A DNA stretch of 64,000 bases, taken from an uncultured Anaerolineae bacterium (GTDB lineage: Bacteria > Chloroflexota > Anaerolineae > Anaerolineales > Villigracilaceae). Within the stretch, counting starts at the first letter, position 1; each line of letters opens with the position of its first letter. Shown here piece by piece: positions 1 to 64,000 of the stretch. The stretch spans positions 1-64,000 of the forward strand of contig CAIQVH010000029.1 of the NCBI GenBank assembly GCA_903875215.1, read 5' to 3'. The notes under the pieces were generated by a model, which saw only the letters and a program-made list of their open reading frames with translations, had not been told where the DNA came from and searched no databases. A program made the translations under genes and the position numbers.

Positions 1-154
1 GGCCCGTAACCAGAAAACGGCTCAAACTGCACCAACTTAAGCTGCATGGCGCAAAAACTGGTTCGTTTTGTAAGGTTTCAATCCCGTCCGTAACATCTTT
101 TGCCGGATTGGTCTATCTTCTGTTAGCGGAAAGTAAAGTTTTCCATGGCTTTCG
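1..154. other. no gene seen at window edge
   Basis: This stretch lies downstream of the minus-strand histidine kinase. I see no open reading frame with a ribosome binding site and no convincing hairpin. A cognate response regulator for the kinase could lie further left, outside the window. Confidence 0.4.
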
Positions 155-2080
155 TTAACTGGGCAAATACGGGAGTGCGACATTAATCCGCGTTCCCTGG
201 CGAGGACCAGTTGCCACCGTCAGTGCACCGCCCAGGCTATGAGCGCGCTCCCGCATGGTGGTCAACCCAAAATGGAGCAGCGCCGGGTCGGCTTGCGCAG
301 AAACTGGAAAACCCTGCCCATCATCGACGATGGACATTTCCAGCTCCTGCTCCTGGATGCGCAGACAAATTTCCACGCGAGAGGCCTGGGCATGTTTGCG
401 CACATTGGACAGGGCTTCCTGTGTGATGCGCAATAACTGCAATCCGGCAGCGGGATCCACCAGCAAATTTTCCGGCGCAACAATAACCTGGGTCTGGATG
501 CCGGTCCGGAGGCTGAACTGGGTGACTAACTCACGCAGCCGGATTGGAAAATCATCCTGTTTTTCTAGATCCAGACGCAATCCTTCAATCGCCTCGCGCG
601 ACTCGGTGTAGGCTGAGCGGATTGAGTGCCGCATGGCGAGGAGTTCGCGCACCGCCTCATCAGTTTTTCCGGCGATAACCAGTTTCTCTAGCGTTTCCGT
701 TTGCAATGCCATAAACGCCAGGGATTGGGCCAGACCGTCATGGATCTCGCGTGAAAGCCGGGTGCGTTCTCTGATGACCGCAGTCTGGTCGATCTGCTCG
801 TAGAGCTGCATATTCCAAAGCCCCAGCGCAATTTGGTGCGACATAGTATTCAGAAATTCGAAATGACGACTGTTGAAAGCGCGACGGCGCTCTGCCGCCA
901 GGAAAAGCGCGCCGAGCAGACGTCCCTCTGCCATCAGAGGCGAGGCCAGCACCGATTGCCATCCAGCCGGGCTGCGGCCGGAGGATAATTCCGGAATAAT
1001 AACCGGATGGCTGGAAGCCTGGGACTGGCGCACCAGATCGAGGGCCAGGTCAAAGCGCGGATCGGTGAAATCATCCCCCAGATTCTGGCTGGTGGCACAA
1101 CTCCAGGTTCCGGTCGCGGCATCAAGCAGGAATACCCCCCCGGCGCAGGCTTCCCAGCCTTCCAGTGTAAGCTTCATGATTTGTCGGGCAAAATCACCAA
1201 AAGCAGACCCGCTCATGGTATTGGATGTATTCAATCGGTCAATGGGATAGTCGAGATGAGCCTGTCGTGTCCGCCAGCGCAGGCTTGCCAGCATGGCCCC
1301 GGTGGTTGCGCCGAGAATATTCAACAGGCGCACCTGGTCTTCCGTCGGCCCGGCCGGTGATGGATAGTAAACCGAAATGACTCCGCCGCGTTCCTGTTCC
1401 AGTTGCACGGGCAGACAAATCAGGCTGCTGATGCCTTCGGCACGGGCTTCATGCAACAGTCCAGTAAACAACGGACAATCGCTGCTGGCTTGAGTTTTTA
1501 ATTCCGAACACATCCGGCAGTGCGCAGCCGGGATACCGGCATCTATCATACTGCGCAAGGCCCGCAAATAGTCATCGCTCAAACCCCAGGCCATCTCGAG
1601 CTTCAGCTGCTCCGAAATGTCATCAAACATGATCACGGTGGTGCCTTTGGCTTCGGTCAGCTGAAGTGGCGCCTGGGCGGCCAGCGCAAAAACCGCCTGT
1701 TCGCTTTCTGCCGCAGTAATTTTCCGGCCATAATTTTGCAATAACAGTAGCTTCTGATGGCGCGTCTCGAGCGTAGAATATGCCGAGCGTAGACGCGCCT
1801 CGGCCAGGGTACGGGCCTCGATGGTATCCGCAATCCGGTTTAACACCACCCAGGCAATCAAGCTGCCTGTCAGAGCGTAGACCAGCAGCTCCGTTTCAAG
1901 ATGCCAACGCTCAGGCAGAAAATTGACCAGGTAATGCAGCCCAGCCTGATGCAACAACACAAAGACCAGCACCCCCACAGGCGTCAACCAGCGCAACCAG
2001 CGCAAACGGGTATGCAATGGGATTGACTGGACCTGCGAAACAATCTCAAGCATGCGCTTCATCCCCAGGAGTGAGCTCAA
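155..2080 (-). CDS. GAF-domain sensor histidine kinase (NarL/LiaS-type, HisKA_3)
   Basis: Membrane sensor kinase of about 641 residues. Two hydrophobic segments lie near residues 33-52 and 64-82. A first GAF domain spans about 110-270 and a second about 285-425. The HisKA_3 dimerisation box has the phospho-acceptor His447 in REIHDGLAQSL, followed by an HATPase_c domain (QEALSNVRKHA N-box near 554-564, DDGQGF near 586-591). This is the NarX/LiaS/DegS type that normally partners a LuxR-type response regulator; none is visible, but it could lie left of the window. The first GAF holds C188, C191 and C202, a possible redox or metal site. The start is uncertain: TTG at 2080 overlaps the stop of the upstream lipoprotein gene (TTGA), while an in-frame ATG sits at 2062. 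Co-transcription with the lipoprotein is likely. Confidence 0.9.
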   Translation of the reverse strand: MSSLLGMKRMLEIVSQVQSIPLHTRLRWLRWLTPVGVLVFVLLHQAGLHYLVNFLPERWHLETELLVYALTGSLIAWVVLNRIADTIEARTLAEARLRSAYSTLETRHQKLLLLQNYGRKITAAESEQAVFALAAQAPLQLTEAKGTTVIMFDDISEQLKLEMAWGLSDDYLRALRSMIDAGIPAAHCRMCSELKTQASSDCPLFTGLLHEARAEGISSLICLPVQLEQERGGVISVYYPSPAGPTEDQVRLLNILGATTGAMLASLRWRTRQAHLDYPIDRLNTSNTMSGSAFGDFARQIMKLTLEGWEACAGGVFLLDAATGTWSCATSQNLGDDFTDPRFDLALDLVRQSQASSHPVIIPELSSGRSPAGWQSVLASPLMAEGRLLGALFLAAERRRAFNSRHFEFLNTMSHQIALGLWNMQLYEQIDQTAVIRERTRLSREIHDGLAQSLAFMALQTETLEKLVIAGKTDEAVRELLAMRHSIRSAYTESREAIEGLRLDLEKQDDFPIRLRELVTQFSLRTGIQTQVIVAPENLLVDPAAGLQLLRITQEALSNVRKHAQASRVEICLRIQEQELEMSIVDDGQGFPVSAQADPALLHFGLTTMRERAHSLGGALTVATGPRQGTRINVALPYLPS

Positions 2081-2985
2081 GGAGCCTGATCTGTGGTCAG
2101 CTGGATATCGATCGGGTTGACGGGCCGATCGCTCCCGTTATAAACGATTTGCCACTGCCCCTCCACCTGCTTCCGAGCCAGCTGGTCAACATTCGCCACC
2201 CGAACACCGCCGTTCCAGCGCCGCAACGCTTCGGCAGTTTCCTCGTCAGTCGTACTGGCTTGATAGGTCGCCGGAGTATTTGCCAACTGAATATCCGCCA
2301 GGATGAAGCGCACGTGGGCTTCATCAGTGGATTGGGGCGTAAATGAGAGCAGTTCATCCACATAATGAACGTCACGGCCGGTGTCACTGGAGGCGGAATA
2401 AATGCGGCCATACCCGCAGACGTACCAGTCATCCACATCCTGCACACCGACGCTTTTCCCATCCACATACTGGTTCACGGATTTGACTCTCAGCGCGTGG
2501 AAAGTTCCCAACCTGGTGGTCTTCTCTTCCCAGCCCACAACCATGCTGGTAATTTCCTGGGCGATGGTTTTGGTGTCATTCACCGTACTGGTCTGACAGC
2601 TGCCTTGCCACTTGGATTTGGTTCCCTCGGCAGGCACATCCTTCATCAAATCTCCCAGACCCACCGTCAACCAGCCACAGTTTTCCCCTTCCGGCAGGGT
2701 ATATTCAGGTTCGCCACCTGCGATCGTGGAAAGAATCTCGAAACCCGAGTAGGAAAAATGCCAGGTGAAAGTACCGGCGCTGCGCCATTGATACAGCGGC
2801 TTGCCTTCACAAGAGAGCTGAGCCGCGTCCCATACTTTTGTGGAACCCTGCCCAGCCTGCGATACATAAACCGCAATAGGCGGCTTACCAGGAGCATAAG
2901 ACTGCGCAGAGGTTGAAGCACAGGCTGCCAGAAGAAAACCCATCAACAGGGTGACCCATACAGGAAAAATGATTCTGGTTTTCAA
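2077..2985 (-). CDS. predicted lipoprotein of unknown function
   Basis: About 302 residues. I place the start at TTG 2985: a GGAGA Shine-Dalgarno sits 4 nt upstream and the product then begins MKTRIIF, an ideal short signal peptide. The hydrophobic stretch ends in the lipobox LLAAC, so the mature protein should be an N-acylated, surface-exposed lipoprotein. The rest looks beta-rich and globular, without a family I recognise. Its stop overlaps the TTG start of the histidine kinase gene, so the two probably form an operon. An accessory sensor or ligand-binding role for that kinase is plausible but only inferred from position. A TTG at 3003 would extend the frame upstream of the Shine-Dalgarno and seems unlikely. 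Confidence 0.65.
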   Translation of the reverse strand: MKTRIIFPVWVTLLMGFLLAACASTSAQSYAPGKPPIAVYVSQAGQGSTKVWDAAQLSCEGKPLYQWRSAGTFTWHFSYSGFEILSTIAGGEPEYTLPEGENCGWLTVGLGDLMKDVPAEGTKSKWQGSCQTSTVNDTKTIAQEITSMVVGWEEKTTRLGTFHALRVKSVNQYVDGKSVGVQDVDDWYVCGYGRIYSASSDTGRDVHYVDELLSFTPQSTDEAHVRFILADIQLANTPATYQASTTDEETAEALRRWNGGVRVANVDQLARKQVEGQWQIVYNGSDRPVNPIDIQLTTDQAP

Positions 2986-3003
2986 ATCGTCTCCAATTCT
3001 CAA

Positions 3004-3548
3004 TTAATCGCGTAGTGCCGGTCGTCTGTTTCAGTGGATATGCAGTCCCGATTTGGACGCAGGTCATCCAGCGCGACCTATTTCATCTACCTGCCAAACA
3101 CAGCAAGATGGCAAAATAAAAATTTCCACCCTGAGACAATTCTGGGTGGCCACTCTGCAGCCTTTTGCATCGGAAAGTGCTATTAATATATCAACCATTT
3201 CGGTTTTTTCTACTAAACGGGAAACCCGATGAATATCTTTCTGCCTGGTTGGTAGAATAAAAACTGAAGCACAACCAATTTATTATTATAGATTCTTATC
3301 ATCGCGTGTAATGTGTACATTGTCATGATATTTTCTTGCAAACGTAACTGAAATCGCATTACTGGCTGCCAGGGAATCCGCTGATTGCACAAGGGCCCCT
3401 CTCAAGCCGGGAGAAATGATTGGCCGACAACCGTTTTCGATTATAATGGCGCTCCTCTCTCACTGGAGTTTCGCGCGCGCGCTGGAACAAACCTTTGGGA
3501 CACGGATTTCACCAGACCTGATCCAAACTAAAGTCTCCAAGAAAGGAT
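3004..3548. other. 545-bp divergent intergenic region
   Basis: AT-rich non-coding stretch between the lipoprotein gene (minus) and moeA (plus). A 27-codon-plus frame at 3416-3664 lacks a ribosome binding site and runs into moeA, so it is not called. I see a promoter-like element near 3420-3447 (separate entry). No riboswitch consensus that I can recognise is present, including Moco RNA, although I could not fold the sequence. Confidence 0.4.
3420..3447 (+). promoter_or_regulatory. candidate sigma-70 promoter for the moeA operon
   Basis: TATAAT at 3442-3447 is preceded by TTGGCC at 3420-3425 with a 16-nt spacer. The -10 is a perfect match and the -35 matches in its first three bases. It lies about 100 nt upstream of the moeA start. 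Confidence 0.45.
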
Positions 3549-3560
3549 GTGACATTCAGC

Positions 3561-4781
3561 ATGATCAGCGTCCAAACAGCCCGCGAACACATTCTGGCCA
3601 GCCTGACTCCCCCAAAAATCACCCACTGCCCACTGACGCAAGCCGCAGGGCGCCTCCTGGCTGAATCGATCCACGCGCAAACAGACCTGCCGACATTTGA
3701 CAATTCCAGCGTGGATGGATTCGCCGTGCGTGCTTCCGACGTGGTTGCTGCGCCAGTCAGCCTGCCAGTGGTGGCAGATATTCCTGCCGGCCAGGTGGCG
3801 GCACTGACCCTGCAAGCAGGCCAGGCGGCGCGCATCATGACCGGGGCCGCCCTGCCCGCCGGGGCGGATGCAGTGGTAATGGTTGAGGAGACAGATTTCT
3901 ACCACCAGGCGGCAGGAATGAAGGCGCCAGCGCAAGTAGTGATCAACAAACCGGTGCGGGCAGGTGAAAATCTCCGCCCGCGCGGGATGGACATCCGGCG
4001 CGGACAGGAGATTCTGCGCGCCGGGCGTGTCCTGCGCGCTCAAGATATCGGCCTACTGGCGATGTTGGGCGTGGCCACTGTTCCAGTGTGGAAAAAGCCC
4101 AAAGTGGCACTCCTTTCCAGCGGGGATGAACTCCTGCCGGTGGAAGCTCCGCTGGAAGCCGGGAAAATCCATGACTCGAATTCGTACATGCTGGCGGCGC
4201 AGGTCGAGCAAGCCGGCGGCGAGGTGCTGCGATTGGGTGTGGCACAAGACTATCGTGAGCAGGTGCAGGCGCTGCTCGAGCAGGCAGTGCAGGCTGGGGC
4301 AGATGTGATCATCTCCTCGGCGGGGATGAGCGTAGGCGCTTATGATTTCGTCCGCGAGGTGGTGGAAAGCGCCGGGACGTTGACCTTCTGGAAGGTGAAC
4401 ATGCGCCCCGGCAAACCGGTGGCCTTCGGAACCTACCGCGGTATCCCCTTTTTTGGGCTGCCCGGCAACCCGGTTTCCTGCTTTGTCAGCTTTCTGGTCT
4501 TCGCGCGGCCAGCGCTCAGGCGGCTGGGCGGGTTCGAAACGGACCAGGCCAGCCCGGTGCGGGTTCAGTTGGCCGAGGCGCTGGAAAGTGACGGGCGCGA
4601 GAGTTATTTACGGGCGCAGGTATCGCATCAAAATGGCCTACTGGTTGCGCACCTGACGGGCCACCAAGGGTCGGGAAATCTTTTTTCGCTTGTTCAGGCA
4701 AATGCTTTACTGATTATCCCAAGTGGGGTAAAATCTTGCCCGCCCGGAAGCGAAGTGGAAGCATGGCTCCTGGAGGATTAA
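3561..4781 (+). CDS. moeA: molybdopterin molybdenumtransferase MoeA
   Basis: 406 residues from ATG 3561. A purine-rich GAAAGGA at 3541-3547 serves as ribosome binding site; a GTG at 3549 is too close to it. MoeA inserts molybdate into adenylated molybdopterin in the cytoplasm, the last step of Moco synthesis. Family marks are all present: DNSSVDGFAV (47-56), TGAALPAGADAVV (94-106), LLSSGDEL (184-191), MRPGKPVAFG and GLPGNPVS. The usual GGVSVGDYD loop reads AGMSVGAYD (254-262), so the acidic residue of GD is Ala here. The length is typical. No other moa/mob gene is nearby. The VKOR-like gene begins immediately after the stop codon, so the two are probably translationally coupled. Confidence 0.95.
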   Translation: MISVQTAREHILASLTPPKITHCPLTQAAGRLLAESIHAQTDLPTFDNSSVDGFAVRASDVVAAPVSLPVVADIPAGQVAALTLQAGQAARIMTGAALPAGADAVVMVEETDFYHQAAGMKAPAQVVINKPVRAGENLRPRGMDIRRGQEILRAGRVLRAQDIGLLAMLGVATVPVWKKPKVALLSSGDELLPVEAPLEAGKIHDSNSYMLAAQVEQAGGEVLRLGVAQDYREQVQALLEQAVQAGADVIISSAGMSVGAYDFVREVVESAGTLTFWKVNMRPGKPVAFGTYRGIPFFGLPGNPVSCFVSFLVFARPALRRLGGFETDQASPVRVQLAEALESDGRESYLRAQVSHQNGLLVAHLTGHQGSGNLFSLVQANALLIIPSGVKSCPPGSEVEAWLLED

Positions 4782-5216
4782 ATGGACAGAAAATTTCATT
4801 GGATTTCGATCGGATTGACCTTGTTAGGGGTGGTTGTTTCTATATATATGACCATCTACAAGCTGACCGCTAATAATGCGATGTGCCTGGGCAGTGGTGA
4901 TTGTTCAACCGTGAATGCGAGCAGTTATTCCATGCTGTACGGTATTCCGGTGGCGCTGGTCGGTGTGGGCGGGTATCTGGCCATTCTGGCAGTGTTGGTT
5001 TTGGAAATGCGCGGCCATCCAATTTTTAAGAAGAATGGCCCTTTGATGGTGTTCGGTTTGACGGTGGGAGGCTTTGGCTTTACGCTTTACCTGGTTTACA
5101 TTGAAGCCTTCGTCCTGCGCGCCTGGTGCCCCTTCTGTGTCACTTCGCAGATTACTATGACGGTTTTGTTTATTCTGACAATCATTCGCCTGTTACAGCA
5201 ACCCATTACCCAATAA
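4782..5216 (+). CDS. vitamin K epoxide reductase (VKOR) family protein
   Basis: 144-residue polytopic membrane protein with about four hydrophobic segments. It carries both VKOR cysteine pairs: the loop pair CLGSGDC followed by S/Y-GIP, and the membrane-border active pair WCPFC near the C-terminus. Bacterial VKOR homologues reoxidise a periplasmic thioredoxin-like or DsbA-like oxidase and pass electrons to quinone. Many are fused to a thioredoxin domain, but this one is stand-alone, so a separate partner should exist elsewhere. The start codon directly abuts the moeA stop, and its ribosome binding site (GGAGGA) lies inside the end of moeA. Disulfide formation for exported proteins is the likely job; there is no clear functional link to Moco. 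Confidence 0.9.
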   Translation: MDRKFHWISIGLTLLGVVVSIYMTIYKLTANNAMCLGSGDCSTVNASSYSMLYGIPVALVGVGGYLAILAVLVLEMRGHPIFKKNGPLMVFGLTVGGFGFTLYLVYIEAFVLRAWCPFCVTSQITMTVLFILTIIRLLQQPITQ

Positions 5217-5231
5217 AAATAGGAGGAATTC

Positions 5232-5462
5232 ATGCCCCGCATCCGCTGTCACTATAACGATTGTGTTTTTAACGATGAAGGATACTGCTCTGCCGCTGCG
5301 GTCGAATTTGACCCGGATACTGGTTGTGCGACTTATGCCCCAACGGATGGAGCCACGACTGGCGACGACCAGTGGGAAGATGAAGAAGAATTGGAAGAAT
5401 GGGAAGAAGATGACGCCGGCGAGGAGGATACCTGGGCCGAAGACGAAGAAGATGAATTCTAA
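5232..5462 (+). CDS. small Cys-motif protein with acidic tail (DUF1540-like)
   Basis: 76 residues with a strong AGGAGG site at 5221-5226. The N-terminal half carries four cysteines spaced C-x4-C-x7-C-x12-C (C6, C11, C19, C32), resembling DUF1540-type small metal-binding or disulfide proteins. The C-terminal half is almost entirely Asp/Glu with Trp. There is no signal peptide, so it is probably cytoplasmic. It is the last gene of the moeA-VKOR unit and is followed by a terminator. Function is unknown; a zinc site is a guess from the cysteine spacing. Confidence 0.75.
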   Translation: MPRIRCHYNDCVFNDEGYCSAAAVEFDPDTGCATYAPTDGATTGDDQWEDEEELEEWEEDDAGEEDTWAEDEEDEF

Positions 5463-5487
5463 CTGAATTGAGCTTTTTCCCGCTGAA

Positions 5488-5536
5488 ATCAAAAAGGGCC
5501 AATCTATTGCGAGATGGGTCCTTTTTGATTTTTTTA
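5488..5536. terminator. bidirectional intrinsic terminator
   Basis: ATCAAAAAGGGCC (5488-5500) pairs with GGTCCTTTTTGAT (5516-5528) through a 15-nt loop with one G-U pair, followed by a T run. The A run on the left serves the convergent minus-strand gene. It ends both the moeA unit and the SpoU methyltransferase gene. Confidence 0.85.
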
Positions 5537-6325
5537 TTCGCTGGTGAGCATGTATAGGAAGACCCCGGCGGCAACAGCCAAGTTGAGAGAAGTGGCGCGT
5601 CCGCGCATGGGCAGGGACAGCAAATCGGTGCAGATGGAAAGCTGGTCGGGGCTGAGGCCTTTTTGTTCGGAACCGAGCAGGAGCAGGGTGGGCTGGCTGG
5701 GGGCGGGGCGGCCCACCACCAGAGTGGAGGCGGTATGCGCGGAGGTGCCGATGATGCGAAAGTCTCCCACTCGGGCCCAGGCGGCAAATTCGGCAAAACT
5801 GGCCGAGGCGATCGGCTTCCAGAACAGGCTGCCCATGCTGGCCCGCACGGTGGAAGGGTGATACAGGTCGGCGCCTCCTTCGAGCAGGATCAGGCCGTCG
5901 GCTCCAGTGGCGTCAATGCTGCGCAGGATGGTCCCGATGTTGCCAGGATCCTGCGGCGAAACGAGTGCAACTGCCAGCCGGAAGGGTGGGAACTGGTCGA
6001 GGCGGAGGTGTTTCTGTCGCACGAGAGCGGCTATCCCGGCCGGGTTTTCCTTTTCCGAGAAAGATTCAAAAACGGTTTCGGAAACTGGCTGGGTATGAAC
6101 ATGGCGGGCGGCGAGGCGTTCGACCAGTTCGCGGCCGTAATCGCTTTTGAGGCGCGCGGGACAGTACAGCAGGCTTTCGATTTGCCAGCCAGCGGCAGCA
6201 GCTTCGCCGGTATGCAGGATGCCTTCAACCAGGAACAGGCCGCTTTCGTCGCGTGCCTTTTTTTGACGCAGGGCGCGTGCTTGTTTGATGAGCGGGTTGG
6301 AGAGGCTGGTGATTGGTTCTGACAT
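5534..6325 (-). CDS. TrmH/SpoU-family RNA 2'-O-methyltransferase
   Basis: About 263 residues from ATG 6325; a TTG 18 nt upstream is less likely. The N-terminal part is the substrate-binding domain (SLSNPLIKQARALRQKKAR). The C-terminal SPOUT trefoil-knot domain carries the three motifs: PGNIGTILRS, LLLGSEQKGLS and LPMRGRATSLNLAVAAGVFLY. Such enzymes use S-adenosylmethionine to methylate ribose in rRNA or tRNA (RlmB/TsnR-like group). The exact target cannot be read from sequence. It precedes the PAS-GGDEF gene's end by only a few bases but is downstream of it, so read-through is possible. Confidence 0.9.
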   Translation of the reverse strand: MSEPITSLSNPLIKQARALRQKKARDESGLFLVEGILHTGEAAAAGWQIESLLYCPARLKSDYGRELVERLAARHVHTQPVSETVFESFSEKENPAGIAALVRQKHLRLDQFPPFRLAVALVSPQDPGNIGTILRSIDATGADGLILLEGGADLYHPSTVRASMGSLFWKPIASASFAEFAAWARVGDFRIIGTSAHTASTLVVGRPAPSQPTLLLLGSEQKGLSPDQLSICTDLLSLPMRGRATSLNLAVAAGVFLYMLTSE

Positions 6326-6349
6326 GGACTGGGGCGTGCCCAAAAAGAT

Positions 6350-7357
6350 TTATCTGGGTTGTTTTACGGCGGGTAAGATGCCCAGCTCGCTGGCATGGGT
6401 GAAACAGTTGCGCCCGTTGTCTTTGGAAGCATAAAGCGCCCGATCAGCGAGAAAGATGAGAGCAACGTCACTGTGAATTTCAGAGGTATAGGTGGCGATT
6501 CCCATGCTGATTGTAATGGGGCTTTGCGGCCAATCGGCCAGAAGGACGGCCGAACGCAGTCTTTCGGCGACGAGCGCGGCCATGGATTGGTCGGTATCCG
6601 GCAAGACTATGGCAAATTCTTCGCCGCCATAACGGGAAAGCAGGTCTATCTCGCGCAGATTATCGTACATGAGCTGTGCGAGGCGCTGCAAGTAGATATC
6701 TCCGACCGGGTGGCCGTAGCGGTCATTGATGTTCTTGAATTTATCGATATCGATCAGGATGATCGAAAGAGGGGCGGGCGACCGTTTGACCATTGCGATA
6801 TGAAAGGCCAGATAGTCGATGAAGACACGCCGGTTTTTCAGGCCGGTGAGATGATCCTGGCTGGCCAACGCCTCGAGGCGGGCATTGGCTTCCAGCAATT
6901 CGGCCTGCTTGGCCTCGAGGGCGATGTGGGCTTCTTCGAGTGCTTCTACCGCCTGCATTTTCATACGGGCGGCTCGTTCGGCCTCTTTACGGGCGCGCAG
7001 GATTTCTTCTTCATATTGGATGCGCCGCCGGACAGGCACCAGGATACATTCGATGCAAACCTGTCCTCCCTTCTCGCGGCGAATAGCGTTGATGAGCAAC
7101 GGTTCTTCCTGTCCGCTCGCAGCCTGAAATCTTATAAAAAGTTCTTCGACCTGGCCATGCGAGATCAGGAGCGGCGTGAAATAGGATTGATATAACATGC
7201 GGCTGGCTACCGGAAGGATCGAATCGACAGGTTGCCCGAGCAGTTCCTGCGCCGGATAGCCTAGCCATGCTTCCAGAGTGGCATTGATAGCCCAAATCAC
7301 CCCGGCCTGATCCAGGGATAGATATCCACACGGCGCACGGTTCAGGTCGTCATCCAT
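6350..7357 (-). CDS. PAS-GGDEF diguanylate cyclase, RsbQ-type partner
   Basis: 335 residues: a PAS domain (about 5-115), a coiled coil (about 118-165) and a GGDEF domain (about 166-330). The active site is GGEEF (244-248), with the metal/substrate motif DIDKFKNIND (203-212). An inhibitory I-site RxxD (R235-D238) sits exactly five residues before the GG. It should therefore make cyclic di-GMP and be product-inhibited. No transmembrane segment is present. It lies 8 bp after an RsbQ-like hydrolase gene. In the RsbQ-RsbP system and its relatives, the hydrolase supplies a small molecule to the PAS domain; here the output is a diguanylate cyclase instead of the RsbP phosphatase. Confidence 0.93.
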   Translation of the reverse strand: MDDDLNRAPCGYLSLDQAGVIWAINATLEAWLGYPAQELLGQPVDSILPVASRMLYQSYFTPLLISHGQVEELFIRFQAASGQEEPLLINAIRREKGGQVCIECILVPVRRRIQYEEEILRARKEAERAARMKMQAVEALEEAHIALEAKQAELLEANARLEALASQDHLTGLKNRRVFIDYLAFHIAMVKRSPAPLSIILIDIDKFKNINDRYGHPVGDIYLQRLAQLMYDNLREIDLLSRYGGEEFAIVLPDTDQSMAALVAERLRSAVLLADWPQSPITISMGIATYTSEIHSDVALIFLADRALYASKDNGRNCFTHASELGILPAVKQPR

Positions 7358-7365
7358 ACCAGTGA

Positions 7366-8172
7366 TCAGAGAGAATCCAGGTGCTGTTGAATGATTTGAA
7401 TGGTTTCCACGGGATAGCTGAGATGGGGAAAGTGGCCGGTGGCCTGCATGTATTTCACCTGACTGCCTGCCAGGTGCTGGTGCAGATATTCGGCAACAGG
7501 CAGTGGGACGAAGGCATCTTCGGCCGGTTGCATGATGAGCGCGGGAGTCTGGACACGGGGCAGAACCTCGCGCACATCCGAGAGGAAGGTGATCTCTGCG
7601 AACTGGTACATGATCTCATGATCCGTGGCGCAAAAGCTGGCTTCCAATTCGAGCGCAAGTTCGGGCCGCTCCGGGTTTTTCATGGCAACCGGGGCAACGT
7701 AATTGGCCCAGCCCAGGTAATTGTGCTCCATCATGCCCAGCAGCCCTTCAAGGTCTGAGCGCTGGTAGCCGCCGGCATAATGCGGCAGGTCATTGAAGTA
7801 ACAGGGGGAAGCGCCAAGCAAGATCAGCTGCTGGAACAGCCCCGGGGCTTGAAGAGAGGCCAATATCCCAATCATGCTGGAGACGGAATGCCCGACAAAG
7901 ATCGGATTCTTGAGCTCCAACTCCGTGCAAATCTCGAGAACGTCCTGGGCATAGCCAGACAGGCTGCTGTAGCGCGTGAAACTGTAAGCGTCCCGGTCAG
8001 ATTTGCCAGAGCCGACATAATCAAACAGGATGACACGATAATGATCTTCAAATGCCGGAGCGACCAGCCTCCAGAAGCGTTGGTCACAGCCAAAGCCGTG
8101 CCCAAAGAGCATGGGCTGGGTCCCCCGCCCTGAGATGTGAACGTTATTGCGAGCAAGGGTGTTTGGGGCCAT
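7366..8172 (-). CDS. RsbQ-like alpha/beta hydrolase
   Basis: 268 residues of cytoplasmic alpha/beta hydrolase. The catalytic triad reads as Ser96 (GHSVSS nucleophile elbow), Asp219 (AEDAFVP) and His247 (TGHFPH), matching the positions I recall for Bacillus RsbQ. Other RsbQ/D14/KAI2-type marks are GHGFGCDQ, YVGSGKSD and the lid-region ASPCYFND and NYLGWANY. The partner PAS-GGDEF gene follows after 8 bp, so the pair forms a two-protein sensing unit. Substrate or ligand is unknown. The family assignment is strong, while the exact signal is not known even for RsbQ. Confidence 0.92.
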   Translation of the reverse strand: MAPNTLARNNVHISGRGTQPMLFGHGFGCDQRFWRLVAPAFEDHYRVILFDYVGSGKSDRDAYSFTRYSSLSGYAQDVLEICTELELKNPIFVGHSVSSMIGILASLQAPGLFQQLILLGASPCYFNDLPHYAGGYQRSDLEGLLGMMEHNYLGWANYVAPVAMKNPERPELALELEASFCATDHEIMYQFAEITFLSDVREVLPRVQTPALIMQPAEDAFVPLPVAEYLHQHLAGSQVKYMQATGHFPHLSYPVETIQIIQQHLDSL

Positions 8173-8206
8173 TTTTCAGTTCTCCAAAAACTAGCACATG
8201 AAAAAG

Positions 8207-8241
8207 CTTCTTTTTCCCCGCCGGTTGGGGAAAAAAGGAAG
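8207..8241. terminator. hairpin in leader of the hydrolase gene
   Basis: CTTCTTTTTCCCC pairs imperfectly with GGGGAAAAAAGGAAG around a 7-nt loop, with an A/T-rich flank on both sides. It may be a second terminator for the TIR-WD40 gene or a leader hairpin for the hydrolase operon. Confidence 0.5.
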
Positions 8242-8282
8242 TATACCCATATTTTGCAGGAACGCAAGGAATTAAAAAGCTC

Positions 8283-8307
8283 CCCGAAGCGATCTCGGGG
8301 AGCCTGG
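8283..8307 (-). terminator. intrinsic terminator of the TIR-WD40 gene
   Basis: GCTCCCCGA and TCGGGGAGC form a 9-bp stem with a 7-nt loop. On the minus strand it is followed by TTTTTAATT. It lies 12 nt past the stop codon of the TIR-WD40 gene. Confidence 0.85.
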
Positions 8308-8318
8308 GGGGATTTCCT

Positions 8319-11126
8319 TTACTCTGATTCCAGCGGCCACTGCGGGCAAGTGGCGTGATAGTCCTCCGTGAACCCGAACTGGGCCCATTCCAGACGGGAC
8401 AGGTTGCGCCCGGCGCGCTGACAGGCCGCAGCCAGCCAGGTGTTCAGCTCATTATTCCAAAACTGGACATGCCCATCCACACTACCAGAAACCAGGTACC
8501 TGCCATCCGGGCTGAAAAGCAGGTCCGAGACTTTTTCTGTGTGTCGTTTGAACGGCGCGCTGACGGCCTGGCCTGTCTCCAGGTCGAGCAGGATTACCGT
8601 ACCCTCCTGATGACCTACTGCCAAAAGTTTGCCATCCGGGCTGTAGGCCATGCTGGTGACCTCTTTGAAAGAATTTAATTGTGACACCAGTTCTGCCCGC
8701 TGCACATCCCAGATAAATACAGTAGTATCGACGCTGCCCGACGCCAGGGATTGTCCATCCGGGCTAAACGCCAGGCTGGTAACATCATGCTGCCCAAAGA
8801 GCGGCTCCCCAACCGGCTGGAGGCTGGCCACATCCCAAAGGACAATCGTGCCATCCTCCTCACTCCCCGTAGCCAGCAGGTTGCCATCCGGGCTGAATGC
8901 CAGGCTGGAGATAATGCCATGTTGGCCGTCAAATGGATCCTCCAGCGGCTGACGGCTGACCAAATCCCACAATTGAATGGTACCGTCATCAAGGTACGAA
9001 ACAGCCAGAGTCCTGCCATCCGGGCTGATAGACATTGCAGAAAAATCCCCCGCAGAAGAGGGGAGAGGGTCGCCCTCTGGCTGACAGGTAGATGCATTGA
9101 TCAGGCGAATCTCCGGCTGATCCAAAGCATTAGCGATGTATGCCACGAACATTCCATCGGGGCTGAAGGCAGCCCCCACCGCAATCCCTTCTCCTTCCAC
9201 ACTACAAAGCGGCTGACGTGTCTCAAAATCCACCAAATTTGATATGGACGAATCCGAATTAGTATCGTCCACCGGGATGAACAGGGTTTTTCCATCCGGG
9301 CTGATTGCAATGGAATTCACTTCGCCGCTAAACTGCATGGTTTGGGCTGGTTCCACATTCCACAAAATAACATTGCCATCCCCGCCACCCGAGGCGATGA
9401 ACCTGCCATCCGGGCTGAAAACCACATCGCTGATATAGGAGCCGTGCCCCAGGAGAGGCGCATCCAATTGCGCGAATGTCTCTGCGTCCCACAGGATCAG
9501 GCTGCCATCTTCGCTGGCCGAGACAACCGTTTTACCATCCGGGCTGAAATCAAGCGCATTGACGGTGCTATTATGCCCGTTAAGCGACCCACTGAGCGGT
9601 TGCGGCTGCCCCACATTCCAAAAGAGCAGATCCCCGGCCTCGCTGCCTGTCACCACGGTCTGGCCATCCGGGCTGAAAGCTATACTTTTTACAAGCGTAA
9701 TATGGCCCGTCACCGCTTCCCCCTCCAAAACGATCGGCTGGCGGGTTTCCATATCCAAAAATTGGACCGTGCCATCCATACCACCCAACGCCAGAATGGC
9801 GCCGTCTGGGCTGAAGGCAAAACAAGTCATCGTAAAACTAACATCCGGATTATTTGGATCCAAATCCAACTGAATGGGTTCTCCATCCATCTGACCCGTC
9901 TCCACATTCCAGAACACGATCGAATTTTCAAAATCCTCCGATTGTAGCCAGGCCAGGGTTTGGCCATCCGGGCTGAAAAGCACGTTCCCCAAAACTGCAG
10001 CCTGGATCGGTTCCCCGACGGATTGGCGCGTAGAAACATCCCACAGCATAATGCTCGACGTCGTCCAGGAACCAGCAGCCAGCAGACGGCCATCCGGGCT
10101 GAAAGCAAGACTTTCCACACCACCAGAGTCGGTTCCAGTGCTCAATACCCCCAGGGGCTGGCGTGTCTCCAGATCCCAAAGCGTGATGGAGCCAAGGCTG
10201 CTGCCCGCAGCCAGGGTTTTCCCATCCGGGCTGACGGCAACACTCTGCACCCAGCTATCCTCTTTCAGATATTGAATCAGGTGCAGGTTGGTCTGATCAT
10301 TAGCCCACAGCACCCCGCGTGAAAGCGGCTGATCCTTGAGCGTCTGCGCTTCCACGCCCAACAGCAGCGCTGCAGAAAAGTTGGAACCGCGCTGGGTGAT
10401 AGACTGTGCTGCCAGTTCGCGGCTGCGCGCCATAATGGCGCGTTCAGAAGCCAGCGCAGCCTGAATCAAGCCAAACACCGCCAGTGCCGCCATGATCACG
10501 GCGGCAGCAATCGAAAGCATCGTCACCAGCCGGCGCTGGCGATCAGCCGCCTGGCGGCTTTTCAGCACATATTCGCGCTGCAAATCAGTCGGCGCCGGCT
10601 CTTTGGAACTGTTGAGGGCCAGCTGATGTTCGGCATCCTGTAAATCTTTTCCACGCACCAGCAGGCTGGCGTCTTGGCGCTTCTCCCACTCCAGCGCCTT
10701 CACCTGCAAACGACGATGCGCCTCCACCCAGACCAGATCTGTCTTGATACTCGCTTCAAGCTTGGTCAGCGCTGACGAAAAATCATCCTGCTCACGGAAA
10801 AAAACCCAGTTCAGCCTGGCCAGCACACTATTAACATCACTCGGGCTGACGTCTCGAACTACCACCGGCAGGATACGCTTGCCATTTTTTACCGCATGTT
10901 CCAACTCGCGCCCACAAACTTCCGACTTAATCGAATCCGGGCTGATCAGGAAAATGACAGAATCCGCCGCTTCAATTCCCTTTTGAATCTGATCCCACCA
11001 ATCCGCCGACGGAGGGATGTCATCCCAGTCTATCCAGGAATCGTATCCCAGATCCTTGAGCGACGCATTCAGTTTCCCCGCGAACTCTTTGTTTTTGCGC
11101 GAATAAGAAATAAACAGCTTGGTCAT
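8319..11126 (-). CDS. TIR - transmembrane - WD40 repeat protein
   Basis: 935 residues. The N-terminal TIR domain (1-130) begins KLFISYSRKNKEFA and keeps the putative NADase glutamate (Glu74 in VCGRELEHA). A linker with coiled-coil character is followed by one transmembrane helix (about 200-222). The rest (about 275-935) is a WD40 beta-propeller region with 14 SPDG turns, enough for two seven-bladed propellers. TIR domains of this kind can degrade NAD+ or make cADPR-like signals in anti-phage defence; WD40 repeats are the likely sensor. The topology predicts the TIR and the propeller on opposite membrane faces unless the helix is a hairpin anchor. It is a single gene with its own terminator, next to other conflict-type genes. 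Role in defence is inference. Confidence 0.9.
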   Translation of the reverse strand: MTKLFISYSRKNKEFAGKLNASLKDLGYDSWIDWDDIPPSADWWDQIQKGIEAADSVIFLISPDSIKSEVCGRELEHAVKNGKRILPVVVRDVSPSDVNSVLARLNWVFFREQDDFSSALTKLEASIKTDLVWVEAHRRLQVKALEWEKRQDASLLVRGKDLQDAEHQLALNSSKEPAPTDLQREYVLKSRQAADRQRRLVTMLSIAAAVIMAALAVFGLIQAALASERAIMARSRELAAQSITQRGSNFSAALLLGVEAQTLKDQPLSRGVLWANDQTNLHLIQYLKEDSWVQSVAVSPDGKTLAAGSSLGSITLWDLETRQPLGVLSTGTDSGGVESLAFSPDGRLLAAGSWTTSSIMLWDVSTRQSVGEPIQAAVLGNVLFSPDGQTLAWLQSEDFENSIVFWNVETGQMDGEPIQLDLDPNNPDVSFTMTCFAFSPDGAILALGGMDGTVQFLDMETRQPIVLEGEAVTGHITLVKSIAFSPDGQTVVTGSEAGDLLFWNVGQPQPLSGSLNGHNSTVNALDFSPDGKTVVSASEDGSLILWDAETFAQLDAPLLGHGSYISDVVFSPDGRFIASGGGDGNVILWNVEPAQTMQFSGEVNSIAISPDGKTLFIPVDDTNSDSSISNLVDFETRQPLCSVEGEGIAVGAAFSPDGMFVAYIANALDQPEIRLINASTCQPEGDPLPSSAGDFSAMSISPDGRTLAVSYLDDGTIQLWDLVSRQPLEDPFDGQHGIISSLAFSPDGNLLATGSEEDGTIVLWDVASLQPVGEPLFGQHDVTSLAFSPDGQSLASGSVDTTVFIWDVQRAELVSQLNSFKEVTSMAYSPDGKLLAVGHQEGTVILLDLETGQAVSAPFKRHTEKVSDLLFSPDGRYLVSGSVDGHVQFWNNELNTWLAAACQRAGRNLSRLEWAQFGFTEDYHATCPQWPLESE
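8490..10240 (-). repeat. 14 degenerate WD40-coding repeats
   Basis: Roughly every 120-150 bp the plus strand shows CCATCCGGGCT, or a one- to two-base variant of it, encoding the SPDG turn. I counted 14 occurrences (near 8499, 8636, 8756, 8893, 9018, 9153, 9293, 9411, 9536, 9666, 9803, 9964, 10091 and 10222), of which 12 are exact. The flanking sequence differs between repeats. Confidence 0.85.
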
Positions 11127-11576
11127 ATCATGGTTCCTCCCCCGAATACCTGGAAAAATGACCCCAGCAGCCGTGTCGGTATTCGGGAAAATCCCACGGC
11201 GGCCTGTCCATTTCTACCAGTAAAATTTTTTAACCTTAAGCTGGGTAACTCGTTTAATTATATATCAGAGTTGGCGACGGAGATACCAAATCATCGAAAA
11301 TAAAAAAAGAAAGCACATCGAAGCCATCCAATCGCCAGATCGCCACCACAAAATTCGCAGAGCCGGGAAGCCGGGTACGGATCCGGTCGCTTTCCATCAT
11401 GATTTATTTCAAATTTACAGGTTTTTCAGTTCCCTTTTACAGTCAGCCGGCTCTGGGCTGATTATGATAAAACAAGGAAAAAAGCAGATTTCTGTGGCCG
11501 GCCCGATCTTGTGCGGCTGGCATTTCTTGTTGCGAACAAGTCATCATCGAGATTTTTTTACCGGGAGAGCGGTTTT
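11127..11576. other. 450-bp divergent intergenic region with leader inverted repeat
   Basis: The region separates the TIR-WD40 gene from the chemoreceptor gene. A perfect 10-bp inverted repeat, CCCGAATACC (11141-11150) and GGTATTCGGG (11178-11187), lies in the mRNA leader of the TIR-WD40 gene and abuts its Shine-Dalgarno (GGAGG at 11136-11140). A TATGAT near 11463-11468 could belong to a chemoreceptor promoter, but the nearest TTTACA is 21 nt away. No other gene was seen. Confidence 0.5.
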
Positions 11577-14237
11577 ATGAATCGTTTGTTGAGCAAACTG
11601 CCGATAGGCTACAAATTGGGCGGAAGTTTTATCCTGATCATCCTGATTTTGACGGTTTCTCTTGTGCTCAGCTATTTCGATATGAGCCGGCTGAACCAGG
11701 GGATGGTGTCACAATATTACGACCATACCATCCCAATCCAGAGCCTGGGCGAGGCCAAGGCGTTGCTGGGACAAATCAAGAGTAATTTGCAGTTGTATTT
11801 GCAGATTCCAGAACCAAAAAACACCGCAATCAATAGCGAGGGGCTGCCACAATGCGGAAATTGCCATGTGGCCGAATCCAATGGGACGCATCATTTGGCA
11901 AGCGGACAGCTATCCAATGACACTACCCGCTGCCTGGTATGTCACGCTACACAGGCCAATAACAACCTGCATGGCCGTTCTGTGGCGAATTTTACTGCCG
12001 GACAGGATTGCGCCAGCTGCCACCCTGCAAGTGTCATCTCCAAACAACACAACGAAGTGGAAGCAACCATCACCGGGGAGGTAGTGCGCATCAACGAAAT
12101 TGTCGCGGCTTACAGGAAGAATCCCCTGCTGAGTGCCGAGGAGAAGACCGAGCTGGCCAATTTTGATGTCGCCTGGAACAATTATCAACACATCGTCAAC
12201 GATGTACTGACTAACGCCAACCATGGCCAGGCACAAACGACCTTGCACCGGGTAGTGGGCGGAGATGCCTTCACCAGCCAGCAGGAGGTCGAACAGTCAA
12301 TCAATCGCCTGGTCACCATCCTGCAAGACCTGGCCCGCCAGGCGCAGGAATCCAGCCTGGAGACATTCCACCGGGCCACCCAAGGTTTGGTGGTTGTGGG
12401 GCTGGCAAGCATCCTCCTGGCAGCAGGTCTGGGATTGAGCCTTTCGCACAATCTCCGCACGCCTGTGGAAACCATGGCAACCGGGCTGAAGAACATGCAG
12501 CATGGCAATCTGAACTGGGAAGTGCGTGAGCAGGTCTGGGAAGAGATGATCCAACGGCCGGATGAAATCGGAATCGCAGGAAAAGGCCTGGATGGTACGG
12601 TGAAATATCTGCAAGAGATGGCTGGCATCGCCAACCGGATAGCAGATGGCGACTTAACCGTGCAGGTTGTTCCGCGCGGCGCCGATGACGAATTAGGCCT
12701 GGCCTTTGCCAAAATGGTGGCTAGCCTGCAATCCCTGCTTAAATTGGTCAACCTGAGCGCGAATAATCTTTCTTCAGCAGCTCAAAAGCTGGCTTCAGCC
12801 TCCAGCCAAACCGGGGAAGCTTCCCGCCAGATTGCCAATACCATCCAGCAGGTAACAAAAGGCATCACACAGCAAGGAACAGCCATCACCAAAACAGCCG
12901 GCGCAGTGGAGCAGATGAACAGCATCATCGCCGGAGTGGACCAGGGAACCCGCGAACAGGCGGGAGCCGCCAGCAAGGCTTCGCTGGTCACATTAAGTAT
13001 CACCCAGGCCATTGAGCAGATGGCGGGGAATATCCAATCGGTGGCGCAAGATTCAGCCGGGTCTGCGCAATCGTCACGGGCCGGAGCCCAAACGGTGAAA
13101 CAAACCATCCTTGGGATGGAAGCCATCCGCAGCAAAATGGATATATCGGCCACAAAAGTGACCGAAATGGGGCTGCGTTCAGAAGAAATTGAAGCCATCG
13201 TGGAAACCATTGAAGAAATCGCCTCGCAAACCAACCTGCTGGCGCTGAATGCTGCCATTGAAGCTGCCCGCACTGAAGGCACTGGCAGGCAAACCAACGA
13301 GAAACTGGCCCAGACTCACCTCACGAGCGTGGCCATCCTGCTGGCCGAACTCATTGATCGCAACCGTGAAATCCTGAAATCGTCAGAGTTGTTCGAGCTA
13401 TCGAAACGTCTGAACGTGGAGATATTAAGCATTTCGGACGCCGATGGGGTCATCGTCAGCTCCAGCCAGCCAGATGCAATTGGTTTCCGTTTCCCCGAAA
13501 CTAATCAGGGACAGGCGCATGTATTCCGGGCGCTTCTTACACAAACCAATGGGATGGTGATTCAACCCGTGATGACCCGGGAGGATAACGGACAACCCTA
13601 TCTGTTCGTGGGTGTTTCACGCCACGATCAACCCGGCATTATCCAGACCGGGATGCCCGCTCAAAAGCTGTTGCAATTTGGAGATATTTCTCGCGGCTTT
13701 GGCGTGGTTGCAGATGAAGTCCGCAAGCTGGCCGAACGTTCGAGCCTGGCTACAAAACAAATCGGAGCCTTGATTGAGAATATTCAGAAAACGGTCAAGG
13801 AAGCGGTCAGCGCCATGAAAGAATCGGCTGGCGAAGTGCAATCGGGTGTGCAGCGCGCCAATTCGGCCGGGGGAGCGCTCGAAAACATCTTACAGGCCGT
13901 CGAATCAGTCTACCACCAGGCTGAAGAAGCCGGCAGCGCTGCCAAAAAAGTCCGCGCCGCAGCCGCCGAACTGATCAATGCAGTGGATACTGTCTCCAAC
14001 GTCATCGAAGCTACTTCCGCCGCCGCCGGGAACATGACGATCAACTCTTCAGAGTTGACCCAGGCGATCGAGAATATTGCCAGTGTCAGTCAGGAAAACA
14101 GCGCAGCTATTCAAGAAGTCTCCGCCTCCACCGAGGAAGTATCGGCTCAGATGGAGGATGTCTCCCATTCTGCCGCTGCTTTGCTGAACCTGGCCGAGAA
14201 TTTGCAGGAGCTCGTTTCACACTTCAAGCTGAAATAG
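11577..14237 (+). CDS. heme-c methyl-accepting chemotaxis protein with hairpin-tip insertion
   Basis: 886 residues from ATG 11577 (GGGAGAG 7 nt upstream; the GTG at 11511 lacks a site). Transmembrane helices lie near residues 14-34 and 268-290. The extracytoplasmic segment between them holds three c-type heme motifs: CGNCH (93-97), CLVCH (119-123) and CASCH (145-149), with extra histidines. Two HAMP-like segments follow (about 290-345 and 346-395). The signalling helices begin near 400, and the conserved tip reads EIASQTNLLALNAAIEAARTEGTGR. It is interrupted after residue 571 by about 134 residues and resumes at RGFGVVADEVRKLAERS (706 onward). The insert resembles a PDC/Cache-type sensor (SDADGVIVSSS, IGFRFP, VGVSRHDQPGIIQTGMP). 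Likely a redox- or gas-sensing receptor; no CheA/CheW is in the window. Confidence 0.9.
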   Translation: MNRLLSKLPIGYKLGGSFILIILILTVSLVLSYFDMSRLNQGMVSQYYDHTIPIQSLGEAKALLGQIKSNLQLYLQIPEPKNTAINSEGLPQCGNCHVAESNGTHHLASGQLSNDTTRCLVCHATQANNNLHGRSVANFTAGQDCASCHPASVISKQHNEVEATITGEVVRINEIVAAYRKNPLLSAEEKTELANFDVAWNNYQHIVNDVLTNANHGQAQTTLHRVVGGDAFTSQQEVEQSINRLVTILQDLARQAQESSLETFHRATQGLVVVGLASILLAAGLGLSLSHNLRTPVETMATGLKNMQHGNLNWEVREQVWEEMIQRPDEIGIAGKGLDGTVKYLQEMAGIANRIADGDLTVQVVPRGADDELGLAFAKMVASLQSLLKLVNLSANNLSSAAQKLASASSQTGEASRQIANTIQQVTKGITQQGTAITKTAGAVEQMNSIIAGVDQGTREQAGAASKASLVTLSITQAIEQMAGNIQSVAQDSAGSAQSSRAGAQTVKQTILGMEAIRSKMDISATKVTEMGLRSEEIEAIVETIEEIASQTNLLALNAAIEAARTEGTGRQTNEKLAQTHLTSVAILLAELIDRNREILKSSELFELSKRLNVEILSISDADGVIVSSSQPDAIGFRFPETNQGQAHVFRALLTQTNGMVIQPVMTREDNGQPYLFVGVSRHDQPGIIQTGMPAQKLLQFGDISRGFGVVADEVRKLAERSSLATKQIGALIENIQKTVKEAVSAMKESAGEVQSGVQRANSAGGALENILQAVESVYHQAEEAGSAAKKVRAAAAELINAVDTVSNVIEATSAAAGNMTINSSELTQAIENIASVSQENSAAIQEVSASTEEVSAQMEDVSHSAAALLNLAENLQELVSHFKLK

Positions 14238-14264
14238 GGACTCAAGACTCCCGCAACTCCAACC

Positions 14265-14306
14265 CTGATCCGGCCATTCTCCCTATCGCCGGATCAGTTT
14301 TCTTTG
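14265..14306 (+). terminator. intrinsic terminator of the chemoreceptor gene
   Basis: CTGATCCGGC (14265-14274) and GCCGGATCAG (14288-14297) form a perfect 10-bp stem with a 13-nt loop, followed by TTTTCTTT. Confidence 0.88.
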
Positions 14307-14478
14307 ACAGGATGCACTCATTGTCAACCTGACAAGCTGAATGGGGGTATGAACATGGCCAATTGCAAAATCAGAAAAGCCTGCGCCTTGTTGGGCTGGA
14401 ACATGGGTTCGCTTTCAAATAGACCTGAAAGCCAAGTAAAATAACTCCATACTTAAACGCCCAAGGAGCCCTGTCCAT

Positions 14479-15237
14479 ATGGAAAACCTGGTACCTTTCA
14501 TCCAATCTGCACTGGTGGCGGTTGCCATTGCCTTCGGAGCCTACCTGGCCGCTTTCGTCGCCGGCCTGGTTCTACGCCGCGCGCTCAACCACCTGCTGGG
14601 TTCAACCTGGAGCAACTTTGTCGCAAACCTGGTCTCGCTGGGGATTTTGCTCTGGGGGGCCAAAATCATACTCGATTACACAGGTGCCGCTGGCGCCCTG
14701 GTGATTCTGGCCACCGCCATCACTGGCGCATTTGCGATCGGCTCCGAGCGCCTGGCCGCCGACCTGGTGGGGGGTGTCACCATATTTTTCGCAAAACCCT
14801 TCGAGATTGGTCAATATGTCAGCATCGGCGACTACGAAGGCGACATCGTCAACATCACCCTGACCACCACTCATATGAACAGCTTTGATGGTTCACGCAT
14901 CGTTCTGCACAATTCGACGGTCATGGACAACACTATCACGAATTTGACCGTCAACCCGGCGATCCGCATCACCCTGCCCATTGCAGTGCCAGGCAGTGAA
15001 GATCTCGAAAAAGCCGCAACCGTGCTACACAACTGTCTCGCCAGTTTCGAGCCGCAAGTGCGCCTGCCAGATTACGAGGGCAGTGTGGTGTGCGAAAATG
15101 TAAACCTGGGCTATGTGGAATTCCAGGTGCGCGTTTTCATCCCATCCACCGAGCTCATGGGACCAGCTCGCTATAAATTGTTCCTGCATGTCATCAATGC
15201 CTTGAAGGCCGCCGGTATTCAGCTAATGAAGAGCTGA
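14479..15237 (+). CDS. MscS-family mechanosensitive channel
   Basis: 252 residues with AAGGAG upstream. Three hydrophobic helices occupy about 1-110. The pore-lining third helix is AGALVILATAITGAFAIGSE and leads into FFAKPFEIGQYVSIGDYEGDI, the hallmark start of the MscS beta domain. The C-terminal cytoplasmic alpha/beta vestibule follows. Such channels release ions and small solutes on hypo-osmotic shock. It is a small, minimal MscS without extra N-terminal helices. The next frame begins 4 nt after its stop. Confidence 0.93.
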   Translation: MENLVPFIQSALVAVAIAFGAYLAAFVAGLVLRRALNHLLGSTWSNFVANLVSLGILLWGAKIILDYTGAAGALVILATAITGAFAIGSERLAADLVGGVTIFFAKPFEIGQYVSIGDYEGDIVNITLTTTHMNSFDGSRIVLHNSTVMDNTITNLTVNPAIRITLPIAVPGSEDLEKAATVLHNCLASFEPQVRLPDYEGSVVCENVNLGYVEFQVRVFIPSTELMGPARYKLFLHVINALKAAGIQLMKS

Positions 15238-15241
15238 CAAA

Positions 15242-15901
15242 ATGCCTGGTCACGGAGTCACTCCCCGGCCAAGACTGGCCCACCATAACAGCACGCGCAG
15301 CTACCATCAACGCACGATGGCGCGTTTACTATTCATCACCACGACCACATCCACCCTGATCGTGACCGGCGGACTGGGCACCTTCCCCCCCAACCCCCTG
15401 ACCAGCCAGGCCGCGCAGTTGGTTGGCGAAAACCTCCCGGCCGAAATCATCCAACCTGCCAACCAAATTCTCAACCAGGTGGGCGCACCTACCCTGCCAG
15501 CCCAGGCAACCTCCCAACACACCCCCGAAAACCCGGTAGCCACGGCCATTTCCAGCCTGTTTGAGCCCCTGTTCGCAACAACGGCCCAACCCACCAGCAT
15601 AACCACCGCCACCGCCGCCAGCGTCTCATCCACCCCCACCCTGGAACCCAGCCCCAGCGCCAGCGAACCAGCCACGCTGACCCCCACAGTCATGAATACG
15701 CCATCAGGCACCCCCACAATCCCAGCCAGTGCCACTCCCAGCGCCACCAGCCTGCCCACCTGGACCGCGGTTTACATTCCTCCGCCCCCTCCTTCGCCGA
15801 CCAGAACCAGAAAGCCGCGGGAGGAACGCCCCACTGAAACCGCCACTCCGAATTTGGATATTCCTGAAACCACCAACCTGACCGAAACTCCCATCCCCTA
15901 G
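15242..15901 (+). CDS. Thr/Pro/Ser-rich putative secreted protein
   Basis: 219 residues if started at ATG 15242, or about 194 from ATG 15317, which would give a cleaner signal peptide (MARLLFITTTTSTLIVTGG). The mature part is low-complexity, dominated by Thr, Pro, Ala and Ser, and ends in a Glu/Thr/Pro-rich tail. Neither start has a strong ribosome binding site. It may be a cell-wall linker or glycosylated surface protein. A hydrophobic open frame on the opposite strand is a by-product of the biased composition. Only 4 nt separate it from the MscS gene, so co-transcription is likely. No known family. Confidence 0.5.
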   Translation: MPGHGVTPRPRLAHHNSTRSYHQRTMARLLFITTTTSTLIVTGGLGTFPPNPLTSQAAQLVGENLPAEIIQPANQILNQVGAPTLPAQATSQHTPENPVATAISSLFEPLFATTAQPTSITTATAASVSSTPTLEPSPSASEPATLTPTVMNTPSGTPTIPASATPSATSLPTWTAVYIPPPPPSPTRTRKPREERPTETATPNLDIPETTNLTETPIP

Positions 15902-15939
15902 AGCCAAGATCACCCCCCTGCCCTAGGGACCCGGCCAAC

Positions 15940-15967
15940 TTGACAAGCTGACTTTTTATACTATACT
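15940..15967 (+). promoter_or_regulatory. sigma-70 promoter upstream of the Rrf2 gene
   Basis: TTGACA (15940-15945) and TATACT (15962-15967) are separated by 16 nt. They lie 31 nt upstream of the Rrf2-family start. An overlapping TATACT at 15957-15962 is too close to the -35 box. Confidence 0.75.
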
Positions 15968-15998
15968 CCCAACAGCTTAATTCATCTCGGTAGAAATT

Positions 15999-16403
15999 AT
16001 GAAACTCACAGCGCGCAGTGAATATGCCCTTTTAGCCTTGGTATTTCTCGCCAGACAGCCCATGGATGAGTATGTATCCATCGAAACCATCGCCAAAGCC
16101 CAGGGAATTCCGCCAAAATTTTTGGAGCAACTAATGCTCGCGTTAAAACGCGCGCGCTTTTTGCGCAGCGCCAAGGGCCAGCATGGCGGTTATACACTCG
16201 CCAAGCCGCCGCATCAAATCAGTCTGGCAGAAGTCGTCCGCCTGTTCGATGGCGCCCTGGCCCCGACAGAATCGGTCAGCGAGAATTTCTATGAGTCCAC
16301 GCCGATCGAAAAGGAACATAAACTGACCAATGTATTCCGGGATATCCGTGACTACGTCTCCAATAAATTGGAAAGCACCACCCTGGCCGATGTCATAGAA
16401 TAA
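15999..16403 (+). CDS. Rrf2-family transcriptional regulator without cysteines
   Basis: 134 residues. The winged-helix N-terminus is typical of Rrf2 proteins (MKLTARSEYALLALVFLA, then IAKAQGIPPKFLEQLMLALK and a GQHGGYTLA wing). IscR, NsrR and RsrR bind an Fe-S cluster through three cysteines around residues 90-105; this protein has no cysteine at all. It is therefore not an Fe-S sensor of that type and may sense another ligand, as CymR does. It has its own strong promoter and heads a short plus-strand run with a membrane protein and a phosphoribosyltransferase, which it may autoregulate. Confidence 0.92.
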   Translation: MKLTARSEYALLALVFLARQPMDEYVSIETIAKAQGIPPKFLEQLMLALKRARFLRSAKGQHGGYTLAKPPHQISLAEVVRLFDGALAPTESVSENFYESTPIEKEHKLTNVFRDIRDYVSNKLESTTLADVIE

Positions 16404-16527
16404 CGACAGGCAAAACCAACCGCGCAGGGCTTCAACCCATGGCGCCTCAAACCAAACCAATGGGGAAAAACGAAAGATCAAACCGCGGCGTCTTCATCTC
16501 TCGCCAACCCAAATCAAGTGGAGAAAA

Positions 16528-17052
16528 ATGCTTAACTCAACCTCGACCCAGAAGAAAAACCTGCTTGTGCAGGTGCCCGCCACCTTCATCACCGTGACGC
16601 TCATGATCCTGCTGCCATTCCTGGTACATTTCATCCCGCTGACAGGGAAAACGCCGCTGGGCGCCCGCCTGCTGCCCATTTTTTACGCCCCGCTGGCAGC
16701 TGTATTCCTGTCTCACCCGCTCGTCAGCGTTGCCTCCGGGCTGATAGCCCCCTATTTGAACTATTTGCTGACGGGCCAGCCCACACTGGCCATCGCCCCC
16801 GCCCTGAGTGTTGAACTGGTCATCTTCTCAGCCACGCTGGTTTCTCTGAATCACAAAAAACAGACCCACTTCTGGGCAGCTCCGGCAGCCTTTGGGCTGG
16901 CCAGGCTGGGCAGCGGATTGGTAACCTACCTGATGGGCAGTTTCTCACTCGGCGCCTGGCTGGCAGGACTGGGAAATGCCTGGCCCGGACTGATCATCCT
17001 CATCCTGATCCACACCTGGTTCACCCGGCGGGTCGGCTCTTCGCATGGATAA
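16528..17052 (+). CDS. membrane protein, possibly ECF-transporter S-component-like
   Basis: 174 residues, almost entirely hydrophobic, with five or six predicted helices. GGAG precedes the ATG. The pattern of short helices with Gly/Pro-rich loops (FYAPLAAVFLSHPLVSVASG, then APYLNYLLTGQP) recalls small-molecule uptake S-components, but no signature is decisive. Its end overlaps the phosphoribosyltransferase start by 8 bp, indicating translational coupling. A role in base or nucleoside uptake for that enzyme is a guess from context. Confidence 0.6.
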   Translation: MLNSTSTQKKNLLVQVPATFITVTLMILLPFLVHFIPLTGKTPLGARLLPIFYAPLAAVFLSHPLVSVASGLIAPYLNYLLTGQPTLAIAPALSVELVIFSATLVSLNHKKQTHFWAAPAAFGLARLGSGLVTYLMGSFSLGAWLAGLGNAWPGLIILILIHTWFTRRVGSSHG

Positions 17053-17482
17053 AATTGCCCTGGATTTTCTGGAAATCACTCGCCGAATCAACCAGATCCA
17101 GCTCCCAGCGGTTGACCACGTAATCGGCATTGCCACTGGCGGCATCGTCCCCGCCAGTCTGCTGGCCTACCGGCTGGGATGTTCGCTCAGTCTGGTGGAA
17201 ATCAATTATCGAGCCGCCGATAACAGCCCGCAACGCCCGGCTCCACAGCTGCTCCAGCCATTTTCACTGGCTGCCCCACTCAAGCGAGTCCTGTTGGTGG
17301 ACGATGTCAGTGTTTCCGGGCAGACGCTCGAAACAGCCAAAAGCCTGCTCACCGGAGTGGAGGTCATCACTTTCGTCCTGAAAGGCAAGGCCGACCTGGT
17401 CGTTTTTCCTGAAATCGGGGCGTGTGTGGCCTGGCCCTGGAAACCTGATCCAGCCGGGACATCCCGTCAGCCAGGCAGTTAA
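17045..17482 (+). CDS. phosphoribosyltransferase-family protein
   Basis: 145 residues. The PRPP-binding loop is clear: VLLVDDVSVSGQTLETA near residues 79-95. An N-terminal IGIATGGIVPASLLAYRLG segment matches the type I PRTase fold. It is short compared with hypoxanthine or xanthine PRTases (about 150-190) and lacks an obvious hood, so substrate cannot be assigned. It overlaps the membrane protein gene by 8 bp. The unit ends at a shared bidirectional terminator. Confidence 0.85.
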   Translation: MDKIALDFLEITRRINQIQLPAVDHVIGIATGGIVPASLLAYRLGCSLSLVEINYRAADNSPQRPAPQLLQPFSLAAPLKRVLLVDDVSVSGQTLETAKSLLTGVEVITFVLKGKADLVVFPEIGACVAWPWKPDPAGTSRQPGS

Positions 17483-17508
17483 CCTGCCGTAGAAAATCCA
17501 TCACTCAT

Positions 17509-17551
17509 CAACAAAACGGGGCCGCCTTACAAGGCTGACCCCGTTTTGTTG
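17509..17551. terminator. bidirectional intrinsic terminator
   Basis: CAACAAAACGGGG (17509-17521) and CCCCGTTTTGTTG (17539-17551) make a perfect 13-bp stem. It sits between convergent genes, and the last codons and stop of the minus-strand GGDEF/2H gene lie inside the hairpin. Confidence 0.88.
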
Positions 17552-19266
17552 TTAAAATCAAACCGTTCAACGAATTGCCACTGATCAGCCCCGACCTGGG
17601 CGGTCAATTCCAAATGGTCAACCAGGAACGAAAGTTGCACCTGGTGGAAAATGGGATGAGCAGTGGTCGGGGGCGAGTCGCTCGAAAGGAGGACTCCCTT
17701 GACATGCGGCTTCCACTCTCCCACCGGGTAAGGGTATGGGCTGAATCCCATCTGACGGGAAAGGCCGGCAACAAACTCATACACCCTGGTCAGGACCGGG
17801 GTTTTTTGCAACATGAACCAGATCCGCCCGGGCTGGTGATTGAGGTTGACCCGGGCCACATTGGCAATTTCCACGCTGAAAACCGGAAGGCCGGCACAAT
17901 AATCACGCAGTTGAATTCTCAATGCTTCAAGATCTTGTACATTCCGCATGGATTGCAGGGTGAAATGCAGGTCAGTGATCACCGTTCCAGAGCAGATGCC
18001 GGCAATTTCGTTGGCAAAATGAAGCAGACGGTCATACTCTGCAGGCTGGGGGCGGGCAACCAGGAAGAATGCCGGACCAGCCGGTTGCGATTCTCCAGCT
18101 GTAAAATGCTCGCCTGCGCCGGTCACCCGGTGGCGGTATAACTGATTGTGAGCCTCGCTTTCATTTTCCCCAACCCCGTAGCTCCACTTCAACAATCCGC
18201 GCGATATATCCTGGCGATGAATAGCCTCAAAACGCCGGGCGAGCTGCTCCGGCGCCAGCTGGGAGGAGACAATCTGGAATTCATCCCCGGCCCATGCGGA
18301 ACGAACAACGAGAAAACCAGCCTCGCTCTTGAACTCATCCAGCAGGAGCCTGCCAAACCTCTGGATATCGACATCCACCGCCTGATCTCCAAACTGGAGA
18401 TTAGCCTCATGCATATCCAACATGTCGGTCAGAGCCACGCTTTTTACCGAGAAGTCACCGGCCTGCAGGGCCCATTTTTTCCCGAGCGCATTAAGAGTTC
18501 CCGTCAGTTCATCCTGAATCGCCAGCCGTCCGACAAAATCACGCAGAAGGGAAATTTGCATCTGCAATTCGGCCAGGTGGCCCGGCTCCAAAGCCAAAGT
18601 CTCCAACCGCGCAGATAGTTCGTCATAAGGTCGTGAAAAATCCTGCCAGTTGACCTGATATTCCTGTTGTTGGATGTAACGGGGAATCTCGGAGTGACTA
18701 TCCAGCCTCGTTTGGCGGATCACCTGCGGGCGGTTTTTTTTCCGGATCGCAATCAGTTCTTTCTCAGCCCTTTCATAAGTCGGGCCAACTCCAAAATCCC
18801 ATTGAAACAGAGATTCGGCCTGATCTTTTTGGTACAGCTGGGAGAGGACTCTGGCCAATTCTTTCTCAGGCTTTTTGGTGGAAATAAGCTTGTATTCATC
18901 GCTGCCAGCCGAGCGCCGGACGTAATATCCATCCCGCTCTGGCAAAACCGAGCGGAACAGGAACGCCAGGCGGCGCAATTCCTGATCCACCCGGGCCTGG
19001 CCAAAAACCCGGTTGGCCTGGCGCATATCATAGAGATCCACTTTGGCGACCGCCTGGATCTGGGCCTGGGCGATGAACCAGTTTTCAGCACGCAGGTTCA
19101 TCGCCCCTGTAACTGCATCATACAGGATCAAATCATCAGCCTGGAGACGAATTTGCTGAAGCAGACTGGAAAGGAAGATTTCCGTTTCAATCGCTGGGCA
19201 GGCTGCAAAAAGCCCGGCGCTCAACGTTTCAAACCTGGAGTTCAGTTCTTGGAATTGTATGCCCAT
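17527..19266 (-). CDS. tandem GGDEF-like domains fused to a 2H phosphoesterase domain
   Basis: 579 residues from ATG 19266. GGDEF-like domain 1 covers about 45-180: YDAVTGAMNLR, DLYDMRQANRVFGQ and a degenerate signature AGSDEY (120-125). Domain 2 covers about 245-390: QDELTGTLNALG, LTDMLDMHEAN and AGDEF (326-330), close to canonical. The C-terminal 2H phosphoesterase/LigT-like domain (about 400-575) has HFT (434-436) and a second motif HVK (521-523) where HxT/S is usual. The protein could make and/or cleave a nucleotide or RNA end; neither activity is proven. The start is set 13 bp after the STAND ATPase stop; a longer frame to 19392 overlaps that gene and is rejected. Third gene of an operon with the adaptor-like protein and the STAND ATPase. 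Confidence 0.85.
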   Translation of the reverse strand: MGIQFQELNSRFETLSAGLFAACPAIETEIFLSSLLQQIRLQADDLILYDAVTGAMNLRAENWFIAQAQIQAVAKVDLYDMRQANRVFGQARVDQELRRLAFLFRSVLPERDGYYVRRSAGSDEYKLISTKKPEKELARVLSQLYQKDQAESLFQWDFGVGPTYERAEKELIAIRKKNRPQVIRQTRLDSHSEIPRYIQQQEYQVNWQDFSRPYDELSARLETLALEPGHLAELQMQISLLRDFVGRLAIQDELTGTLNALGKKWALQAGDFSVKSVALTDMLDMHEANLQFGDQAVDVDIQRFGRLLLDEFKSEAGFLVVRSAWAGDEFQIVSSQLAPEQLARRFEAIHRQDISRGLLKWSYGVGENESEAHNQLYRHRVTGAGEHFTAGESQPAGPAFFLVARPQPAEYDRLLHFANEIAGICSGTVITDLHFTLQSMRNVQDLEALRIQLRDYCAGLPVFSVEIANVARVNLNHQPGRIWFMLQKTPVLTRVYEFVAGLSRQMGFSPYPYPVGEWKPHVKGVLLSSDSPPTTAHPIFHQVQLSFLVDHLELTAQVGADQWQFVERFDFNNKTGSAL

Positions 19267-19279
19267 GGACTTGCGCCGG

Positions 19280-21511
19280 TTACCGGGCTGCCAGCCGCTG
19301 GTGCAACTGGTCCAGCTTGTCCTGCGCCTGGGAAATTTCGTGCTGCATGCCCTGTTTGTTAAAAATCTCGAGCGCTTCGTTGACAAGGACAACGCCGGTT
19401 CTTAAATCACCATTAGAGTCAAGCAGGACGCTCGCGAGCCCCAATTTTCCCCGCGCCAATTCATCGAGCCGGCCATATTGCTCGGCAGCCTGCACGCTAT
19501 CGGTAAAATAGCCTTGGGCGGCCTGCAGGTTTTTTTGCTGCAGGGCAATCTTCCCCAACCCGTTCAGGCTGTAAGAGATATGACGGATCGGATCCTGCCG
19601 CTCGGGAGACCGCCAGGTCTCGAGAGCCCTGTCATACCAGGCGGTAGCGGCAGGCAGGTTGTTGCGTTCATATTCAAGGTCGCCCATGCCATTTTGCGCG
19701 AAGCCCAGGCTGTAATAAGCGTAATCATCTGTGGCCAGGTGCGCACTGCTGACGGCCAGCACCTCCAGCAGGAGTTGCTCGGCACGCTCCCAATGCGCGA
19801 GGCGGGTTTCCACGGTACCAAGCAGGCGCTGGGCAGCTGCAACCAGCATGGGGTCGCCAGTCTCGCGAACCGCCGCAAGTGAACTTTCGGCCCAATGCAG
19901 GGCGCGCAGATTGTCACCCTGATAATAGTAGATCCAGGCAATGTTGCGAGACAGACTGCTAACCGCGTTCCAGTCGTTGACTAATCGGGACGCTTCCAGA
20001 GCGGCGTGAGCCAGGGTCAAGCGGTCGTACCAGAAAGCGCGTTGCCATAAAACGGAACCAAACTGCATACCAACATGAATCAACAATTTGGCGATCTTTT
20101 CACCCCGGGCGGTCAGCGCGCGCGGAGTTTCGATAAAATTTTTCCGTAACGTTTTGTAACACCATTGCGCGGCCGTCAAGATATTGTTGCGATCCAGCAG
20201 CAATTGGGAATATTCCCGCCAGTTTTGGAAAGAGCTGTTTTGCGCCACCAGGTCTGCATAATATTGAGCCATGCGCCATTCCGCGGCGGAAATAAAGGCG
20301 CGATTTTTTGCAAAATGGGCCCGCAGGTAACGCCGTGTCAGGGGCAGCAGACCAAAATAGTCTTTATCTGCTTCGTGATAGATCAGGGATAATTGCACCA
20401 GCTCGCTGATCGCTTCGTCGCAGTGCTCATCATCCAGGTCGCTGACAGCCTTAATCGCCTGGCGCGAGGCGATATCGGCATGCAAAGCCAGGCTGAGCAG
20501 AATCTGCCGGGGCGCAGGCTGCTGTAGCAGTTCCCAGCTGTGATTGAAACAATATTGAAGCAGCGGGAGAGCCGTATCCAGATACAGGCGATCCAAAACA
20601 TGGTCAATGGAATAACCGAAGACAGCCACCTGGCCCTGCACCCACAACATGGCCAGCGGAGAACCGCCGGTCAATTCAATCAGTTTCTTCTGCTGTCCGG
20701 CGGATAGGAAAATGTTCTTCTGGTGCGCATCCCAGGTAAGCAGGCTGAGGCTTTCCTCGGGCGAAAGACCCCGCAGACGCACCGTATGGCCATCGGGAAT
20801 GCGCTCGCGCGAGGTAATGAGCGCCTTGACCGATAGCGGCGTTTTTCGCAAAAAGACCAGGATTTCTGCCTGTTCGAAGGCCGGCAACGATTCGAGGTTG
20901 TCTATAATCAACAACGTCGATTGCCCTGCCAGCAGGTTGTAGACCTTCTTGCGCTGCTCCTCAAATTTCAAATTACCAATCGTGGCATACCCCAGCGTTT
21001 CCCCAATGGTCAGAAAAATATCCGCCAGGGTTTTGATGTCGGGCACCTGTGTTTCAATTTTGCTCAAAGTCAAAGAATTTTCCTTGGCTGAGATCCAGAT
21101 GGCCGCCTGAAAAATTCCCTCTTCCAGGCATGCATACCCAACCTCGTTCGCCAGGGCCGATTTCCCCACCCCACCCAAGCCCTCAATCCCCACCAAAAAT
21201 GTGCGGCTCTCGGGCCGCAGCGAAAGCAGGATATCGCGCTGTTCTTCCTGCCTGCCAACAAAAAAACTACGCCGCGGCAAATTACTGATTCGCGCCAGGC
21301 CAGGTGTTTTGTCCTTTTCATCCGAAGCAAGGAGCTGCTCCAGCTTTTTCTGATTTTTCGCCAGCGTCTCACGTTCAATCGTCAGGCTATTGAGTAAATG
21401 CAGCGGCTTTTCAGTCCCATGCAGTGCCAGCATTTCTTCCAGATGATAAAGATTATTTTGATGCTGATCAATCAACCGCCGTAGATGGGCGCTTTCTTCA
21501 TTCGAATCCAT
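19280..21511 (-). CDS. NB-ARC STAND ATPase with N-terminal effector-associated-like motif and TPR repeats
   Basis: 743 residues from ATG 21511 (AGGAG 8 nt upstream; a TTG at 21532 is weaker). The N-terminal helical segment (10-62) has a spaced pattern N20, G32, P36, N41, A51, Q54. The NB-ARC core follows: FVGR (84-87), Walker A GLGGVGKS (111-118), Walker B LLIIDNLE (200-207) and an ITSRER sensor motif (232-237). A winged-helix region and about 350 C-terminal residues of TPR-like repeats complete it. STAND proteins oligomerise on ligand binding and switch on effectors. The same helical pattern appears in the 164-residue protein encoded just upstream, suggesting homotypic pairing. Gap to the next gene is 13 bp, so it is co-transcribed with the GGDEF/2H protein. 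Confidence 0.9.
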   Translation of the reverse strand: MDSNEESAHLRRLIDQHQNNLYHLEEMLALHGTEKPLHLLNSLTIERETLAKNQKKLEQLLASDEKDKTPGLARISNLPRRSFFVGRQEEQRDILLSLRPESRTFLVGIEGLGGVGKSALANEVGYACLEEGIFQAAIWISAKENSLTLSKIETQVPDIKTLADIFLTIGETLGYATIGNLKFEEQRKKVYNLLAGQSTLLIIDNLESLPAFEQAEILVFLRKTPLSVKALITSRERIPDGHTVRLRGLSPEESLSLLTWDAHQKNIFLSAGQQKKLIELTGGSPLAMLWVQGQVAVFGYSIDHVLDRLYLDTALPLLQYCFNHSWELLQQPAPRQILLSLALHADIASRQAIKAVSDLDDEHCDEAISELVQLSLIYHEADKDYFGLLPLTRRYLRAHFAKNRAFISAAEWRMAQYYADLVAQNSSFQNWREYSQLLLDRNNILTAAQWCYKTLRKNFIETPRALTARGEKIAKLLIHVGMQFGSVLWQRAFWYDRLTLAHAALEASRLVNDWNAVSSLSRNIAWIYYYQGDNLRALHWAESSLAAVRETGDPMLVAAAQRLLGTVETRLAHWERAEQLLLEVLAVSSAHLATDDYAYYSLGFAQNGMGDLEYERNNLPAATAWYDRALETWRSPERQDPIRHISYSLNGLGKIALQQKNLQAAQGYFTDSVQAAEQYGRLDELARGKLGLASVLLDSNGDLRTGVVLVNEALEIFNKQGMQHEISQAQDKLDQLHQRLAAR

Positions 21512-21543
21512 TCCAGTTTCTCCTGCCGGCAACCCTGATTCCG

Positions 21544-22038
21544 TTACTGAGCAGTTAACCCAGCTGAATCATCGGCCCCAATGTCAACCGGACGTTCATA
21601 TAATTTGGTCAAAATTTCTTGCGCCCGGCGCTGCGTCATGGCCAGCCCGTTTTCGGCCTCGTTTAAGTTGTTCAAAACAATTGGCGGAACCAGCGCTTCA
21701 CCCCACTTGGCCACCTGAGTCTGGGCCAGGCGATAATTGCGGGCATAAATTTCCATCAAATGCAGAGTGTGAGCCAATTCCTGTTCATATTGAATCCAGG
21801 CCCCATCAGCCACCGGCAGTTTCAAAAGGTCCGCCTTGACTGTCAGATTTTTCGCCGCCACCGGCTGAATCTCCGCACCCGGCGCATTCTCCCGCGGCTG
21901 AACATCCGGCGTCGGGAGGCCTGTTTTTTGGCGCTCAGACTGTCGTTTTTCGCGTCTCTCCTGCAGGATTTTATGCCCCTCGTCAAACAAAAAGTCCAGG
22001 ATGGAAAGCAAAAGAGGCAGCTGGGTTGGGTCAAGCAT
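21544..22038 (-). CDS. small helical protein, possible effector-associated adaptor
   Basis: 164 residues with a good AAGGAAGG site. The N-terminus (6-20) is hydrophobic or amphipathic, followed by a charged linker rich in Arg, Glu and Pro. The C-terminal half (90-145) carries N101, G113, P118, N123, A133, Q136. These match the N-terminal segment of the STAND ATPase (N20, G32, P36, N41, A51, Q54) with only one residue of spacing difference. Effector-associated domains of this kind join components of STAND-type conflict systems. It is first in the operon, with 32 bp to the STAND ATG. No enzymatic motif is visible. Confidence 0.75.
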   Translation of the reverse strand: MLDPTQLPLLLSILDFLFDEGHKILQERREKRQSERQKTGLPTPDVQPRENAPGAEIQPVAAKNLTVKADLLKLPVADGAWIQYEQELAHTLHLMEIYARNYRLAQTQVAKWGEALVPPIVLNNLNEAENGLAMTQRRAQEILTKLYERPVDIGADDSAGLTAQ

Positions 22039-22371
22039 GAGAGCCTTCCTTTCAGAGTGACAAACTTTTCAAGCTGCTGCAACCGCGCCGGGATGCAACC
22101 TCCCGGTCATCTGACAAATGATCCGCGATATATTCAAACAAATGCTGATGGAAACGTCTTTAACCCCGCTCAGTCAATGCACTAGCAGTCAGTTTAAACG
22201 AATTCATCGATTATGGCAAGCTTTTCCACTTTGGAATTGTGTAAGGGCCAAAAGCACCATGCGCCAGAGTTGGGAACAAAGGCCCAGAGAGAACGGCGGA
22301 TTTCGTTCTACCAGCTTTTCAATGGCGTTGTATAATCGCTACAAGAAATCCGACTGACGGGAGTAGACCCC
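22039..22371. other. 333-bp divergent intergenic region
   Basis: It separates the STAND operon (minus) from the NACHT-FGE gene (plus). TATAAT at 22331-22336 is a likely -10 for the NACHT gene, with no clear -35. I saw no small gene, operator palindrome or repeat. Confidence 0.4.
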
Positions 22372-25300
22372 ATGGTTCTTGAACCAGCCATATTTGCTAT
22401 TGCGGTAACCGAAGTGGTCAAAATCCTGGCCAACAAAGCAATTGTCGAACCGGCCCTTAAAAAAGGGCTCGAGGTATTCCAGGCGCGCCTGACCCGCGAT
22501 TATGACCAGGCCAAAGCCCAGGATGAATGGGTCAATGCCACGCTGGCGGCCCTGGACGAGATGCGCGCCAACGACAGTGGCCAATATCCAATGATTCGCG
22601 CCACGCTTAATCTGACCGGCCTAAAGGATGATATCCAGCGCTTGCTGGTGGCAACCGCGGTTTCGATGGCGCGGCCCGAGCCCAGAAAAATCCCCGTCTC
22701 CCTGTTAACCGGCCTGAATTTATCTGATTCGGATCGCGAGTGGCTGTCCGTCTACCTGGCGTATTTGCGCAAGAATTTGGCCGAACGCGAATTTTACCAA
22801 CCGCTGATCGCCTATGCCGACTCCATCGATCAGCGCGGCCTGCTTGAAGAAGTTGCACTGGAGATGGAGCGGATGGTTGAAAACACCCGGGCCATTGCCA
22901 GCTATGTAAAAATCATCAAAACCCAGCGCCGCCTGACGGACAGGGATGAAGAAGCGTTGGATAAATACCTGGCGTTGGGGCGTAAAGATTGGGGCCGCCT
23001 TATGCTCCCCATGATCCGGCACCGTGTAGACGATGGACGAAGTTACCGGCTTAAGGAAATCTTTGTTCCATTGCTCTTGCAGGATAAACGCGCCGAAGAA
23101 CTGGCTCGCAAAAAAATGGAAAGCATTCTGCGCAGCCCGGATGACAAAGTGCGCGAAAACGAGGAAAAAACCCGCCCGGTCGGCCTGACCGAGCTGATGA
23201 CCCGCTACAACTCCTTCGTCCTGATCGGCCGACCGGGCAGCGGAAAAACCACCCTGCTACGCCGCGCCGCACTGGCCTTCGCAGAGGGCCGAGCTGCCGA
23301 AGACCTCGGCTGGAAGGGCAAGGCGCTCTTCCCCGTCTTCATCCGGCTTCGCAATTTTGGCGAGTTCCTCAACAGCCAGGCCGGGCAGCAATTTTCAGAC
23401 CCTGCGCCGGGGGCTGTGCTCGAATATCTCAAAAATCGCTATCAAAATGGCGAATACATGGAACTGACTCCCGATTTCTTCAGCCGGCGGCTCGAAGAAG
23501 GTGACTGCCTGGTGCTTTTTGACGGGCTGGATGAAGTCGCCCATGGACGCGACATCGTCGCCCAGCACATCAACGCCCTGATCCAGCGCTTCAAAGAACG
23601 CAATTATTTCGGAATCAGCTCCCGCCCGGGGGGATATGGCAAAGACGAAGAAACCGCCTTACGAGGCGCCCAATTATCCCGTGCCGAAGTCACCCCGCTC
23701 AATGCCCGGGGCATCCGCCAGCTGATCGAAAATATCCTGACCGTCATGCCCTGGGAGGATGAGCAGGAACGCAAAACTGCCGTCCAGGAACTTCCCAACA
23801 GCATTCTCAATTCCAGCGATCTGAACAGCATCGCTTCCATCCCCTTGTTCTGCTCAGCCCTGGTACAGGTCTATAAATACAATAAGGCCAAACTACCCGA
23901 ACGCCGGGTCGACGTCCTCGATGAAATTGTAACCCTGCTGCTGGGCCACTGGCATGCATCCAAAGGGGAAGTCACCGCCGCCAAGGAACTGGGGCTTGAA
24001 GACGGCACCCAGAAAAAGTATCGCAACATTGACGAATCGGTGGAATACAAATACCGCCGGCTGCGCCACCTGGCCTATTACATGCACACCATTGCCAAAC
24101 AATATGAAGTTGACTCAGAAACCGCCAAGCGGGTCTTGAGCGAATATTTCATGCAAAAAGAACGCGTTAAAGACAGCGAACTTGCCGAAATGTTTGCCGA
24201 AGGCTTCCTGATTAATACCCACGAACGCAGCGGCCTGCTGGCCGAAGTCACTGCAGCTTCCGAACAGCAACCGGCCACCTATGCCTTTATCCACCAAAGC
24301 TTTGCCGAATTCCTGGCTGCCACCGAATTAATTAACCGCAGTGGCGCCGTCAATACTATCATTGAGCACATTGAAGACCCGTGGTGGGAACAGGTCATCC
24401 TGTTTGCCGGCGCGCGGCGTGGAGAATTTGACAGCCTGCGCAGCGAAATCATCCTCCGGCTGATTAACAACGCCGATTCGAAAATGCGCGGCCGCCCCAA
24501 ATGGCTCCGACGCCTGAGCATGGCCGGTCACCTGGCTCGCGATATGGGCGGCCATCTCGACGGCGGGGTGCGCGAAGAACTTGAAAACCTGCTCCGGCAG
24601 GCCGCCATCGACACCCGTCTCAAACCTGGCACCCGCGCCGACATAGCCGATGTCCTCGACGAACTTTGGACGCCCTCCGACCTGCCCAGCTTCGTCCCGA
24701 TCGCAAATCCTGGCGGGCCGGGCTTCCTGATGGCGCGCTATCCGGTCACCAACGGCCAATACCAGCGTTTCCTAGAAGCAGAAGATTTCCACGATGAGCA
24801 GCACTGGAGCGGCTTCCTGAAATTTGCCGAACCCGAATTCCACTTCACCCCGCTCGGCGATTGGGGCAGCCTGGGATTTGAATGGCTCAAAGAAAACTGG
24901 GATGAACGCCACAAGGTTTTTCCACGCTACTGGAATGACCCGCGCTTCGGCTCCAACCGCAAAAATGCCCCGGTCGTAGGGATCTCCTGGTACGAAGCCA
25001 ACGCCTACTGCAAATGGCTGCAGGCAAATTGGGCAAAACTCGAAGAAAGCCGCCAGGGCCTGCCCCAACCCGAGACCATCCGCCTGCCCACCGAGCAGGA
25101 ATGGAGCCTGGCTGCCGGCGGCGAAAGGGACGGACGATACGCCTGGGGTATGCTCAAAGAAGGCCTGGACATCACTTTCTGCGCCAGCACTCGTGAAAGC
25201 GACATCAACCGCACCACACCGGTCTGGATGTATCCGCCCGGCAAAAGCGAACCTTACGAACTGATGGATATGAGCGGCAACGTGTGGGAATGGCAGGCCA

Positions 25301-25461
25301 ATTTCCGCGACCGCAAACGGGGCTGGATCGCCCTGCGCGGAGGATCATGGAGCGCCAACAAGGGATTGGCCAGCGTCTCGTACCGCAACGATGCCGAAAT
25401 TAACGGTCAGTGGTACAGCCGGGGGTTCCGCGTCATGGCAATCGCCGCGCCCGCCCAGTAA
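22372..25461 (+). CDS. NACHT-type STAND NTPase with C-terminal FGE-sulfatase (SUMF1-like) domain
   Basis: 1029 residues. The N-terminal 230 residues are helical, starting with a hydrophobic segment (4-22), with no recognised family. The NACHT NTPase follows: Walker A GRPGSGKT (286-293) and Walker B LVLFDGLDE (380-388), then SSRPGGY and a helical arm to about 770. The C-terminus (775-1025) is a formylglycine-generating-enzyme-like C-type-lectin fold, with MARYPVTNGQYQRF, RLPTEQEWSLAAGG, DMSGNVWEW and LRGGSW...RGFRV. FGE domains in such proteins are usually ligand-binding. NACHT proteins are established anti-phage sensors in several bacteria; here the role is inferred. It stands divergently to another STAND operon and has its own strong terminator. 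Confidence 0.92.
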   Translation: MVLEPAIFAIAVTEVVKILANKAIVEPALKKGLEVFQARLTRDYDQAKAQDEWVNATLAALDEMRANDSGQYPMIRATLNLTGLKDDIQRLLVATAVSMARPEPRKIPVSLLTGLNLSDSDREWLSVYLAYLRKNLAEREFYQPLIAYADSIDQRGLLEEVALEMERMVENTRAIASYVKIIKTQRRLTDRDEEALDKYLALGRKDWGRLMLPMIRHRVDDGRSYRLKEIFVPLLLQDKRAEELARKKMESILRSPDDKVRENEEKTRPVGLTELMTRYNSFVLIGRPGSGKTTLLRRAALAFAEGRAAEDLGWKGKALFPVFIRLRNFGEFLNSQAGQQFSDPAPGAVLEYLKNRYQNGEYMELTPDFFSRRLEEGDCLVLFDGLDEVAHGRDIVAQHINALIQRFKERNYFGISSRPGGYGKDEETALRGAQLSRAEVTPLNARGIRQLIENILTVMPWEDEQERKTAVQELPNSILNSSDLNSIASIPLFCSALVQVYKYNKAKLPERRVDVLDEIVTLLLGHWHASKGEVTAAKELGLEDGTQKKYRNIDESVEYKYRRLRHLAYYMHTIAKQYEVDSETAKRVLSEYFMQKERVKDSELAEMFAEGFLINTHERSGLLAEVTAASEQQPATYAFIHQSFAEFLAATELINRSGAVNTIIEHIEDPWWEQVILFAGARRGEFDSLRSEIILRLINNADSKMRGRPKWLRRLSMAGHLARDMGGHLDGGVREELENLLRQAAIDTRLKPGTRADIADVLDELWTPSDLPSFVPIANPGGPGFLMARYPVTNGQYQRFLEAEDFHDEQHWSGFLKFAEPEFHFTPLGDWGSLGFEWLKENWDERHKVFPRYWNDPRFGSNRKNAPVVGISWYEANAYCKWLQANWAKLEESRQGLPQPETIRLPTEQEWSLAAGGERDGRYAWGMLKEGLDITFCASTRESDINRTTPVWMYPPGKSEPYELMDMSGNVWEWQANFRDRKRGWIALRGGSWSANKGLASVSYRNDAEINGQWYSRGFRVMAIAAPAQ

Positions 25462-25497
25462 CGGGGATTTCCGGGGCAACCCGGGGTTAAACAATAC

Positions 25498-25532
25498 AAA
25501 GGGAGGCCGCGCCAGACTGGCGGCCTCCCTTT
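25498..25532. terminator. intrinsic terminator between convergent genes
   Basis: AAAGGGAGGCCGC (25498-25510) and GCGGCCTCCCTTT (25520-25532) form a perfect 13-bp stem with a 9-nt loop between the NACHT-FGE gene and the M1 peptidase gene. Confidence 0.87.
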
Positions 25533-25559
25533 GCTTGCTTTTGGTTCCATGCCGAGAAG

Positions 25560-27074
25560 TTATTGACCCGGCAAGGCGGGCACCTGGTCAGAATTGAGCC
25601 ATTCGTCGAAAAAGGCACCCAAATCCTGCCCACTGACAGTTTCAGCCACGGCGATAAAATCCTCGGTCCTGGCATTGCCGCCCTGGTAGCGGGAATAATA
25701 GTCCCGCAGAATCTTGAAAAAGAGTTCATCACCTACTTTCAAGCGCAGGGCATACAGGACGCACCCGCCCCGCAAATAGACCGAATCGGCAAAAAGATTT
25801 CTGACAGCCGGGTCCTCAGGCGCGGCCAGATGATGCTGGCTGGCATTTGCATAAATATCCTGCATGTATGCGTCGCCGGCGGCTTTGCCCTCGGTATGCT
25901 CAATCCATAACGCCTCGGCATAGGTGGCAAATCCCTCATTCAACCAGATGTCTTTCCAGGTAGTCAGGCTGACGCTGTTGCCAAACCATTGATGCGCAAG
26001 TTCGTGCGCGACAGTCACCTCATCAACAAAATCCGTTGTAAAAATCGAGCGCGTCTGGGTTTCGAGCGCGAAACCATATTCGATGGGCAATACGATGGCC
26101 CCATATGACTCAAAAGGATATGGCCCAAAAACCTGGCTGTAATACGAGAGCATTTCGCTGGTGGGCTTGAACGCGCTGGTAACGTCACCTCCGGCATCCG
26201 GCGGGAAATAGTTCAGAATGGGCAGCCCGTTCGGGCCGGTTTCGGTGACCAGGTTGTAGTGACCAATCACCAGCGTAGTCAGATAGCTTGCCAGCGGATG
26301 GGATGTTTCCCAAACGGTGGTTTTCATCGCGCCCGTGATCTGTTCCGAAATCAGCAAACCGTTGGCAGCGACGCTAAATTGTTTGGGGGCGGTAATGCGA
26401 AAGGTGTACGTTGCCTTGTCGAGCGGGTGGTTGTCGACCGGGTACCAACTCATGGCTCCGGCTGATTCGCTAAGGACATAAATCCCGGCGTCCGCAAACC
26501 AACCGACCGGCTCACCAGGAGAGGCAGCGTCGTCCACAGGCTGCGGCCGGCCGCTGTATTCGATGCGGGTCGTGAAGCGTGTATCGCGCGCGAGGGGAGT
26601 ATCCGGCGTGATGATCAATTCGTCATTTTGACGGGAAAAAGCCGCCGGGGCGTCGTTGACCGTTACCGCGCTGACTTGCAAGCCATGGAAATCCAGGTTG
26701 AAGGAGGTCAGGGCAGCCGTTGTCAGCGCCTCCAGCGTGGCAGAGCCGCGGATTTCGTTGTTGGCCACATCCACGCTCAGGTCGAGGGTGTAATGCAGAA
26801 CGTCGTAGCCGCCATTGCCCATTTGGGGATAATACGGGTCATTCAGGCTATCGGCCCCGTTAATGGCAATTTCTGTGGGAACTGCAGTTGGCTGGAGCGT
26901 GGGCAGCGGCGATGGAGCCGGCGCGCTGGCTGTGGGCAGGCTGTCTGGCAGGGCGGTAGCCAGAGGCGCGTCTGGGATCGGGGTCGGCGATAGCAGGGCA
27001 GCCTGACAGCTTAGTCCCAAGAGGCTCAATACGAGGAAAATCAGCCAAGTGATTCTTTTCATCCATTTTTCCAT
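25560..27074 (-). CDS. M1-family (gluzincin) metallopeptidase, exported
   Basis: 504 residues. The zinc site is HELAHQW followed 18 residues later by NEGFATYAE, the M1 HExxH-x18-E signature. The GAMEN exopeptidase loop reads EYGFALET, so classic aminopeptidase activity is uncertain. The N-terminus has a hydrophobic export signal ending LGLSC, a weak lipobox, then a Pro/Thr/Ala-rich linker of about 50 residues. It is probably anchored outside the membrane and digests peptides. It lacks the long C-terminal ERAP-type domain of full-size M1 enzymes. Single gene, with start ATG at 27074 or 27062. Confidence 0.88.
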   Translation of the reverse strand: MEKWMKRITWLIFLVLSLLGLSCQAALLSPTPIPDAPLATALPDSLPTASAPAPSPLPTLQPTAVPTEIAINGADSLNDPYYPQMGNGGYDVLHYTLDLSVDVANNEIRGSATLEALTTAALTSFNLDFHGLQVSAVTVNDAPAAFSRQNDELIITPDTPLARDTRFTTRIEYSGRPQPVDDAASPGEPVGWFADAGIYVLSESAGAMSWYPVDNHPLDKATYTFRITAPKQFSVAANGLLISEQITGAMKTTVWETSHPLASYLTTLVIGHYNLVTETGPNGLPILNYFPPDAGGDVTSAFKPTSEMLSYYSQVFGPYPFESYGAIVLPIEYGFALETQTRSIFTTDFVDEVTVAHELAHQWFGNSVSLTTWKDIWLNEGFATYAEALWIEHTEGKAAGDAYMQDIYANASQHHLAAPEDPAVRNLFADSVYLRGGCVLYALRLKVGDELFFKILRDYYSRYQGGNARTEDFIAVAETVSGQDLGAFFDEWLNSDQVPALPGQ

Positions 27075-27201
27075 TTTCTGGTTGGGATTTTGCCCTGTCC
27101 GGGCAAGTGGGTTATTGTACTTTCTTTGGCGAGCCTGGGGTAGTGAACATCTCGTCCGAAATTGCGGTCAATTTTCTCCAGATCAACCGCCCAACTGTAA
27201 A

Positions 27202-27234
27202 AGAACTCCGGGAATTTCCATCTCCCGGAGTTCT
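27202..27234 (-). terminator. intrinsic terminator of the desulfhydrase-like gene
   Basis: AGAACTCCGGGA (27202-27213) and TCCCGGAGTTCT (27223-27234) form a 12-bp stem. On the minus strand it is followed by a T-rich stretch. It starts 4 nt past the stop codon. Confidence 0.85.
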
Positions 27235-27237
27235 TGA

Positions 27238-28209
27238 TTATCCCAACACCGCCGACTGGTATTGCTCGGCAAACAGCGCGGGTTGTCCGCCAGTATTCCA
27301 AAACAAGATCGTATCATCCTTTTTGAAAAACCCGTTGCGGATCAGGTTGATCAGGCCCGCCGCCGCGCGGCCGGTATAGACCGGGTCGAGCAGAATGCCT
27401 TCTTTTTGTGCAAAAAGGGTGATGGCTTCGCGTTCCCCCGCGCCGAAGACGCCATACCCAGCCTGGCAGTATTCATCACTGGCAAAGACATCCTGCGGAG
27501 AAAACACGTGCGGTTCCCCGAGCTTGAAACTGGCTTCAGAAGCCAGCGCGGCAACATGTTCCTTCAGCCTGGCCGCCGGTTCATCAATGCTGATGCCCAA
27601 CACGTTGCCTTGAAAGCCAAACACCCGCTGCCCCAGCACCAGTCCGGCATGTGTCCCGCCACTGGAAGTGCCGAAAACGATCCAATCGGGCTGTACTCCC
27701 TGCTGCATCAGTTCCTGAATCGCAAAAGCATAGCCTAGAGCCCCGGTTGGACTGCTGCCGCCATATGGCACCAGATACGGCTTGCAATCAGATTTCTGCG
27801 CGGTTTCGTAAATCTCGCGCAGTTTGGCATCGCGCTCTTCGCGCTGTTCCACCCAGACGACATCCGCATCGAACAGAAAATCAAGCATCAGATTTGCCGA
27901 AGGCTGATCCTGGTGGGAGCCAGCCAGTACCAGGATACATTCCATCCCGAAGCGGGCGGCAGCTGCAGCCGTCTGACGGCAATGATTCGACTGCATCGCG
28001 CCCCCGGTAATCAGCATACAGGCGCCCTGCGCCCTGGCCTCCGCCACGAGAAACTCCAACTTCCGGGTTTTATTGCCGCCAAAAGCCAGTCCTGTCATAT
28101 CATCGCGTTTGATCAACAGTTTCGGGCCGCCCAGCGCAGCCGAGAGGCGCGGCATTTCCTCCACTGCGGTGGGCAAATGCGCAAAATGGACACGTGGAAT
28201 TTGATTCAT
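27238..28209 (-). CDS. D-cysteine desulfhydrase / ACC deaminase family PLP enzyme
   Basis: About 323 residues from ATG 28209, which has AGGAG six bases upstream; an ATG at 28215 is too near that site. The PLP-binding lysine motif is GGNKTRKLEFL, and the cofactor loop GGAMQSNHCRQTAAAAA matches DcyD/ACC deaminase proteins. GTSSGGTHAGL binds the phosphate. Most environmental members are D-cysteine desulfhydrases giving pyruvate, sulfide and ammonia; ACC deaminase activity is less likely but not excluded by sequence reading. It precedes no obvious pathway partner. The DegV gene upstream has its own ribosome site 48 bp away and could share the transcript. Confidence 0.88.
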   Translation of the reverse strand: MNQIPRVHFAHLPTAVEEMPRLSAALGGPKLLIKRDDMTGLAFGGNKTRKLEFLVAEARAQGACMLITGGAMQSNHCRQTAAAAARFGMECILVLAGSHQDQPSANLMLDFLFDADVVWVEQREERDAKLREIYETAQKSDCKPYLVPYGGSSPTGALGYAFAIQELMQQGVQPDWIVFGTSSGGTHAGLVLGQRVFGFQGNVLGISIDEPAARLKEHVAALASEASFKLGEPHVFSPQDVFASDEYCQAGYGVFGAGEREAITLFAQKEGILLDPVYTGRAAAGLINLIRNGFFKKDDTILFWNTGGQPALFAEQYQSAVLG

Positions 28210-28263
28210 ACCCATCTCCTGTTTGTATTTGATTACAAAGTCAGGTAATGCCCGGCCAAACCG

Positions 28264-29133
28264 TCAGGGCACATCCGCAAAGACGGAGAGCGGCGCGTAC
28301 GCCACCCCGACCATCGTCGGCCCGGTATGCGCTGCCAGAGCCGGCGACATCAAATGCACAGGCATCCAGGTGCACTTGAATTTCTGGTCAATCATCTCCA
28401 CCAGGTGCTCTGCGGCCGTGGGGTGATAGGAATGCAGCACCTGCACACGCAGTTCGCTGCCCGGCTGGTGCTGCTTGAGCATAAGATCCACCAACCCCTG
28501 CAAAGCCTGGTCAAAGGTGCGAGCCATCCCGAGTTGGGAATAAGTGCCGCCAACCTTCTCCACGCCAATCAGCGGGCGGATTTTTAACAACGAAGCCAGC
28601 AACCCTTTCATGTGGCTGATCCGCCCGCCATGAATCAAGTATTTGAGATCATCCAGCGTATAAATACTCTCACTGGCGGCACCAATCCGCTCGATCAGCG
28701 CCACGATTCTTTCCTTCGACCAACCCGCCTTAAGCGCCCGGCCAGCGGCCGCCACCTGCCAGCCCAGCGCCGCGCACAGGGTTTTTGTATCCACAATCGT
28801 CACATTGGCCTCGGGCACCATCTCGGCCCCCGCCTTGGCAGCGTTCAAGGTCCCGCTCAACCCAGAGGACATCTGGATCGAAAGGATATCGGGGTCGGTG
28901 CGGGCCAACTCGCGATACATCGCAGCAAAATCGCCTGCAGAGGGCTGCGAGGTAACCGGAAAACTGGACGTGCGCAGCAACAACTCCTGCAGTTCCGCCG
29001 AAGTTACCGTCTCTCCGCTAAAATAGGTTTTCCCATCCAGCGTGATCGTATGCCGCACCAGATGAATCTCCACCTCCGGCAACAGCTCAGGCGGCAGAAA
29101 CATATCCATTCCCGTATCAGTCACAATTTGCAT
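28264..29133 (-). CDS. DegV-family fatty-acid-binding protein
   Basis: 289 residues with a strong AGGAGG site. It begins MQIVTDTGMD and has the DegV marks TSQPSAGDF, IQMSSGLSGTLNAA, VDTKTLCAALGW and LKYLIHGGRISHMKG. Members bind a fatty acid and some act as FakB, presenting it to the kinase FakA for membrane lipid synthesis. No fakA is in the window. A second DegV gene lies at 61818-62681. Confidence 0.93.
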   Translation of the reverse strand: MQIVTDTGMDMFLPPELLPEVEIHLVRHTITLDGKTYFSGETVTSAELQELLLRTSSFPVTSQPSAGDFAAMYRELARTDPDILSIQMSSGLSGTLNAAKAGAEMVPEANVTIVDTKTLCAALGWQVAAAGRALKAGWSKERIVALIERIGAASESIYTLDDLKYLIHGGRISHMKGLLASLLKIRPLIGVEKVGGTYSQLGMARTFDQALQGLVDLMLKQHQPGSELRVQVLHSYHPTAAEHLVEMIDQKFKCTWMPVHLMSPALAAHTGPTMVGVAYAPLSVFADVP

Positions 29134-29196
29134 TAAACGCCTCCTTAAGGTTGATAAACCAGTATAGCATCAAAATCATCCGCGCGGATACAAAAT

Positions 29197-30351
29197 CTAG
29201 CCGGCCAGCCTCTCCCTGGTGCGCGCCTGCCCGCGCGAGCGCAAGAAACCCAATAGTCGCGGCATCACCTGCGTATACAAGCCATACCAGAGCGCATTGG
29301 GCACAAAATCCCATGCGCCGAGCGTGCGTACCACGCACCCACCCAGCCCTTCCTTAAAGCGAAACACACCCCACATCGAATCATGCTCATCAAACACATC
29401 CGGCGCACCCCACAGGTCATACAGGCGGCACCCATGCGCCCTGGCCCAGCGCATCGCCTCCCACTGCAGCAAATAATTCGGCATCAACTCGCGATGCGCC
29501 TCACGGCTCATCCCATAGACATAATAAGCCCGCCCCGCAAACGCAAACAGAAAGACTGCCGCCACCGCCTGGCCGTCCACCTCGGCGATCAACGGCTCGG
29601 CCACCGGAGTCTTCTGACCGTCAACCTTCCACTTGAACCGCTCCCAAACCGCCCGGTAATATTCCTCATCCCTGATCACAAACCCATCGCGCAGCGACGT
29701 TTCAGCGTACATCTGATAAAGCAAAGGCCAGTCTTCCTTGGTGCCTACGCGCACCGTGACGCCTTTTTTGGCCGCCAGGCGCACGTTATAGCGCGTTTTT
29801 TGCTTCATACGCGCCAGCATTTCTTCCTCTGTAGATGTCTCCACATCCAGTAACACCGTGTTTTTGAATTGGATCTGCTCCTCAGAATAGCGCCAACCCC
29901 GGCACGACAAATCCCGCCTCACGGCCTCGCCGCCTGCTTCCGTTCCCTCGCTTTCACTCCCCGGGATGCCGGTTCCCAGCACCACGTCAGGATCGAGTTT
30001 CAGGAAAATCGCCCCCTGCTGACGGGCGAATTTCTGCAAATCGGCCAGGACCCGCTTTCGGAGCGGCTCATCGCTCCAGTCGAGATTCGGCCCCTTCGGG
30101 CAATACAAAACACACAACCGCGCAGAAAACCCACCCGAGATGACCTTTTTTTTCAGCACCAACGCCGCAGCCTGGATATCTTCAATTCCGCGCAACAACG
30201 GCTGGTTATCCACTACACACTGTTTCCCATCCCAGGCCAGGTAGATCGGTTCCCAGCCATAGCCAGCCTTCACCTGCCCCCACTCGTACGACTGGAGAAA
30301 GTGTGGATTGGGAAGCCTGGCGATCGCTTCATTCCATATCTGACCGTCCAT
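29197..30351 (-). CDS. FemAB/FemX-family aminoacyltransferase-like protein (second of pair)
   Basis: 384 residues from ATG 30351; an upstream extension to 30597 overlaps the neighbouring gene and is rejected. The N-terminus LPNPHFLQSYEWGQVKAGYGW and the ARMKQKTRYNVRLAAKKGVTV segment are classic for FemAB/FmhB GNAT-type proteins that add amino acids to lipid II side chains or modify envelope polymers. The C-terminal YYVYGMSREAHRELMPNYLL and YDLWGAPD motifs agree. Only 2 bp separate it from the first FemAB gene, so the pair is co-translated. Two paralogs may attach successive residues of a peptide bridge. Confidence 0.9.
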   Translation of the reverse strand: MDGQIWNEAIARLPNPHFLQSYEWGQVKAGYGWEPIYLAWDGKQCVVDNQPLLRGIEDIQAAALVLKKKVISGGFSARLCVLYCPKGPNLDWSDEPLRKRVLADLQKFARQQGAIFLKLDPDVVLGTGIPGSESEGTEAGGEAVRRDLSCRGWRYSEEQIQFKNTVLLDVETSTEEEMLARMKQKTRYNVRLAAKKGVTVRVGTKEDWPLLYQMYAETSLRDGFVIRDEEYYRAVWERFKWKVDGQKTPVAEPLIAEVDGQAVAAVFLFAFAGRAYYVYGMSREAHRELMPNYLLQWEAMRWARAHGCRLYDLWGAPDVFDEHDSMWGVFRFKEGLGGCVVRTLGAWDFVPNALWYGLYTQVMPRLLGFLRSRGQARTRERLAG

Positions 30352-30353
30352 AC

Positions 30354-31349
30354 TCAATCTCCACCCCCCACCCGCCACAGATATAAACGATACAACAGCG
30401 GCAGATACACCCGATCCAGCGCCTGCGCCGCTCTTTTGACCTCCCCGCCAAACCCGCGCTTGAAGCGATACACACCCCACAACCCCTCGTGGCGGTTCTC
30501 GAACTGCGCCTCGAGCGTGGACTCGTCTTCGTCCGGGACGCCCCACAGGTCGTATTCGGTGCAGCCGCGCTCGCGCGCCCACTGCATCGCCCGCCACTGG
30601 AGCAGGTACGTCGGCATCCGGTTGCGCTCCTCGTCGGTGGATGCGCCGTACAGGTAGTAGGCGCGTTTGCCGAGCGCAAACACCATCAGCGCGGCCAGCG
30701 GCCTGGAGTCAAACTCCGCCACCAGGATGTCGGCCACCCCAGTCGGGTGGAAAAGCTCGTAGGCTTTGCGATAATAGTCCAGCGAGTGGACGCCGAATCC
30801 GTCCCGCCCGCCGGTAACGGTCATCAGCCGGTGAAACCCATCCAGGTCATCCCAACTGCGGACGGTGACTTCCTTTTTCTCAGCCAGGCGCATGTTATAG
30901 CGGCATTTTTGCTTCATGCGGGCGAGGATTTCATCATCGGTTCCTTCAAGCGAGACGATCACCGTGCGCGGCGGTTGGATGTTGTGGGGGGAAATAGTAA
31001 TTGGTAATTGGTAATTGGTTGGGATAGTAAACTCTGAATCCCAGCAATCGGGCTCAATTTTAAGAAATACCGCTCGTTTTTGCCTGCAAACAGTATCAAC
31101 TTCCGCCCAAAAGGAATTACCATTTTCCAATAACCAATTACCATCCACTGGTTTTGGCATATACCCCACGGTAAACCCCAACGGCAGTTTGCGAAACAAA
31201 ATCTGCACGCCCCAATCGCCACTTACCACTCGCGCCACATCCCAACCAAACGCCGACTTTAACTCGCCCCACTCTGCCGTTTGCAGGATGTGGGGATTAC
31301 CCTGTTTTCTAATAAATTCTCGCCACTTGTCCAAAGAAACTTGGGGCAC
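30354..31349 (-). CDS. FemAB/FemX-family aminoacyltransferase-like protein (first of pair), with repeat-derived segments
   Basis: 331 residues from GTG 31349 with GAGG upstream. Family motifs: GNPHILQTAEWGELKSAFGW, ARMKQKCRYNMRLAEKKEVTV, YYLYGASTDEERNRMPTYLL and YDLWGVPDED. Two stretches look inserted. The residues DGNWLLENGN near 70 and TNYQLPITIS near 110-120 are encoded by heptameric GGTAATT-type repeats running in opposite orientations (about 31117-31144 and 31002-31020), and both keep the frame. The paralog downstream has unrelated sequence in these places. Peptidoglycan or cell-envelope aminoacylation is likely. It is the first gene of the FemAB pair. Confidence 0.88.
   Translation of the reverse strand: MPQVSLDKWREFIRKQGNPHILQTAEWGELKSAFGWDVARVVSGDWGVQILFRKLPLGFTVGYMPKPVDGNWLLENGNSFWAEVDTVCRQKRAVFLKIEPDCWDSEFTIPTNYQLPITISPHNIQPPRTVIVSLEGTDDEILARMKQKCRYNMRLAEKKEVTVRSWDDLDGFHRLMTVTGGRDGFGVHSLDYYRKAYELFHPTGVADILVAEFDSRPLAALMVFALGKRAYYLYGASTDEERNRMPTYLLQWRAMQWARERGCTEYDLWGVPDEDESTLEAQFENRHEGLWGVYRFKRGFGGEVKRAAQALDRVYLPLLYRLYLWRVGGGD
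31002..31020 (+). repeat. three heptamer units TAATTGG inside a FemAB coding sequence
   Basis: The unit TAATTGG is repeated about three times without interruption. Three units make 21 bases, so the frame of the minus-strand gene is kept. The residues encoded are TNYQLPI. Confidence 0.75.
31117..31144 (-). repeat. degenerate GGTAATT heptamers inside the same coding sequence
   Basis: Read on the minus strand the units are GGTAATT, GGTTATT, GGAAAAT and GGTAATT. They are inverted relative to the copy at 31002-31020 and encode GNWLLENGN. Confidence 0.7.
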
Positions 31350-31365
31350 AATGCCTCGCTTTTTT

Positions 31366-31464
31366 GGACACGGATTACACGGAAAACACGGAAAAACACG
31401 GATTTTTTAAAGATTTATCCGTGCGCCCGAAGGGCAGTCCGTGTAATCCGTGTTTTCCGTGTCC
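31366..31464. repeat. CACGGA-unit inverted repeat
   Basis: Intergenic element between the CapD-like stop and the FemAB start. The left arm is made of CACGGATTA and CACGGAAAA units; the right arm (about 31438-31464) is their inverse, TCCGTGTAATCC and TCCGTGTTTTCC. It can fold into a long hairpin. The unit order is permuted between arms. Confidence 0.75.
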
Positions 31465-31472
31465 CAAGGGTT

Positions 31473-33341
31473 TTAAACCACATCCATCAAGTCAGTTTTT
31501 GTGCCAAGAATATGCGCTCCAGGCACGGTTTCATCCAGGAATTTGGAAATACCTTCTCCGTCGTTGGCCTGCGCCAGCGACGAAAGTTGCTCGATTGCTG
31601 CGGCCAGCCCGGACGTATCATCGCGCCCATCGCCGATGCGGAAAATATCGGGGTGGGCGGTTTTTTCCAGCGGCGTACCAGGCTCCCAGAGTACTTCGCT
31701 CAGCTTTTCGCCGGGGCGGATGCCGGTAAAGACAATCTCCACATCGCGGCCCGGCTCCAGCCCCGAAAGACGAATCAGGTCTTCGGCCAGGTCCAAAATG
31801 CGCACCTGTTTGCCCATGTTCAACACAAACAGCTCGCCGCCCTGCCCAAACGCCGAGGCCTGGAGCACCAGGTAAACCGCCTCAGGGATGGTCATGAAAA
31901 AACGCTCCATATCGGGGTGGGTGATCGTCACCGGGCCGCCGGCCGCAATCTGGTGCTTGAATTTGGGGATGATACTGCCCCGGCTACCCAGCACGTTGCC
32001 AAAGCGGACAACCGTGAAGAGCTTGCCCGTCCGCCGGGCCGCATCGAGCACAATCATCTCGGCGATGCGCTTGGTCGCGCCGTAGACGTTGGAGGGGGCG
32101 ACGGCTTTGTCGGTGGAAATCAGCACAAAGCGCTCGACCCGGTGCCTGTCCGCCGTTTCGACCAGGTTTTTCGTGCCTAAAACGTTGTTGGTAATCGCTT
32201 CGGCGGGGTTGGCCTCCATCAGCGGGACGTGTTTGTGCGCGGCAGTGTGAAAAACCACCTGCGGGTGATGCTCGCCAAAGATGGCGTCCAACCTGCCAGC
32301 ATCGCGGATGTCAGCGATAACGGGAACCAGCTCCAGAGCGGGATAATCCGCATTGAGTTCGAGCAACGCTTCGAAAATGGAATTTTCCCCATGCCCGAGT
32401 AAAACCAGTTTAACGGGATTCCACCTGGCGATTTGGCGGCTCAACTCCCGGCCAATCGACCCGCCCGCTCCGGTGACGAGTACCGTTTTTCCGGCAATCG
32501 TCGCCCCGATGGCTTCGTCGTACAGACGGATGGGCTCGCGCCGCAGCAGGTCGGTGATATCCACTTCGCGCAGGCGGCTGACGCTGACTTTGCCGCCCAG
32601 CAGCTCAAAAATCCCCGGCATGGTGCGGAACGGGACGCCCCTCAGACGGCACGCATCTGCCACCAGGCGCACCACCCGCCCTGGCGCCGACGGGATGGCA
32701 ATGATGACTTCATCCGCCGGATGGCTTTCAAGTACGGCAGCCAGGTCGGGTAATTTCCCAATAACCGGCACACCCAGCAGCGAGTGATTCTGCTTGGCGG
32801 GGTCGTCATCCAAAAAGCCGAGGACTTCCATGTTCATCTGGCGGTTTTTCTGCAATTCCTTCACCACCAGCGCCCCGGCATCTCCTGCTCCGACCACCAG
32901 GATCTTCTTGCCCTTGCCCTGGGCGGGCGGCGCAGCCGATTCGGCCAGGGCACGCAGGGCAAAACGCGTCCCGCCAACAAAAACAAGCGAGAGCAGCCAG
33001 TCTATGGCCAACGCAGAGCGCGAAAACCCAGGCGCGATGATCTGCATCCAGGCCAGGGCCACATTCAGCGCAGAAACGACAACCGAAGCCGCGGTCACCG
33101 CCCCGGCGATCAGCTTCAGTTCGCTGATGCTGGCATACATCCACAGGCGGCGATACAACCCAAACGAATAATAAACCACCGGCTTGACGACCAGCGCAGT
33201 CACCAGCAGCCACAACCCGGCCTGCAGGTAAAAACGGAAGAAGTCCTCGGTCAGCTCAAGCCGCAGCATGTAACTGCCCAGGGCTGAAACAGCGATGAGA
33301 AAAATATCTGCAAACAGGACGAAACGATTTCGGAAGCGCAT
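31473..33341 (-). CDS. CapD/FlaA1-like membrane nucleoside-diphosphate-sugar dehydratase
   Basis: 622 residues. Four N-terminal transmembrane helices (about 8-130) precede a CoA-binding-like Rossmann domain (KKILVVGAGDAGALVVKEL) and a second SDR domain: TGAGGSIGREL cofactor loop, NNVLGTKNL, STDKAVAPSNVYGATKR. Such enzymes (WbpM/PglF/CapD group) convert UDP-GlcNAc to a 4-keto-6-deoxy sugar for surface polysaccharide. In several large relatives the catalytic Tyr is Met; here a Tyr is present in VYGATK. It is followed by envelope genes and preceded by a GalE-like epimerase in the same direction. Confidence 0.93.
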   Translation of the reverse strand: MRFRNRFVLFADIFLIAVSALGSYMLRLELTEDFFRFYLQAGLWLLVTALVVKPVVYYSFGLYRRLWMYASISELKLIAGAVTAASVVVSALNVALAWMQIIAPGFSRSALAIDWLLSLVFVGGTRFALRALAESAAPPAQGKGKKILVVGAGDAGALVVKELQKNRQMNMEVLGFLDDDPAKQNHSLLGVPVIGKLPDLAAVLESHPADEVIIAIPSAPGRVVRLVADACRLRGVPFRTMPGIFELLGGKVSVSRLREVDITDLLRREPIRLYDEAIGATIAGKTVLVTGAGGSIGRELSRQIARWNPVKLVLLGHGENSIFEALLELNADYPALELVPVIADIRDAGRLDAIFGEHHPQVVFHTAAHKHVPLMEANPAEAITNNVLGTKNLVETADRHRVERFVLISTDKAVAPSNVYGATKRIAEMIVLDAARRTGKLFTVVRFGNVLGSRGSIIPKFKHQIAAGGPVTITHPDMERFFMTIPEAVYLVLQASAFGQGGELFVLNMGKQVRILDLAEDLIRLSGLEPGRDVEIVFTGIRPGEKLSEVLWEPGTPLEKTAHPDIFRIGDGRDDTSGLAAAIEQLSSLAQANDGEGISKFLDETVPGAHILGTKTDLMDVV

Positions 33342-33388
33342 GGGGAGTAAATAGTAAGTGGTAAATGGTAATTACCACTTACCAATCG
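33342..33388. repeat. AGTAAAT/GGTAATT heptamer palindrome between two sugar genes
   Basis: Units AGTAAAT, AGTAAGT, GGTAAAT and GGTAATT are followed by their inverse (TACCACTTACC and TAATTACT). They fill the whole 47-bp gap and continue slightly into the end of the epimerase gene. Same heptamer family as the copies inside the FemAB gene. Confidence 0.7.
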
Positions 33389-34318
33389 CTAATTACTTTC
33401 TCTCATCCAATCAACCACCGCCTTCAGCCCTTCCGCCAGGCTGGTTTGAGTCTTAAAACCGAGCACTTCGGCAGCTTTTTGGGGACTGCCCACCGAGCGG
33501 TAGATATCGCCGGAACGGGGCGAGGCAAATTGGGGCGCGGAGGCCTGTGGGAACAGGTTCATCAGGGTGTTGACCAGGTCAAGCACGCGGATTTCGTCGC
33601 CGGTGCAGACATTGAAGACCTGCCCCGGCGCGGCAGGATGCCGGGAGGCGGCCAGATTGGCGCGGACAATGTCGCCGACGTAGACCAGGTCGCGGGTCTG
33701 GCCACCGTCGCCGTAGATGGTGACGGCCTTGCCATCCAGCAGGCGGCGGGCAAAGATCGGCACGGCAGCGGCGTACATGCTATCGGGGCGTTGGCGCGGC
33801 CCATAGACGTTGAAGTAGCGCAGGGCGACGACATCCAGGCCGAAGGAGCGGGTGTACATTTCAGCGTAGAGTTCGTCCACTCGTTTGGATACCGCATATG
33901 GGGAGAGAGGCCGCAGCGGGAAATGTTCCTCGAGTGGAATCGTTTCCAAATCTCCATAGACTGCCGCAGACGAGGCGAGGACCACCCTCCCCACCCCGGC
34001 TTTGCGGGCCGCTTCGAGCACAATCTCGGTACCGCGCTGGTTGATTTCGAAACAGGACAGGGGATCTTCCATCGATTGGGGGACGGAAACAAAGGCAGCT
34101 TCGTGAAAAATGATGTCGATATCTGTAACGGCGGATGCGACCGCGGCAGAGTCCCGGATATCGGCTGACCGAATTTCGACATTCAACCCGGCCAGGTTTT
34201 CACGTTTTCCGCTGGAGAAATTATCCAACACCCGCACAAAATCGCCCTGCTCGAGCAGGGCGCGTACGAGGTGGGAACCAATAAACCCGGCGCCGCCGGT
34301 GACGAGATATTTTTTCAT
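33389..34318 (-). CDS. NAD-dependent UDP-sugar 4-epimerase (GalE/WbpP-like)
   Basis: 309 residues from ATG 34318; a longer frame to 34606 overlaps the neighbouring gene and is rejected. It has the Rossmann start MKKYLVTGGAGFIGSHLV, catalytic SSAAVYG and SPYAVSKR (Tyr-x3-Lys), and YFNVYGPRQRP. The size and motifs match short-chain epimerases acting on UDP-glucose or UDP-GlcNAc/GalNAc. The start codon is 2 bp after the stop of the initiating sugar transferase gene, so the two are co-translated. Confidence 0.92.
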   Translation of the reverse strand: MKKYLVTGGAGFIGSHLVRALLEQGDFVRVLDNFSSGKRENLAGLNVEIRSADIRDSAAVASAVTDIDIIFHEAAFVSVPQSMEDPLSCFEINQRGTEIVLEAARKAGVGRVVLASSAAVYGDLETIPLEEHFPLRPLSPYAVSKRVDELYAEMYTRSFGLDVVALRYFNVYGPRQRPDSMYAAAVPIFARRLLDGKAVTIYGDGGQTRDLVYVGDIVRANLAASRHPAAPGQVFNVCTGDEIRVLDLVNTLMNLFPQASAPQFASPRSGDIYRSVGSPQKAAEVLGFKTQTSLAEGLKAVVDWMRESN

Positions 34319-34320
34319 GC

Positions 34321-35742
34321 TTATCTTCCTTTGCGTCCCAATACCGTGCTGACCGTGCGCAGCATAATGATTATATCCATCAGGATGGAGCGGTGTTTGA
34401 TGTAATACAAGTCGTATTCGAGCTTGACGCCGGTGTCTTCTACGGTGGAGGCGTAGCCGTAGTTGATTTGCGCCCAGCCGGTGACACCGGGTTTGGCCAG
34501 CAGGCGCGCGCGATAAAAGGGGATTTGCTGTTGGAATTTTTTCACCAGTTCGGCGCGTTCGGCGCGCGGGCCGACGAGGCTCATTTCGCCGCGCAGGACG
34601 TTCCAAAACTGGGGCAATTCGTCCAGACGGGTGGAGCGCAGGAAATTGCCAACGCGGGTGACACGCGGGTCGTTTTCGACAGCCAGGCGGGCCCGCCCAT
34701 CGGCTTCAGCTTCTTTGATCATGGTTCGCAGTTTGACCATCTTGAATTCCCTCCCGCCCTTGCCGAGGCGCGGCTGCCAGAAGAAAATCGGCAGGCCGTC
34801 ATCAATCGTTATGGCCAGCGCCAGGAAGGGGAACAGCACCCAGAAGATGATCAGCCCAACCAGCGAACCGATGACATCCAGCGCGCGCGAAAAAACCAGG
34901 TAAAAGCTGCTGGCACGGGCTTCATCTACAAAGGAACGCAGAACCCAATCCGATTCGAGGTGGTGGATCGGCACGCGGCCGAGCAAAGCCTCGTACAGCG
35001 TCTGCATCCGGGTGACTTCGATGCCGCGCTCCTGCACATCCAGCAAAGTCTGGAAGGTTTGCCCGTGCATTTCTCCGGTGATAGAAACCACCACCTCGGT
35101 AACATTGAGCGTCTCGATCAGGTTCAACAGCTGATCACTGCCCGAAAAGACCCGGAATTTTTCCACCTCGGTGCCAGTCTTCTCCGGGTCGTCATCAATG
35201 TAACCGAGCAGGGTAAACGGCGGCGGATTTAGTTGGTGATAGACCTCGGCCAGGGTATGCCCATTGGCACCAGCGCCCACCACCAGCACCCGCCGGGTCA
35301 TGCCCTGCGCGGTGTACAGGCGGATATACAGCCAGCGCCACAGCAGCGTCAATGCAATCACCAGGAGCAGAAACGCAGCCACCGCCCGGCGATTGATAAA
35401 GCGTGGATCAGGGGCGATGAAATAAACCAACAGGTAAGCAAAACCACCCACCAGAGCGGCAACCCCCACCCCGCGCAAAGTTCTCTGCCAGTCAGCCGCG
35501 CGGTGCAGGTCATACAAATCGATCAGCAACAGCATCCAGGCCAGGGGCAGCATGTAAAACCACCAATTGACCCGCAGTTGGAAGAACTCCAGCGAAAAAC
35601 GAATCCAACCATCCGCCACTGACCAGGCGTAAATGCCCCCCAGCAACGCCAGGATCCCCATCAGCAAGTCACCGAGAATCAGCAAAGCGCGCTGTTCACC
35701 AGGCAAAATACGAAATCGCGGTTTGAAAGCATCGGAAGCCAT
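34321..35742 (-). CDS. undecaprenyl-phosphate sugar phosphotransferase (WbaP/WcaJ-like)
   Basis: 473 residues. Four to five N-terminal transmembrane helices and a central CoA-binding-like Rossmann domain (RRVLVVGAGANGHTLAEV) are followed by a final helix and the bacterial sugar transferase domain. The latter has PRLGKGGREFKMVKLRTM, RVGNFLRSTRLDELPQFWNV and GEMSLVGPRAE. These enzymes start repeat-unit assembly by moving a sugar-1-phosphate onto undecaprenyl phosphate. With the CapD-like dehydratase, epimerase and GT2 it forms an exopolysaccharide or glycan locus. No flippase or polymerase is seen within the window. Confidence 0.94.
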   Translation of the reverse strand: MASDAFKPRFRILPGEQRALLILGDLLMGILALLGGIYAWSVADGWIRFSLEFFQLRVNWWFYMLPLAWMLLLIDLYDLHRAADWQRTLRGVGVAALVGGFAYLLVYFIAPDPRFINRRAVAAFLLLVIALTLLWRWLYIRLYTAQGMTRRVLVVGAGANGHTLAEVYHQLNPPPFTLLGYIDDDPEKTGTEVEKFRVFSGSDQLLNLIETLNVTEVVVSITGEMHGQTFQTLLDVQERGIEVTRMQTLYEALLGRVPIHHLESDWVLRSFVDEARASSFYLVFSRALDVIGSLVGLIIFWVLFPFLALAITIDDGLPIFFWQPRLGKGGREFKMVKLRTMIKEAEADGRARLAVENDPRVTRVGNFLRSTRLDELPQFWNVLRGEMSLVGPRAERAELVKKFQQQIPFYRARLLAKPGVTGWAQINYGYASTVEDTGVKLEYDLYYIKHRSILMDIIIMLRTVSTVLGRKGR

Positions 35743-35743
35743 G

Positions 35744-36760
35744 CTAGGATTTCTTCACTCCTGAAAAAAGACTCCACAAGAACCCGCCGCCCCAGGTGAC
35801 GTGCATCACCGCTATTGCCAGCGGAACTCCCAGCGCAAGGAAAGCCTGCCGCTGTTGCAAAGCTGCGCGCAAACCAGCCCATCCCAACGGCAATGCGTAA
35901 GCAACCAGCTCAAAACCCAGCAGCCAGCCCCAGTGCGCCCAAACCAGCGCAAGCAGGGTCATCGCAAACAGGCTGACCACAAACAAAGGCGGCAACGCCT
36001 GGCGCCAGCGCAGTGAAGCCGGATAGCGCCGCAACATTTTATACTTCCAAAAGCCGTAACGCCAGTACTGGCGGGCCAGCGCCCCCAACGTGGAACGGGC
36101 ATAATAAACCGAACGAATCGCCGGGTCCAGCCAGATTGTCCCACCGATTCCGCGGATACGCGTATTAAATTCGTAATCCTCGTTGGAGAGCAGGGATTCA
36201 TCGAACCCGCCGATTTTCTCCACCAGCAAGCGCCGCCAGGCTCCAAACGGGACAGTATCCACCACTGCCGCCTGCCGGGCGTGACGATACAGCGCATCCC
36301 CCACCCCAAGCGGATGCGCCGCTGCAATAGCAATCGAACGCGCCAGCCAAGACTCAGCCCCCGGGCGGATATCCCACACCCCGCCGACATTCTCACCCCG
36401 GCCAGCTTCCAGCGCTGCCACACACTTCTCCACATACTCCCGCTCCGGCGCAGAATGGCCATCCAGCCGTAGAAGGATCTCACCGCGCGAGGCAGCCATG
36501 GCCCGATTCAATCCCGCCGGAATGGTTCCCGCATCATTATCAACCACCTGTAAAGCCAGCACCGCATGAGCAAGCTGAAAAGCCGCAATCACCTCGCGCG
36601 TCCGGTCGGTGGAATGTCCATCCGCAATGGTCACATCCAGCCGGTCAAGCGGGTAAGTCTGCGCAAAAATCGCATCCAATAACGTTTGGATGCGTTTTTC
36701 TTCGTTGAAGCAGGGAACAATGATCGAAACAGTCGGCGGCATACGGAAAAGTGGATTCAC
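35744..36760 (-). CDS. family 2 glycosyltransferase (ExoA-like), membrane-anchored
   Basis: 338 residues if started at GTG 36760, which overlaps the kinase stop (GTGA); ATG 36742 is the alternative. The GT-A domain starts SIIVPCFNEEKRIQTLLDAI, with TIADGHSTDRTREVI and the acceptor-side LLRLDGHSAPEREY. Two or three C-terminal hydrophobic helices anchor it. The arrangement resembles ExoA-type transferases adding a sugar to a lipid-linked glycan. It lies 1 bp before the initiating transferase gene. Overlap with the histidine kinase gene suggests read-through from the regulatory pair. Confidence 0.9.
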   Translation of the reverse strand: MNPLFRMPPTVSIIVPCFNEEKRIQTLLDAIFAQTYPLDRLDVTIADGHSTDRTREVIAAFQLAHAVLALQVVDNDAGTIPAGLNRAMAASRGEILLRLDGHSAPEREYVEKCVAALEAGRGENVGGVWDIRPGAESWLARSIAIAAAHPLGVGDALYRHARQAAVVDTVPFGAWRRLLVEKIGGFDESLLSNEDYEFNTRIRGIGGTIWLDPAIRSVYYARSTLGALARQYWRYGFWKYKMLRRYPASLRWRQALPPLFVVSLFAMTLLALVWAHWGWLLGFELVAYALPLGWAGLRAALQQRQAFLALGVPLAIAVMHVTWGGGFLWSLFSGVKKS

Positions 36761-38160
36761 GCGCTGGCAGCGAATTCCGGGCCGGAAAAGGGAAGCCAGA
36801 CTGAAAACAAACTCCCCTGCCCGGGCGCACTACGAACGCTTATTTTACCACCATGCGCCGCCACAATTTCCCAAGCAATCGCCAATCCCAGCCCGGCTCC
36901 GTGATTTTCACCCCCCGAGCGCGCCAAATCCGCCTGATAAAAGCGATCAAAGATATGCGGCAGCGCCTCCGGGGCAATGCCTGCCCCCGAATCCTGCACC
37001 TGGACTTCCGCTCCACCAGCCTGCCTGGCAATTTGGACTGTAATTTTCCCGCCCGCCGGGGTGAATTTCAAGGCGTTCTCCACCAGGTTGGTAAAGACTT
37101 GCGCCAGACGGTCGCCATCCCCCGGCAGCGCGGGCAGTCCCTGCGGTGACGGGAACACTTCCAGGGTCACCCCGGCGGAACGGGCCTGCAGATCAAACCG
37201 CCCGACCACCGTCGTCACCAGCAGGCCAAGATCAAGCTCGGCGCGTTTCAAATCCGCGGTTCCCGTCTCCAGCCGCGCCAAATCCAACAAATCCAGCACC
37301 AGGCGATACATCCGCCCGCTTTCATCAAAAATGATTTGCGCAGCGTGCTCTCGCTCCTGCGGCGTGACAGCGGTGCCATCCAAAATCGCCTGCGCAAACC
37401 CCTGGATGGAGGTGAGCGGGGTTTTTAACTCGTGCGACACATTGGCCACAAACTCGCGCTGCGACTTCTGACTGGCCTGAACACGCGCCGTCATCAAGTT
37501 ATATGCGCCGGTCAGCTCCCGCACCTCCTGCGGCCCCTCCAGGGGAAGGGTTTGCAGCCCGCCGGGAAACTGGCTGGCCGCCGTAACCACCTTCTGCAAA
37601 GGATCCGCCACCCAGCGCGCCACCCAAAAGGCTAAAAACAAGGCTAAAGCCAGGGCCGCCAGCCCACTGTAGAAGATCGGTTGGAATAATTCGTCGGCCA
37701 CAATATTCAACAAAGCCACCCTGGGACGCGGCACGGCCAGAATCAAGATGGTCTGATTGGTCATTTTCTTATAGTTGAACAACCAGGCATTTCCCTGGGC
37801 ATCGTAAACGGTCTGATTCAGGCGCAGCAGGCGGCGTACCTGCAGCGCGGGAGCCGAGTCACGTTCCGTATCGAGCAGCACATTCCGGCTGGTATCCAGC
37901 ATCAGAATACGCACCTGCAAGGCTTTCCCCTGGCGGGCAAGCAGGGGCTCCATCTGCCCAAGCGGCAAATCCAGCCATTCCTCCTGGCGAGCCAGCAATA
38001 CCCCCTGAACCACGCTCAGCTTTTGAATGGCCTGGCGATATAAGAAAGGGTTTCGCAGCAGGTAAATTAAAAAGATCGCCGCCACCACGCTTAAAGCGAC
38101 AGCAATCAAAACGGCATAAGTCAACCAGAGGCGGGAGCGCAGCGAAGCAAACACGGTCAT
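36757..38160 (-). CDS. sensor histidine kinase (HAMP-HisKA-HATPase_c)
   Basis: 467 residues. Transmembrane helices lie near 12-34 and about 160-182, with an extracytoplasmic sensor of about 125 residues between them. HAMP is followed by HisKA with FVANVSHELKTPLTS (phospho-His in SHELKTP), then an HATPase_c with NLVENALKFTPAGG, DSGAGIAPEALPHIFDRF and GAGLGLAIAWEIV. This is the PhoR/ResE type. The response regulator gene is 11 bp upstream, and the glycosyltransferase gene overlaps its end, so envelope glycan synthesis may be co-regulated with this pair. Confidence 0.95.
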   Translation of the reverse strand: MTVFASLRSRLWLTYAVLIAVALSVVAAIFLIYLLRNPFLYRQAIQKLSVVQGVLLARQEEWLDLPLGQMEPLLARQGKALQVRILMLDTSRNVLLDTERDSAPALQVRRLLRLNQTVYDAQGNAWLFNYKKMTNQTILILAVPRPRVALLNIVADELFQPIFYSGLAALALALFLAFWVARWVADPLQKVVTAASQFPGGLQTLPLEGPQEVRELTGAYNLMTARVQASQKSQREFVANVSHELKTPLTSIQGFAQAILDGTAVTPQEREHAAQIIFDESGRMYRLVLDLLDLARLETGTADLKRAELDLGLLVTTVVGRFDLQARSAGVTLEVFPSPQGLPALPGDGDRLAQVFTNLVENALKFTPAGGKITVQIARQAGGAEVQVQDSGAGIAPEALPHIFDRFYQADLARSGGENHGAGLGLAIAWEIVAAHGGKISVRSAPGQGSLFSVWLPFSGPEFAASA

Positions 38161-38171
38161 CTCCCTGGCGT

Positions 38172-38846
38172 TCAGGCGCTTAACCTGTACCCCACGCCAG
38201 TGATGGTTTCAATTTTCACCTGGCTGGCCTCAATTTTCTTGCGTAATTGGGCGATATGCACATCGACGGTGCGCGTCTGCCCCAGGAAGTCGAAACCCCA
38301 GGCTTTTTCGAGTAACTGTTCCCGAGTAAAAACGCGCCCGGGCTGGCCTGCCAGGGTCAGCAGCAGGTCAAATTCCTGGGTGCGCAGCTCCACCAGATGC
38401 GCATTCAACGTTACTTCGCGGCGCAGCGGGTCAATGCACAGGTCACGCAACCGCACAGGCCCGGCAGCAGGCTCCAGCGGGCGTTCCAGGCGGCGCAAAA
38501 TCGCCCGGATGCGGGCGACCAATTCGCGCGGGTTGAAGGGTTTGGTCAGGTAATCGTCCGCGCCCAATTCCAGCCCCACAATCTTATCTATGGCATCATC
38601 GCGCGCCGTCAGCATGAGAATGGGTACCTGGTTGCCCGCCCCGCGCAGCCGGCGGCAGACTTCAAAACCATCCAGGCCGGGCAGCATCAGATCAAGCACG
38701 ATCAACCCGGGCTTCAACCTGCCTGCCGCTGCGAGAGCCTCCACCCCATCGCCAACCGCCTCGACACGAAAACCTTCCCGCTCGAGATACATCCGGGCCA
38801 GCGCGAGGATCGACGCCTCATCATCCACCAACAAAATGGTTTCCAT
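38172..38846 (-). CDS. OmpR/PhoB-family response regulator
   Basis: 224 residues. The receiver domain has DDEAS, the phospho-acceptor Asp in LIVLDLMLPGLDG, and the switch Thr/Lys in MLTARDD and TKPFNPRELVARI. The C-terminal winged-helix Trans_reg_C domain has VELRTQEFDLLLTLAGQPGRVFTREQLLEKAWG and TVDVHIAQLRKKIE. Paired with the histidine kinase immediately downstream. Two base pairs separate its start from the stop of the RidA gene, so it may share the RidA promoter. Confidence 0.96.
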   Translation of the reverse strand: METILLVDDEASILALARMYLEREGFRVEAVGDGVEALAAAGRLKPGLIVLDLMLPGLDGFEVCRRLRGAGNQVPILMLTARDDAIDKIVGLELGADDYLTKPFNPRELVARIRAILRRLERPLEPAAGPVRLRDLCIDPLRREVTLNAHLVELRTQEFDLLLTLAGQPGRVFTREQLLEKAWGFDFLGQTRTVDVHIAQLRKKIEASQVKIETITGVGYRLSA

Positions 38847-38848
38847 TT

Positions 38849-39226
38849 CTACTTCAGGGCAATCGCCTCGATTTCCACCAGCCCGCCCTTAGGCAGGCCC
38901 GCCACCGCCACCGTGGAACGCGCCGGGCAGTTGGCAGTAAAAAACTCGCCATAGATGGCATTCATCTTGGGGAAATCGGCCATATCCTGGAGAAAGACCG
39001 TGGTCTTGACCACCTGGCTCATCCCTGAGCCAGCGGCTTCGAGGACGTGTTGCAGGTTTGTCAGCGACTGGCGCGTCTGCGCTTCAACGCCGCCCGCAAC
39101 CAGATCGCCGGTCTGCGGGTCCAGGCCTAATTGGCCGGAACAAAACACGAGCGAGTCCGTCTGAATGGCGACGGAGTAAGGGCCCAGGGCCCGGGGAGCT
39201 TTATCGGATGTAATGACAGTGCGCAT
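38849..39226 (-). CDS. ridA: RidA-family 2-iminobutanoate/2-iminopropanoate deaminase
   Basis: 125 residues from ATG 39226 with AGGAGA upstream; a longer frame to 39325 is rejected. The family signature is complete: APRALGPYSVAIQ, FCSGQLGLDP, QTRQSLTNLQHVLEAAGS, and NCPARSTVAVAGLPKGGLVEIEAIA, including the Arg that binds the substrate carboxylate. The enzyme hydrolyses reactive imines released by PLP enzymes and acts as a soluble homotrimer. It is first in a tight run with the response regulator and kinase genes. Confidence 0.94.
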   Translation of the reverse strand: MRTVITSDKAPRALGPYSVAIQTDSLVFCSGQLGLDPQTGDLVAGGVEAQTRQSLTNLQHVLEAAGSGMSQVVKTTVFLQDMADFPKMNAIYGEFFTANCPARSTVAVAGLPKGGLVEIEAIALK

Positions 39227-39324
39227 GAGAATTCTCCTATCGGGTGAGATGGCCTGATTGTACAACGAATTTTGCCCAAATGCTGGCAGCGCGAGCATGG
39301 AACTCGCGCTGCCAGGTACTGCCA

Positions 39325-39867
39325 TTACGGCTGGGAGGTGGGCTGCGGGAGCGGATGGGCCTGCCGGAAGGCTTTGGCCGCTTCCCGCCAGGCTTTGGCA
39401 GCCGGGCCTACACTCTGGCGAACCTGTTTCAAAATCTCTGCCAGGCTTTTCACCGTCTGACGGGCAGCTTCCGCATCGACAACTTTTCCGTTGGTATCGA
39501 AGCCGGCCCGCGCTGTAACCAGAGTCTGCGCCTGGTCACGCAGTGGCTGAGTGGTTTCCCGAGCATTTTTCAGGCTGGCCAGGGCAGTTTTCAGCGAGGT
39601 AACATCCTGCCCGGCTTTTTCGGCGCGCGCAATCAGAGTTTCGAGCCGGACCATTGATTCCTGGGAAAGGCTCATTCGCGCCACGATATTCTGCTGGCGG
39701 GCAAAGATTTTCTCCAAACGGGCATTGACCTGGGCTGGATTCGGGGTACCGGTTGGAGTGGGGGTGCCATCCGGCCCGAGGGCAGCAACAGTTTGGGCTG
39801 GCAAAGCGGCCACAGTCAGGACAGCCAGAGCGCAGAGGAAGAACAAAGCGGTGAACAGTTTTTTCAT
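39325..39867 (-). CDS. secreted helical protein of unknown function
   Basis: 180 residues from ATG 39867, which has AAGGAGACCC upstream. It has a clear Sec signal peptide (MKKLFTALFFLCALAVLTVAALPAQTVAA), a short Thr/Pro spacer and about 120 residues of Ala/Gln-rich helix with coiled-coil character. It ends in a Pro/Gln tail. No lipobox. Open reading frame further upstream, to 40329, crosses the tRNA genes antisense and is spurious. Function unknown; adhesion, stress-related periplasmic helical proteins are possible analogues. Confidence 0.75.
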   Translation of the reverse strand: MKKLFTALFFLCALAVLTVAALPAQTVAALGPDGTPTPTGTPNPAQVNARLEKIFARQQNIVARMSLSQESMVRLETLIARAEKAGQDVTSLKTALASLKNARETTQPLRDQAQTLVTARAGFDTNGKVVDAEAARQTVKSLAEILKQVRQSVGPAAKAWREAAKAFRQAHPLPQPTSQP

Positions 39868-39993
39868 TCTTGGGTCTCCTTTTTTGGAATGATGTTTTGA
39901 TTGTAGGAGAAGCAGGTCATGCGCTGATGAGCGGATTGTAATAAGAGTGTAAATTCTCCTGCAGATCAATTGCAAAAAAGGGAACAATCTTGC

Positions 39994-40022
39994 TTGACAA
40001 TCCGTATGAGTACGGGTAAAAT
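39994..40022 (+). promoter_or_regulatory. sigma-70 promoter of the tRNA cluster
   Basis: TTGACA (39994-39999) and TAAAAT (40017-40022) are separated by 17 nt, 31 nt before the first tRNA. Confidence 0.82.
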
Positions 40023-40053
40023 CTCGTCCGCTTAACAAACAAGTTATCTGTCT

Positions 40054-40126
40054 GCCGAGATAGCTCAGTTGGTAGAGCACGCGACTGAAAATCGCGGTGT
40101 CGTCAGTTCGATTCTGTCTCTCGGCA
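40054..40126 (+). tRNA. tRNA-Phe (GAA)
   Basis: Cloverleaf: 7-bp acceptor stem GCCGAGA/TCTCGGC, D stem GCTC/GAGC, anticodon stem CGCGA/TCGCG with loop CTGAAAA (anticodon GAA), T loop TTCGATT. The T stem GTCAG/CTGTC has one T-T mismatch. CCA is not encoded. Confidence 0.96.
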
Positions 40127-40153
40127 CTCTCGGCGGTAAGATAAGCCGAAAAC

Positions 40154-40225
40154 GCGGGCGTAGTACAGCGGTAGTACGTCTCCTTGCCAAGGAGAAGGTC
40201 GTGGGTTCGAATCCCATCGCCCGCT
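40154..40225 (+). tRNA. tRNA-Gly (GCC)
   Basis: Acceptor GCGGGCG/CGCCCGC, D stem GTAC/GTAC, anticodon stem TCTCC/GGAGA with loop TTGCCAA (anticodon GCC), T stem GTGGG/CCCAT with loop TTCGAAT. CCA is not encoded. Confidence 0.96.
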
Positions 40226-40303
40226 CTAGGTTCAGCAAATGGCTGGCAAGAATGGTTCAACAGGCCATTGCTGCCAGCCAAATGGTTTATGGTTACAAGT
40301 CCT

Positions 40304-40374
40304 GGCGACGTCGCCAAGTGGCAAGGCAAGGGTCTGCAAAACCCTCATCATGGGTTCAAATCCCATCGTCGCCT
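40304..40374 (+). tRNA. tRNA-Cys (GCA)
   Basis: Acceptor GGCGACG/CGTCGCC, anticodon stem AGGGT/ACCCT with loop CTGCAAA (anticodon GCA), T loop TTCAAAT. CCA is not encoded. It is 78 nt after tRNA-Gly and is followed by a terminator. Confidence 0.95.
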
Positions 40375-40401
40375 CTAAAGTTTTCAGCTAAGCATCGCAA
40401 C

Positions 40402-40445
40402 GCAAAGGCCTTGAAGGATGTTCCTTCAAGGCCTTTGCGCTTTTT
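40402..40445 (+). terminator. intrinsic terminator of the tRNA cluster
   Basis: GCAAAGGCCTTGAAGGA (40402-40418) and TCCTTCAAGGCCTTTGC (40422-40438) form a 17-bp stem with a 3-nt loop, followed by GCTTTTTCG. Confidence 0.93.
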
Positions 40446-40479
40446 CGTTTTCAAGATTGGAGTATCACAGCCTGGCTGC

Positions 40480-41691
40480 TTAGCGAACCCGCACAAAGCG
40501 CCGCTTGCCTACCTGCAAAACTCCGGGATGTGGGAAAACGGCATCGTGTTTTTCCAGCAGATCGCCATCTAGCCGAACGCCTTTTTGCTCCAGCATGCGG
40601 CGCCCTTCTGATTTGCTGGCTACCAGACCAGCTGCCAGCAGCACTTCCAGCACCGTCTGATCAGGCTGGAGGGAATATTCTGGCATCTCTTCAGGGATCT
40701 GGCCTTGCTGGAACTGGCGTACAAAGGCGGTCTGGGCCTGGTCGGCGGCGGATTCACTATAGTAGGTGGCAGTAATCTCGTGCGCAAGTTTCATTTTGGC
40801 GTCGCGCGGATGCATGTTCCCAGACTTGAGCCCTGTTTCAAAAGCGGCAACTTCGGCGGGCAGCCAGCGCGTTACCAGGCGCGCATATTGCCCCATGGCC
40901 GAATCGGGCACAGACATGACTTTGCCATACATGTCCTCGGGCGTCGAGTTAAGCGGAATGTGATTGCCCAGTGACTTGCTCATCTTGATTACGCCGTCGG
41001 TGCCTGGCAGGATGGACATGATTATACCGATATTGGGCTTTTCTCCAAGCGAGGTCATAATCTTGCGCCCGGCGGTGATGATGTTGAAAAGCTGATCGGT
41101 GCCGCCAACCTGAATATCGGTATGCAGGGCGTAAGCGTCGTAACCCTGCATGATGGCGTAGAAAAATTCGTGCAGGTAGATGGCTTCGTCGCCATCCCAG
41201 CGCTTGCGGAAGGCTTCGCGAGTGAGAAATTGTTGGATGGTGAAGTTGGATCCCAGCTTGATCAGATCAGCAAAGGATAACGAGGCCAGCCACTCATGGT
41301 TGTAACGGATGATCGTTTTTGAGCGATCCAGGACCCGGTAAGCCTGTTCAGCATAGGAGCGGGCGTTTTCCAGCGTTTCTTCCTGCGTCAGCTGTGGGCG
41401 CAGTTTGTCTTTATCAGATGGGTCACCAATCAAGGAGGTGTAGGTACCGATCAGAAAAACAACTTCATGCCCCAGGTCCTGAAATTGGCGCAGTTTGCGC
41501 ATGGTAACGGTGTGCCCAATGTGCAGATCCGCGGTGCGCGGGTCATAGCCGCAGTAAATGCGCAGCTTGCGCCCTTCCTGCTCAGTCTCCAGCAGGCGCT
41601 GGCGCAGTTCGGTTTCCATCGTTTTGCGCAGTCCCTCGTCCCCATATTCAGTGCCCTGCATCAAGATTTCGACCTGTTGATTTATGTTCAT
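40480..41691 (-). CDS. tyrS: tyrosyl-tRNA synthetase
   Basis: 403 residues with GGAGG 6 nt before ATG 41691. Class I aaRS marks are present: DLHIGHTVTMRKL (HIGH), the KMSKS loop IKMSKSLGN, and a GGTDQLFNI substrate site. The C-terminal S4 RNA-binding domain (about 335-400) reads VASKSEGRRMLEQKGVRLDG. It charges tRNA-Tyr. The length and S4 tail fit the TyrRS group with a single catalytic domain plus S4. Upstream lies a 13-codon reading frame rich in Tyr codons, a factor-independent terminator and a possible antiterminator helix, suggesting tyrosine-dependent attenuation. Confidence 0.96.
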   Translation of the reverse strand: MNINQQVEILMQGTEYGDEGLRKTMETELRQRLLETEQEGRKLRIYCGYDPRTADLHIGHTVTMRKLRQFQDLGHEVVFLIGTYTSLIGDPSDKDKLRPQLTQEETLENARSYAEQAYRVLDRSKTIIRYNHEWLASLSFADLIKLGSNFTIQQFLTREAFRKRWDGDEAIYLHEFFYAIMQGYDAYALHTDIQVGGTDQLFNIITAGRKIMTSLGEKPNIGIIMSILPGTDGVIKMSKSLGNHIPLNSTPEDMYGKVMSVPDSAMGQYARLVTRWLPAEVAAFETGLKSGNMHPRDAKMKLAHEITATYYSESAADQAQTAFVRQFQQGQIPEEMPEYSLQPDQTVLEVLLAAGLVASKSEGRRMLEQKGVRLDGDLLEKHDAVFPHPGVLQVGKRRFVRVR

Positions 41692-41706
41692 TTGACCTCC
41701 AAAATG

Positions 41707-41722
41707 TTGGGCCTTAGCCCAA
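41707..41722 (-). other. leader hairpin before the tyrS ribosome site
   Basis: TTGGGC and GCCCAA with a 4-nt loop, placed between the leader terminator and the tyrS ribosome site. Confidence 0.5.
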
Positions 41723-41729
41723 AAAGTGC

Positions 41730-41761
41730 AAAAAAACGCGCCTGCCGTGGAGCAGGCGCGT
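41730..41761 (-). terminator. leader terminator (attenuator) upstream of tyrS
   Basis: On the minus strand ACGCGCCTGC (41761-41752) pairs with GCAGGCGCGT (41745-41736) around TCCACG, followed by seven T (41736-41730). It lies between the leader peptide and tyrS. Confidence 0.88.
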
Positions 41762-41767
41762 CTGATT

Positions 41768-41776
41768 CTCCACAGC
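41768..41776 (-). promoter_or_regulatory. candidate antiterminator arm
   Basis: Minus-strand GCTGTGGAG can pair with CTCCACGGC (41752-41744) with one G-U pair. That segment spans the terminator loop and part of both arms, so the two structures exclude each other. The arm lies 5 nt after the leader-peptide stop. Confidence 0.6.
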
Positions 41777-41781
41777 GGGGG

Positions 41782-41823
41782 CTAAAATATGGCGTAATAA
41801 TAAGGGTAAAGCGAGGCAAACAT
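41782..41823 (-). CDS. tyrosine-rich leader peptide of tyrS
   Basis: Thirteen codons: MFASLYPYYYAIF, stop TAG. Four are tyrosine codons (residues 6, 8, 9, 10). No Shine-Dalgarno is visible; the ATG sits where transcription should begin, 6 nt after a TATAAT. This would be a leaderless mini-ORF used for ribosome stalling. Confidence 0.7.
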   Translation of the reverse strand: MFASLYPYYYAIF

Positions 41824-41829
41824 GGGGTT

Positions 41830-41835
41830 ATTATA
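41830..41835 (-). promoter_or_regulatory. -10 element of tyrS leader transcript
   Basis: Perfect TATAAT on the minus strand. No good -35 hexamer 16-18 nt upstream; the spacer lies in the end of the neighbouring gene. Confidence 0.5.
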
Positions 41836-41844
41836 CAGCAAAAC

Positions 41845-42348
41845 TCAGGGGCGGGAATAGAGTATGTACGGGGCTTCGCGAGTCACGGCCAACAAGCCGG
41901 CAGAGCGAAGGATGATATCCAACAGGGCGCTGCCTTCGGTAAAACCGGTGCGGCCACGCAATTCACCACGAAATTTTATTTCACCCAGGGTGTTGAACTC
42001 GAAGTGAGCGGCGGTGCCGAGAACCTGAACCGTCTGGCCCCAGCGCGCCTGGAGGACGCGCACCTGGCTGATTTCATCCCAGATCAGATGAACGTGCCGC
42101 AGACCATTTTCGTAGGTGATGCCATCCGAAAAGAGCTGGATGCGGGTGCGGCGATCCATCCAGTTGCCAAGGGAAATTGCCAGGGCAGAGAAATATAAGA
42201 AGGCGATAAAAGACCAGACCCAAAAGGGGACAGTCGTCCAGTAGTGCAACGCAATCAGCCCACCTGTGGCGATCGTTGCAAGTACCCAGGCATTTAACTC
42301 GCCCCGGCGCGGTAACAGTTCAGGGGAATAGATGGTGTTCTCAGGCAT
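41845..42348 (-). CDS. small membrane protein with PH-like cytoplasmic domain
   Basis: 167 residues. Two close transmembrane helices (about 23-42 and 46-64) are followed by a beta-rich domain of about 100 residues, with FSDGITYENG and an LIWDEISQVRVLQ stretch, resembling bacterial PH-like (bPH2/YdbT-type) membrane proteins. Function is unknown. The tyrS leader promoter lies immediately past its stop, so it is transcribed separately. Confidence 0.65.
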   Translation of the reverse strand: MPENTIYSPELLPRRGELNAWVLATIATGGLIALHYWTTVPFWVWSFIAFLYFSALAISLGNWMDRRTRIQLFSDGITYENGLRHVHLIWDEISQVRVLQARWGQTVQVLGTAAHFEFNTLGEIKFRGELRGRTGFTEGSALLDIILRSAGLLAVTREAPYILYSRP

Positions 42349-42393
42349 GGGAGAGATTATACCCGCGAAACGGGAGCCACAGGCGGGTGACGG

Positions 42394-43755
42394 TCAGTTT
42401 TCGCCGGCGTACCTGAGCAGGGCCTGTCGCCGTGTAAAGACCATGACAGAGCTGGCGCGCGCAATCGGCTGGAGGACGTGCGGGTCCAGCTTCATTAAAA
42501 AATCGTGAGGAGACAGCGTCCCGGCGTAAAACTCGCGGGCATGACGAAAGTATTCGGCTATGCGGTCGGGATGCACCGAGCGATAGACAAACAGCGAGAG
42601 CGGGGAATTTTTCATGTCGAAACCGACATCGCCGTAGCGGCCGGTTTCGAGCAGGGTATAAATGACCGAGTGCTGATCGACCCAGGCGGCAGGTTCCAGT
42701 TCCGGGAGGAAATATTCTAGGCGCTTGATGCTGGCCCCTTCGCGCGGCAGATCGCCGAGGAACAGCGAGAGCGGTGCATCGCCGCCGGTGGCCAGAGCCA
42801 GGGCCTCGATGATTGTGGTGCCAAGCATCTTGATTTGCAGGTACTCATGCGCAATCTTGATGTTAGCGCGGGCATAACGCACCATTTGTTGAAATACTTC
42901 ATCCGGCGGCAGGCCTTCATACTGATTAAAGACTGTATCGGGATTAAGATTGCTGAAGAAGGTTTCCATGCGCATCAGCGCCTGGCGGTAGGTTTGAATG
43001 GAATAGACTTCCGGCAGACGCAGCCCGACGTTGGTTTCGGGCAATAGCTTCCAGGTGTTGCTCAAAAAACGCGCCGGGTCGCTTTCGGCAAAATTCTCGA
43101 TGTCTTTATTGGCAAAAACCACAGCCGTTTTGATCGTTTCGACAACCTCCCTGGCAGAAAGTTGCAGGCCAAAGCGGCGGCTAATTTCTGTCAGACGGTT
43201 TTCGAGCACATGGAAATGCGATTTGCCATCCGCAGTAAATGACCGAAAGGGAATCGTCGCTTCGATGCACAGAATCATGCGCAGCAAATCTCGTTCGGCC
43301 ACCAAGCCGCCCAACTGCCTGACCATCACCAGGGCGCTCAAAAACTCATTCAAGGCGGCCACCGACGACAATTTCTGCCCCGGAGCAAGATCAAAAACAT
43401 CCAGAATCAATGCCACCAGGCGGTCGTCGGCAGGGATGGTTTCGGATACAAAAAAATCACCGCCTTCCTGGCGCACGTACGGGGCAATCAGCTCCCAGAT
43501 CTGGGGTAGGAAACCCATATCGACGCCATAATAGACAATATCGTGGTACAGGGCCGCCAGAGTACGGATGGGATCATTCAAATCCACAAAGGTGAAGACG
43601 TGTTCGAGTGTGTGAAACTGGCGCGCCTGGACCGTCATGGCACGATGAATGGTTACAGCCAGAGCTTCGAGTTTCTCCAGGGAAATCGGCACTCCAAGTT
43701 CATTGAAGCTCTGATTGAAGATATTGATCAACTTCTGAACGGTTCCAACCTGCAT
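42394..43755 (-). CDS. HD-domain family protein of unknown function
   Basis: 453 residues. The N-terminal 200 residues carry HD-type metal-binding marks: FHTLEHV (first His pair) and ALYHDIVYYG (HD pair). This is the pattern of predicted metal-dependent HD phosphohydrolases. The C-terminal half is helical with no known family. There are no transmembrane segments. It is one gene between unrelated neighbours. Substrate unknown; nucleotides are the usual ones for HD enzymes. Confidence 0.7.
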   Translation of the reverse strand: MQVGTVQKLINIFNQSFNELGVPISLEKLEALAVTIHRAMTVQARQFHTLEHVFTFVDLNDPIRTLAALYHDIVYYGVDMGFLPQIWELIAPYVRQEGGDFFVSETIPADDRLVALILDVFDLAPGQKLSSVAALNEFLSALVMVRQLGGLVAERDLLRMILCIEATIPFRSFTADGKSHFHVLENRLTEISRRFGLQLSAREVVETIKTAVVFANKDIENFAESDPARFLSNTWKLLPETNVGLRLPEVYSIQTYRQALMRMETFFSNLNPDTVFNQYEGLPPDEVFQQMVRYARANIKIAHEYLQIKMLGTTIIEALALATGGDAPLSLFLGDLPREGASIKRLEYFLPELEPAAWVDQHSVIYTLLETGRYGDVGFDMKNSPLSLFVYRSVHPDRIAEYFRHAREFYAGTLSPHDFLMKLDPHVLQPIARASSVMVFTRRQALLRYAGEN

Positions 43756-43870
43756 AACACACCCACTTCCTGATGGGGAATCAAACCGGTTTCATGGATA
43801 CACTACCGCGTGAATGATCTGATTTTATATAATCTGGCGAATACCGGATATGGGTCTTTCATCCCACTTC

Positions 43871-44779
43871 TCAGCGCGAGAAAAGAGCAGTAAATGCGGC
43901 GCGGGCGGTTTCGTATTGGAATTTGAAACTCAAACCGGCCAGACGGGCTGGCACGGCATACTGGCCATCCAGCAAAAGAGTGCTCATCTCACCCAGCGCC
44001 AGGCGCAGAGCAAAAGCATGAGCTGGCAACCAGGCCGGGCGGCGGAGAACCTGCGCCAGCGTGGCAATAAATTCTGAATTGGAAAGCGGCTGAGGCGCGG
44101 TGATATTGTACGGGCCGACAGCCTGATCGTTTTCGAGGAGAAATCTCAGCGCTCGAACATGATCCGCAAGATGAATCCACGAGACGCCCTGCAGACCGTT
44201 TCCAAGCGGGCCGCCTGCGAAGAAACGCACCGGCAAAGCCATTAAGGGCAGGATTCCGGCGCGAGAATCGAGCACCAACGAGGTGCGAAGTACAACCCGC
44301 CGCACCCCCAATGCTTCGACGGAAGCGCTGGAGGCTTCCCAGTCGCAGGCCAGCTGGGAGAAGAAATCCTGGCCGGCGGGAGCCTGCTCGGTAAGGTCGC
44401 GTCGGTCGCTGGGGCCATAATAGCCAATCCCCGAAGCCTGGATGAGCACAGGCGGGCGCCTGGAGGTCTGTTCAAAGGCCCTGGCAAGGGCGGCGCCGGC
44501 TTCAACACGGCTGGCGCGCATGATGCGCTTGCGCTGCTCTGTCCAGGGCCACTGACCGACATTTTCGCCGACCAGGTTGATGACAGCGTCCATCCCAGAG
44601 AATTCTGTCTGCCAGGCACCAAGGCTGCGCCCATCCCAGGCCAATGCGCTGGCCCCGGCGGGTAGCGTCACCCGCTGGGGATTGCGAGTCAACACGCTGA
44701 CGTGGTGCCCATCCGCCAGCAGGGATTTTGTCAATGCGGTGCCAAGAAAGCCGGAACCACCAGCAATCAGTAGTTTCAT
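43871..44779 (-). CDS. TIGR01777-family SDR epimerase-like protein (YfcH-like)
   Basis: 302 residues from ATG 44779 (GGGAGAG upstream); the longer frame to 44869 is not needed. NADP-binding start MKLLIAGGSGFLGTALT, NLVGENVGQWPWTEQRKRIMRASRV, QASGIGYYGPSD with the Tyr, and a C-terminal DUF1731 portion (APQPLSNSEF, RPAWLPAHAFALRLALGEMS). These match YfcH/SulA-type proteins. Reaction unknown. It is divergent from the HNH gene across 53 bp. Confidence 0.9.
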   Translation of the reverse strand: MKLLIAGGSGFLGTALTKSLLADGHHVSVLTRNPQRVTLPAGASALAWDGRSLGAWQTEFSGMDAVINLVGENVGQWPWTEQRKRIMRASRVEAGAALARAFEQTSRRPPVLIQASGIGYYGPSDRRDLTEQAPAGQDFFSQLACDWEASSASVEALGVRRVVLRTSLVLDSRAGILPLMALPVRFFAGGPLGNGLQGVSWIHLADHVRALRFLLENDQAVGPYNITAPQPLSNSEFIATLAQVLRRPAWLPAHAFALRLALGEMSTLLLDGQYAVPARLAGLSFKFQYETARAAFTALFSR

Positions 44780-44832
44780 GGATTTTTCTCTCCCGTTCAT
44801 TGGGGTATAATTTTTCAAATCGCGGAGGCGGC

Positions 44833-45330
44833 ATGGAAGTTCTGGTTTTGAACGCGAACTTTGAGCCAATTAATATCTGCAACACGCGCCGGGCACTCGG
44901 CTTGATGCTCGCCGGGAAGGCCACGCTGATCGCCAATGGCCGTGGGACGATCCAGACGGTGACGATGGCGTTTCCGCGCCCGTCAATCATTCGGCTGGAA
45001 CAGATGATACAACGGCCACGTCCGCACGTGAAACTAACCCGGCGGGAAGTGTTCAGGCGCGATAATTATACCTGCCAGTATTGCGGCCGGACGGTGCCCA
45101 ATCTGACCATTGACCATGTCCTGCCGCGCCATCTGGGCGGCCAGCACATCTGGACCAATGTAGTAGCGGCCTGCGCGGGCTGCAATCACCGAAAGGGTGG
45201 ACGCAAGGTGGAAGAGGCGCATATGAGCCTGTTGGCCGCGCCCCGCGAGCCTTCAGCCAGCGCGCAGTATGTTTTTGGTCACCACCTGGATGAAAACACG
45301 GAATGGATCCCGTATGTAATGGGCTGGTAG
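44833..45330 (+). CDS. HNH endonuclease-domain protein
   Basis: 165 residues with GGAGG 4 nt upstream of ATG 44833. The HNH module reads CQYCGRTVPNLTIDHVLPRHLGG...CAGCNHRKGGR with the two CxxC zinc pairs. The N-terminal MEVLVLNANFEPINICNTRRA belongs to a widespread chromosomal HNH family that is often conserved outside mobile elements. Nuclease activity is likely; the biological target is unknown. It is convergent with the MBL hydrolase gene and only 21 bp from its end. Confidence 0.92.
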   Translation: MEVLVLNANFEPINICNTRRALGLMLAGKATLIANGRGTIQTVTMAFPRPSIIRLEQMIQRPRPHVKLTRREVFRRDNYTCQYCGRTVPNLTIDHVLPRHLGGQHIWTNVVAACAGCNHRKGGRKVEEAHMSLLAAPREPSASAQYVFGHHLDENTEWIPYVMGW

Positions 45331-45350
45331 AAAACTGCGGCATACCCAAG

Positions 45351-46109
45351 TCAACTCAGCTGAAAACGGTCCAGGTCATGAGCCAGGAAAACCTGGCCAG
45401 AAAAGTGCTGCCGGGCTTCGGCCACTGGATCTCCGGTAAAGAATCGTCCGGTTGGATAGTGGATCAGGCCCAGGGCACGGGCGCCGGCCTTGCGGGCCAC
45501 TTCTCCGGCCTGGGCGGCGGAGGAATGCCCGGTGAAAGGGCCGGAGGCTTCGTGGAGCAGGAGATCGGCCTGCCGGGCCAATTGGATCACTTCCGGGCAG
45601 GGCTCGGTATCACAGGAATATGCCAGGGTTTTTTGTTCCAGCTTGAAGTGGAAACGCAAGGCCAGGTTGGGAAGAAAATGTTTGACGGGGGATGCCAGGA
45701 TTTCGAATTCCGGGGTAACCAACACAGCGGCGCAGGTCTGAGCAGGGACGCGATGAAATTTGACGGGGAAAAAATTCGGCCAGTCTTCCCACCCGTAGAG
45801 TCCCATTAAGGCTTCCACCCGGTCGAGGGTATAGGATAATCCATAAATATTAAGCGGCTGCTGGCGGCCGAGCAGCCACATGTTCATCAACAAGAGCGGC
45901 AGGCCGCCCACGTGATCGGGGTGGAAGTGAGTCAGAACGATGTCGGTGATGGTGCCAAGTTCGATCCCGGCCTGTTCCAGGCGCACTGCGGGAGTTGAGA
46001 CACAATCGACCAGAATGGTATGCCCACTACACTGGATGACGAAATGCGTGTTTTCGCTGCCCGAAGTGGGTATAGCATTGGAGGAACCGAGGATGATGAT
46101 TTCTGCCAT
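45351..46109 (-). CDS. metallo-beta-lactamase fold hydrolase (RNase Z-like)
   Basis: 252 residues from ATG 46109. Zinc ligands: HFHPDHVGG motif, a later CDTEPC segment and HEASGPFTGHSSAAQAGEVA, matching RNase Z/ElaC-like proteins (tRNA 3' processing) and the YycJ/arylsulfatase group. The extended flexible arm of RNase Z is not obvious, so tRNase activity is uncertain. The gene starts 1 bp after the ABC-2/SpoIIM stop, suggesting a shared transcript. Confidence 0.88.
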   Translation of the reverse strand: MAEIIILGSSNAIPTSGSENTHFVIQCSGHTILVDCVSTPAVRLEQAGIELGTITDIVLTHFHPDHVGGLPLLLMNMWLLGRQQPLNIYGLSYTLDRVEALMGLYGWEDWPNFFPVKFHRVPAQTCAAVLVTPEFEILASPVKHFLPNLALRFHFKLEQKTLAYSCDTEPCPEVIQLARQADLLLHEASGPFTGHSSAAQAGEVARKAGARALGLIHYPTGRFFTGDPVAEARQHFSGQVFLAHDLDRFQLS

Positions 46110-46110
46110 T

Positions 46111-47595
46111 TCAGGGTTGAATTTGAAGAGTCTGGCCCAGGAAGGCCAACAGGATACGCGGAGTGAGGTTGATCTCAACCAGGCTGGCAACCAGCAAGAG
46201 CGGCACACACAGCCCAAGGAAGACCTTGAGAAAGTCAGCCAGAGTGATGAGCAGGGTTTCGCCAATGGATTTATCTTCGAAGGGCGTAACCAGGCGGACA
46301 CCGATGTATAACATCCCGGCACTGGAAAGGATGACGGAAGGTAATTCAAACAGGCCATGAGGCAAAATGCCCGCCAGAAAAACGATCGCGGGAGAAAGAC
46401 CGAGTAATTTCGTTGCAGCCAGAACGCCGCCGATAAAACCGAAATTCCCGATATACAAGAGCAGCCCCAGCACCCCAAAGGAGAACAGGCCAACAGCCAT
46501 GATTAACAACTCGGCGCGCAGATTATGCCAGAAGATGGTGGCCGAGCTGACCCCGCCCGGGCTGTCATCAATCAAAAAGGCGCGGATGGCGGTGATGGCA
46601 TCGCGCAAGACTTCAGCTGGCAAACGCGTGGAGGGCAGAGACCAGTCAACGTAGAGATAAGTTGCCGCGGCCGCCCCCAGGCCGATGAGAAAGGTCAGTA
46701 CGATGGCGGGCATCATCTGCCTTAGCGCACCGAGAACTTCGCGGCGGTACCAGTGCGCCAGGTTGATCAGAAAAGCTCCCAGGCGCGACTGCGCGTCTCT
46801 GGAAACATCAGCTGCCGGGCCGGTGAACTGCCGCCAGAAAACTCCCCAGGCCCAGCCCAGGTTGAGCATATCAATCTCGCGCCCCAGCAGGTTTTCCCGT
46901 TTAAAATGCACCAATCCGAGCCGGATAAGCAAAGCGCTCATGATACTGACGCCCAGCACCGCAACCCAAAGAATTTCGCTGGTGCCCCAGAACATCATCG
47001 CGCTTTCACCCTGGATGAGTAAGGCCACCGGAATGACGATAAACGAGGCCAATAAATTGGCCGCCCGCACCGAGGTGGACTGCGTGGAGATAACAATCGC
47101 GGCACTGACCATCAGCACCGTTTGCGCCAGGGTCAGCACCAGGGTTTGTAAAACAAAATTCAGCGCGGGCAGCTTAATTTGCTGCCACCACAGCCCGGCC
47201 ATATAAATCGCAATTCCAATATAACTGACCGTCATCGGAACAATGGTACCCGCCAACAGCTTTCCGATGTACAGGTGCCAATCCTTGAGTGGGCTAGACA
47301 ATAAAGGCTCAATGGTGCCGCGCTCCTTTTCACCCACAAACGCTTCCAGCGCCACCACCAGCGATACCGTGACCGGGAAAAAGCCAACAATCAGGATCAG
47401 AAATGGCAGCAAGCGCTCGGCAATCAGCGCCGCTCCAAACTGGTTGACATAGTCAACCGTAAAACGCGCAGCCACATTCATCAGGTACGGGAAAAACAGG
47501 GTCAGGATAATCATCGGTAGCAGGATGCGCCAGTCGCGCATCTGATCCACCAGTTCACGTTTGGCCACCAGCCAGGCCAGGTCAAATCGTTTCAT
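46111..47595 (-). CDS. ABC-2 permease fused to a SpoIIM-like domain
   Basis: 494 residues. The N-terminal half (1-230) is an ABC-2 type transporter permease with six helices: AKRELVDQMRDWRILLPMI and ALEAFVGEKERGTIEPLLSSP. The C-terminal half (about 280-490) is SpoIIM-like, with HNLRAELLIMAVGLFSFGV and the signature ILPHGLFELPSVILS. SpoIIM proteins usually stand alone. Its ATPase gene overlaps the start by 4 bp (ATGA). It is the membrane half of an exporter of unknown substrate, and the SpoIIM fusion is the notable feature. Confidence 0.9.
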   Translation of the reverse strand: MKRFDLAWLVAKRELVDQMRDWRILLPMIILTLFFPYLMNVAARFTVDYVNQFGAALIAERLLPFLILIVGFFPVTVSLVVALEAFVGEKERGTIEPLLSSPLKDWHLYIGKLLAGTIVPMTVSYIGIAIYMAGLWWQQIKLPALNFVLQTLVLTLAQTVLMVSAAIVISTQSTSVRAANLLASFIVIPVALLIQGESAMMFWGTSEILWVAVLGVSIMSALLIRLGLVHFKRENLLGREIDMLNLGWAWGVFWRQFTGPAADVSRDAQSRLGAFLINLAHWYRREVLGALRQMMPAIVLTFLIGLGAAAATYLYVDWSLPSTRLPAEVLRDAITAIRAFLIDDSPGGVSSATIFWHNLRAELLIMAVGLFSFGVLGLLLYIGNFGFIGGVLAATKLLGLSPAIVFLAGILPHGLFELPSVILSSAGMLYIGVRLVTPFEDKSIGETLLITLADFLKVFLGLCVPLLLVASLVEINLTPRILLAFLGQTLQIQP

Positions 47596-48521
47596 AACGC
47601 CCCCGCCGCGGCCTGTGTCATGGCCTTAAGATAAATCATTTCCAGGCTGCGAGGTTTTTCCTGCAATGCAACCACCTGCGCATTACGCTGATGCAATTGC
47701 TGAAGAATCAGCGGATTCGCCACCCGGGGATTCTCTACCTGGTACGAGAAACCCTGCTCCCCAGCTTCGAGCAGCCGCGCTCCAGCCGGCCACTGCCATC
47801 CGTCAGCCTGCCAGCCTCCTGAAAGGCAGACTTCATATTCCGCAGGGCCAAGCAGGGTGCGGCGCAGATCTTCCAAGCTACCAGAAACCAGGATGCGACC
47901 ATGATAAATAATCGCAATCTTATCGGCCAACATCTCCGCTTCCACCAGGTTGTGCGTGCAGATGATGATGCTTCGTTGGGAAGAGCGCAGCCGCGCAATT
48001 TCGTGGCGCACGAGTTGGGCGCTTTCCGGATCCATCGCCGACGTGGGCTCATCGAGCAGCAGCACCGGCGGCTCGTGAATCAGCGCACGGGCCAGGGCCA
48101 GCTTCTGGCGCATCCCCTTGGAATATTCGCCTGAACGGCGCCCAGCCGCTTCCGCCAGACCAAAATACTCCAACAGCTGAGTGGCCCTGCGCTTCCGGCG
48201 GGCCGGATCGAGATCATACACTTGGCCAAAAAAATCCAGGTACTCATGGGCGGTCATGCGCCCGTACAGACCGTGCATCTCGGTCAGCACCCCTACCGAG
48301 GCGCGCACCTCCGCCGGGTGCCTGACGACATCATAACCGGCAACAGTCGCCCAGCCGCGAGTCGGGCTGAGCATCGAGGTCAGCATGCGAACTGTGGTGG
48401 TTTTTCCAGCGCCATTTTGCCCCAGTAAAGCCAGCACCTCACCCGGACGCACAAGCAGGGAAACCCCTTCCACGGCTTTGAAATGGTTAAAGTGCTTGGT
48501 TAAATCTTCACATTCAATCAT
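47592..48521 (-). CDS. ABC transporter ATP-binding protein
   Basis: 309 residues. Walker A GQNGAGKTT, Q-loop in the LTEMHGLYG region, signature YSKGMRQKLALARAL, Walker B VLLLDEPTSAMDP, and a His switch at CTHN. The last 90 residues are an extra C-terminal domain common in DrrA-like/ABC-2 ATPases. The stop overlaps the ATG of the fused permease (ATGA), so the two are translationally coupled and form one exporter. Confidence 0.95.
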   Translation of the reverse strand: MIECEDLTKHFNHFKAVEGVSLLVRPGEVLALLGQNGAGKTTTVRMLTSMLSPTRGWATVAGYDVVRHPAEVRASVGVLTEMHGLYGRMTAHEYLDFFGQVYDLDPARRKRRATQLLEYFGLAEAAGRRSGEYSKGMRQKLALARALIHEPPVLLLDEPTSAMDPESAQLVRHEIARLRSSQRSIIICTHNLVEAEMLADKIAIIYHGRILVSGSLEDLRRTLLGPAEYEVCLSGGWQADGWQWPAGARLLEAGEQGFSYQVENPRVANPLILQQLHQRNAQVVALQEKPRSLEMIYLKAMTQAAAGAL

Positions 48522-48574
48522 GTCAAATCAGTTCCCGAAAAACACAAATAAAAAGTTCAAAAGCGCCCGGAAAC

Positions 48575-49399
48575 TTATCCGGTGAAAGTTGGTCTGGCGT
48601 GCCGCACAACCAGCGCAGACACAGCCGCCAGGGCCGCCACAGCCATGACGGCCTGGTTGGCATTCACCCCATGGATCAGGGCCGCATCCAGCCGCAGGAA
48701 ATCGAGCAGGAAGCGCCCAACCGGGTAAGTAACCAGGTAGACGAGAAACAAATCGCCGGGTTTCAGAATCTCCTTAAAACGGCGCGAAATCCACAGCAGA
48801 AGGAACATGTTCGCCAGATTCCAGAGCGATTCATACAGAAACAGAGGATGATAGTATTCGACTGTCTTGAAATCCGGCAAGCGGTGATTTTCGTCGATGA
48901 ATAGCTTCCACGGCAGGTTGGTGGGAGCGCCATAAAGTTCCTGGTTGAAGTAATTTCCCCAACGCCCAATTGCCTGTCCCAATGCCAGGCCTGGCGCGGC
49001 GATATCGGCCCATTCAGCAAAATTCAGCCGGTACTTGCGGGCAAAAAAGTGCAGCGCCACTGCCCCACCCAGCACCGCACCGGGAATGCCGAGGCCTCCT
49101 TTGCGCAGGTTGATCAGATCGAGCGGGTGTGTCAGGTAATAGAGCGTGTCTATGTTCTGGGCGACCAGCGAAGGTGAAGGTGTAAAGACATGCCACAAGC
49201 GAGCACCCACCACTCCACCGACCACCAGCCAGATCAGCAGGTCCCAAACCAGTTCGGGGTTGTGACCGCGCCGGGCGGCCTGACGCGAGGCCAGCCAGCC
49301 ACCGACCAGTGCGCCGGTCATCAAGATGATGCCATAATAAAAGATGGTAAATTCAAAACCAAAGACGAACAGATGAATACCATCGAATTGAAATGTCAT
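48575..49399 (-). CDS. lgt: prolipoprotein diacylglyceryl transferase
   Basis: 274 residues from ATG 49399. Seven-helix membrane enzyme that moves diacylglycerol from phosphatidylglycerol to the lipobox cysteine. Motifs: YYGIILMTGALVGGWLA, GARLWHV, and the Lgt signature GQAIGRWGNYFNQELYG, which holds the essential Arg and Asn. The gene overlaps the end of the CDP-alcohol phosphatidyltransferase gene by 4 bp. With lspA at 59474-60034 it completes two of the lipoprotein maturation steps. Confidence 0.95.
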   Translation of the reverse strand: MTFQFDGIHLFVFGFEFTIFYYGIILMTGALVGGWLASRQAARRGHNPELVWDLLIWLVVGGVVGARLWHVFTPSPSLVAQNIDTLYYLTHPLDLINLRKGGLGIPGAVLGGAVALHFFARKYRLNFAEWADIAAPGLALGQAIGRWGNYFNQELYGAPTNLPWKLFIDENHRLPDFKTVEYYHPLFLYESLWNLANMFLLLWISRRFKEILKPGDLFLVYLVTYPVGRFLLDFLRLDAALIHGVNANQAVMAVAALAAVSALVVRHARPTFTG

Positions 49400-50013
49400 G
49401 TCGACTTCTCCTGGCGAAATTGCTGGCGCACCTTCCATATCCGCTGCAGGGCGGTCACATTCGCCAGCACAGCCACAATCCAGACAGCGATGGACGGCAG
49501 GTTGAGAACCAGCAGAGGCGCAATGACGAGGTAACGTTCCATGCGCGTCAGAATGCCGACATTGGCATTAAATTTCAGCGAGTCGGCGCGCGCCTTGACG
49601 TAGGAGACCAGCACTGAGCCTGCCGCCGCCATGTAAACAGCAATCGCCGAGAGCGGATCGTGGTTTTGAATAAAGTAATAGAGCAGACCACCCAGGATGA
49701 ATAACTCTGAATACCGGTCGGTCACCGAATCGACAAAGGCGCCGAAATCGCTCGCCTCGCCACGCAGACGGGCCATCGTACCATCCAGCGCGTCAAACGG
49801 TGTACAGATCAGGACAAAGATGCCGCCCAAACGCATATCTCCCTGGGAAAGAAACCACGCCCCGATCACGTTGCCAATCAGCCCAAGCATGGTCATCAGG
49901 TTGGGGGTGATGCCAATTCGATTAAAAAATCCCGCCAGCGGATCAAGGACGCCCTTAAATTTAACGCGCATGGTATCGGTAAATGTTTTTTGTTTCTGCA
50001 CGGTTTTTTCCAT
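49396..50013 (-). CDS. CDP-alcohol phosphatidyltransferase
   Basis: 205 residues, six predicted helices. The catalytic signature DG-x2-AR-x8-G-x3-D-x3-D is complete: DGTMARLRGEASDFGAFVDSVTD. Such enzymes join CDP-diacylglycerol to an alcohol such as glycerol phosphate, inositol phosphate or serine. Substrate cannot be read from sequence. It overlaps lgt by 4 bp (ATGA), consistent with a shared envelope-lipid transcript. Confidence 0.93.
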   Translation of the reverse strand: MEKTVQKQKTFTDTMRVKFKGVLDPLAGFFNRIGITPNLMTMLGLIGNVIGAWFLSQGDMRLGGIFVLICTPFDALDGTMARLRGEASDFGAFVDSVTDRYSELFILGGLLYYFIQNHDPLSAIAVYMAAAGSVLVSYVKARADSLKFNANVGILTRMERYLVIAPLLVLNLPSIAVWIVAVLANVTALQRIWKVRQQFRQEKST

Positions 50014-50069
50014 CCAAACTTCCTTTCAAGGATTTCCGTCCCAGCTCTTGCAGGCTGCCAGATAAATAA

Positions 50070-50115
50070 ATAACCTTTCAAACCTGGAACGAATGGCAGG
50101 CTTGAAACAGGTTAT
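50070..50115 (-). terminator. imperfect hairpin after the FtsK gene
   Basis: ATAACCTTTCAAACCTG pairs imperfectly with CAGGCTTGAAACAGGTTAT. On the minus strand it is followed by TTATTTATTT, so it may terminate the FtsK transcript. Confidence 0.5.
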
Positions 50116-50140
50116 GGGAACGGTAAAAGAAGCGGTGACC

Positions 50141-52357
50141 CTATATCTCGTCTTCAGAAAGGTCAGCTTCGCCAGTCTCATCACGATCAATCAACACGTC
50201 CCGTTCGCGCCCGCCGCCCTGTGAGGGCCCAACCACGCCCATTTCTTCGAGTTGATCGAGCAGGCGCGCGGCGCGCGGGTAGCCGATTTTTAATCGACGC
50301 TGAAGAAGGGAAGCGCTAGCGCGTTGGGATGAGCGCACAACCTGGATGGCCTGCTCCACGAGAGCGTCATCTCCGCCTTCTTCGGGTTCAGTCAGCAAAG
50401 TCTCCCAGGGAGCCGCATCCAGCGGGGCCGGGGCCATTTTCTGCCAGAAGGCGATGATGCGCTCAATTTCCTGATCGGTGACCAGAACACCCTGGGCGCG
50501 CAGGGGTGTGCCAGATTCGGGGTTCAGGAAGAGCATGTCACCGCGCCCGAGCAAAGTTTCCGCGCCGGGTGAATCAAGAATGACGCGACTATCAATCCCG
50601 GAGGCGACTGCGAAGGCCAGACGTCCGGGGAAATTGGCTTTGATCAGGCCAGTCACCACGTCGGTGCTGGGGCGCTGGGTGGCCACCACCAGGTGGATGC
50701 CAGTGGCGCGCGCCATCTGGGCCAGCCGGACCAGATTGTGTTCGGTCTGGTCGGGAGCTGACATCATCAGATCGGCGAGTTCGTCAATGATGACAACAAT
50801 GCGCGGAATGGGGTTCTTGCTTTTGCGGTTGTAGTTCGAAATGTCGCGAGCGTGAACGCCTTCGAGCAGGCGGTAGCGATGCTCCATTTCCACAACCAGC
50901 CAGCGCAGAACGCCAAGAATACGCTGCACATCTGTCTCGACTTTGCCGAGTAGATGCGGCAAGCCATTGAAGCGCAGCAGTTCGACCATTTTGGCGTCGA
51001 TCATCACCAGGCGCAAATCTTCCGGGGCATTGTTCATCGCCAGAGAAGCGGCCAGCGCGGCAATGCAGATGGATTTACCCGAGCCAGTCTGCCCGGCCAC
51101 CAGCAGGTGTGGCAAACGTGACAGGTCGGCCACAAGCGGCTGACCTGAAACGTCGCGCCCCAGGCCAACCGCCAGGGGTGCGCCAATTTTATTGAAGGCT
51201 TCCGAGCTGAGTAAGGGCCGCAGGCGCACGATCGTGGAGCGCTGGTTGGGGACTTCGATGCCGACATAAGAGCGCCCGGGCACCGGGGCTTCGATGCGCA
51301 AGCGTTCCGCCGATAGCGCCAGGGCCAGGTCTTTCTGCAGCGCAGCGATCTGCGCGACGCGCACTTTCATTAATTGGGCATCTTCCTCGACAGGTAACCC
51401 AGGTTTGCGGATAAACCCGGGTTGGACGGCAAATTGCGTCACGGTGGGCCCAATGCGGAACCCGACAACTTTGGCGGGGATGCCGAATTCGGAGAGAGTT
51501 TTTTCGATCAAACCGGCAGTCTGGTTGATATGGCGTTCATCAGGCCTGGCGGTTTGCTCGTCAAGGAGCAGGTTCAGGGGCGGGAGACGTTCGGCACGCG
51601 GCTGGGGTGCGACAGGTTTTTCGTCGTCTTTTTCGGTGACTTTGAAGTTTTTTCGGAATTCTGGAGGCAGGGGGACAGGTTTTTTTGCAGCCGGGACGGC
51701 AGAGACCTGGGGTGCAGATTCTGTTTCCATAACGGGATGCACGTGGGTGACCGCAGGCTCAGGCATGATTTGGGGGGGTGTTTCCCCGGAGATTTTCCAC
51801 AATTGCTTTTCGAGGGCGGTAATCAGGTCGAGACCGAAAGAAAGGGATATCAACAGAAGCAGGACGATAATGGGCGCACTCAGGAAGGTGTTGCCGAGCA
51901 TTGAGTTGAGGACGAGACCCAGAAATTCAGCCAGCGCCCAGCCAACGTAGCCGCCATCCAGGCCGCTTTCGGCATTTTCGATGGAAAGACCCCCCAGGAT
52001 GGCAAACAGGGCCAGCAAGGTAAAGGCAGCGATTTCGAGAGCAATGACCCGGCTCCAACGGATTTTCACACCACCGGCACGCTGACGCAATAAGAGAACA
52101 CCGGTCAGGCCGATAACGAGCACGACCAGGGCGCTGCCATATCCCAGCCCGCGCCGCAGGGTGCTCACCCAGGGGAGCAGCAGGCTGCCGCGGGTCAGGT
52201 TGAGAAGGCCGAGCAAAGTCATCAACGCCAGTGCAATCAGGATAACCCCGCCGGCGTCGAAGAAAAAGCGGCCAAAGTGGGTTTGGGCGCGATCAAACCA
52301 CTCATACCAATCGGTTTGGGTGGGCTCTTCAACAGGTGTTGGTCGCTCGTGTGTCAT
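50141..52357 (-). CDS. FtsK/SpoIIIE DNA translocase
   Basis: 738 residues. Four to five N-terminal transmembrane helices (about 30-185) anchor it, then a Pro-rich linker. The RecA-like motor follows: Walker A AGQTGSGKS, Walker B RIVVIIDELADLMM and arginine-containing RLAQMARATGIHLVVATQRPS. A C-terminal winged-helix gamma domain (DALVEQAIQVV, ASLLQRRLKIGYPRAARLLDQLEEMGVVGP) reads polarity sequences. It pumps chromosome DNA through the division septum. It overlaps the S1-domain gene upstream by 4 bp if that gene starts at 52354's partner codon, i.e. the FtsK ATG overlaps the S1 stop. Confidence 0.96.
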   Translation of the reverse strand: MTHERPTPVEEPTQTDWYEWFDRAQTHFGRFFFDAGGVILIALALMTLLGLLNLTRGSLLLPWVSTLRRGLGYGSALVVLVIGLTGVLLLRQRAGGVKIRWSRVIALEIAAFTLLALFAILGGLSIENAESGLDGGYVGWALAEFLGLVLNSMLGNTFLSAPIIVLLLLISLSFGLDLITALEKQLWKISGETPPQIMPEPAVTHVHPVMETESAPQVSAVPAAKKPVPLPPEFRKNFKVTEKDDEKPVAPQPRAERLPPLNLLLDEQTARPDERHINQTAGLIEKTLSEFGIPAKVVGFRIGPTVTQFAVQPGFIRKPGLPVEEDAQLMKVRVAQIAALQKDLALALSAERLRIEAPVPGRSYVGIEVPNQRSTIVRLRPLLSSEAFNKIGAPLAVGLGRDVSGQPLVADLSRLPHLLVAGQTGSGKSICIAALAASLAMNNAPEDLRLVMIDAKMVELLRFNGLPHLLGKVETDVQRILGVLRWLVVEMEHRYRLLEGVHARDISNYNRKSKNPIPRIVVIIDELADLMMSAPDQTEHNLVRLAQMARATGIHLVVATQRPSTDVVTGLIKANFPGRLAFAVASGIDSRVILDSPGAETLLGRGDMLFLNPESGTPLRAQGVLVTDQEIERIIAFWQKMAPAPLDAAPWETLLTEPEEGGDDALVEQAIQVVRSSQRASASLLQRRLKIGYPRAARLLDQLEEMGVVGPSQGGGRERDVLIDRDETGEADLSEDEI

Positions 52358-53364
52358 TCGGGTGAGTTTCCATCCAATTTCAAACTGAGTCCCAATCGCT
52401 GTCGATTGGGGTCGACGTGCAGGATGCGAACATGGATTTGCTGACCTTCAACAAACAGGTCGCGTACGGAGGCGGTTCCAGCGGGCATTTCAGAAATATG
52501 CACCAGGCCTTCCAGGCCTTCTTCGAGACGGGCAAAAACCCCATAGGAAACTACGCTGGTGATAGTGGCCGGTACAATATCATTTACGGAAAAACGCTGG
52601 TGAATGTTTTCCCACGGATTGTACAACAGGCGCTTTAAGCTTAGTGCGATGCGACAGCGCTCAGGGAGGATGTCTATCACCTGAACCTGGAGGGTTTCAC
52701 CGAGATTGACGATGTGTGAAGGATGGATCACCCGTCCCCAGGAAAGCTCTGAGATGTGAATCAGGCCCTCCACCCCGCCCAGGTCGATAAAAACGCCAAA
52801 GTCTGTGATATTGGAGACTTCGCCGCTGATAATTTCGCCTGGCTGCAGGTTGGAAAACAGCTCGGCGCGGCGTCCGGCCCCGGCGCGGGCGGCGCGTTCG
52901 GAGAAAACGAATCGCCCTTCATCAACGACGCATTCAATGATCTTCAGAGCCAGCCGCCGGCCTACATAACCGGAGAGGAAGTTTTCGCGCTCAGAGTCGG
53001 TCTGGCAAGTCATATCTACCAGGTGAGAGTAGGGCACAAAACCATGGAGGTGCTCCCCTTCAACCAGCAGTCCGCCCCGGTTATAACCCGAAACGGACAG
53101 GGTGACGACCTGGTCCTGTTTGAAAACGGATTCAGCGTATGCTGCGTCAACTTCAGGGAGAGGGGCCGGGCTGGGGGATGAATCGGGATGGGGAACGGGG
53201 GCTGCCTTGGGCTGGGTTGCCACCGTTGGAGCAAGCTTCTGAACCGTGCGAGAGCGGTGACCGGATGAAAAATTTTCTTCATCTGCGAGAATGGATTTCC
53301 ACCATCCTTCCTCGTGGGTTTCGTCAGGCATTTCAGAAGATTTGGGTTTGATAGTGACTACCAT
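52354..53364 (-). CDS. protein with three S1 RNA-binding domains
   Basis: 336 residues from ATG 53364, which has GGGAGG 9 nt upstream; the ATG at 53373 directly abuts that site. After a disordered N-terminal 85 residues, three S1 folds follow: one with GYNRGGLLVEGEHLHGFVPYSHLV, one with VSNITDFGVFIDLGGVEGLIHISELSWG, and one with TSVVSYGVFARLEEGLEGLVHISEM. It resembles short ribosomal S1-like proteins (4 or more repeats are usual for S1) and likely binds mRNA in the cytoplasm. It is co-transcribed with FtsK. Confidence 0.92.
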   Translation of the reverse strand: MVVTIKPKSSEMPDETHEEGWWKSILADEENFSSGHRSRTVQKLAPTVATQPKAAPVPHPDSSPSPAPLPEVDAAYAESVFKQDQVVTLSVSGYNRGGLLVEGEHLHGFVPYSHLVDMTCQTDSERENFLSGYVGRRLALKIIECVVDEGRFVFSERAARAGAGRRAELFSNLQPGEIISGEVSNITDFGVFIDLGGVEGLIHISELSWGRVIHPSHIVNLGETLQVQVIDILPERCRIALSLKRLLYNPWENIHQRFSVNDIVPATITSVVSYGVFARLEEGLEGLVHISEMPAGTASVRDLFVEGQQIHVRILHVDPNRQRLGLSLKLDGNSPE

Positions 53365-53369
53365 TAATT

Positions 53370-55289
53370 TCATCCTCCCTCTGAGGAGTTGATTTGTGCT
53401 TCCATATCCAGGATGGTTTTTGCCACCGTTTCGACAGCCACCCGCTGTTTACGATAAAGGTCGGCTTCAGACATGGCCAACCGGCTGGCTACTTCACGGA
53501 CTTTTCTGCCTTCGATAAATTTTAGATCGAGAATATTGTATAGCATCCATTCGGTGGTAAAGCGGCGCTCGCCTTCAGGGCGAATTTTGTCAACGGCTTT
53601 TTTCAGGATGGCGCGCAGGGCATTGGGCAGGTTGCCTTCATATTCCTCGCGTGCCACTTCCTGGACGATGCGCAGACCCATCAGAGGCGATTCGGTCAAT
53701 TTTGGGCCACCCCAGTAGTGGTTGAGCGCTTCGCGCACCCATTCAGCCATATCCGTGGTGGGTTGAATCTCTTCGGCGAGAGCCGAGGTGCTATCATAGC
53801 GCCCCATGGCGCGGATGCGCTGAATCATCTCGACCTGAGGTTCCAATTCTTCGAGAGAGCGGAATAAACGCTGCTGCAACTGGCGGTCTTCCAGGGCCAG
53901 AGCTGCGCGGTCGGCGAGACGCCAGAGTGCCTGGCGTTGATCCGCCTCCAGGGTCTGATTCGGCTGACGGGCCACGCCAAGCAGGCCGATGACCGGCATG
54001 GTTTCATCGAGATCCATGGCCGGGGTGCGGCGGGAGTGCAAAGGCAGGATCCAAAAATCATTCCATAAAAACTCGCTGCGTCCACTCTCTTCTTTGACGA
54101 TTTCCAGCGCCTGGGAGAGGTTGCCTTTTTCCAGGAAGGGCCGCCCGGCGGTAATCAACAGGGATAATTCCGGGCCATCCAGGGCTGCAATAAAGGCTGA
54201 TGCAGACTGCATATGGTCGCGTACTGCGGCCAGGATGGCTTCGATGAACTGGCGTAAGTCACCCTGGGTGAGCAGTCGTTCTTCAATATTCTGCAAAGCG
54301 CTGATCTCAGTCCGGTCACCGCCAAAGAACAGGGTTTTTTCGAAAAGCGGGGCAAAGATGGTAATGAAATGTTCGGTGAGCAGAACGGTAGCGACCATGG
54401 CTACCGGGACGAAAGCGTTGTAAATCAGCCCGAAATATTCTCCGCTGCGCCGAACAACTGTCAACACCGTCAGGGCGAGCGAGGCAGTCACCGGGCCACG
54501 CATGATCCACTTGAACAGACGCGTTTTGACAACCCGATCAGGCCAGGAGACGCCGAAAAAAGCGACCGCATAGGCCATAATGATGATCAAAGCCCCAACC
54601 GCGACGTTGATCAATGTAGCCAGGCTCCAAAAGATGCTTGGGTATTGGGCGGCAAAGGTGGAGCCAAATAAGAGGTAAGGGTAGGATCCCAGCGCTGGGG
54701 CGGTGGCTCCAGCCATGAGATAGAGCATGCGCCGGCGGCCGGAGCGGGTCAGCATGCGTCCGTAGGCCCGAATGAAATTTATCCCCGCAATGAGCATGAT
54801 GACCAGGTAGTAGACGGTGAATATCTCGGTCCAAAGGGTGCGGCTGAGGTGGGAGGCGGGAGTGGCGGTGATGACCAGAGGGCCAACCAGCTTCCCCAGC
54901 GCCAGAGCCACCAGGAATCCGCTCGAAATCAGGTACACCAGGCGCACAGCAATGCGCCTGCGCCCGTGCGAGGGGCGGCCAGCAGTAACAAGCAGAGCAT
55001 CTGAAAGGTGAAGGTAGGAGGCTGGCAGGAATACCAATCCCAGCCACTGCAGGCGCAGGAATAGCTCCATGAGAGCCGGATCGGTCACCGTGCTTTGAAT
55101 GGCTTCAGAAGTGAAAATCACCACCACCGACACCATGATCACGGCAAAGGAGCGCGCCACCCGGTCGCTCAGATTAAAAGTCAGGGCATAGATAAGCAAA
55201 GAAAAGGCGGTAATCGCAATTCCCGCCGTCAGGATCTGATTGAATATTTTTATCCCCGCGAGAAAGCTATCCAGCCAACCACTAAACAT
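53370..55289 (-). CDS. 7TM-type membrane regulator with GAF-like and helix-turn-helix C-terminus
   Basis: 639 residues from ATG 55289 (GGGAAGG 5 nt upstream). The first 280 residues hold about seven to eight helices of the 7TM sensor type (LQWLGLVFLPASYLHLSDALL). A GAF-like region spans about 330-480, then a helical linker. Near the C-terminus, EWMLYNILDLKFIEGRKVREVASRLAMSEADLYRKQ reads as a helix-turn-helix of the sigma-4/response-regulator kind. No kinase or ATPase motif is present. The stop overlaps the alternative ATG of the S1 gene. A membrane-bound transcription regulator is a possibility, not proven. Confidence 0.7.
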   Translation of the reverse strand: MFSGWLDSFLAGIKIFNQILTAGIAITAFSLLIYALTFNLSDRVARSFAVIMVSVVVIFTSEAIQSTVTDPALMELFLRLQWLGLVFLPASYLHLSDALLVTAGRPSHGRRRIAVRLVYLISSGFLVALALGKLVGPLVITATPASHLSRTLWTEIFTVYYLVIMLIAGINFIRAYGRMLTRSGRRRMLYLMAGATAPALGSYPYLLFGSTFAAQYPSIFWSLATLINVAVGALIIIMAYAVAFFGVSWPDRVVKTRLFKWIMRGPVTASLALTVLTVVRRSGEYFGLIYNAFVPVAMVATVLLTEHFITIFAPLFEKTLFFGGDRTEISALQNIEERLLTQGDLRQFIEAILAAVRDHMQSASAFIAALDGPELSLLITAGRPFLEKGNLSQALEIVKEESGRSEFLWNDFWILPLHSRRTPAMDLDETMPVIGLLGVARQPNQTLEADQRQALWRLADRAALALEDRQLQQRLFRSLEELEPQVEMIQRIRAMGRYDSTSALAEEIQPTTDMAEWVREALNHYWGGPKLTESPLMGLRIVQEVAREEYEGNLPNALRAILKKAVDKIRPEGERRFTTEWMLYNILDLKFIEGRKVREVASRLAMSEADLYRKQRVAVETVAKTILDMEAQINSSEGG

Positions 55290-55314
55290 TGCAACCTTCC
55301 CAATAATGGTGGTG

Positions 55315-55848
55315 CTACAGTGAACGGGCAAAAAATAAGGCTACATCCCTGGTGGAATAATATTGGTCATTATACCCGCAGAATTCAAATCCAAGTTTTT
55401 GTACCATGCGAATGGCGGGTGCATTTTTTGATTGGGCTTCTACGATGACCCGCCGCAAGCCGCGTTGAATTCCCCAAGCTTCCACGGCAGCAATCAGTTT
55501 GCGGGCCAAGCCCTGGCGGCGCAGTGGTCGTCCAACGACCACATCGGTAATCCAGACGGCGTGTGGAACGAAGTGTTCGGTATAGCGAATATAGGCAACC
55601 GCTTCCATGCCGATCATGGCGCTGAACATCGGGCGCAGATGCCATGTGTCGGGCAGTTCCCTGGCCGGGCGTGGATGTTCCAGGCGGATGGTGCGCGGCA
55701 GGCGCACTTCGCGCAGCAAGACATCCACCTGGCCGGGATCGCGGCGCAAATCCAGTTGCCAGACATAGTCCGTCTCGAGCGAATGATCGAGAACGGAGAG
55801 TCTGGCCAGGTCGGTGGATACGGTGTTTCGAATCTCGAATTCAGACAT
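55315..55848 (-). CDS. GNAT-family N-acetyltransferase
   Basis: 177 residues from ATG 55848; the frame continuing to 56067 overlaps the neighbouring gene. The acetyl-CoA loop is GRPLRRQGLARKLIAAVEAW, with the C-terminal APAIRMVQKLGFEFCGYND strand typical for RimI-like GNATs. Substrate unknown. It starts 5 bp after the stop of the membrane protein gene. Confidence 0.88.
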   Translation of the reverse strand: MSEFEIRNTVSTDLARLSVLDHSLETDYVWQLDLRRDPGQVDVLLREVRLPRTIRLEHPRPARELPDTWHLRPMFSAMIGMEAVAYIRYTEHFVPHAVWITDVVVGRPLRRQGLARKLIAAVEAWGIQRGLRRVIVEAQSKNAPAIRMVQKLGFEFCGYNDQYYSTRDVALFFARSL

Positions 55849-55852
55849 AGGA

Positions 55853-56536
55853 TTAAGGTGGAGGCAGGATGTGAACGGGAATGATGCAGGGCGGCAGCAC
55901 GGTGCCGACATTGTCAGTGACCAGCAGGCGCAACTGGTAATCACCAGAGATGATTTCGGAGGTATCCCATGCGCCCAGCTGGTCATCTTGAACAATTTTA
56001 TCAACCGCGGCAATGGTTGACCATTGATCACTGCCCTGGGGGGCATATTCATATTTATAGAAGCCAAAATTCGGGATATTCACCGTGCCTTGAAGGGTGA
56101 TGACTGCCCGAACTTCTTCGCCTGGATAAGGCGATGTTATCATCAGCTGTCCGGGCAGGCAACCCACGCTGCCGGGTGGAGGTGCCACCGTGGCAGTTTC
56201 ACCCGGCAGCGCGGTGTTGGCAGGCTGTTCCAGCACAGCGGCCGTACTGAGTTGCACCGTCGGTGTGAAGAGGAAGGAGGTGGCTGGCAGAAAAGGAACC
56301 ACAAATGTGACCAGGCAAAATTGCGATAGAGCAATCAGCACGAACATGATCAGGAAAGCACTGGAAACACGCAGTTTTTGAAAAGTGAGTTCTTTTTCGA
56401 GGCCGAAGACCGCCTGGCGCCACTCGGATATGGCCTTTACAAGCAATCGCAAAGAAAAAACCGCCCCAATCCCCAGGATCAGGTAAATGATTTTTTCATA
56501 TTCCACGAAAAAGCGAAAAAGGGCAATCAACGACAC
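55853..56536 (-). CDS. membrane-anchored extracytoplasmic protein, unknown function
   Basis: 227 residues from GTG 56536. Two transmembrane helices (about 15-36 and 57-83) flank a short charged loop. The rest is a Thr/Pro spacer and a domain of about 100 residues with Cys125 and a late Cys, in an Ig-like pattern (ITSPYPGEEVRAVITLQGTV, SGDYQLRLLVTDNVG). It may bind a ligand outside the cell. It lies 9 bp after the PNP gene stop. Confidence 0.6.
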   Translation of the reverse strand: MSLIALFRFFVEYEKIIYLILGIGAVFSLRLLVKAISEWRQAVFGLEKELTFQKLRVSSAFLIMFVLIALSQFCLVTFVVPFLPATSFLFTPTVQLSTAAVLEQPANTALPGETATVAPPPGSVGCLPGQLMITSPYPGEEVRAVITLQGTVNIPNFGFYKYEYAPQGSDQWSTIAAVDKIVQDDQLGAWDTSEIISGDYQLRLLVTDNVGTVLPPCIIPVHILPPP

Positions 56537-56545
56537 TGGCCTGCG

Positions 56546-57388
56546 TTAAATTTGCTGCAAAACGCCGCGCAGAATGGCTTCCAGTTTGGGTACCATGACC
56601 TGGCCCGCTTCGAGAACTTCTTCGTGCGAGGTAGTCGTATTGCCATCCAGGTTGGCCTTGTTGCTGATACCGGAAATCCCCAGTACGCGCGTCCCGCCAT
56701 GCCGGGCCACAATCACTTCTGGAACCGTCGACATACCGACCGCATCCGAACCAACCGCGCGCAGGAAGCGCAGATCGGCCGGGCCTTCAAAGGAAGGGCC
56801 GCTTAAGCCGACGTAAACACCTTCGTGAAGCAGAATACCGTTGGCACGGGCTGCTTTGCGAGCCAGATCAGAAAGCTGGCGGTCATAAGACTGGCTCATA
56901 TCGGGGAAGCGTACGCCAAATTCATCAATATTGGGGCCAATCAGCGGGTTGTAGCCCATCATACCGATCAAGTTCAGATTATCCGTTATGAGCATCAGGT
57001 CGCCGGGCGCATACGCGGGATTGATAGCCCCGGCAGCATTGGTGACAACCAGAATCTCCACACCCAGACGCTGCATGACACGCACCGGAAACGTAACCTG
57101 CGACATCGAGTAGCCTTCGTAAAAATGGATGCGCCCCTGCATGACCAGGACCGGCTGGTTTTCCAGCGATCCAATGACCAGGCGGCCAGCATGCCCCCAA
57201 ACGGTGGACTGCGGCCAGTGCGGCAGCTCGGCGTAGGGAATCACGTCAGCAGGCTGAATCGAATCGGCCAGGCCACCCAGGCCCGAGCCGAGAATTAACC
57301 CCACCCGTGGCTGGTATTTTGTGCGCCGCCGAATCGCCTCGGCGGCATCCTCCATCTGTTCCAAAGTCATAAAAGGCTCATTATTCAT
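56546..57388 (-). CDS. purine nucleoside phosphorylase
   Basis: 280 residues, typical of trimeric (PNP-II) enzymes. Motifs: LILGSGLGGLADSI, MQGRIHFYEGYSMSQVTFPVRVM (phosphate and ribose site), VTNAAGAINPAYAPGD and GVYVGLSGPSFEGPADLRFLR. The base-binding Glu and Asn near NKANLDG are present. It cleaves inosine or guanosine with phosphate. ATG 57388 is used, with an ATG at 57370 as alternative. TATAAT on the minus strand at 57435-57440 may be its -10. Confidence 0.95.
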   Translation of the reverse strand: MNNEPFMTLEQMEDAAEAIRRRTKYQPRVGLILGSGLGGLADSIQPADVIPYAELPHWPQSTVWGHAGRLVIGSLENQPVLVMQGRIHFYEGYSMSQVTFPVRVMQRLGVEILVVTNAAGAINPAYAPGDLMLITDNLNLIGMMGYNPLIGPNIDEFGVRFPDMSQSYDRQLSDLARKAARANGILLHEGVYVGLSGPSFEGPADLRFLRAVGSDAVGMSTVPEVIVARHGGTRVLGISGISNKANLDGNTTTSHEEVLEAGQVMVPKLEAILRGVLQQI

Positions 57389-57483
57389 TTCACACCGCTC
57401 ATCAGGTTGATTGCCAGGGAAAACTGGCCTAAAAATTATACTCGATACCCGTGAAGAATTACACAGGTTGAAGAAGACAGGAC

Positions 57484-58527
57484 TTACCCACCCTGGGTCA
57501 GGACAACCCTGAAAGCCTGCAGAGTCTGTTCCACCGCAGAGTCGTCAATCCAGTAATGCGTCACCAAGCGGAAACGGCGCGCACCGGTGGCGTGGACAAG
57601 AATGCCATGCTCCTGCATGAGGCTCTCAATCTGCCCGACGGTCAGCCGGATGGATTCATCCAGGTCGAAGAAAATCATATTGGTGGGCGGCAAACCATCC
57701 AGCCGGAGACCGGGAATTTCGCTCAGCCCTTCAGCCAGAGTCCGCGCCCGGGTATGATCCTCGGCCAGGCGTTCGATCATACTCTCCAGCGCGACAATCC
57801 CCGCCGCAGCCAGGATCCCCGCCTGACGCATTCCACCGCCCAAATGTTTGCGGATGTGCCGTGCCCGGTTAATAAAAGCCTGCGACCCGCACAGAACCGA
57901 CCCGACTGGAGCGCACAGCCCTTTCGACAGGCAGAATGTGACCGAATCGACCGGCCCGGTCAACTCACGCGCCTCCAGCTTCTGGGCAACCGCGGCATTG
58001 AACAGTCGCGCCCCATCCATGTGAACCGAAAGCCCATGGGCATGGGCGAAATCTCCCAGAGCACGCAGATAATCCGGGCTCTGGAAGGTACCGCCACAGC
58101 GGTTGTGTGTGTTCTCGACCGAGATCAGGCGCGTGGCGGGCTGGTGAACATCCTCGGGGCGAATCAGGGCTTCAATCTCATCCAATGCCAGTGAGCCATC
58201 CGGCTGTTCGTTCAGCTGCCGCGAATGGACACCGCCCAAATACGAGATCCCGCCGCCTTCATAAAGAACGGTATGGGCCCGTGCGCCAAGAATGGCTTCC
58301 TCGCCGCGCCCGCAGTGAACGAGAATGGCTATAACGTTGCCCATCGTACCCGATGGCACAAAAAGCCCGGCTTCCTTGCCAACCTTGGCGGCAGCCAGTT
58401 CCTGCAAACGGTTGACAGTCGGGTCGTCACCAAACACATCGTCGCCGACAGGCGCGCTGGCCATTGCGGCGCGCATCTCGGGTGTGGGCTGGGTGACGGT
58501 ATCGGAACGCAGATCAATCAAAGTCAT
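57484..58527 (-). CDS. low-specificity L-threonine aldolase
   Basis: 347 residues with AGGAGTT upstream. PLP enzyme cutting threonine into glycine and acetaldehyde. It begins [20 protein letters not shown], has [12 protein letters not shown], and the lysine segment [17 protein letters not shown] supplies the PLP lysine. The [13 protein letters not shown] motif gives the PLP aspartate. Length is typical. It lies 24 bp after the RluD stop. Confidence 0.95.
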
Positions 58528-58551
58528 GGGTAACTCCTCTGGCAGGTTGGG

Positions 58552-59502
58552 TCAATGAGTACCGCGCCGCAAGTCCTCCAGTGCGGCTGAAAGAGCCGCC
58601 GGCAGAGGCGCTTCAAAAGTGCGCGGGGTATCTTCGCCGGGCAGGGTAATTTTCAACCGCCAGGCATGCAAAAAGTGGCGATCCAGATCCAGGGATGGTT
58701 TGCGCTGGCCGTAGACGATATCCGCGGCAACCGGGCAGCCCAGGAAGGCGCAGTGGACTCGGATCTGGTGAGTGCGCCCGGTCAGCGGGTGGAATTCAAG
58801 CAGTGTATGATGGGAGAATTTTTCCAGTGTGTGGTATTCGCTGACAGCCTCGCGGCCTTTTTCCAGCCTGACCACAGCCATTTTCTTGCGGTCATGCGCG
58901 TCGCGGCCTATCGGCGCTTCCACCCGGCCGGTGGGGGTCGGCGGGCTGCCATCCACCAGCGCCAGGTAAGTCTTCTCAACGTGCCGCTCCTTGAACTGCT
59001 CCACCAGCCAGCGTTGGGCGCGTTCATTTTTTGCCAACACAATCAGACCGCTGGTGTCCTTATCGAGACGGTGCACCACGCCGGGGCGCTCCTCGCCGCC
59101 AATCCCCTCGATCTCCGGGTCATGGCCCAACACTGCGTTGACCAGCGTCCCGCTGGCGTGGCCTGCCGCCGGATGCACCACCATCCCGGCCGGTTTGTTC
59201 ACCACCAGCAAATCAGTGTTTTCAAAAATTACCTCAAGCGGAATTTGCTCGGCGATTAAACCAACAGGCTGCGCCGGGGGGATGCGCAGCCTGATCTGTT
59301 CGCCGCCTTCCAGCCTGACGCCGCCCTTTTTGGCCGGGCGGCCGTTCACTTCTGCGCAGCCCGATTCGATCAGACCCTGCAGGCGCGCACGTGAAAACTC
59401 GGGCAGACATGCCGTCAGAAATTTATCGAGGCGCTCCGGCTCTACGCCCTCAAACTGGAAGAATTCGACCCGCTCACTCACTCGCGCCGGCTCCTGCTTC
59501 AT
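58552..59502 (-). CDS. RluA/RluD-family pseudouridine synthase
   Basis: 316 residues from ATG 59502, overlapping the lspA end by 29 bp; a GTG at 59481 would reduce that to 8 bp. An N-terminal S4 domain ([33 protein letters not shown]) precedes the catalytic domain with [16 protein letters not shown], holding the essential Asp. It isomerises uridines in 23S rRNA. The exact site specificity (RluD versus RluC) is not decided here. Confidence 0.93.
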
Positions 59503-60034
59503 CGCCTTCGCCAGGCTCGCCGGCAGGAGGATTGCCAGCCTGTGCCTGGCGTCTTTTTTCCTGCAATTCCTTGATCCACACCCCGGCCAGCAAGATAATG
59601 ACGCCGACCGTGATACTGGCATCCGCCACGTTAAAAACCGGGAATTCACCCACCGAAATAAAGTCAGTCACCCGCCCATCGAACAAGATGCGGTCGACGA
59701 CATTGCCCAGCGCTCCGCCGAGCTGCATACCCATCGTCAGCTTCAGCCACCATTCGGCTTCTTCCACCTGCGGATAAAAATAAATAATCAGCCCGGCCAC
59801 CACAAAAGCCAGGATGGTAAAGACCCAGCTGTGACCCTGAAACGTGCCAAAAGCTGCGCCGGTATTATGCCAGTTGATGATGCGCGCATATTCAAAGACC
59901 CATTCCCAGCCATCGGGAACCCAGGTGCCGCCAAGCGGCAGGTTCTGGCGCACCAATGACTTGGTCAACTGGTCGAGCGCGATGACCAGACCGGCCACGC
60001 CGAATAAGAATGCGTAATTGCGAAGTTGTTTCAA
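59474..60034 (-). CDS. lspA: lipoprotein signal peptidase (signal peptidase II)
   Basis: 186 residues from TTG 60034: GGAGG sits 4-5 nt upstream, so this rare start is preferred to the upstream frame. The four transmembrane helices and both aspartates are present in GALGNVVDRI and FNVADASITVGV. It cuts the signal peptide of diacylglyceryl-prolipoproteins after lgt has acted. The last 25 residues are a Gly/Glu/Ala-rich tail. Downstream RluD overlaps its end. Confidence 0.94.
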   Translation of the reverse strand: MKQLRNYAFLFGVAGLVIALDQLTKSLVRQNLPLGGTWVPDGWEWVFEYARIINWHNTGAAFGTFQGHSWVFTILAFVVAGLIIYFYPQVEEAEWWLKLTMGMQLGGALGNVVDRILFDGRVTDFISVGEFPVFNVADASITVGVIILLAGVWIKELQEKRRQAQAGNPPAGEPGEGDEAGAGASE

Positions 60035-60080
60035 ACGTCCTCCAGAATAAAAAAGTGAGGGAATTGTACCAGTGAAGCGG

Positions 60081-61247
60081 TCAATTCCCGGGTTGATCGT
60101 CTGTGACGAAGAGGCGCGGCACGCGGGCCGCAATATTGGTCATCACTTCATAGGGATTTGTCCCAGCCCAGGCTGCCAGGTCTTCAGCCAGAATCTGCTC
60201 GCCGCTGGAGGCTTTTCCGAGCAGGATGACTTCATCCCCCAGTTCAGCCACATCCGCTTCGAGATTGACCATGAACTGATCCATGCAGATGCGCCCGACC
60301 TGCTGATACTTGCGCCCATTGACGATCACCCGGGGCTGGTTGGTCATGCGTCGGAAGTAGCCGTCCGCATACCCACAGGGAACCGTCACCGTGCGGACGG
60401 GATGATCGCCGACCCACAGCGAGCCATAGCTGACGGGATGCCCGGCCTGCGAGATTTTGCTGTACACGACCTGCGATTTCCAGGTGGCGGCCGGCTCGAT
60501 CGGCACACTGCGCAGCACTTCCGGGTCGGGATAAATCCCGTAGAACATCACGCCGGGACGCACCATGTCAAAATAGCTTTCTGGCAGGTTCAAGATGGCT
60601 GCCGAGTTGGCGGTATGAACCAGGCGCGGGCGCGGCAGACTGTGCCGGGTGTAAAAATTGAGCACTTCGTGGAAGCGCGCCAGCTGGTCGCTGGCGTAGG
60701 AGAAGCCAGCCTTTTTCTCCAGGCCCGCTGTTTCGAGGGTTTCGGAGTTGGCGAAGTGGGTATAGATGCCCTCCACGTCGAGATGCGGACAGTGCAGGGC
60801 GGCTTCGAGCAGGCTGTCAGCTTCATACCAGCGCACCCCGGCGCGTTCCATGCCAGTATCAATTTTCAGGTGGATTTTGAGCGGTTTGCGGGCGGCAGCG
60901 GCGGCCTGTTCGGCGGCTTGCAATACCGCCGGGTGCGAGACGGTCAAGGTCAGATCGTGCGCCACGAACCAGGGCACGTGTTCGGGCAAGGTGCCGCCAG
61001 CCACCAGGATCGGTTTGGTCAGGCCGAGTTCGCGCAGATGAATGCCTTCATCCAGTACTGCCACGCCGATGTAATCAACATCAGGTTCGATGAAAGGGGC
61101 AACTCCATCCAAACCGTGCCCGTAGGCATTGGCCTTGAGCATCACCAGGACTTTGGCCGGGTTGACTCTGGCTCGAATGGCGCGCACGTTGCGGCGCAGT
61201 TGTGAAAGATTGACGAGGAGGTGGGTTGGGCGAAGAGGCGGCTGCAT
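60081..61247 (-). CDS. alr: alanine racemase
   Basis: 388 residues, standard length. The PLP lysine is in VMLKANAYGHGLDGV. The second catalytic tyrosine region, GVMFYGIYPDP, and RICMDQFMVNLE are also typical. It interconverts L- and D-alanine for peptidoglycan. It precedes lspA in the same direction with a 46-bp gap. GAGG is upstream of ATG 61247. Confidence 0.95.
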   Translation of the reverse strand: MQPPLRPTHLLVNLSQLRRNVRAIRARVNPAKVLVMLKANAYGHGLDGVAPFIEPDVDYIGVAVLDEGIHLRELGLTKPILVAGGTLPEHVPWFVAHDLTLTVSHPAVLQAAEQAAAAARKPLKIHLKIDTGMERAGVRWYEADSLLEAALHCPHLDVEGIYTHFANSETLETAGLEKKAGFSYASDQLARFHEVLNFYTRHSLPRPRLVHTANSAAILNLPESYFDMVRPGVMFYGIYPDPEVLRSVPIEPAATWKSQVVYSKISQAGHPVSYGSLWVGDHPVRTVTVPCGYADGYFRRMTNQPRVIVNGRKYQQVGRICMDQFMVNLEADVAELGDEVILLGKASSGEQILAEDLAAWAGTNPYEVMTNIAARVPRLFVTDDQPGN

Positions 61248-61256
61248 GGAGGTATT

Positions 61257-61742
61257 TTACTTGAATTCTCCAGTTGAAAGCGGAGGCTGACCGCCAAACC
61301 ACTCGTATTTCACATCCGGCTCACTTTCAGGCGGCGGGGAGATGCCCAGGGCGGTGGCTGTGAAACCATTTTTCTCGTAAAAGGCGCAGGCGGGGGTGTT
61401 GATTTGCAGGGTGTACAACCAAAGGTGAGCGGGAGAAAGTGTCCGGGCGAAGCGCAGCAGGGCGGTTCCATAACCAGCTCGCCAGAAAGCGGGATGAACG
61501 TAGAGGTGATCAATAAAATCCTGGCGCATCGCCATGAAAGCCGCCGGATGGCCAGGCTCCCCATCCAACACCCAGACGGTGTTTTCTTTCAACAGGTGGT
61601 CGCGGAAAAAGGCCAGATCCTGGTAAAAGAAATGCCCTTTGCGGCGCTGAAAATCGGGCAGGGAAATTTCGCGGGAGATGCGCCACAGAATGAGAACTGG
61701 CTCAAAGTCGCCTGGTTGGTATAAGCGCGGGGTGGAATTCAT
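61257..61742 (-). CDS. GNAT-family N-acetyltransferase
   Basis: 161 residues from ATG 61742. The N-terminus MNSTPRLYQPGDFEPVLILWRIS and the acyl-CoA site HPAFWRAGYGTALLRFARTL, then INTPACAFYEKNGFTATALG, are typical for stand-alone GNATs of the RimI/YitH kind. It lies 9 bp before alr and is divergent from the DegV promoter. Substrate unknown. Confidence 0.87.
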   Translation of the reverse strand: MNSTPRLYQPGDFEPVLILWRISREISLPDFQRRKGHFFYQDLAFFRDHLLKENTVWVLDGEPGHPAAFMAMRQDFIDHLYVHPAFWRAGYGTALLRFARTLSPAHLWLYTLQINTPACAFYEKNGFTATALGISPPPESEPDVKYEWFGGQPPLSTGEFK

Positions 61743-61770
61743 TTGTCTGACTCCATTTTTACAGTACAAT
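61743..61770 (+). promoter_or_regulatory. candidate promoter of the second DegV gene
   Basis: TTGTCT (61743-61748) and TACAAT (61765-61770) are 16 nt apart. The predicted start falls near 61777, at the A of an upstream mini-ORF ATG. Confidence 0.55.
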
Positions 61771-61776
61771 AAAAAT

Positions 61777-61821
61777 ATGAATTACCTAAAAATCCTGCCT
61801 GAAGAAAGCGAGTGGAAATGA
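61777..61821 (+). CDS. possible 14-codon upstream ORF coupled to DegV
   Basis: Translation MNYLKILPEESEWK. The TGA stop overlaps the DegV ATG (ATGA). The AAGAAAG region inside it doubles as the DegV ribosome site. It could act in coupling or be chance. Confidence 0.35.
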   Translation: MNYLKILPEESEWK

Positions 61822-62681
61822 AAATTGTAACCGATTGTGCTGCCGATATGCCCGCCAGCGAACTGGCCGCGCTGGATATTGAACAAGCGCCTCTTTTCAT
61901 CCAATTTCCCGAAGGGGAGGTCAATTCGGCGGATATTTCGGCCGATGAGTTTTACAACCGGCTGGAAGCAATGCGCCCGGCCATCCCGAGCACTGCCCAG
62001 CCTTCAAGCGGCGTGTTTGAGGCGATTTACCGCCGTTTGGCTGCCTCCAGCCAGGAGATTTTCTCGATCCATATTTCTTCCGGGCTGAGCGGAACGCTCA
62101 ATGCAGCGCAGTTGGGTGGAGAACAAGCCAGGGATGCCGCGCAGGTTCATTTTTGGGATACGATGACACTCTCGGGCGGTGAGCGCTTCCAGGTGCTGGC
62201 AGCGGCACTGGGCCACAAGGCCGGCTGGACGCTCGAGCAAATTCAGGCCCGCATGAGCGCGATCCGGGCCCATACCGAAGTGATCTACACCCTTGAGACG
62301 CTCGAATATCTGGCGCGCGGTGGCCGTATCGGACGTGTACAGGCGTTGATGGGATCGGTGCTGAAGCTCAAGCCCATCATCAATGTCTCGCACGAAGATG
62401 GCAAGTACAGCACGATTGACAAGGCCCGCACCATACCGACTGCGCTGGCTTCGTTGACAGAGTACCTGGTGGGCGTATACCAAAAAACGCCGCTGTGGGT
62501 CAACATCCTGCACGGCCGGTTTCAGCAAGGGGCGGAGATGTTGAGCACCCTGGCGACTGAACAGCTCAACGTGGCGAAATTGGAAATCAGTCGCATTTCG
62601 CCTGTGCTGGGTGTTCACACCGGCCCAGGAATTGTCGGTTGCGCGGTCGTGCCGATGGAATTGCTGGCGGACTTGCTGTAA
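61818..62681 (+). CDS. DegV-family fatty-acid-binding protein (second paralog)
   Basis: 287 residues from ATG 61818; GTG 61812 is less likely. DegV marks: MKIVTDCAADMP, STAQPSSGVFEAIY, SIHISSGLSGTLNAA, and LEYLARGGRIGRVQALMGSVLKLKPII. Same family as the gene at 28264-29133 but divergent in sequence, so the two probably bind different acyl chains. FakA is not in the window. A long hairpin follows it. Confidence 0.93.
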   Translation: MKIVTDCAADMPASELAALDIEQAPLFIQFPEGEVNSADISADEFYNRLEAMRPAIPSTAQPSSGVFEAIYRRLAASSQEIFSIHISSGLSGTLNAAQLGGEQARDAAQVHFWDTMTLSGGERFQVLAAALGHKAGWTLEQIQARMSAIRAHTEVIYTLETLEYLARGGRIGRVQALMGSVLKLKPIINVSHEDGKYSTIDKARTIPTALASLTEYLVGVYQKTPLWVNILHGRFQQGAEMLSTLATEQLNVAKLEISRISPVLGVHTGPGIVGCAVVPMELLADLL

Positions 62682-62690
62682 GAGCGGGCC

Positions 62691-62741
62691 CATCAACAAA
62701 GCGGACGGGGCGCGGATTGCTTCCCGTCCGCTTTGTTGATG
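62691..62741. terminator. long hairpin between convergent genes
   Basis: CATCAACAAAGCGGACGGG (62691-62709) and its exact inverse (62723-62741) form a 19-bp stem with a 13-nt loop. T runs are short, but position and stability fit a bidirectional terminator. Confidence 0.75.
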
Positions 62742-62753
62742 GATAAGAAACCC

Positions 62754-63227
62754 TTATTCACCCAGGTCGCGGGCCAAAAAAACGCTCGTCTGGGAGTAAC
62801 CATGTTGCAGGTAAAGTTCGACTTCATCGTTTTTATGGGTGAAAACCTGCAGTTCGACGCGGCGCACTCCCAGGGAGCGCGCTTCCTGTTCGAACAGGGC
62901 AAAGGCTTCAGCTTCGTAGCCTTTATGGCGGGCTTCAGGAAAAAGGAAAAAGTCGATCAGAAAGGCGGTCGGGCGCTCGCGTTGGGTGTTTACAAAATAC
63001 CAGAGCATGCCCAGCTTATGCCCGGGTTCATCAAGCAGAACAGAAAGGTGCTGGTTAGGCGTTTGCGGGCCGTTGGGGAGCATTTGCTGGAATTCGGCGC
63101 GGGCCCTGCCGGCGGCTTCCTGCGCAGTCCAGTTCCCGGAGCGCATCTGATCGTAGGCGTATTCGGGGATGGATTTGCGTAAAAAGGCGGCGAAATCCTC
63201 GTCACTCATTGGTTGAAAGCGCAGCAT
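62754..63227 (-). CDS. GNAT-family N-acetyltransferase
   Basis: 157 residues from ATG 63227 (AAAGGAAA upstream); the longer frame to 63341 is unnecessary. The middle segment LIDFFLFPEARHKGYEAEAFALFEQEA matches the CoA-binding region in degenerate form, and VELYLQHGYSQTSVFLARDL is the C-terminal GNAT strand. Substrate unknown. Confidence 0.8.
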   Translation of the reverse strand: MLRFQPMSDEDFAAFLRKSIPEYAYDQMRSGNWTAQEAAGRARAEFQQMLPNGPQTPNQHLSVLLDEPGHKLGMLWYFVNTQRERPTAFLIDFFLFPEARHKGYEAEAFALFEQEARSLGVRRVELQVFTHKNDEVELYLQHGYSQTSVFLARDLGE

Positions 63228-63258
63228 GGGGAAGTTTCCTTTCGCAGGCAAAGTAGGA

Positions 63259-63894
63259 CTAAATCTCAACAATTTCCTTGCCGGCCAGCTTATCAACCAG
63301 GCGCTGGGTGACCAAGTCCAGAGCCTTGGGCTGGTGGACAAAGTCCAGGGTCTCGGTATGCAAAGTCAGGACGGGGCACAGGTCAAAAGCGCTCAACCAG
63401 TCGTCGTAAAATGAGTCGAGCAAGGAAAGGTATTCGGCGGTGATGCCGGTCTCGATCCCCCGCGCGCGACGATGGATGCGCTCGATCAGCACCGGTACCG
63501 GGGCGCGCAGATAAATCAGCAGATTTGGCGAAGGTAAAGCGCCAACCATGATGTCAAACAAGCGGCGATAAGAAAGGTAATCGCGCTCATCCAGGTTGCC
63601 GAGGTGATGCAGGGCGCGGGCAAAGATGTATGCATCTTCATATATGCTGCGATCTGAAATTGCCGAGCGCGGATCATTGGCCAGATCGAGGTATTGCCGG
63701 GCTCGATGGCCAAGAAAATAGACCTGCAAATGGAACGACCAGCTTTTCATGTCGGCGTAAAAATCTGGCAGGTAAGGATTATCAGAGACGGATTCGAAGC
63801 CAGTGGCCCAACCCAGGCGGGCGCCGAGGCGCTCGGTCAGGGATGTTTTCCCAGCGCCGATATTCCCAGCCACAACAACCAGTTTTTTGGTCAT
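63259..63894 (-). CDS. deoxynucleoside kinase (dGK/dAK-like)
   Basis: 211 residues from ATG 63894. P-loop GNIGAGKTSLTERL, the DRSIYEDAYIF ERS-type motif, LIYLRAPVPVLIERI and the lid RRARGIETGITAEYL agree with the dCK/dGK family, which phosphorylates deoxynucleosides in salvage. Specificity for deoxyguanosine or deoxyadenosine cannot be told from sequence alone. With the purine nucleoside phosphorylase at 56546 it fits a purine salvage background. Confidence 0.92.
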   Translation of the reverse strand: MTKKLVVVAGNIGAGKTSLTERLGARLGWATGFESVSDNPYLPDFYADMKSWSFHLQVYFLGHRARQYLDLANDPRSAISDRSIYEDAYIFARALHHLGNLDERDYLSYRRLFDIMVGALPSPNLLIYLRAPVPVLIERIHRRARGIETGITAEYLSLLDSFYDDWLSAFDLCPVLTLHTETLDFVHQPKALDLVTQRLVDKLAGKEIVEI

Positions 63895-64000
63895 CACATA
63901 CTCCTTGCGCCGCGGTAAATCAGCAAATATCAATCCACGGCTGTCTTTTCTGTGTTAAACTTGTTCGGCATCAATCTCATATTATAAAGCCGGAAACAAC

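Follow-up and report, generated by a model that had tools for sequence, protein, structure and literature searches.

Whether the tip of a chemoreceptor hairpin can hold a module of its own is the question raised by one gene in the window, that is, the whole stretch of 64,000 nucleotides analysed here. Among the parts of a chemoreceptor, the tip is regarded as having the least freedom to vary, as it is where trimers, CheW and CheA come together. In canonical transmembrane chemoreceptors (MCPs) such as Tsr and Tar, it is an uninterrupted turn, and the sensors lie outside the cell or before the hairpin. Trimer contacts and the determinants of CheA and CheW binding are likewise placed near the hairpin tip in PMC4692393. 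The gene in question (11577..14237, + strand) encodes 886 amino acids in a single stop-free frame (11403-14234; the stop codon ends at 14237), with the start taken as the ATG at 11577, a GTG at 11511 also being possible. Its product matched PF00015 (MCPsignal; E 5e-32), 4HB_MCP_1 (E 1.5e-17) and, below the cut-off, HAMP (PF00672; E 4.7e-4, 20.9 bits vs. a cut-off of 25), a domain that exceeded the Pfam cut-off in two receptors with the same kind of insert (L012 and L042).

From its N-terminus, the protein comprises TM1 (residues 14-32; 11616..11672, +; hydropathy scan), an outside domain containing the 4HB_MCP_1 match and three CXXCH c-heme motifs (residues 93, 119 and 145; 11853..12023, +; motif scan), TM2 (residues 271-289; 12387..12443, +; hydropathy scan), a HAMP-like stretch (residues 342-375; 12600..12701, +) and the signalling hairpin. 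Both halves of the MCPsignal hairpin were present, with PF00015 split in two. Profile positions 4-68 were matched by the N-side helix (13044..13289, +), which ends at the turn (...QTNLLALNAAIEAARTEGTGR), and positions 64-171 at 13680-14003, covering the C-side helix (GFGVVADEVRKLAERS...; 13695..14003, +). These pieces adjoin in the profile and are separated in the protein: the model is whole and the turn is interrupted. At the tip, AARTEGTGR is followed by 135 extra residues (13290..13694, +) and then by GFGVVADEV; the usual uninterrupted conserved turn, which reads AARAGEQGKGFAVVADEV in a sibling MCP of the same genome, is absent. The sequence-only reading had placed the break after GTGR (residue 571) and the resumption at RGFGVVADEV (residue 706), and both positions stand, with GR at residues 570-571 and 134 residues between the two arginines. 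It had also put the insert at the turn on the cytoplasmic side, in agreement with the PF00015 halves flanking 13290-13694 and with a hydropathy scan in which the insert followed TM2 without a TM inside (best 19-residue mean 0.94, no TM-grade hydrophobic stretch). The insert contains no stop codon. The claim made for the window protein is thus that of a chemoreceptor whose tip is interrupted, and not that of an ordinary MCP.

The sibling (L031, 8777-10852) was, apart from the window receptor, the sole MCP recovered by a PF00015 search of the window genome. It and canonical MCPs have the TM topology, the MCPsignal hairpin and the conserved tip in common with the window receptor, whereas their turn is uninterrupted and that of the window receptor holds the insert. 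When the signalling domains of the window receptor and the sibling were aligned, the insert was the sole internal gap, and the two receptors could therefore share an array. The window genome carries one CheW (C33:96908) and one CheW-domain CheA (a 717-aa frame at C33:35566, identified by eye), along with flagellar and che genes (contig C33 and L031/L032; gene names by eye). Only two receptors were recovered by the PF00015 search despite these flagellar and che genes. Beside the receptor gene, the stretch at 8319-11126 (− strand) encodes a protein that, by eye, begins TIR-like and also contains WD40-like repeats and a stretch resembling a TM.

The window genome lies in 38 contigs, and the extra residues might be explained by an assembly chimera, or by a segment that is passed over during translation or excised from the protein. 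We regard this as scarcely credible: given homologues that share the junctions in at least 13 other genomes, a chimera is most improbable, and the insert is under coding constraint. Homologues with the same insertion point, on which the sequence-only reading had staked its claim, were found in the form of at least 13 other receptors; its observation holds, and the interrupted tip is real. In total, we counted at least 14 insert receptors, each from a different genome, across four families (f1, f2, f44 and f138), and at least 11 mini-proteins, in which the module occurs almost free of a hairpin, in seven genomes of f2, giving at least 20 genomes with either; hits with a domain E > 1e-8 and repeats of one domain were left out of this tally. 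Among the 152 genomes of the window's own family, the insert was matched in six, at the receptor tip in three (the window, G069 at 73% and G125 at 68%); the remaining matches were a truncated copy in G070 (L004) and, in two genomes, the module elsewhere in other proteins. The G070 copy (L004 288-872) consists of the insert end and a shortened C half of the hairpin and adjoins a normal-tip MCP. Matches were found in at least 14 of 396 genomes in a class sample (tip insert in at least five), in at least six of 400 in a phylum sample (tip insert in at least two) and in at least 12 of 301 in an order sample (insert receptor in at least four, mini-protein in at least two). In samples of at least 300 genomes, scoring was confined to the 10-13 best first-look candidates of each genome, so that the tallies are lower bounds, and the genome samples overlap. 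Five of the 25 genomes in the order of G201 had a match (tip insert in three), as did 20 of the 147 in the family of G344, 13 of them with an insert receptor (seven) or minis (seven; one genome with both), and one of the 27 in the family of G1028. A pattern scan of genome contigs returned two loci only (G069 and G125).

The insert was strongly conserved in length. In seven receptors, the distance from EAA to GF was 142 residues each, gap-free, and in nine receptors and two minis, that from EAA to F was 141-144, compared with eight in the sibling MCP. An alignment of 25 module proteins contained six invariant and fifteen nearly invariant positions; R97, R111, D113 and Q119 (insert numbering) are among the invariant ones. 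Values of pN/pS in three f1 pairs were 0.25, 0.28 and 0.31 for the insert and 0.25, 0.25 and 0.16 for the flanks, the third pair thus having an insert looser than its flanks (0.31 vs. 0.16), and 0.25 for the module in one mini pair; all of these are rough because synonymous sites were near saturation (dS 0.9 to beyond measure).

What the module is was approached through its relatives. Those found with the tip-module profile occupy the region from the first TM to HAMP in proteins whose output is GAF, SpoIIE or MCP (TMs by eye). In an hhalign comparison, tip and outside modules aligned over 127 positions with a probability of 99.9 and an E value of 2.4e-34, the outside set having been gathered with the tip profile itself. 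One relative from G344 (L024) is a receptor that has its module outside while its tip is intact, and the same genome encodes an insert receptor (L014). In four small lipoprotein-like secreted proteins (L015, L016, L017 and L035; by eye), the module is the sole recognised domain. The PDC/Cache resemblance proposed in the sequence-only reading is supported by this homology to modules in sensor position and by weak Pfam matches, and the insert is probably Cache-like, with a fold to match. Among the 25 tip modules scanned against Pfam, five matched sCache_3_2 (best E 3.3e-4) and one dCache_1 (E 0.1), all weakly, and three unrelated models matched one tip module each (E 0.018-0.092). The window insert had no Cache match in that scan and a dCache_1 match of E 0.11 (12.4 bits vs. 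a cut-off of 45) in another. Of the outside relatives, two of eight matched sCache_3_2 weakly, and their inner module matched CitA and DcuS (E 0.012-0.029). The insert profile also found, weakly, a regulator in G525 (E 7.4e-5), which has a Diacid_rec match below the cut-off (E 0.0055).

Searches for a structural relative were uninformative. PDB sequence searches returned no convincing relative of the insert, and NCBIfam nothing for the window insert. AlphaFold2 models of the window insert alone (pLDDT 40.6) and with two relatives (mean pLDDT 50.6) were too poor; the latter showed, at low confidence, helices at 24-48 and 55-65, two strands, a helix and three strands, where a Cache domain would be expected to have a sheet of five strands and a long N-terminal helix. 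Searched with this latter model, Foldseek had nothing at E ≤ 0.001, and VIA-align, for which Z ≥ 8 was required, scored 6.0 at best (a Pur-alpha chain); no fold is claimed or denied from either search because the input model was too poor. Cache families are described as principally extracellular, two small ones excepted, in PMC4822843, and the insert's place in the cytoplasm does not exclude membership since cytoplasmic Cache families exist. The insert's relatives, like Cache and dCache sensors, lie between TM1 and HAMP, whereas the insert itself is cytoplasmic, inside the hairpin. The long N-terminal helix of Cache is described there as a direct extension of TM1; at the tip, the hairpin helices would stand in place of the TMs that flank the module. 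A Cache domain inside the cell also has a parallel in intracellular Cache use, of which the G525 regulator may be an example, but not in chemoreceptor tips.

We therefore turn to what such a module might do. The reading that we favour, with moderate confidence and from sequence evidence, is that a cytoplasmic Cache-like input module, kin to the outer module of transmembrane sensors, was captured into the hairpin turn, at the end where CheA and CheW bind, in an ancestor probably within the class Anaerolineae. The module sits at one fixed point between the hairpin halves, as its relatives do between TM1 and HAMP, and in the window receptor the tip sequence is kept on both sides of it. Beyond the architecture, conservation and gene context observed, we predict a Cache fold, a ligand, entry into arrays and control of the kinase. 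The hairpin would still form and join the array, with the module hanging below the CheA/CheW layer (baseplate), and a ligand or state in the cytoplasm, sensed by the module, would alter tip packing and hence kinase activity directly, bypassing the route through the membrane, HAMP and the methylation helices. In the window receptor, it would be a second sensor, at the opposite end from the outside domain and its three c-heme motifs; some relatives have the module as a soluble tip protein of small size. Counted against this are the weakness of the Pfam Cache matches, the unrelated models that matched single members, the lack of a convincing PDB relative, the rarity of insert receptors (at least five of the 396 class genomes), the one f1 pair with a looser insert and the drifted tips described below for f2.

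If several families keep a module of 135 residues at the tip, this would reveal the true task of the turn, and signals could enter there without passing the membrane, HAMP and the methylation helices. As a signal could be applied at the tip itself, control of CheA from the tip would become testable. A known case of sensing by the cytoplasmic signalling domain is Bacillus subtilis McpB, in which, according to PMC7542364, ethanol is bound within the signalling domain, between helices, mainly at residues 423-433. The likeness is that the signalling domain itself takes part in sensing; the difference is that McpB has no added domain and its site is not at the turn. Searches of one open-access library on the tip, Cache and Chloroflexota receptors, and on heme receptors, turned up no description of a tip insertion, an absence of little weight given that subscription papers lay outside the search.

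The outside modules of the insert receptors vary (triheme, HBM or almost none), and the tip module is constant. Three c-heme motifs were found in the outside part of f1 receptors, including both f1 orthologues of the window receptor (motif scan), and HBM in that of G1055 (E 5.2e-8). In hydropathy scans of 12 of the 14 insert receptors, the TMs were separated by 156-313 residues in G201, G344, G1055 and G1165, by 6-14 in G333, G1028 and G1116, and by 42-43 in G1124 and G1089. In these last five, which lack an outside domain, no sensor other than the tip module can be recognised. The window receptor is perhaps a triheme, redox-sensing chemoreceptor, judging from its motifs; according to PMC3460858, a single heme is present in each of the c-heme MCP sensors GSU0582 and GSU0935. 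The outside c-heme motifs and the tip-only proteins of related genomes were both absent from the earlier reading.

The genes next to the insert receptors bear on whether the module senses anything. In G1124 and G1165, HDOD, CheX, CheX and CheW genes precede the insert receptor on one strand (neighbours were assigned by Pfam scan at two receptor loci and at one receptor beside a mini, and by motif scan elsewhere). This arrangement might suggest that the insert serves for docking or spacing and has no sensory role: it would bind another protein, such as CheX, CheY or a factor for localisation, or fix the geometry of the array; the near-constant length would likewise suit a fixed geometry. However, the insert's relatives sit in sensor position, between TM1 and HAMP, and we hold this explanation to be a minor though serious candidate.

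The tip residues themselves are relevant to another possibility, namely that the insert breaks kinase control and that these receptors act as decoys, diluting or capping arrays, and are heading for decay. Tip residues had drifted in five of the seven f2 receptors (EAAH or EAAQ for EAAR, and EVY for EVR) and further in the minis, so that kinase control may be weakened in these proteins, and the truncated copy in G070 could be taken as decay under way. In contrast, a canonical tip was kept on both sides of the insert (EAAR or ETAR, and EVR) in the f1 and f44 receptors and in those of G1028, G1116 and G1124, the f1 inserts and flanks are both constrained (pN/pS 0.25-0.31 and 0.16-0.25), and the insert receptor follows CheW in two genomes. 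Decoys appear quite improbable on this balance, and the captured input module remains the preferred reading.

The mini-proteins (L040, L041, L057, L058, L059, L061, L064, L071, L073, L074 and L077) are open frames of 220-277 aa, with a short N-terminal helix (...INAAIESAHA), the module and a short C-terminal helix (helices by eye). No TM was predicted in ten of the 11, and the L093 mini had one marginal stretch (1.66). The L041 mini had no Pfam or NCBIfam match; in that of L074, the two stretches flanking the module matched MCP models weakly (E 3.8e-4 and 0.008). At four loci (L089-L092), a mini lies 104-118 bases downstream of a co-directional receptor with an intact tip, TMs only 13-30 residues apart and no outside sensor. 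The other seven minis had no receptor right beside them in a motif scan, L096 having two further off. The three mini-only genomes covered by a 101-genome MCP search (G1057, G1074 and G1107) all encode MCPs, compared with 27 of the 101 genomes overall. It is possible, as a tentative proposal, that tip modules are plug-in sensors at the kinase end, reading the cytoplasm and acting on CheA at once, and that in some Anaerolineae the tip-only protein docks with the sensorless receptor encoded just upstream. The soluble receptor YfmS carries its sensor in front of a long hairpin. It is named as soluble in PMC7542364, and the minis share with it the lack of a membrane anchor and the possession of a sensor of their own, but in them the module occupies the turn and there is hardly any hairpin.

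The origin of the tip module was examined with trees from which fragments of < 90 profile positions (L004, L021 and L023) and, in a second tree, also L069 were left out. Most outside modules formed one supported group apart from the tip and mini modules, and three long-branched outside modules (L045, L047 and L069) stood apart. Tip insertions might have arisen more than once from related modules, given that the best tree without L069 needs two label changes and that only one is needed in 12% of 200 bootstrap trees. Forcing the 25 tip and mini modules into one clade, however, cost 1.24 log units and was not rejected (p-AU 0.40), and the junction and length are common to the insert receptors. 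Several origins are accordingly considered unlikely; a single capture is allowed by the trees, not proven. Coverage outside Chloroflexota consisted of plasmid, phage and viral records and one pattern scan. No relative of the window region, A1 or A3 was found in viral contigs, and the window insert had no match in phage records; a phage origin is thus unsupported by the records searched. Plasmid records of Paenibacillus cellulosilyticus and Acetoanaerobium noterae were matched, with the L012 insert and later a mini-protein as queries, and at the places examined the module lies outside and the tip is normal. Two Firmicutes receptors (L108 and L109) have an outside module and a normal tip, and the VSR-D--G signature of the tip modules also occurs in the Acetoanaerobium receptor of this pair.
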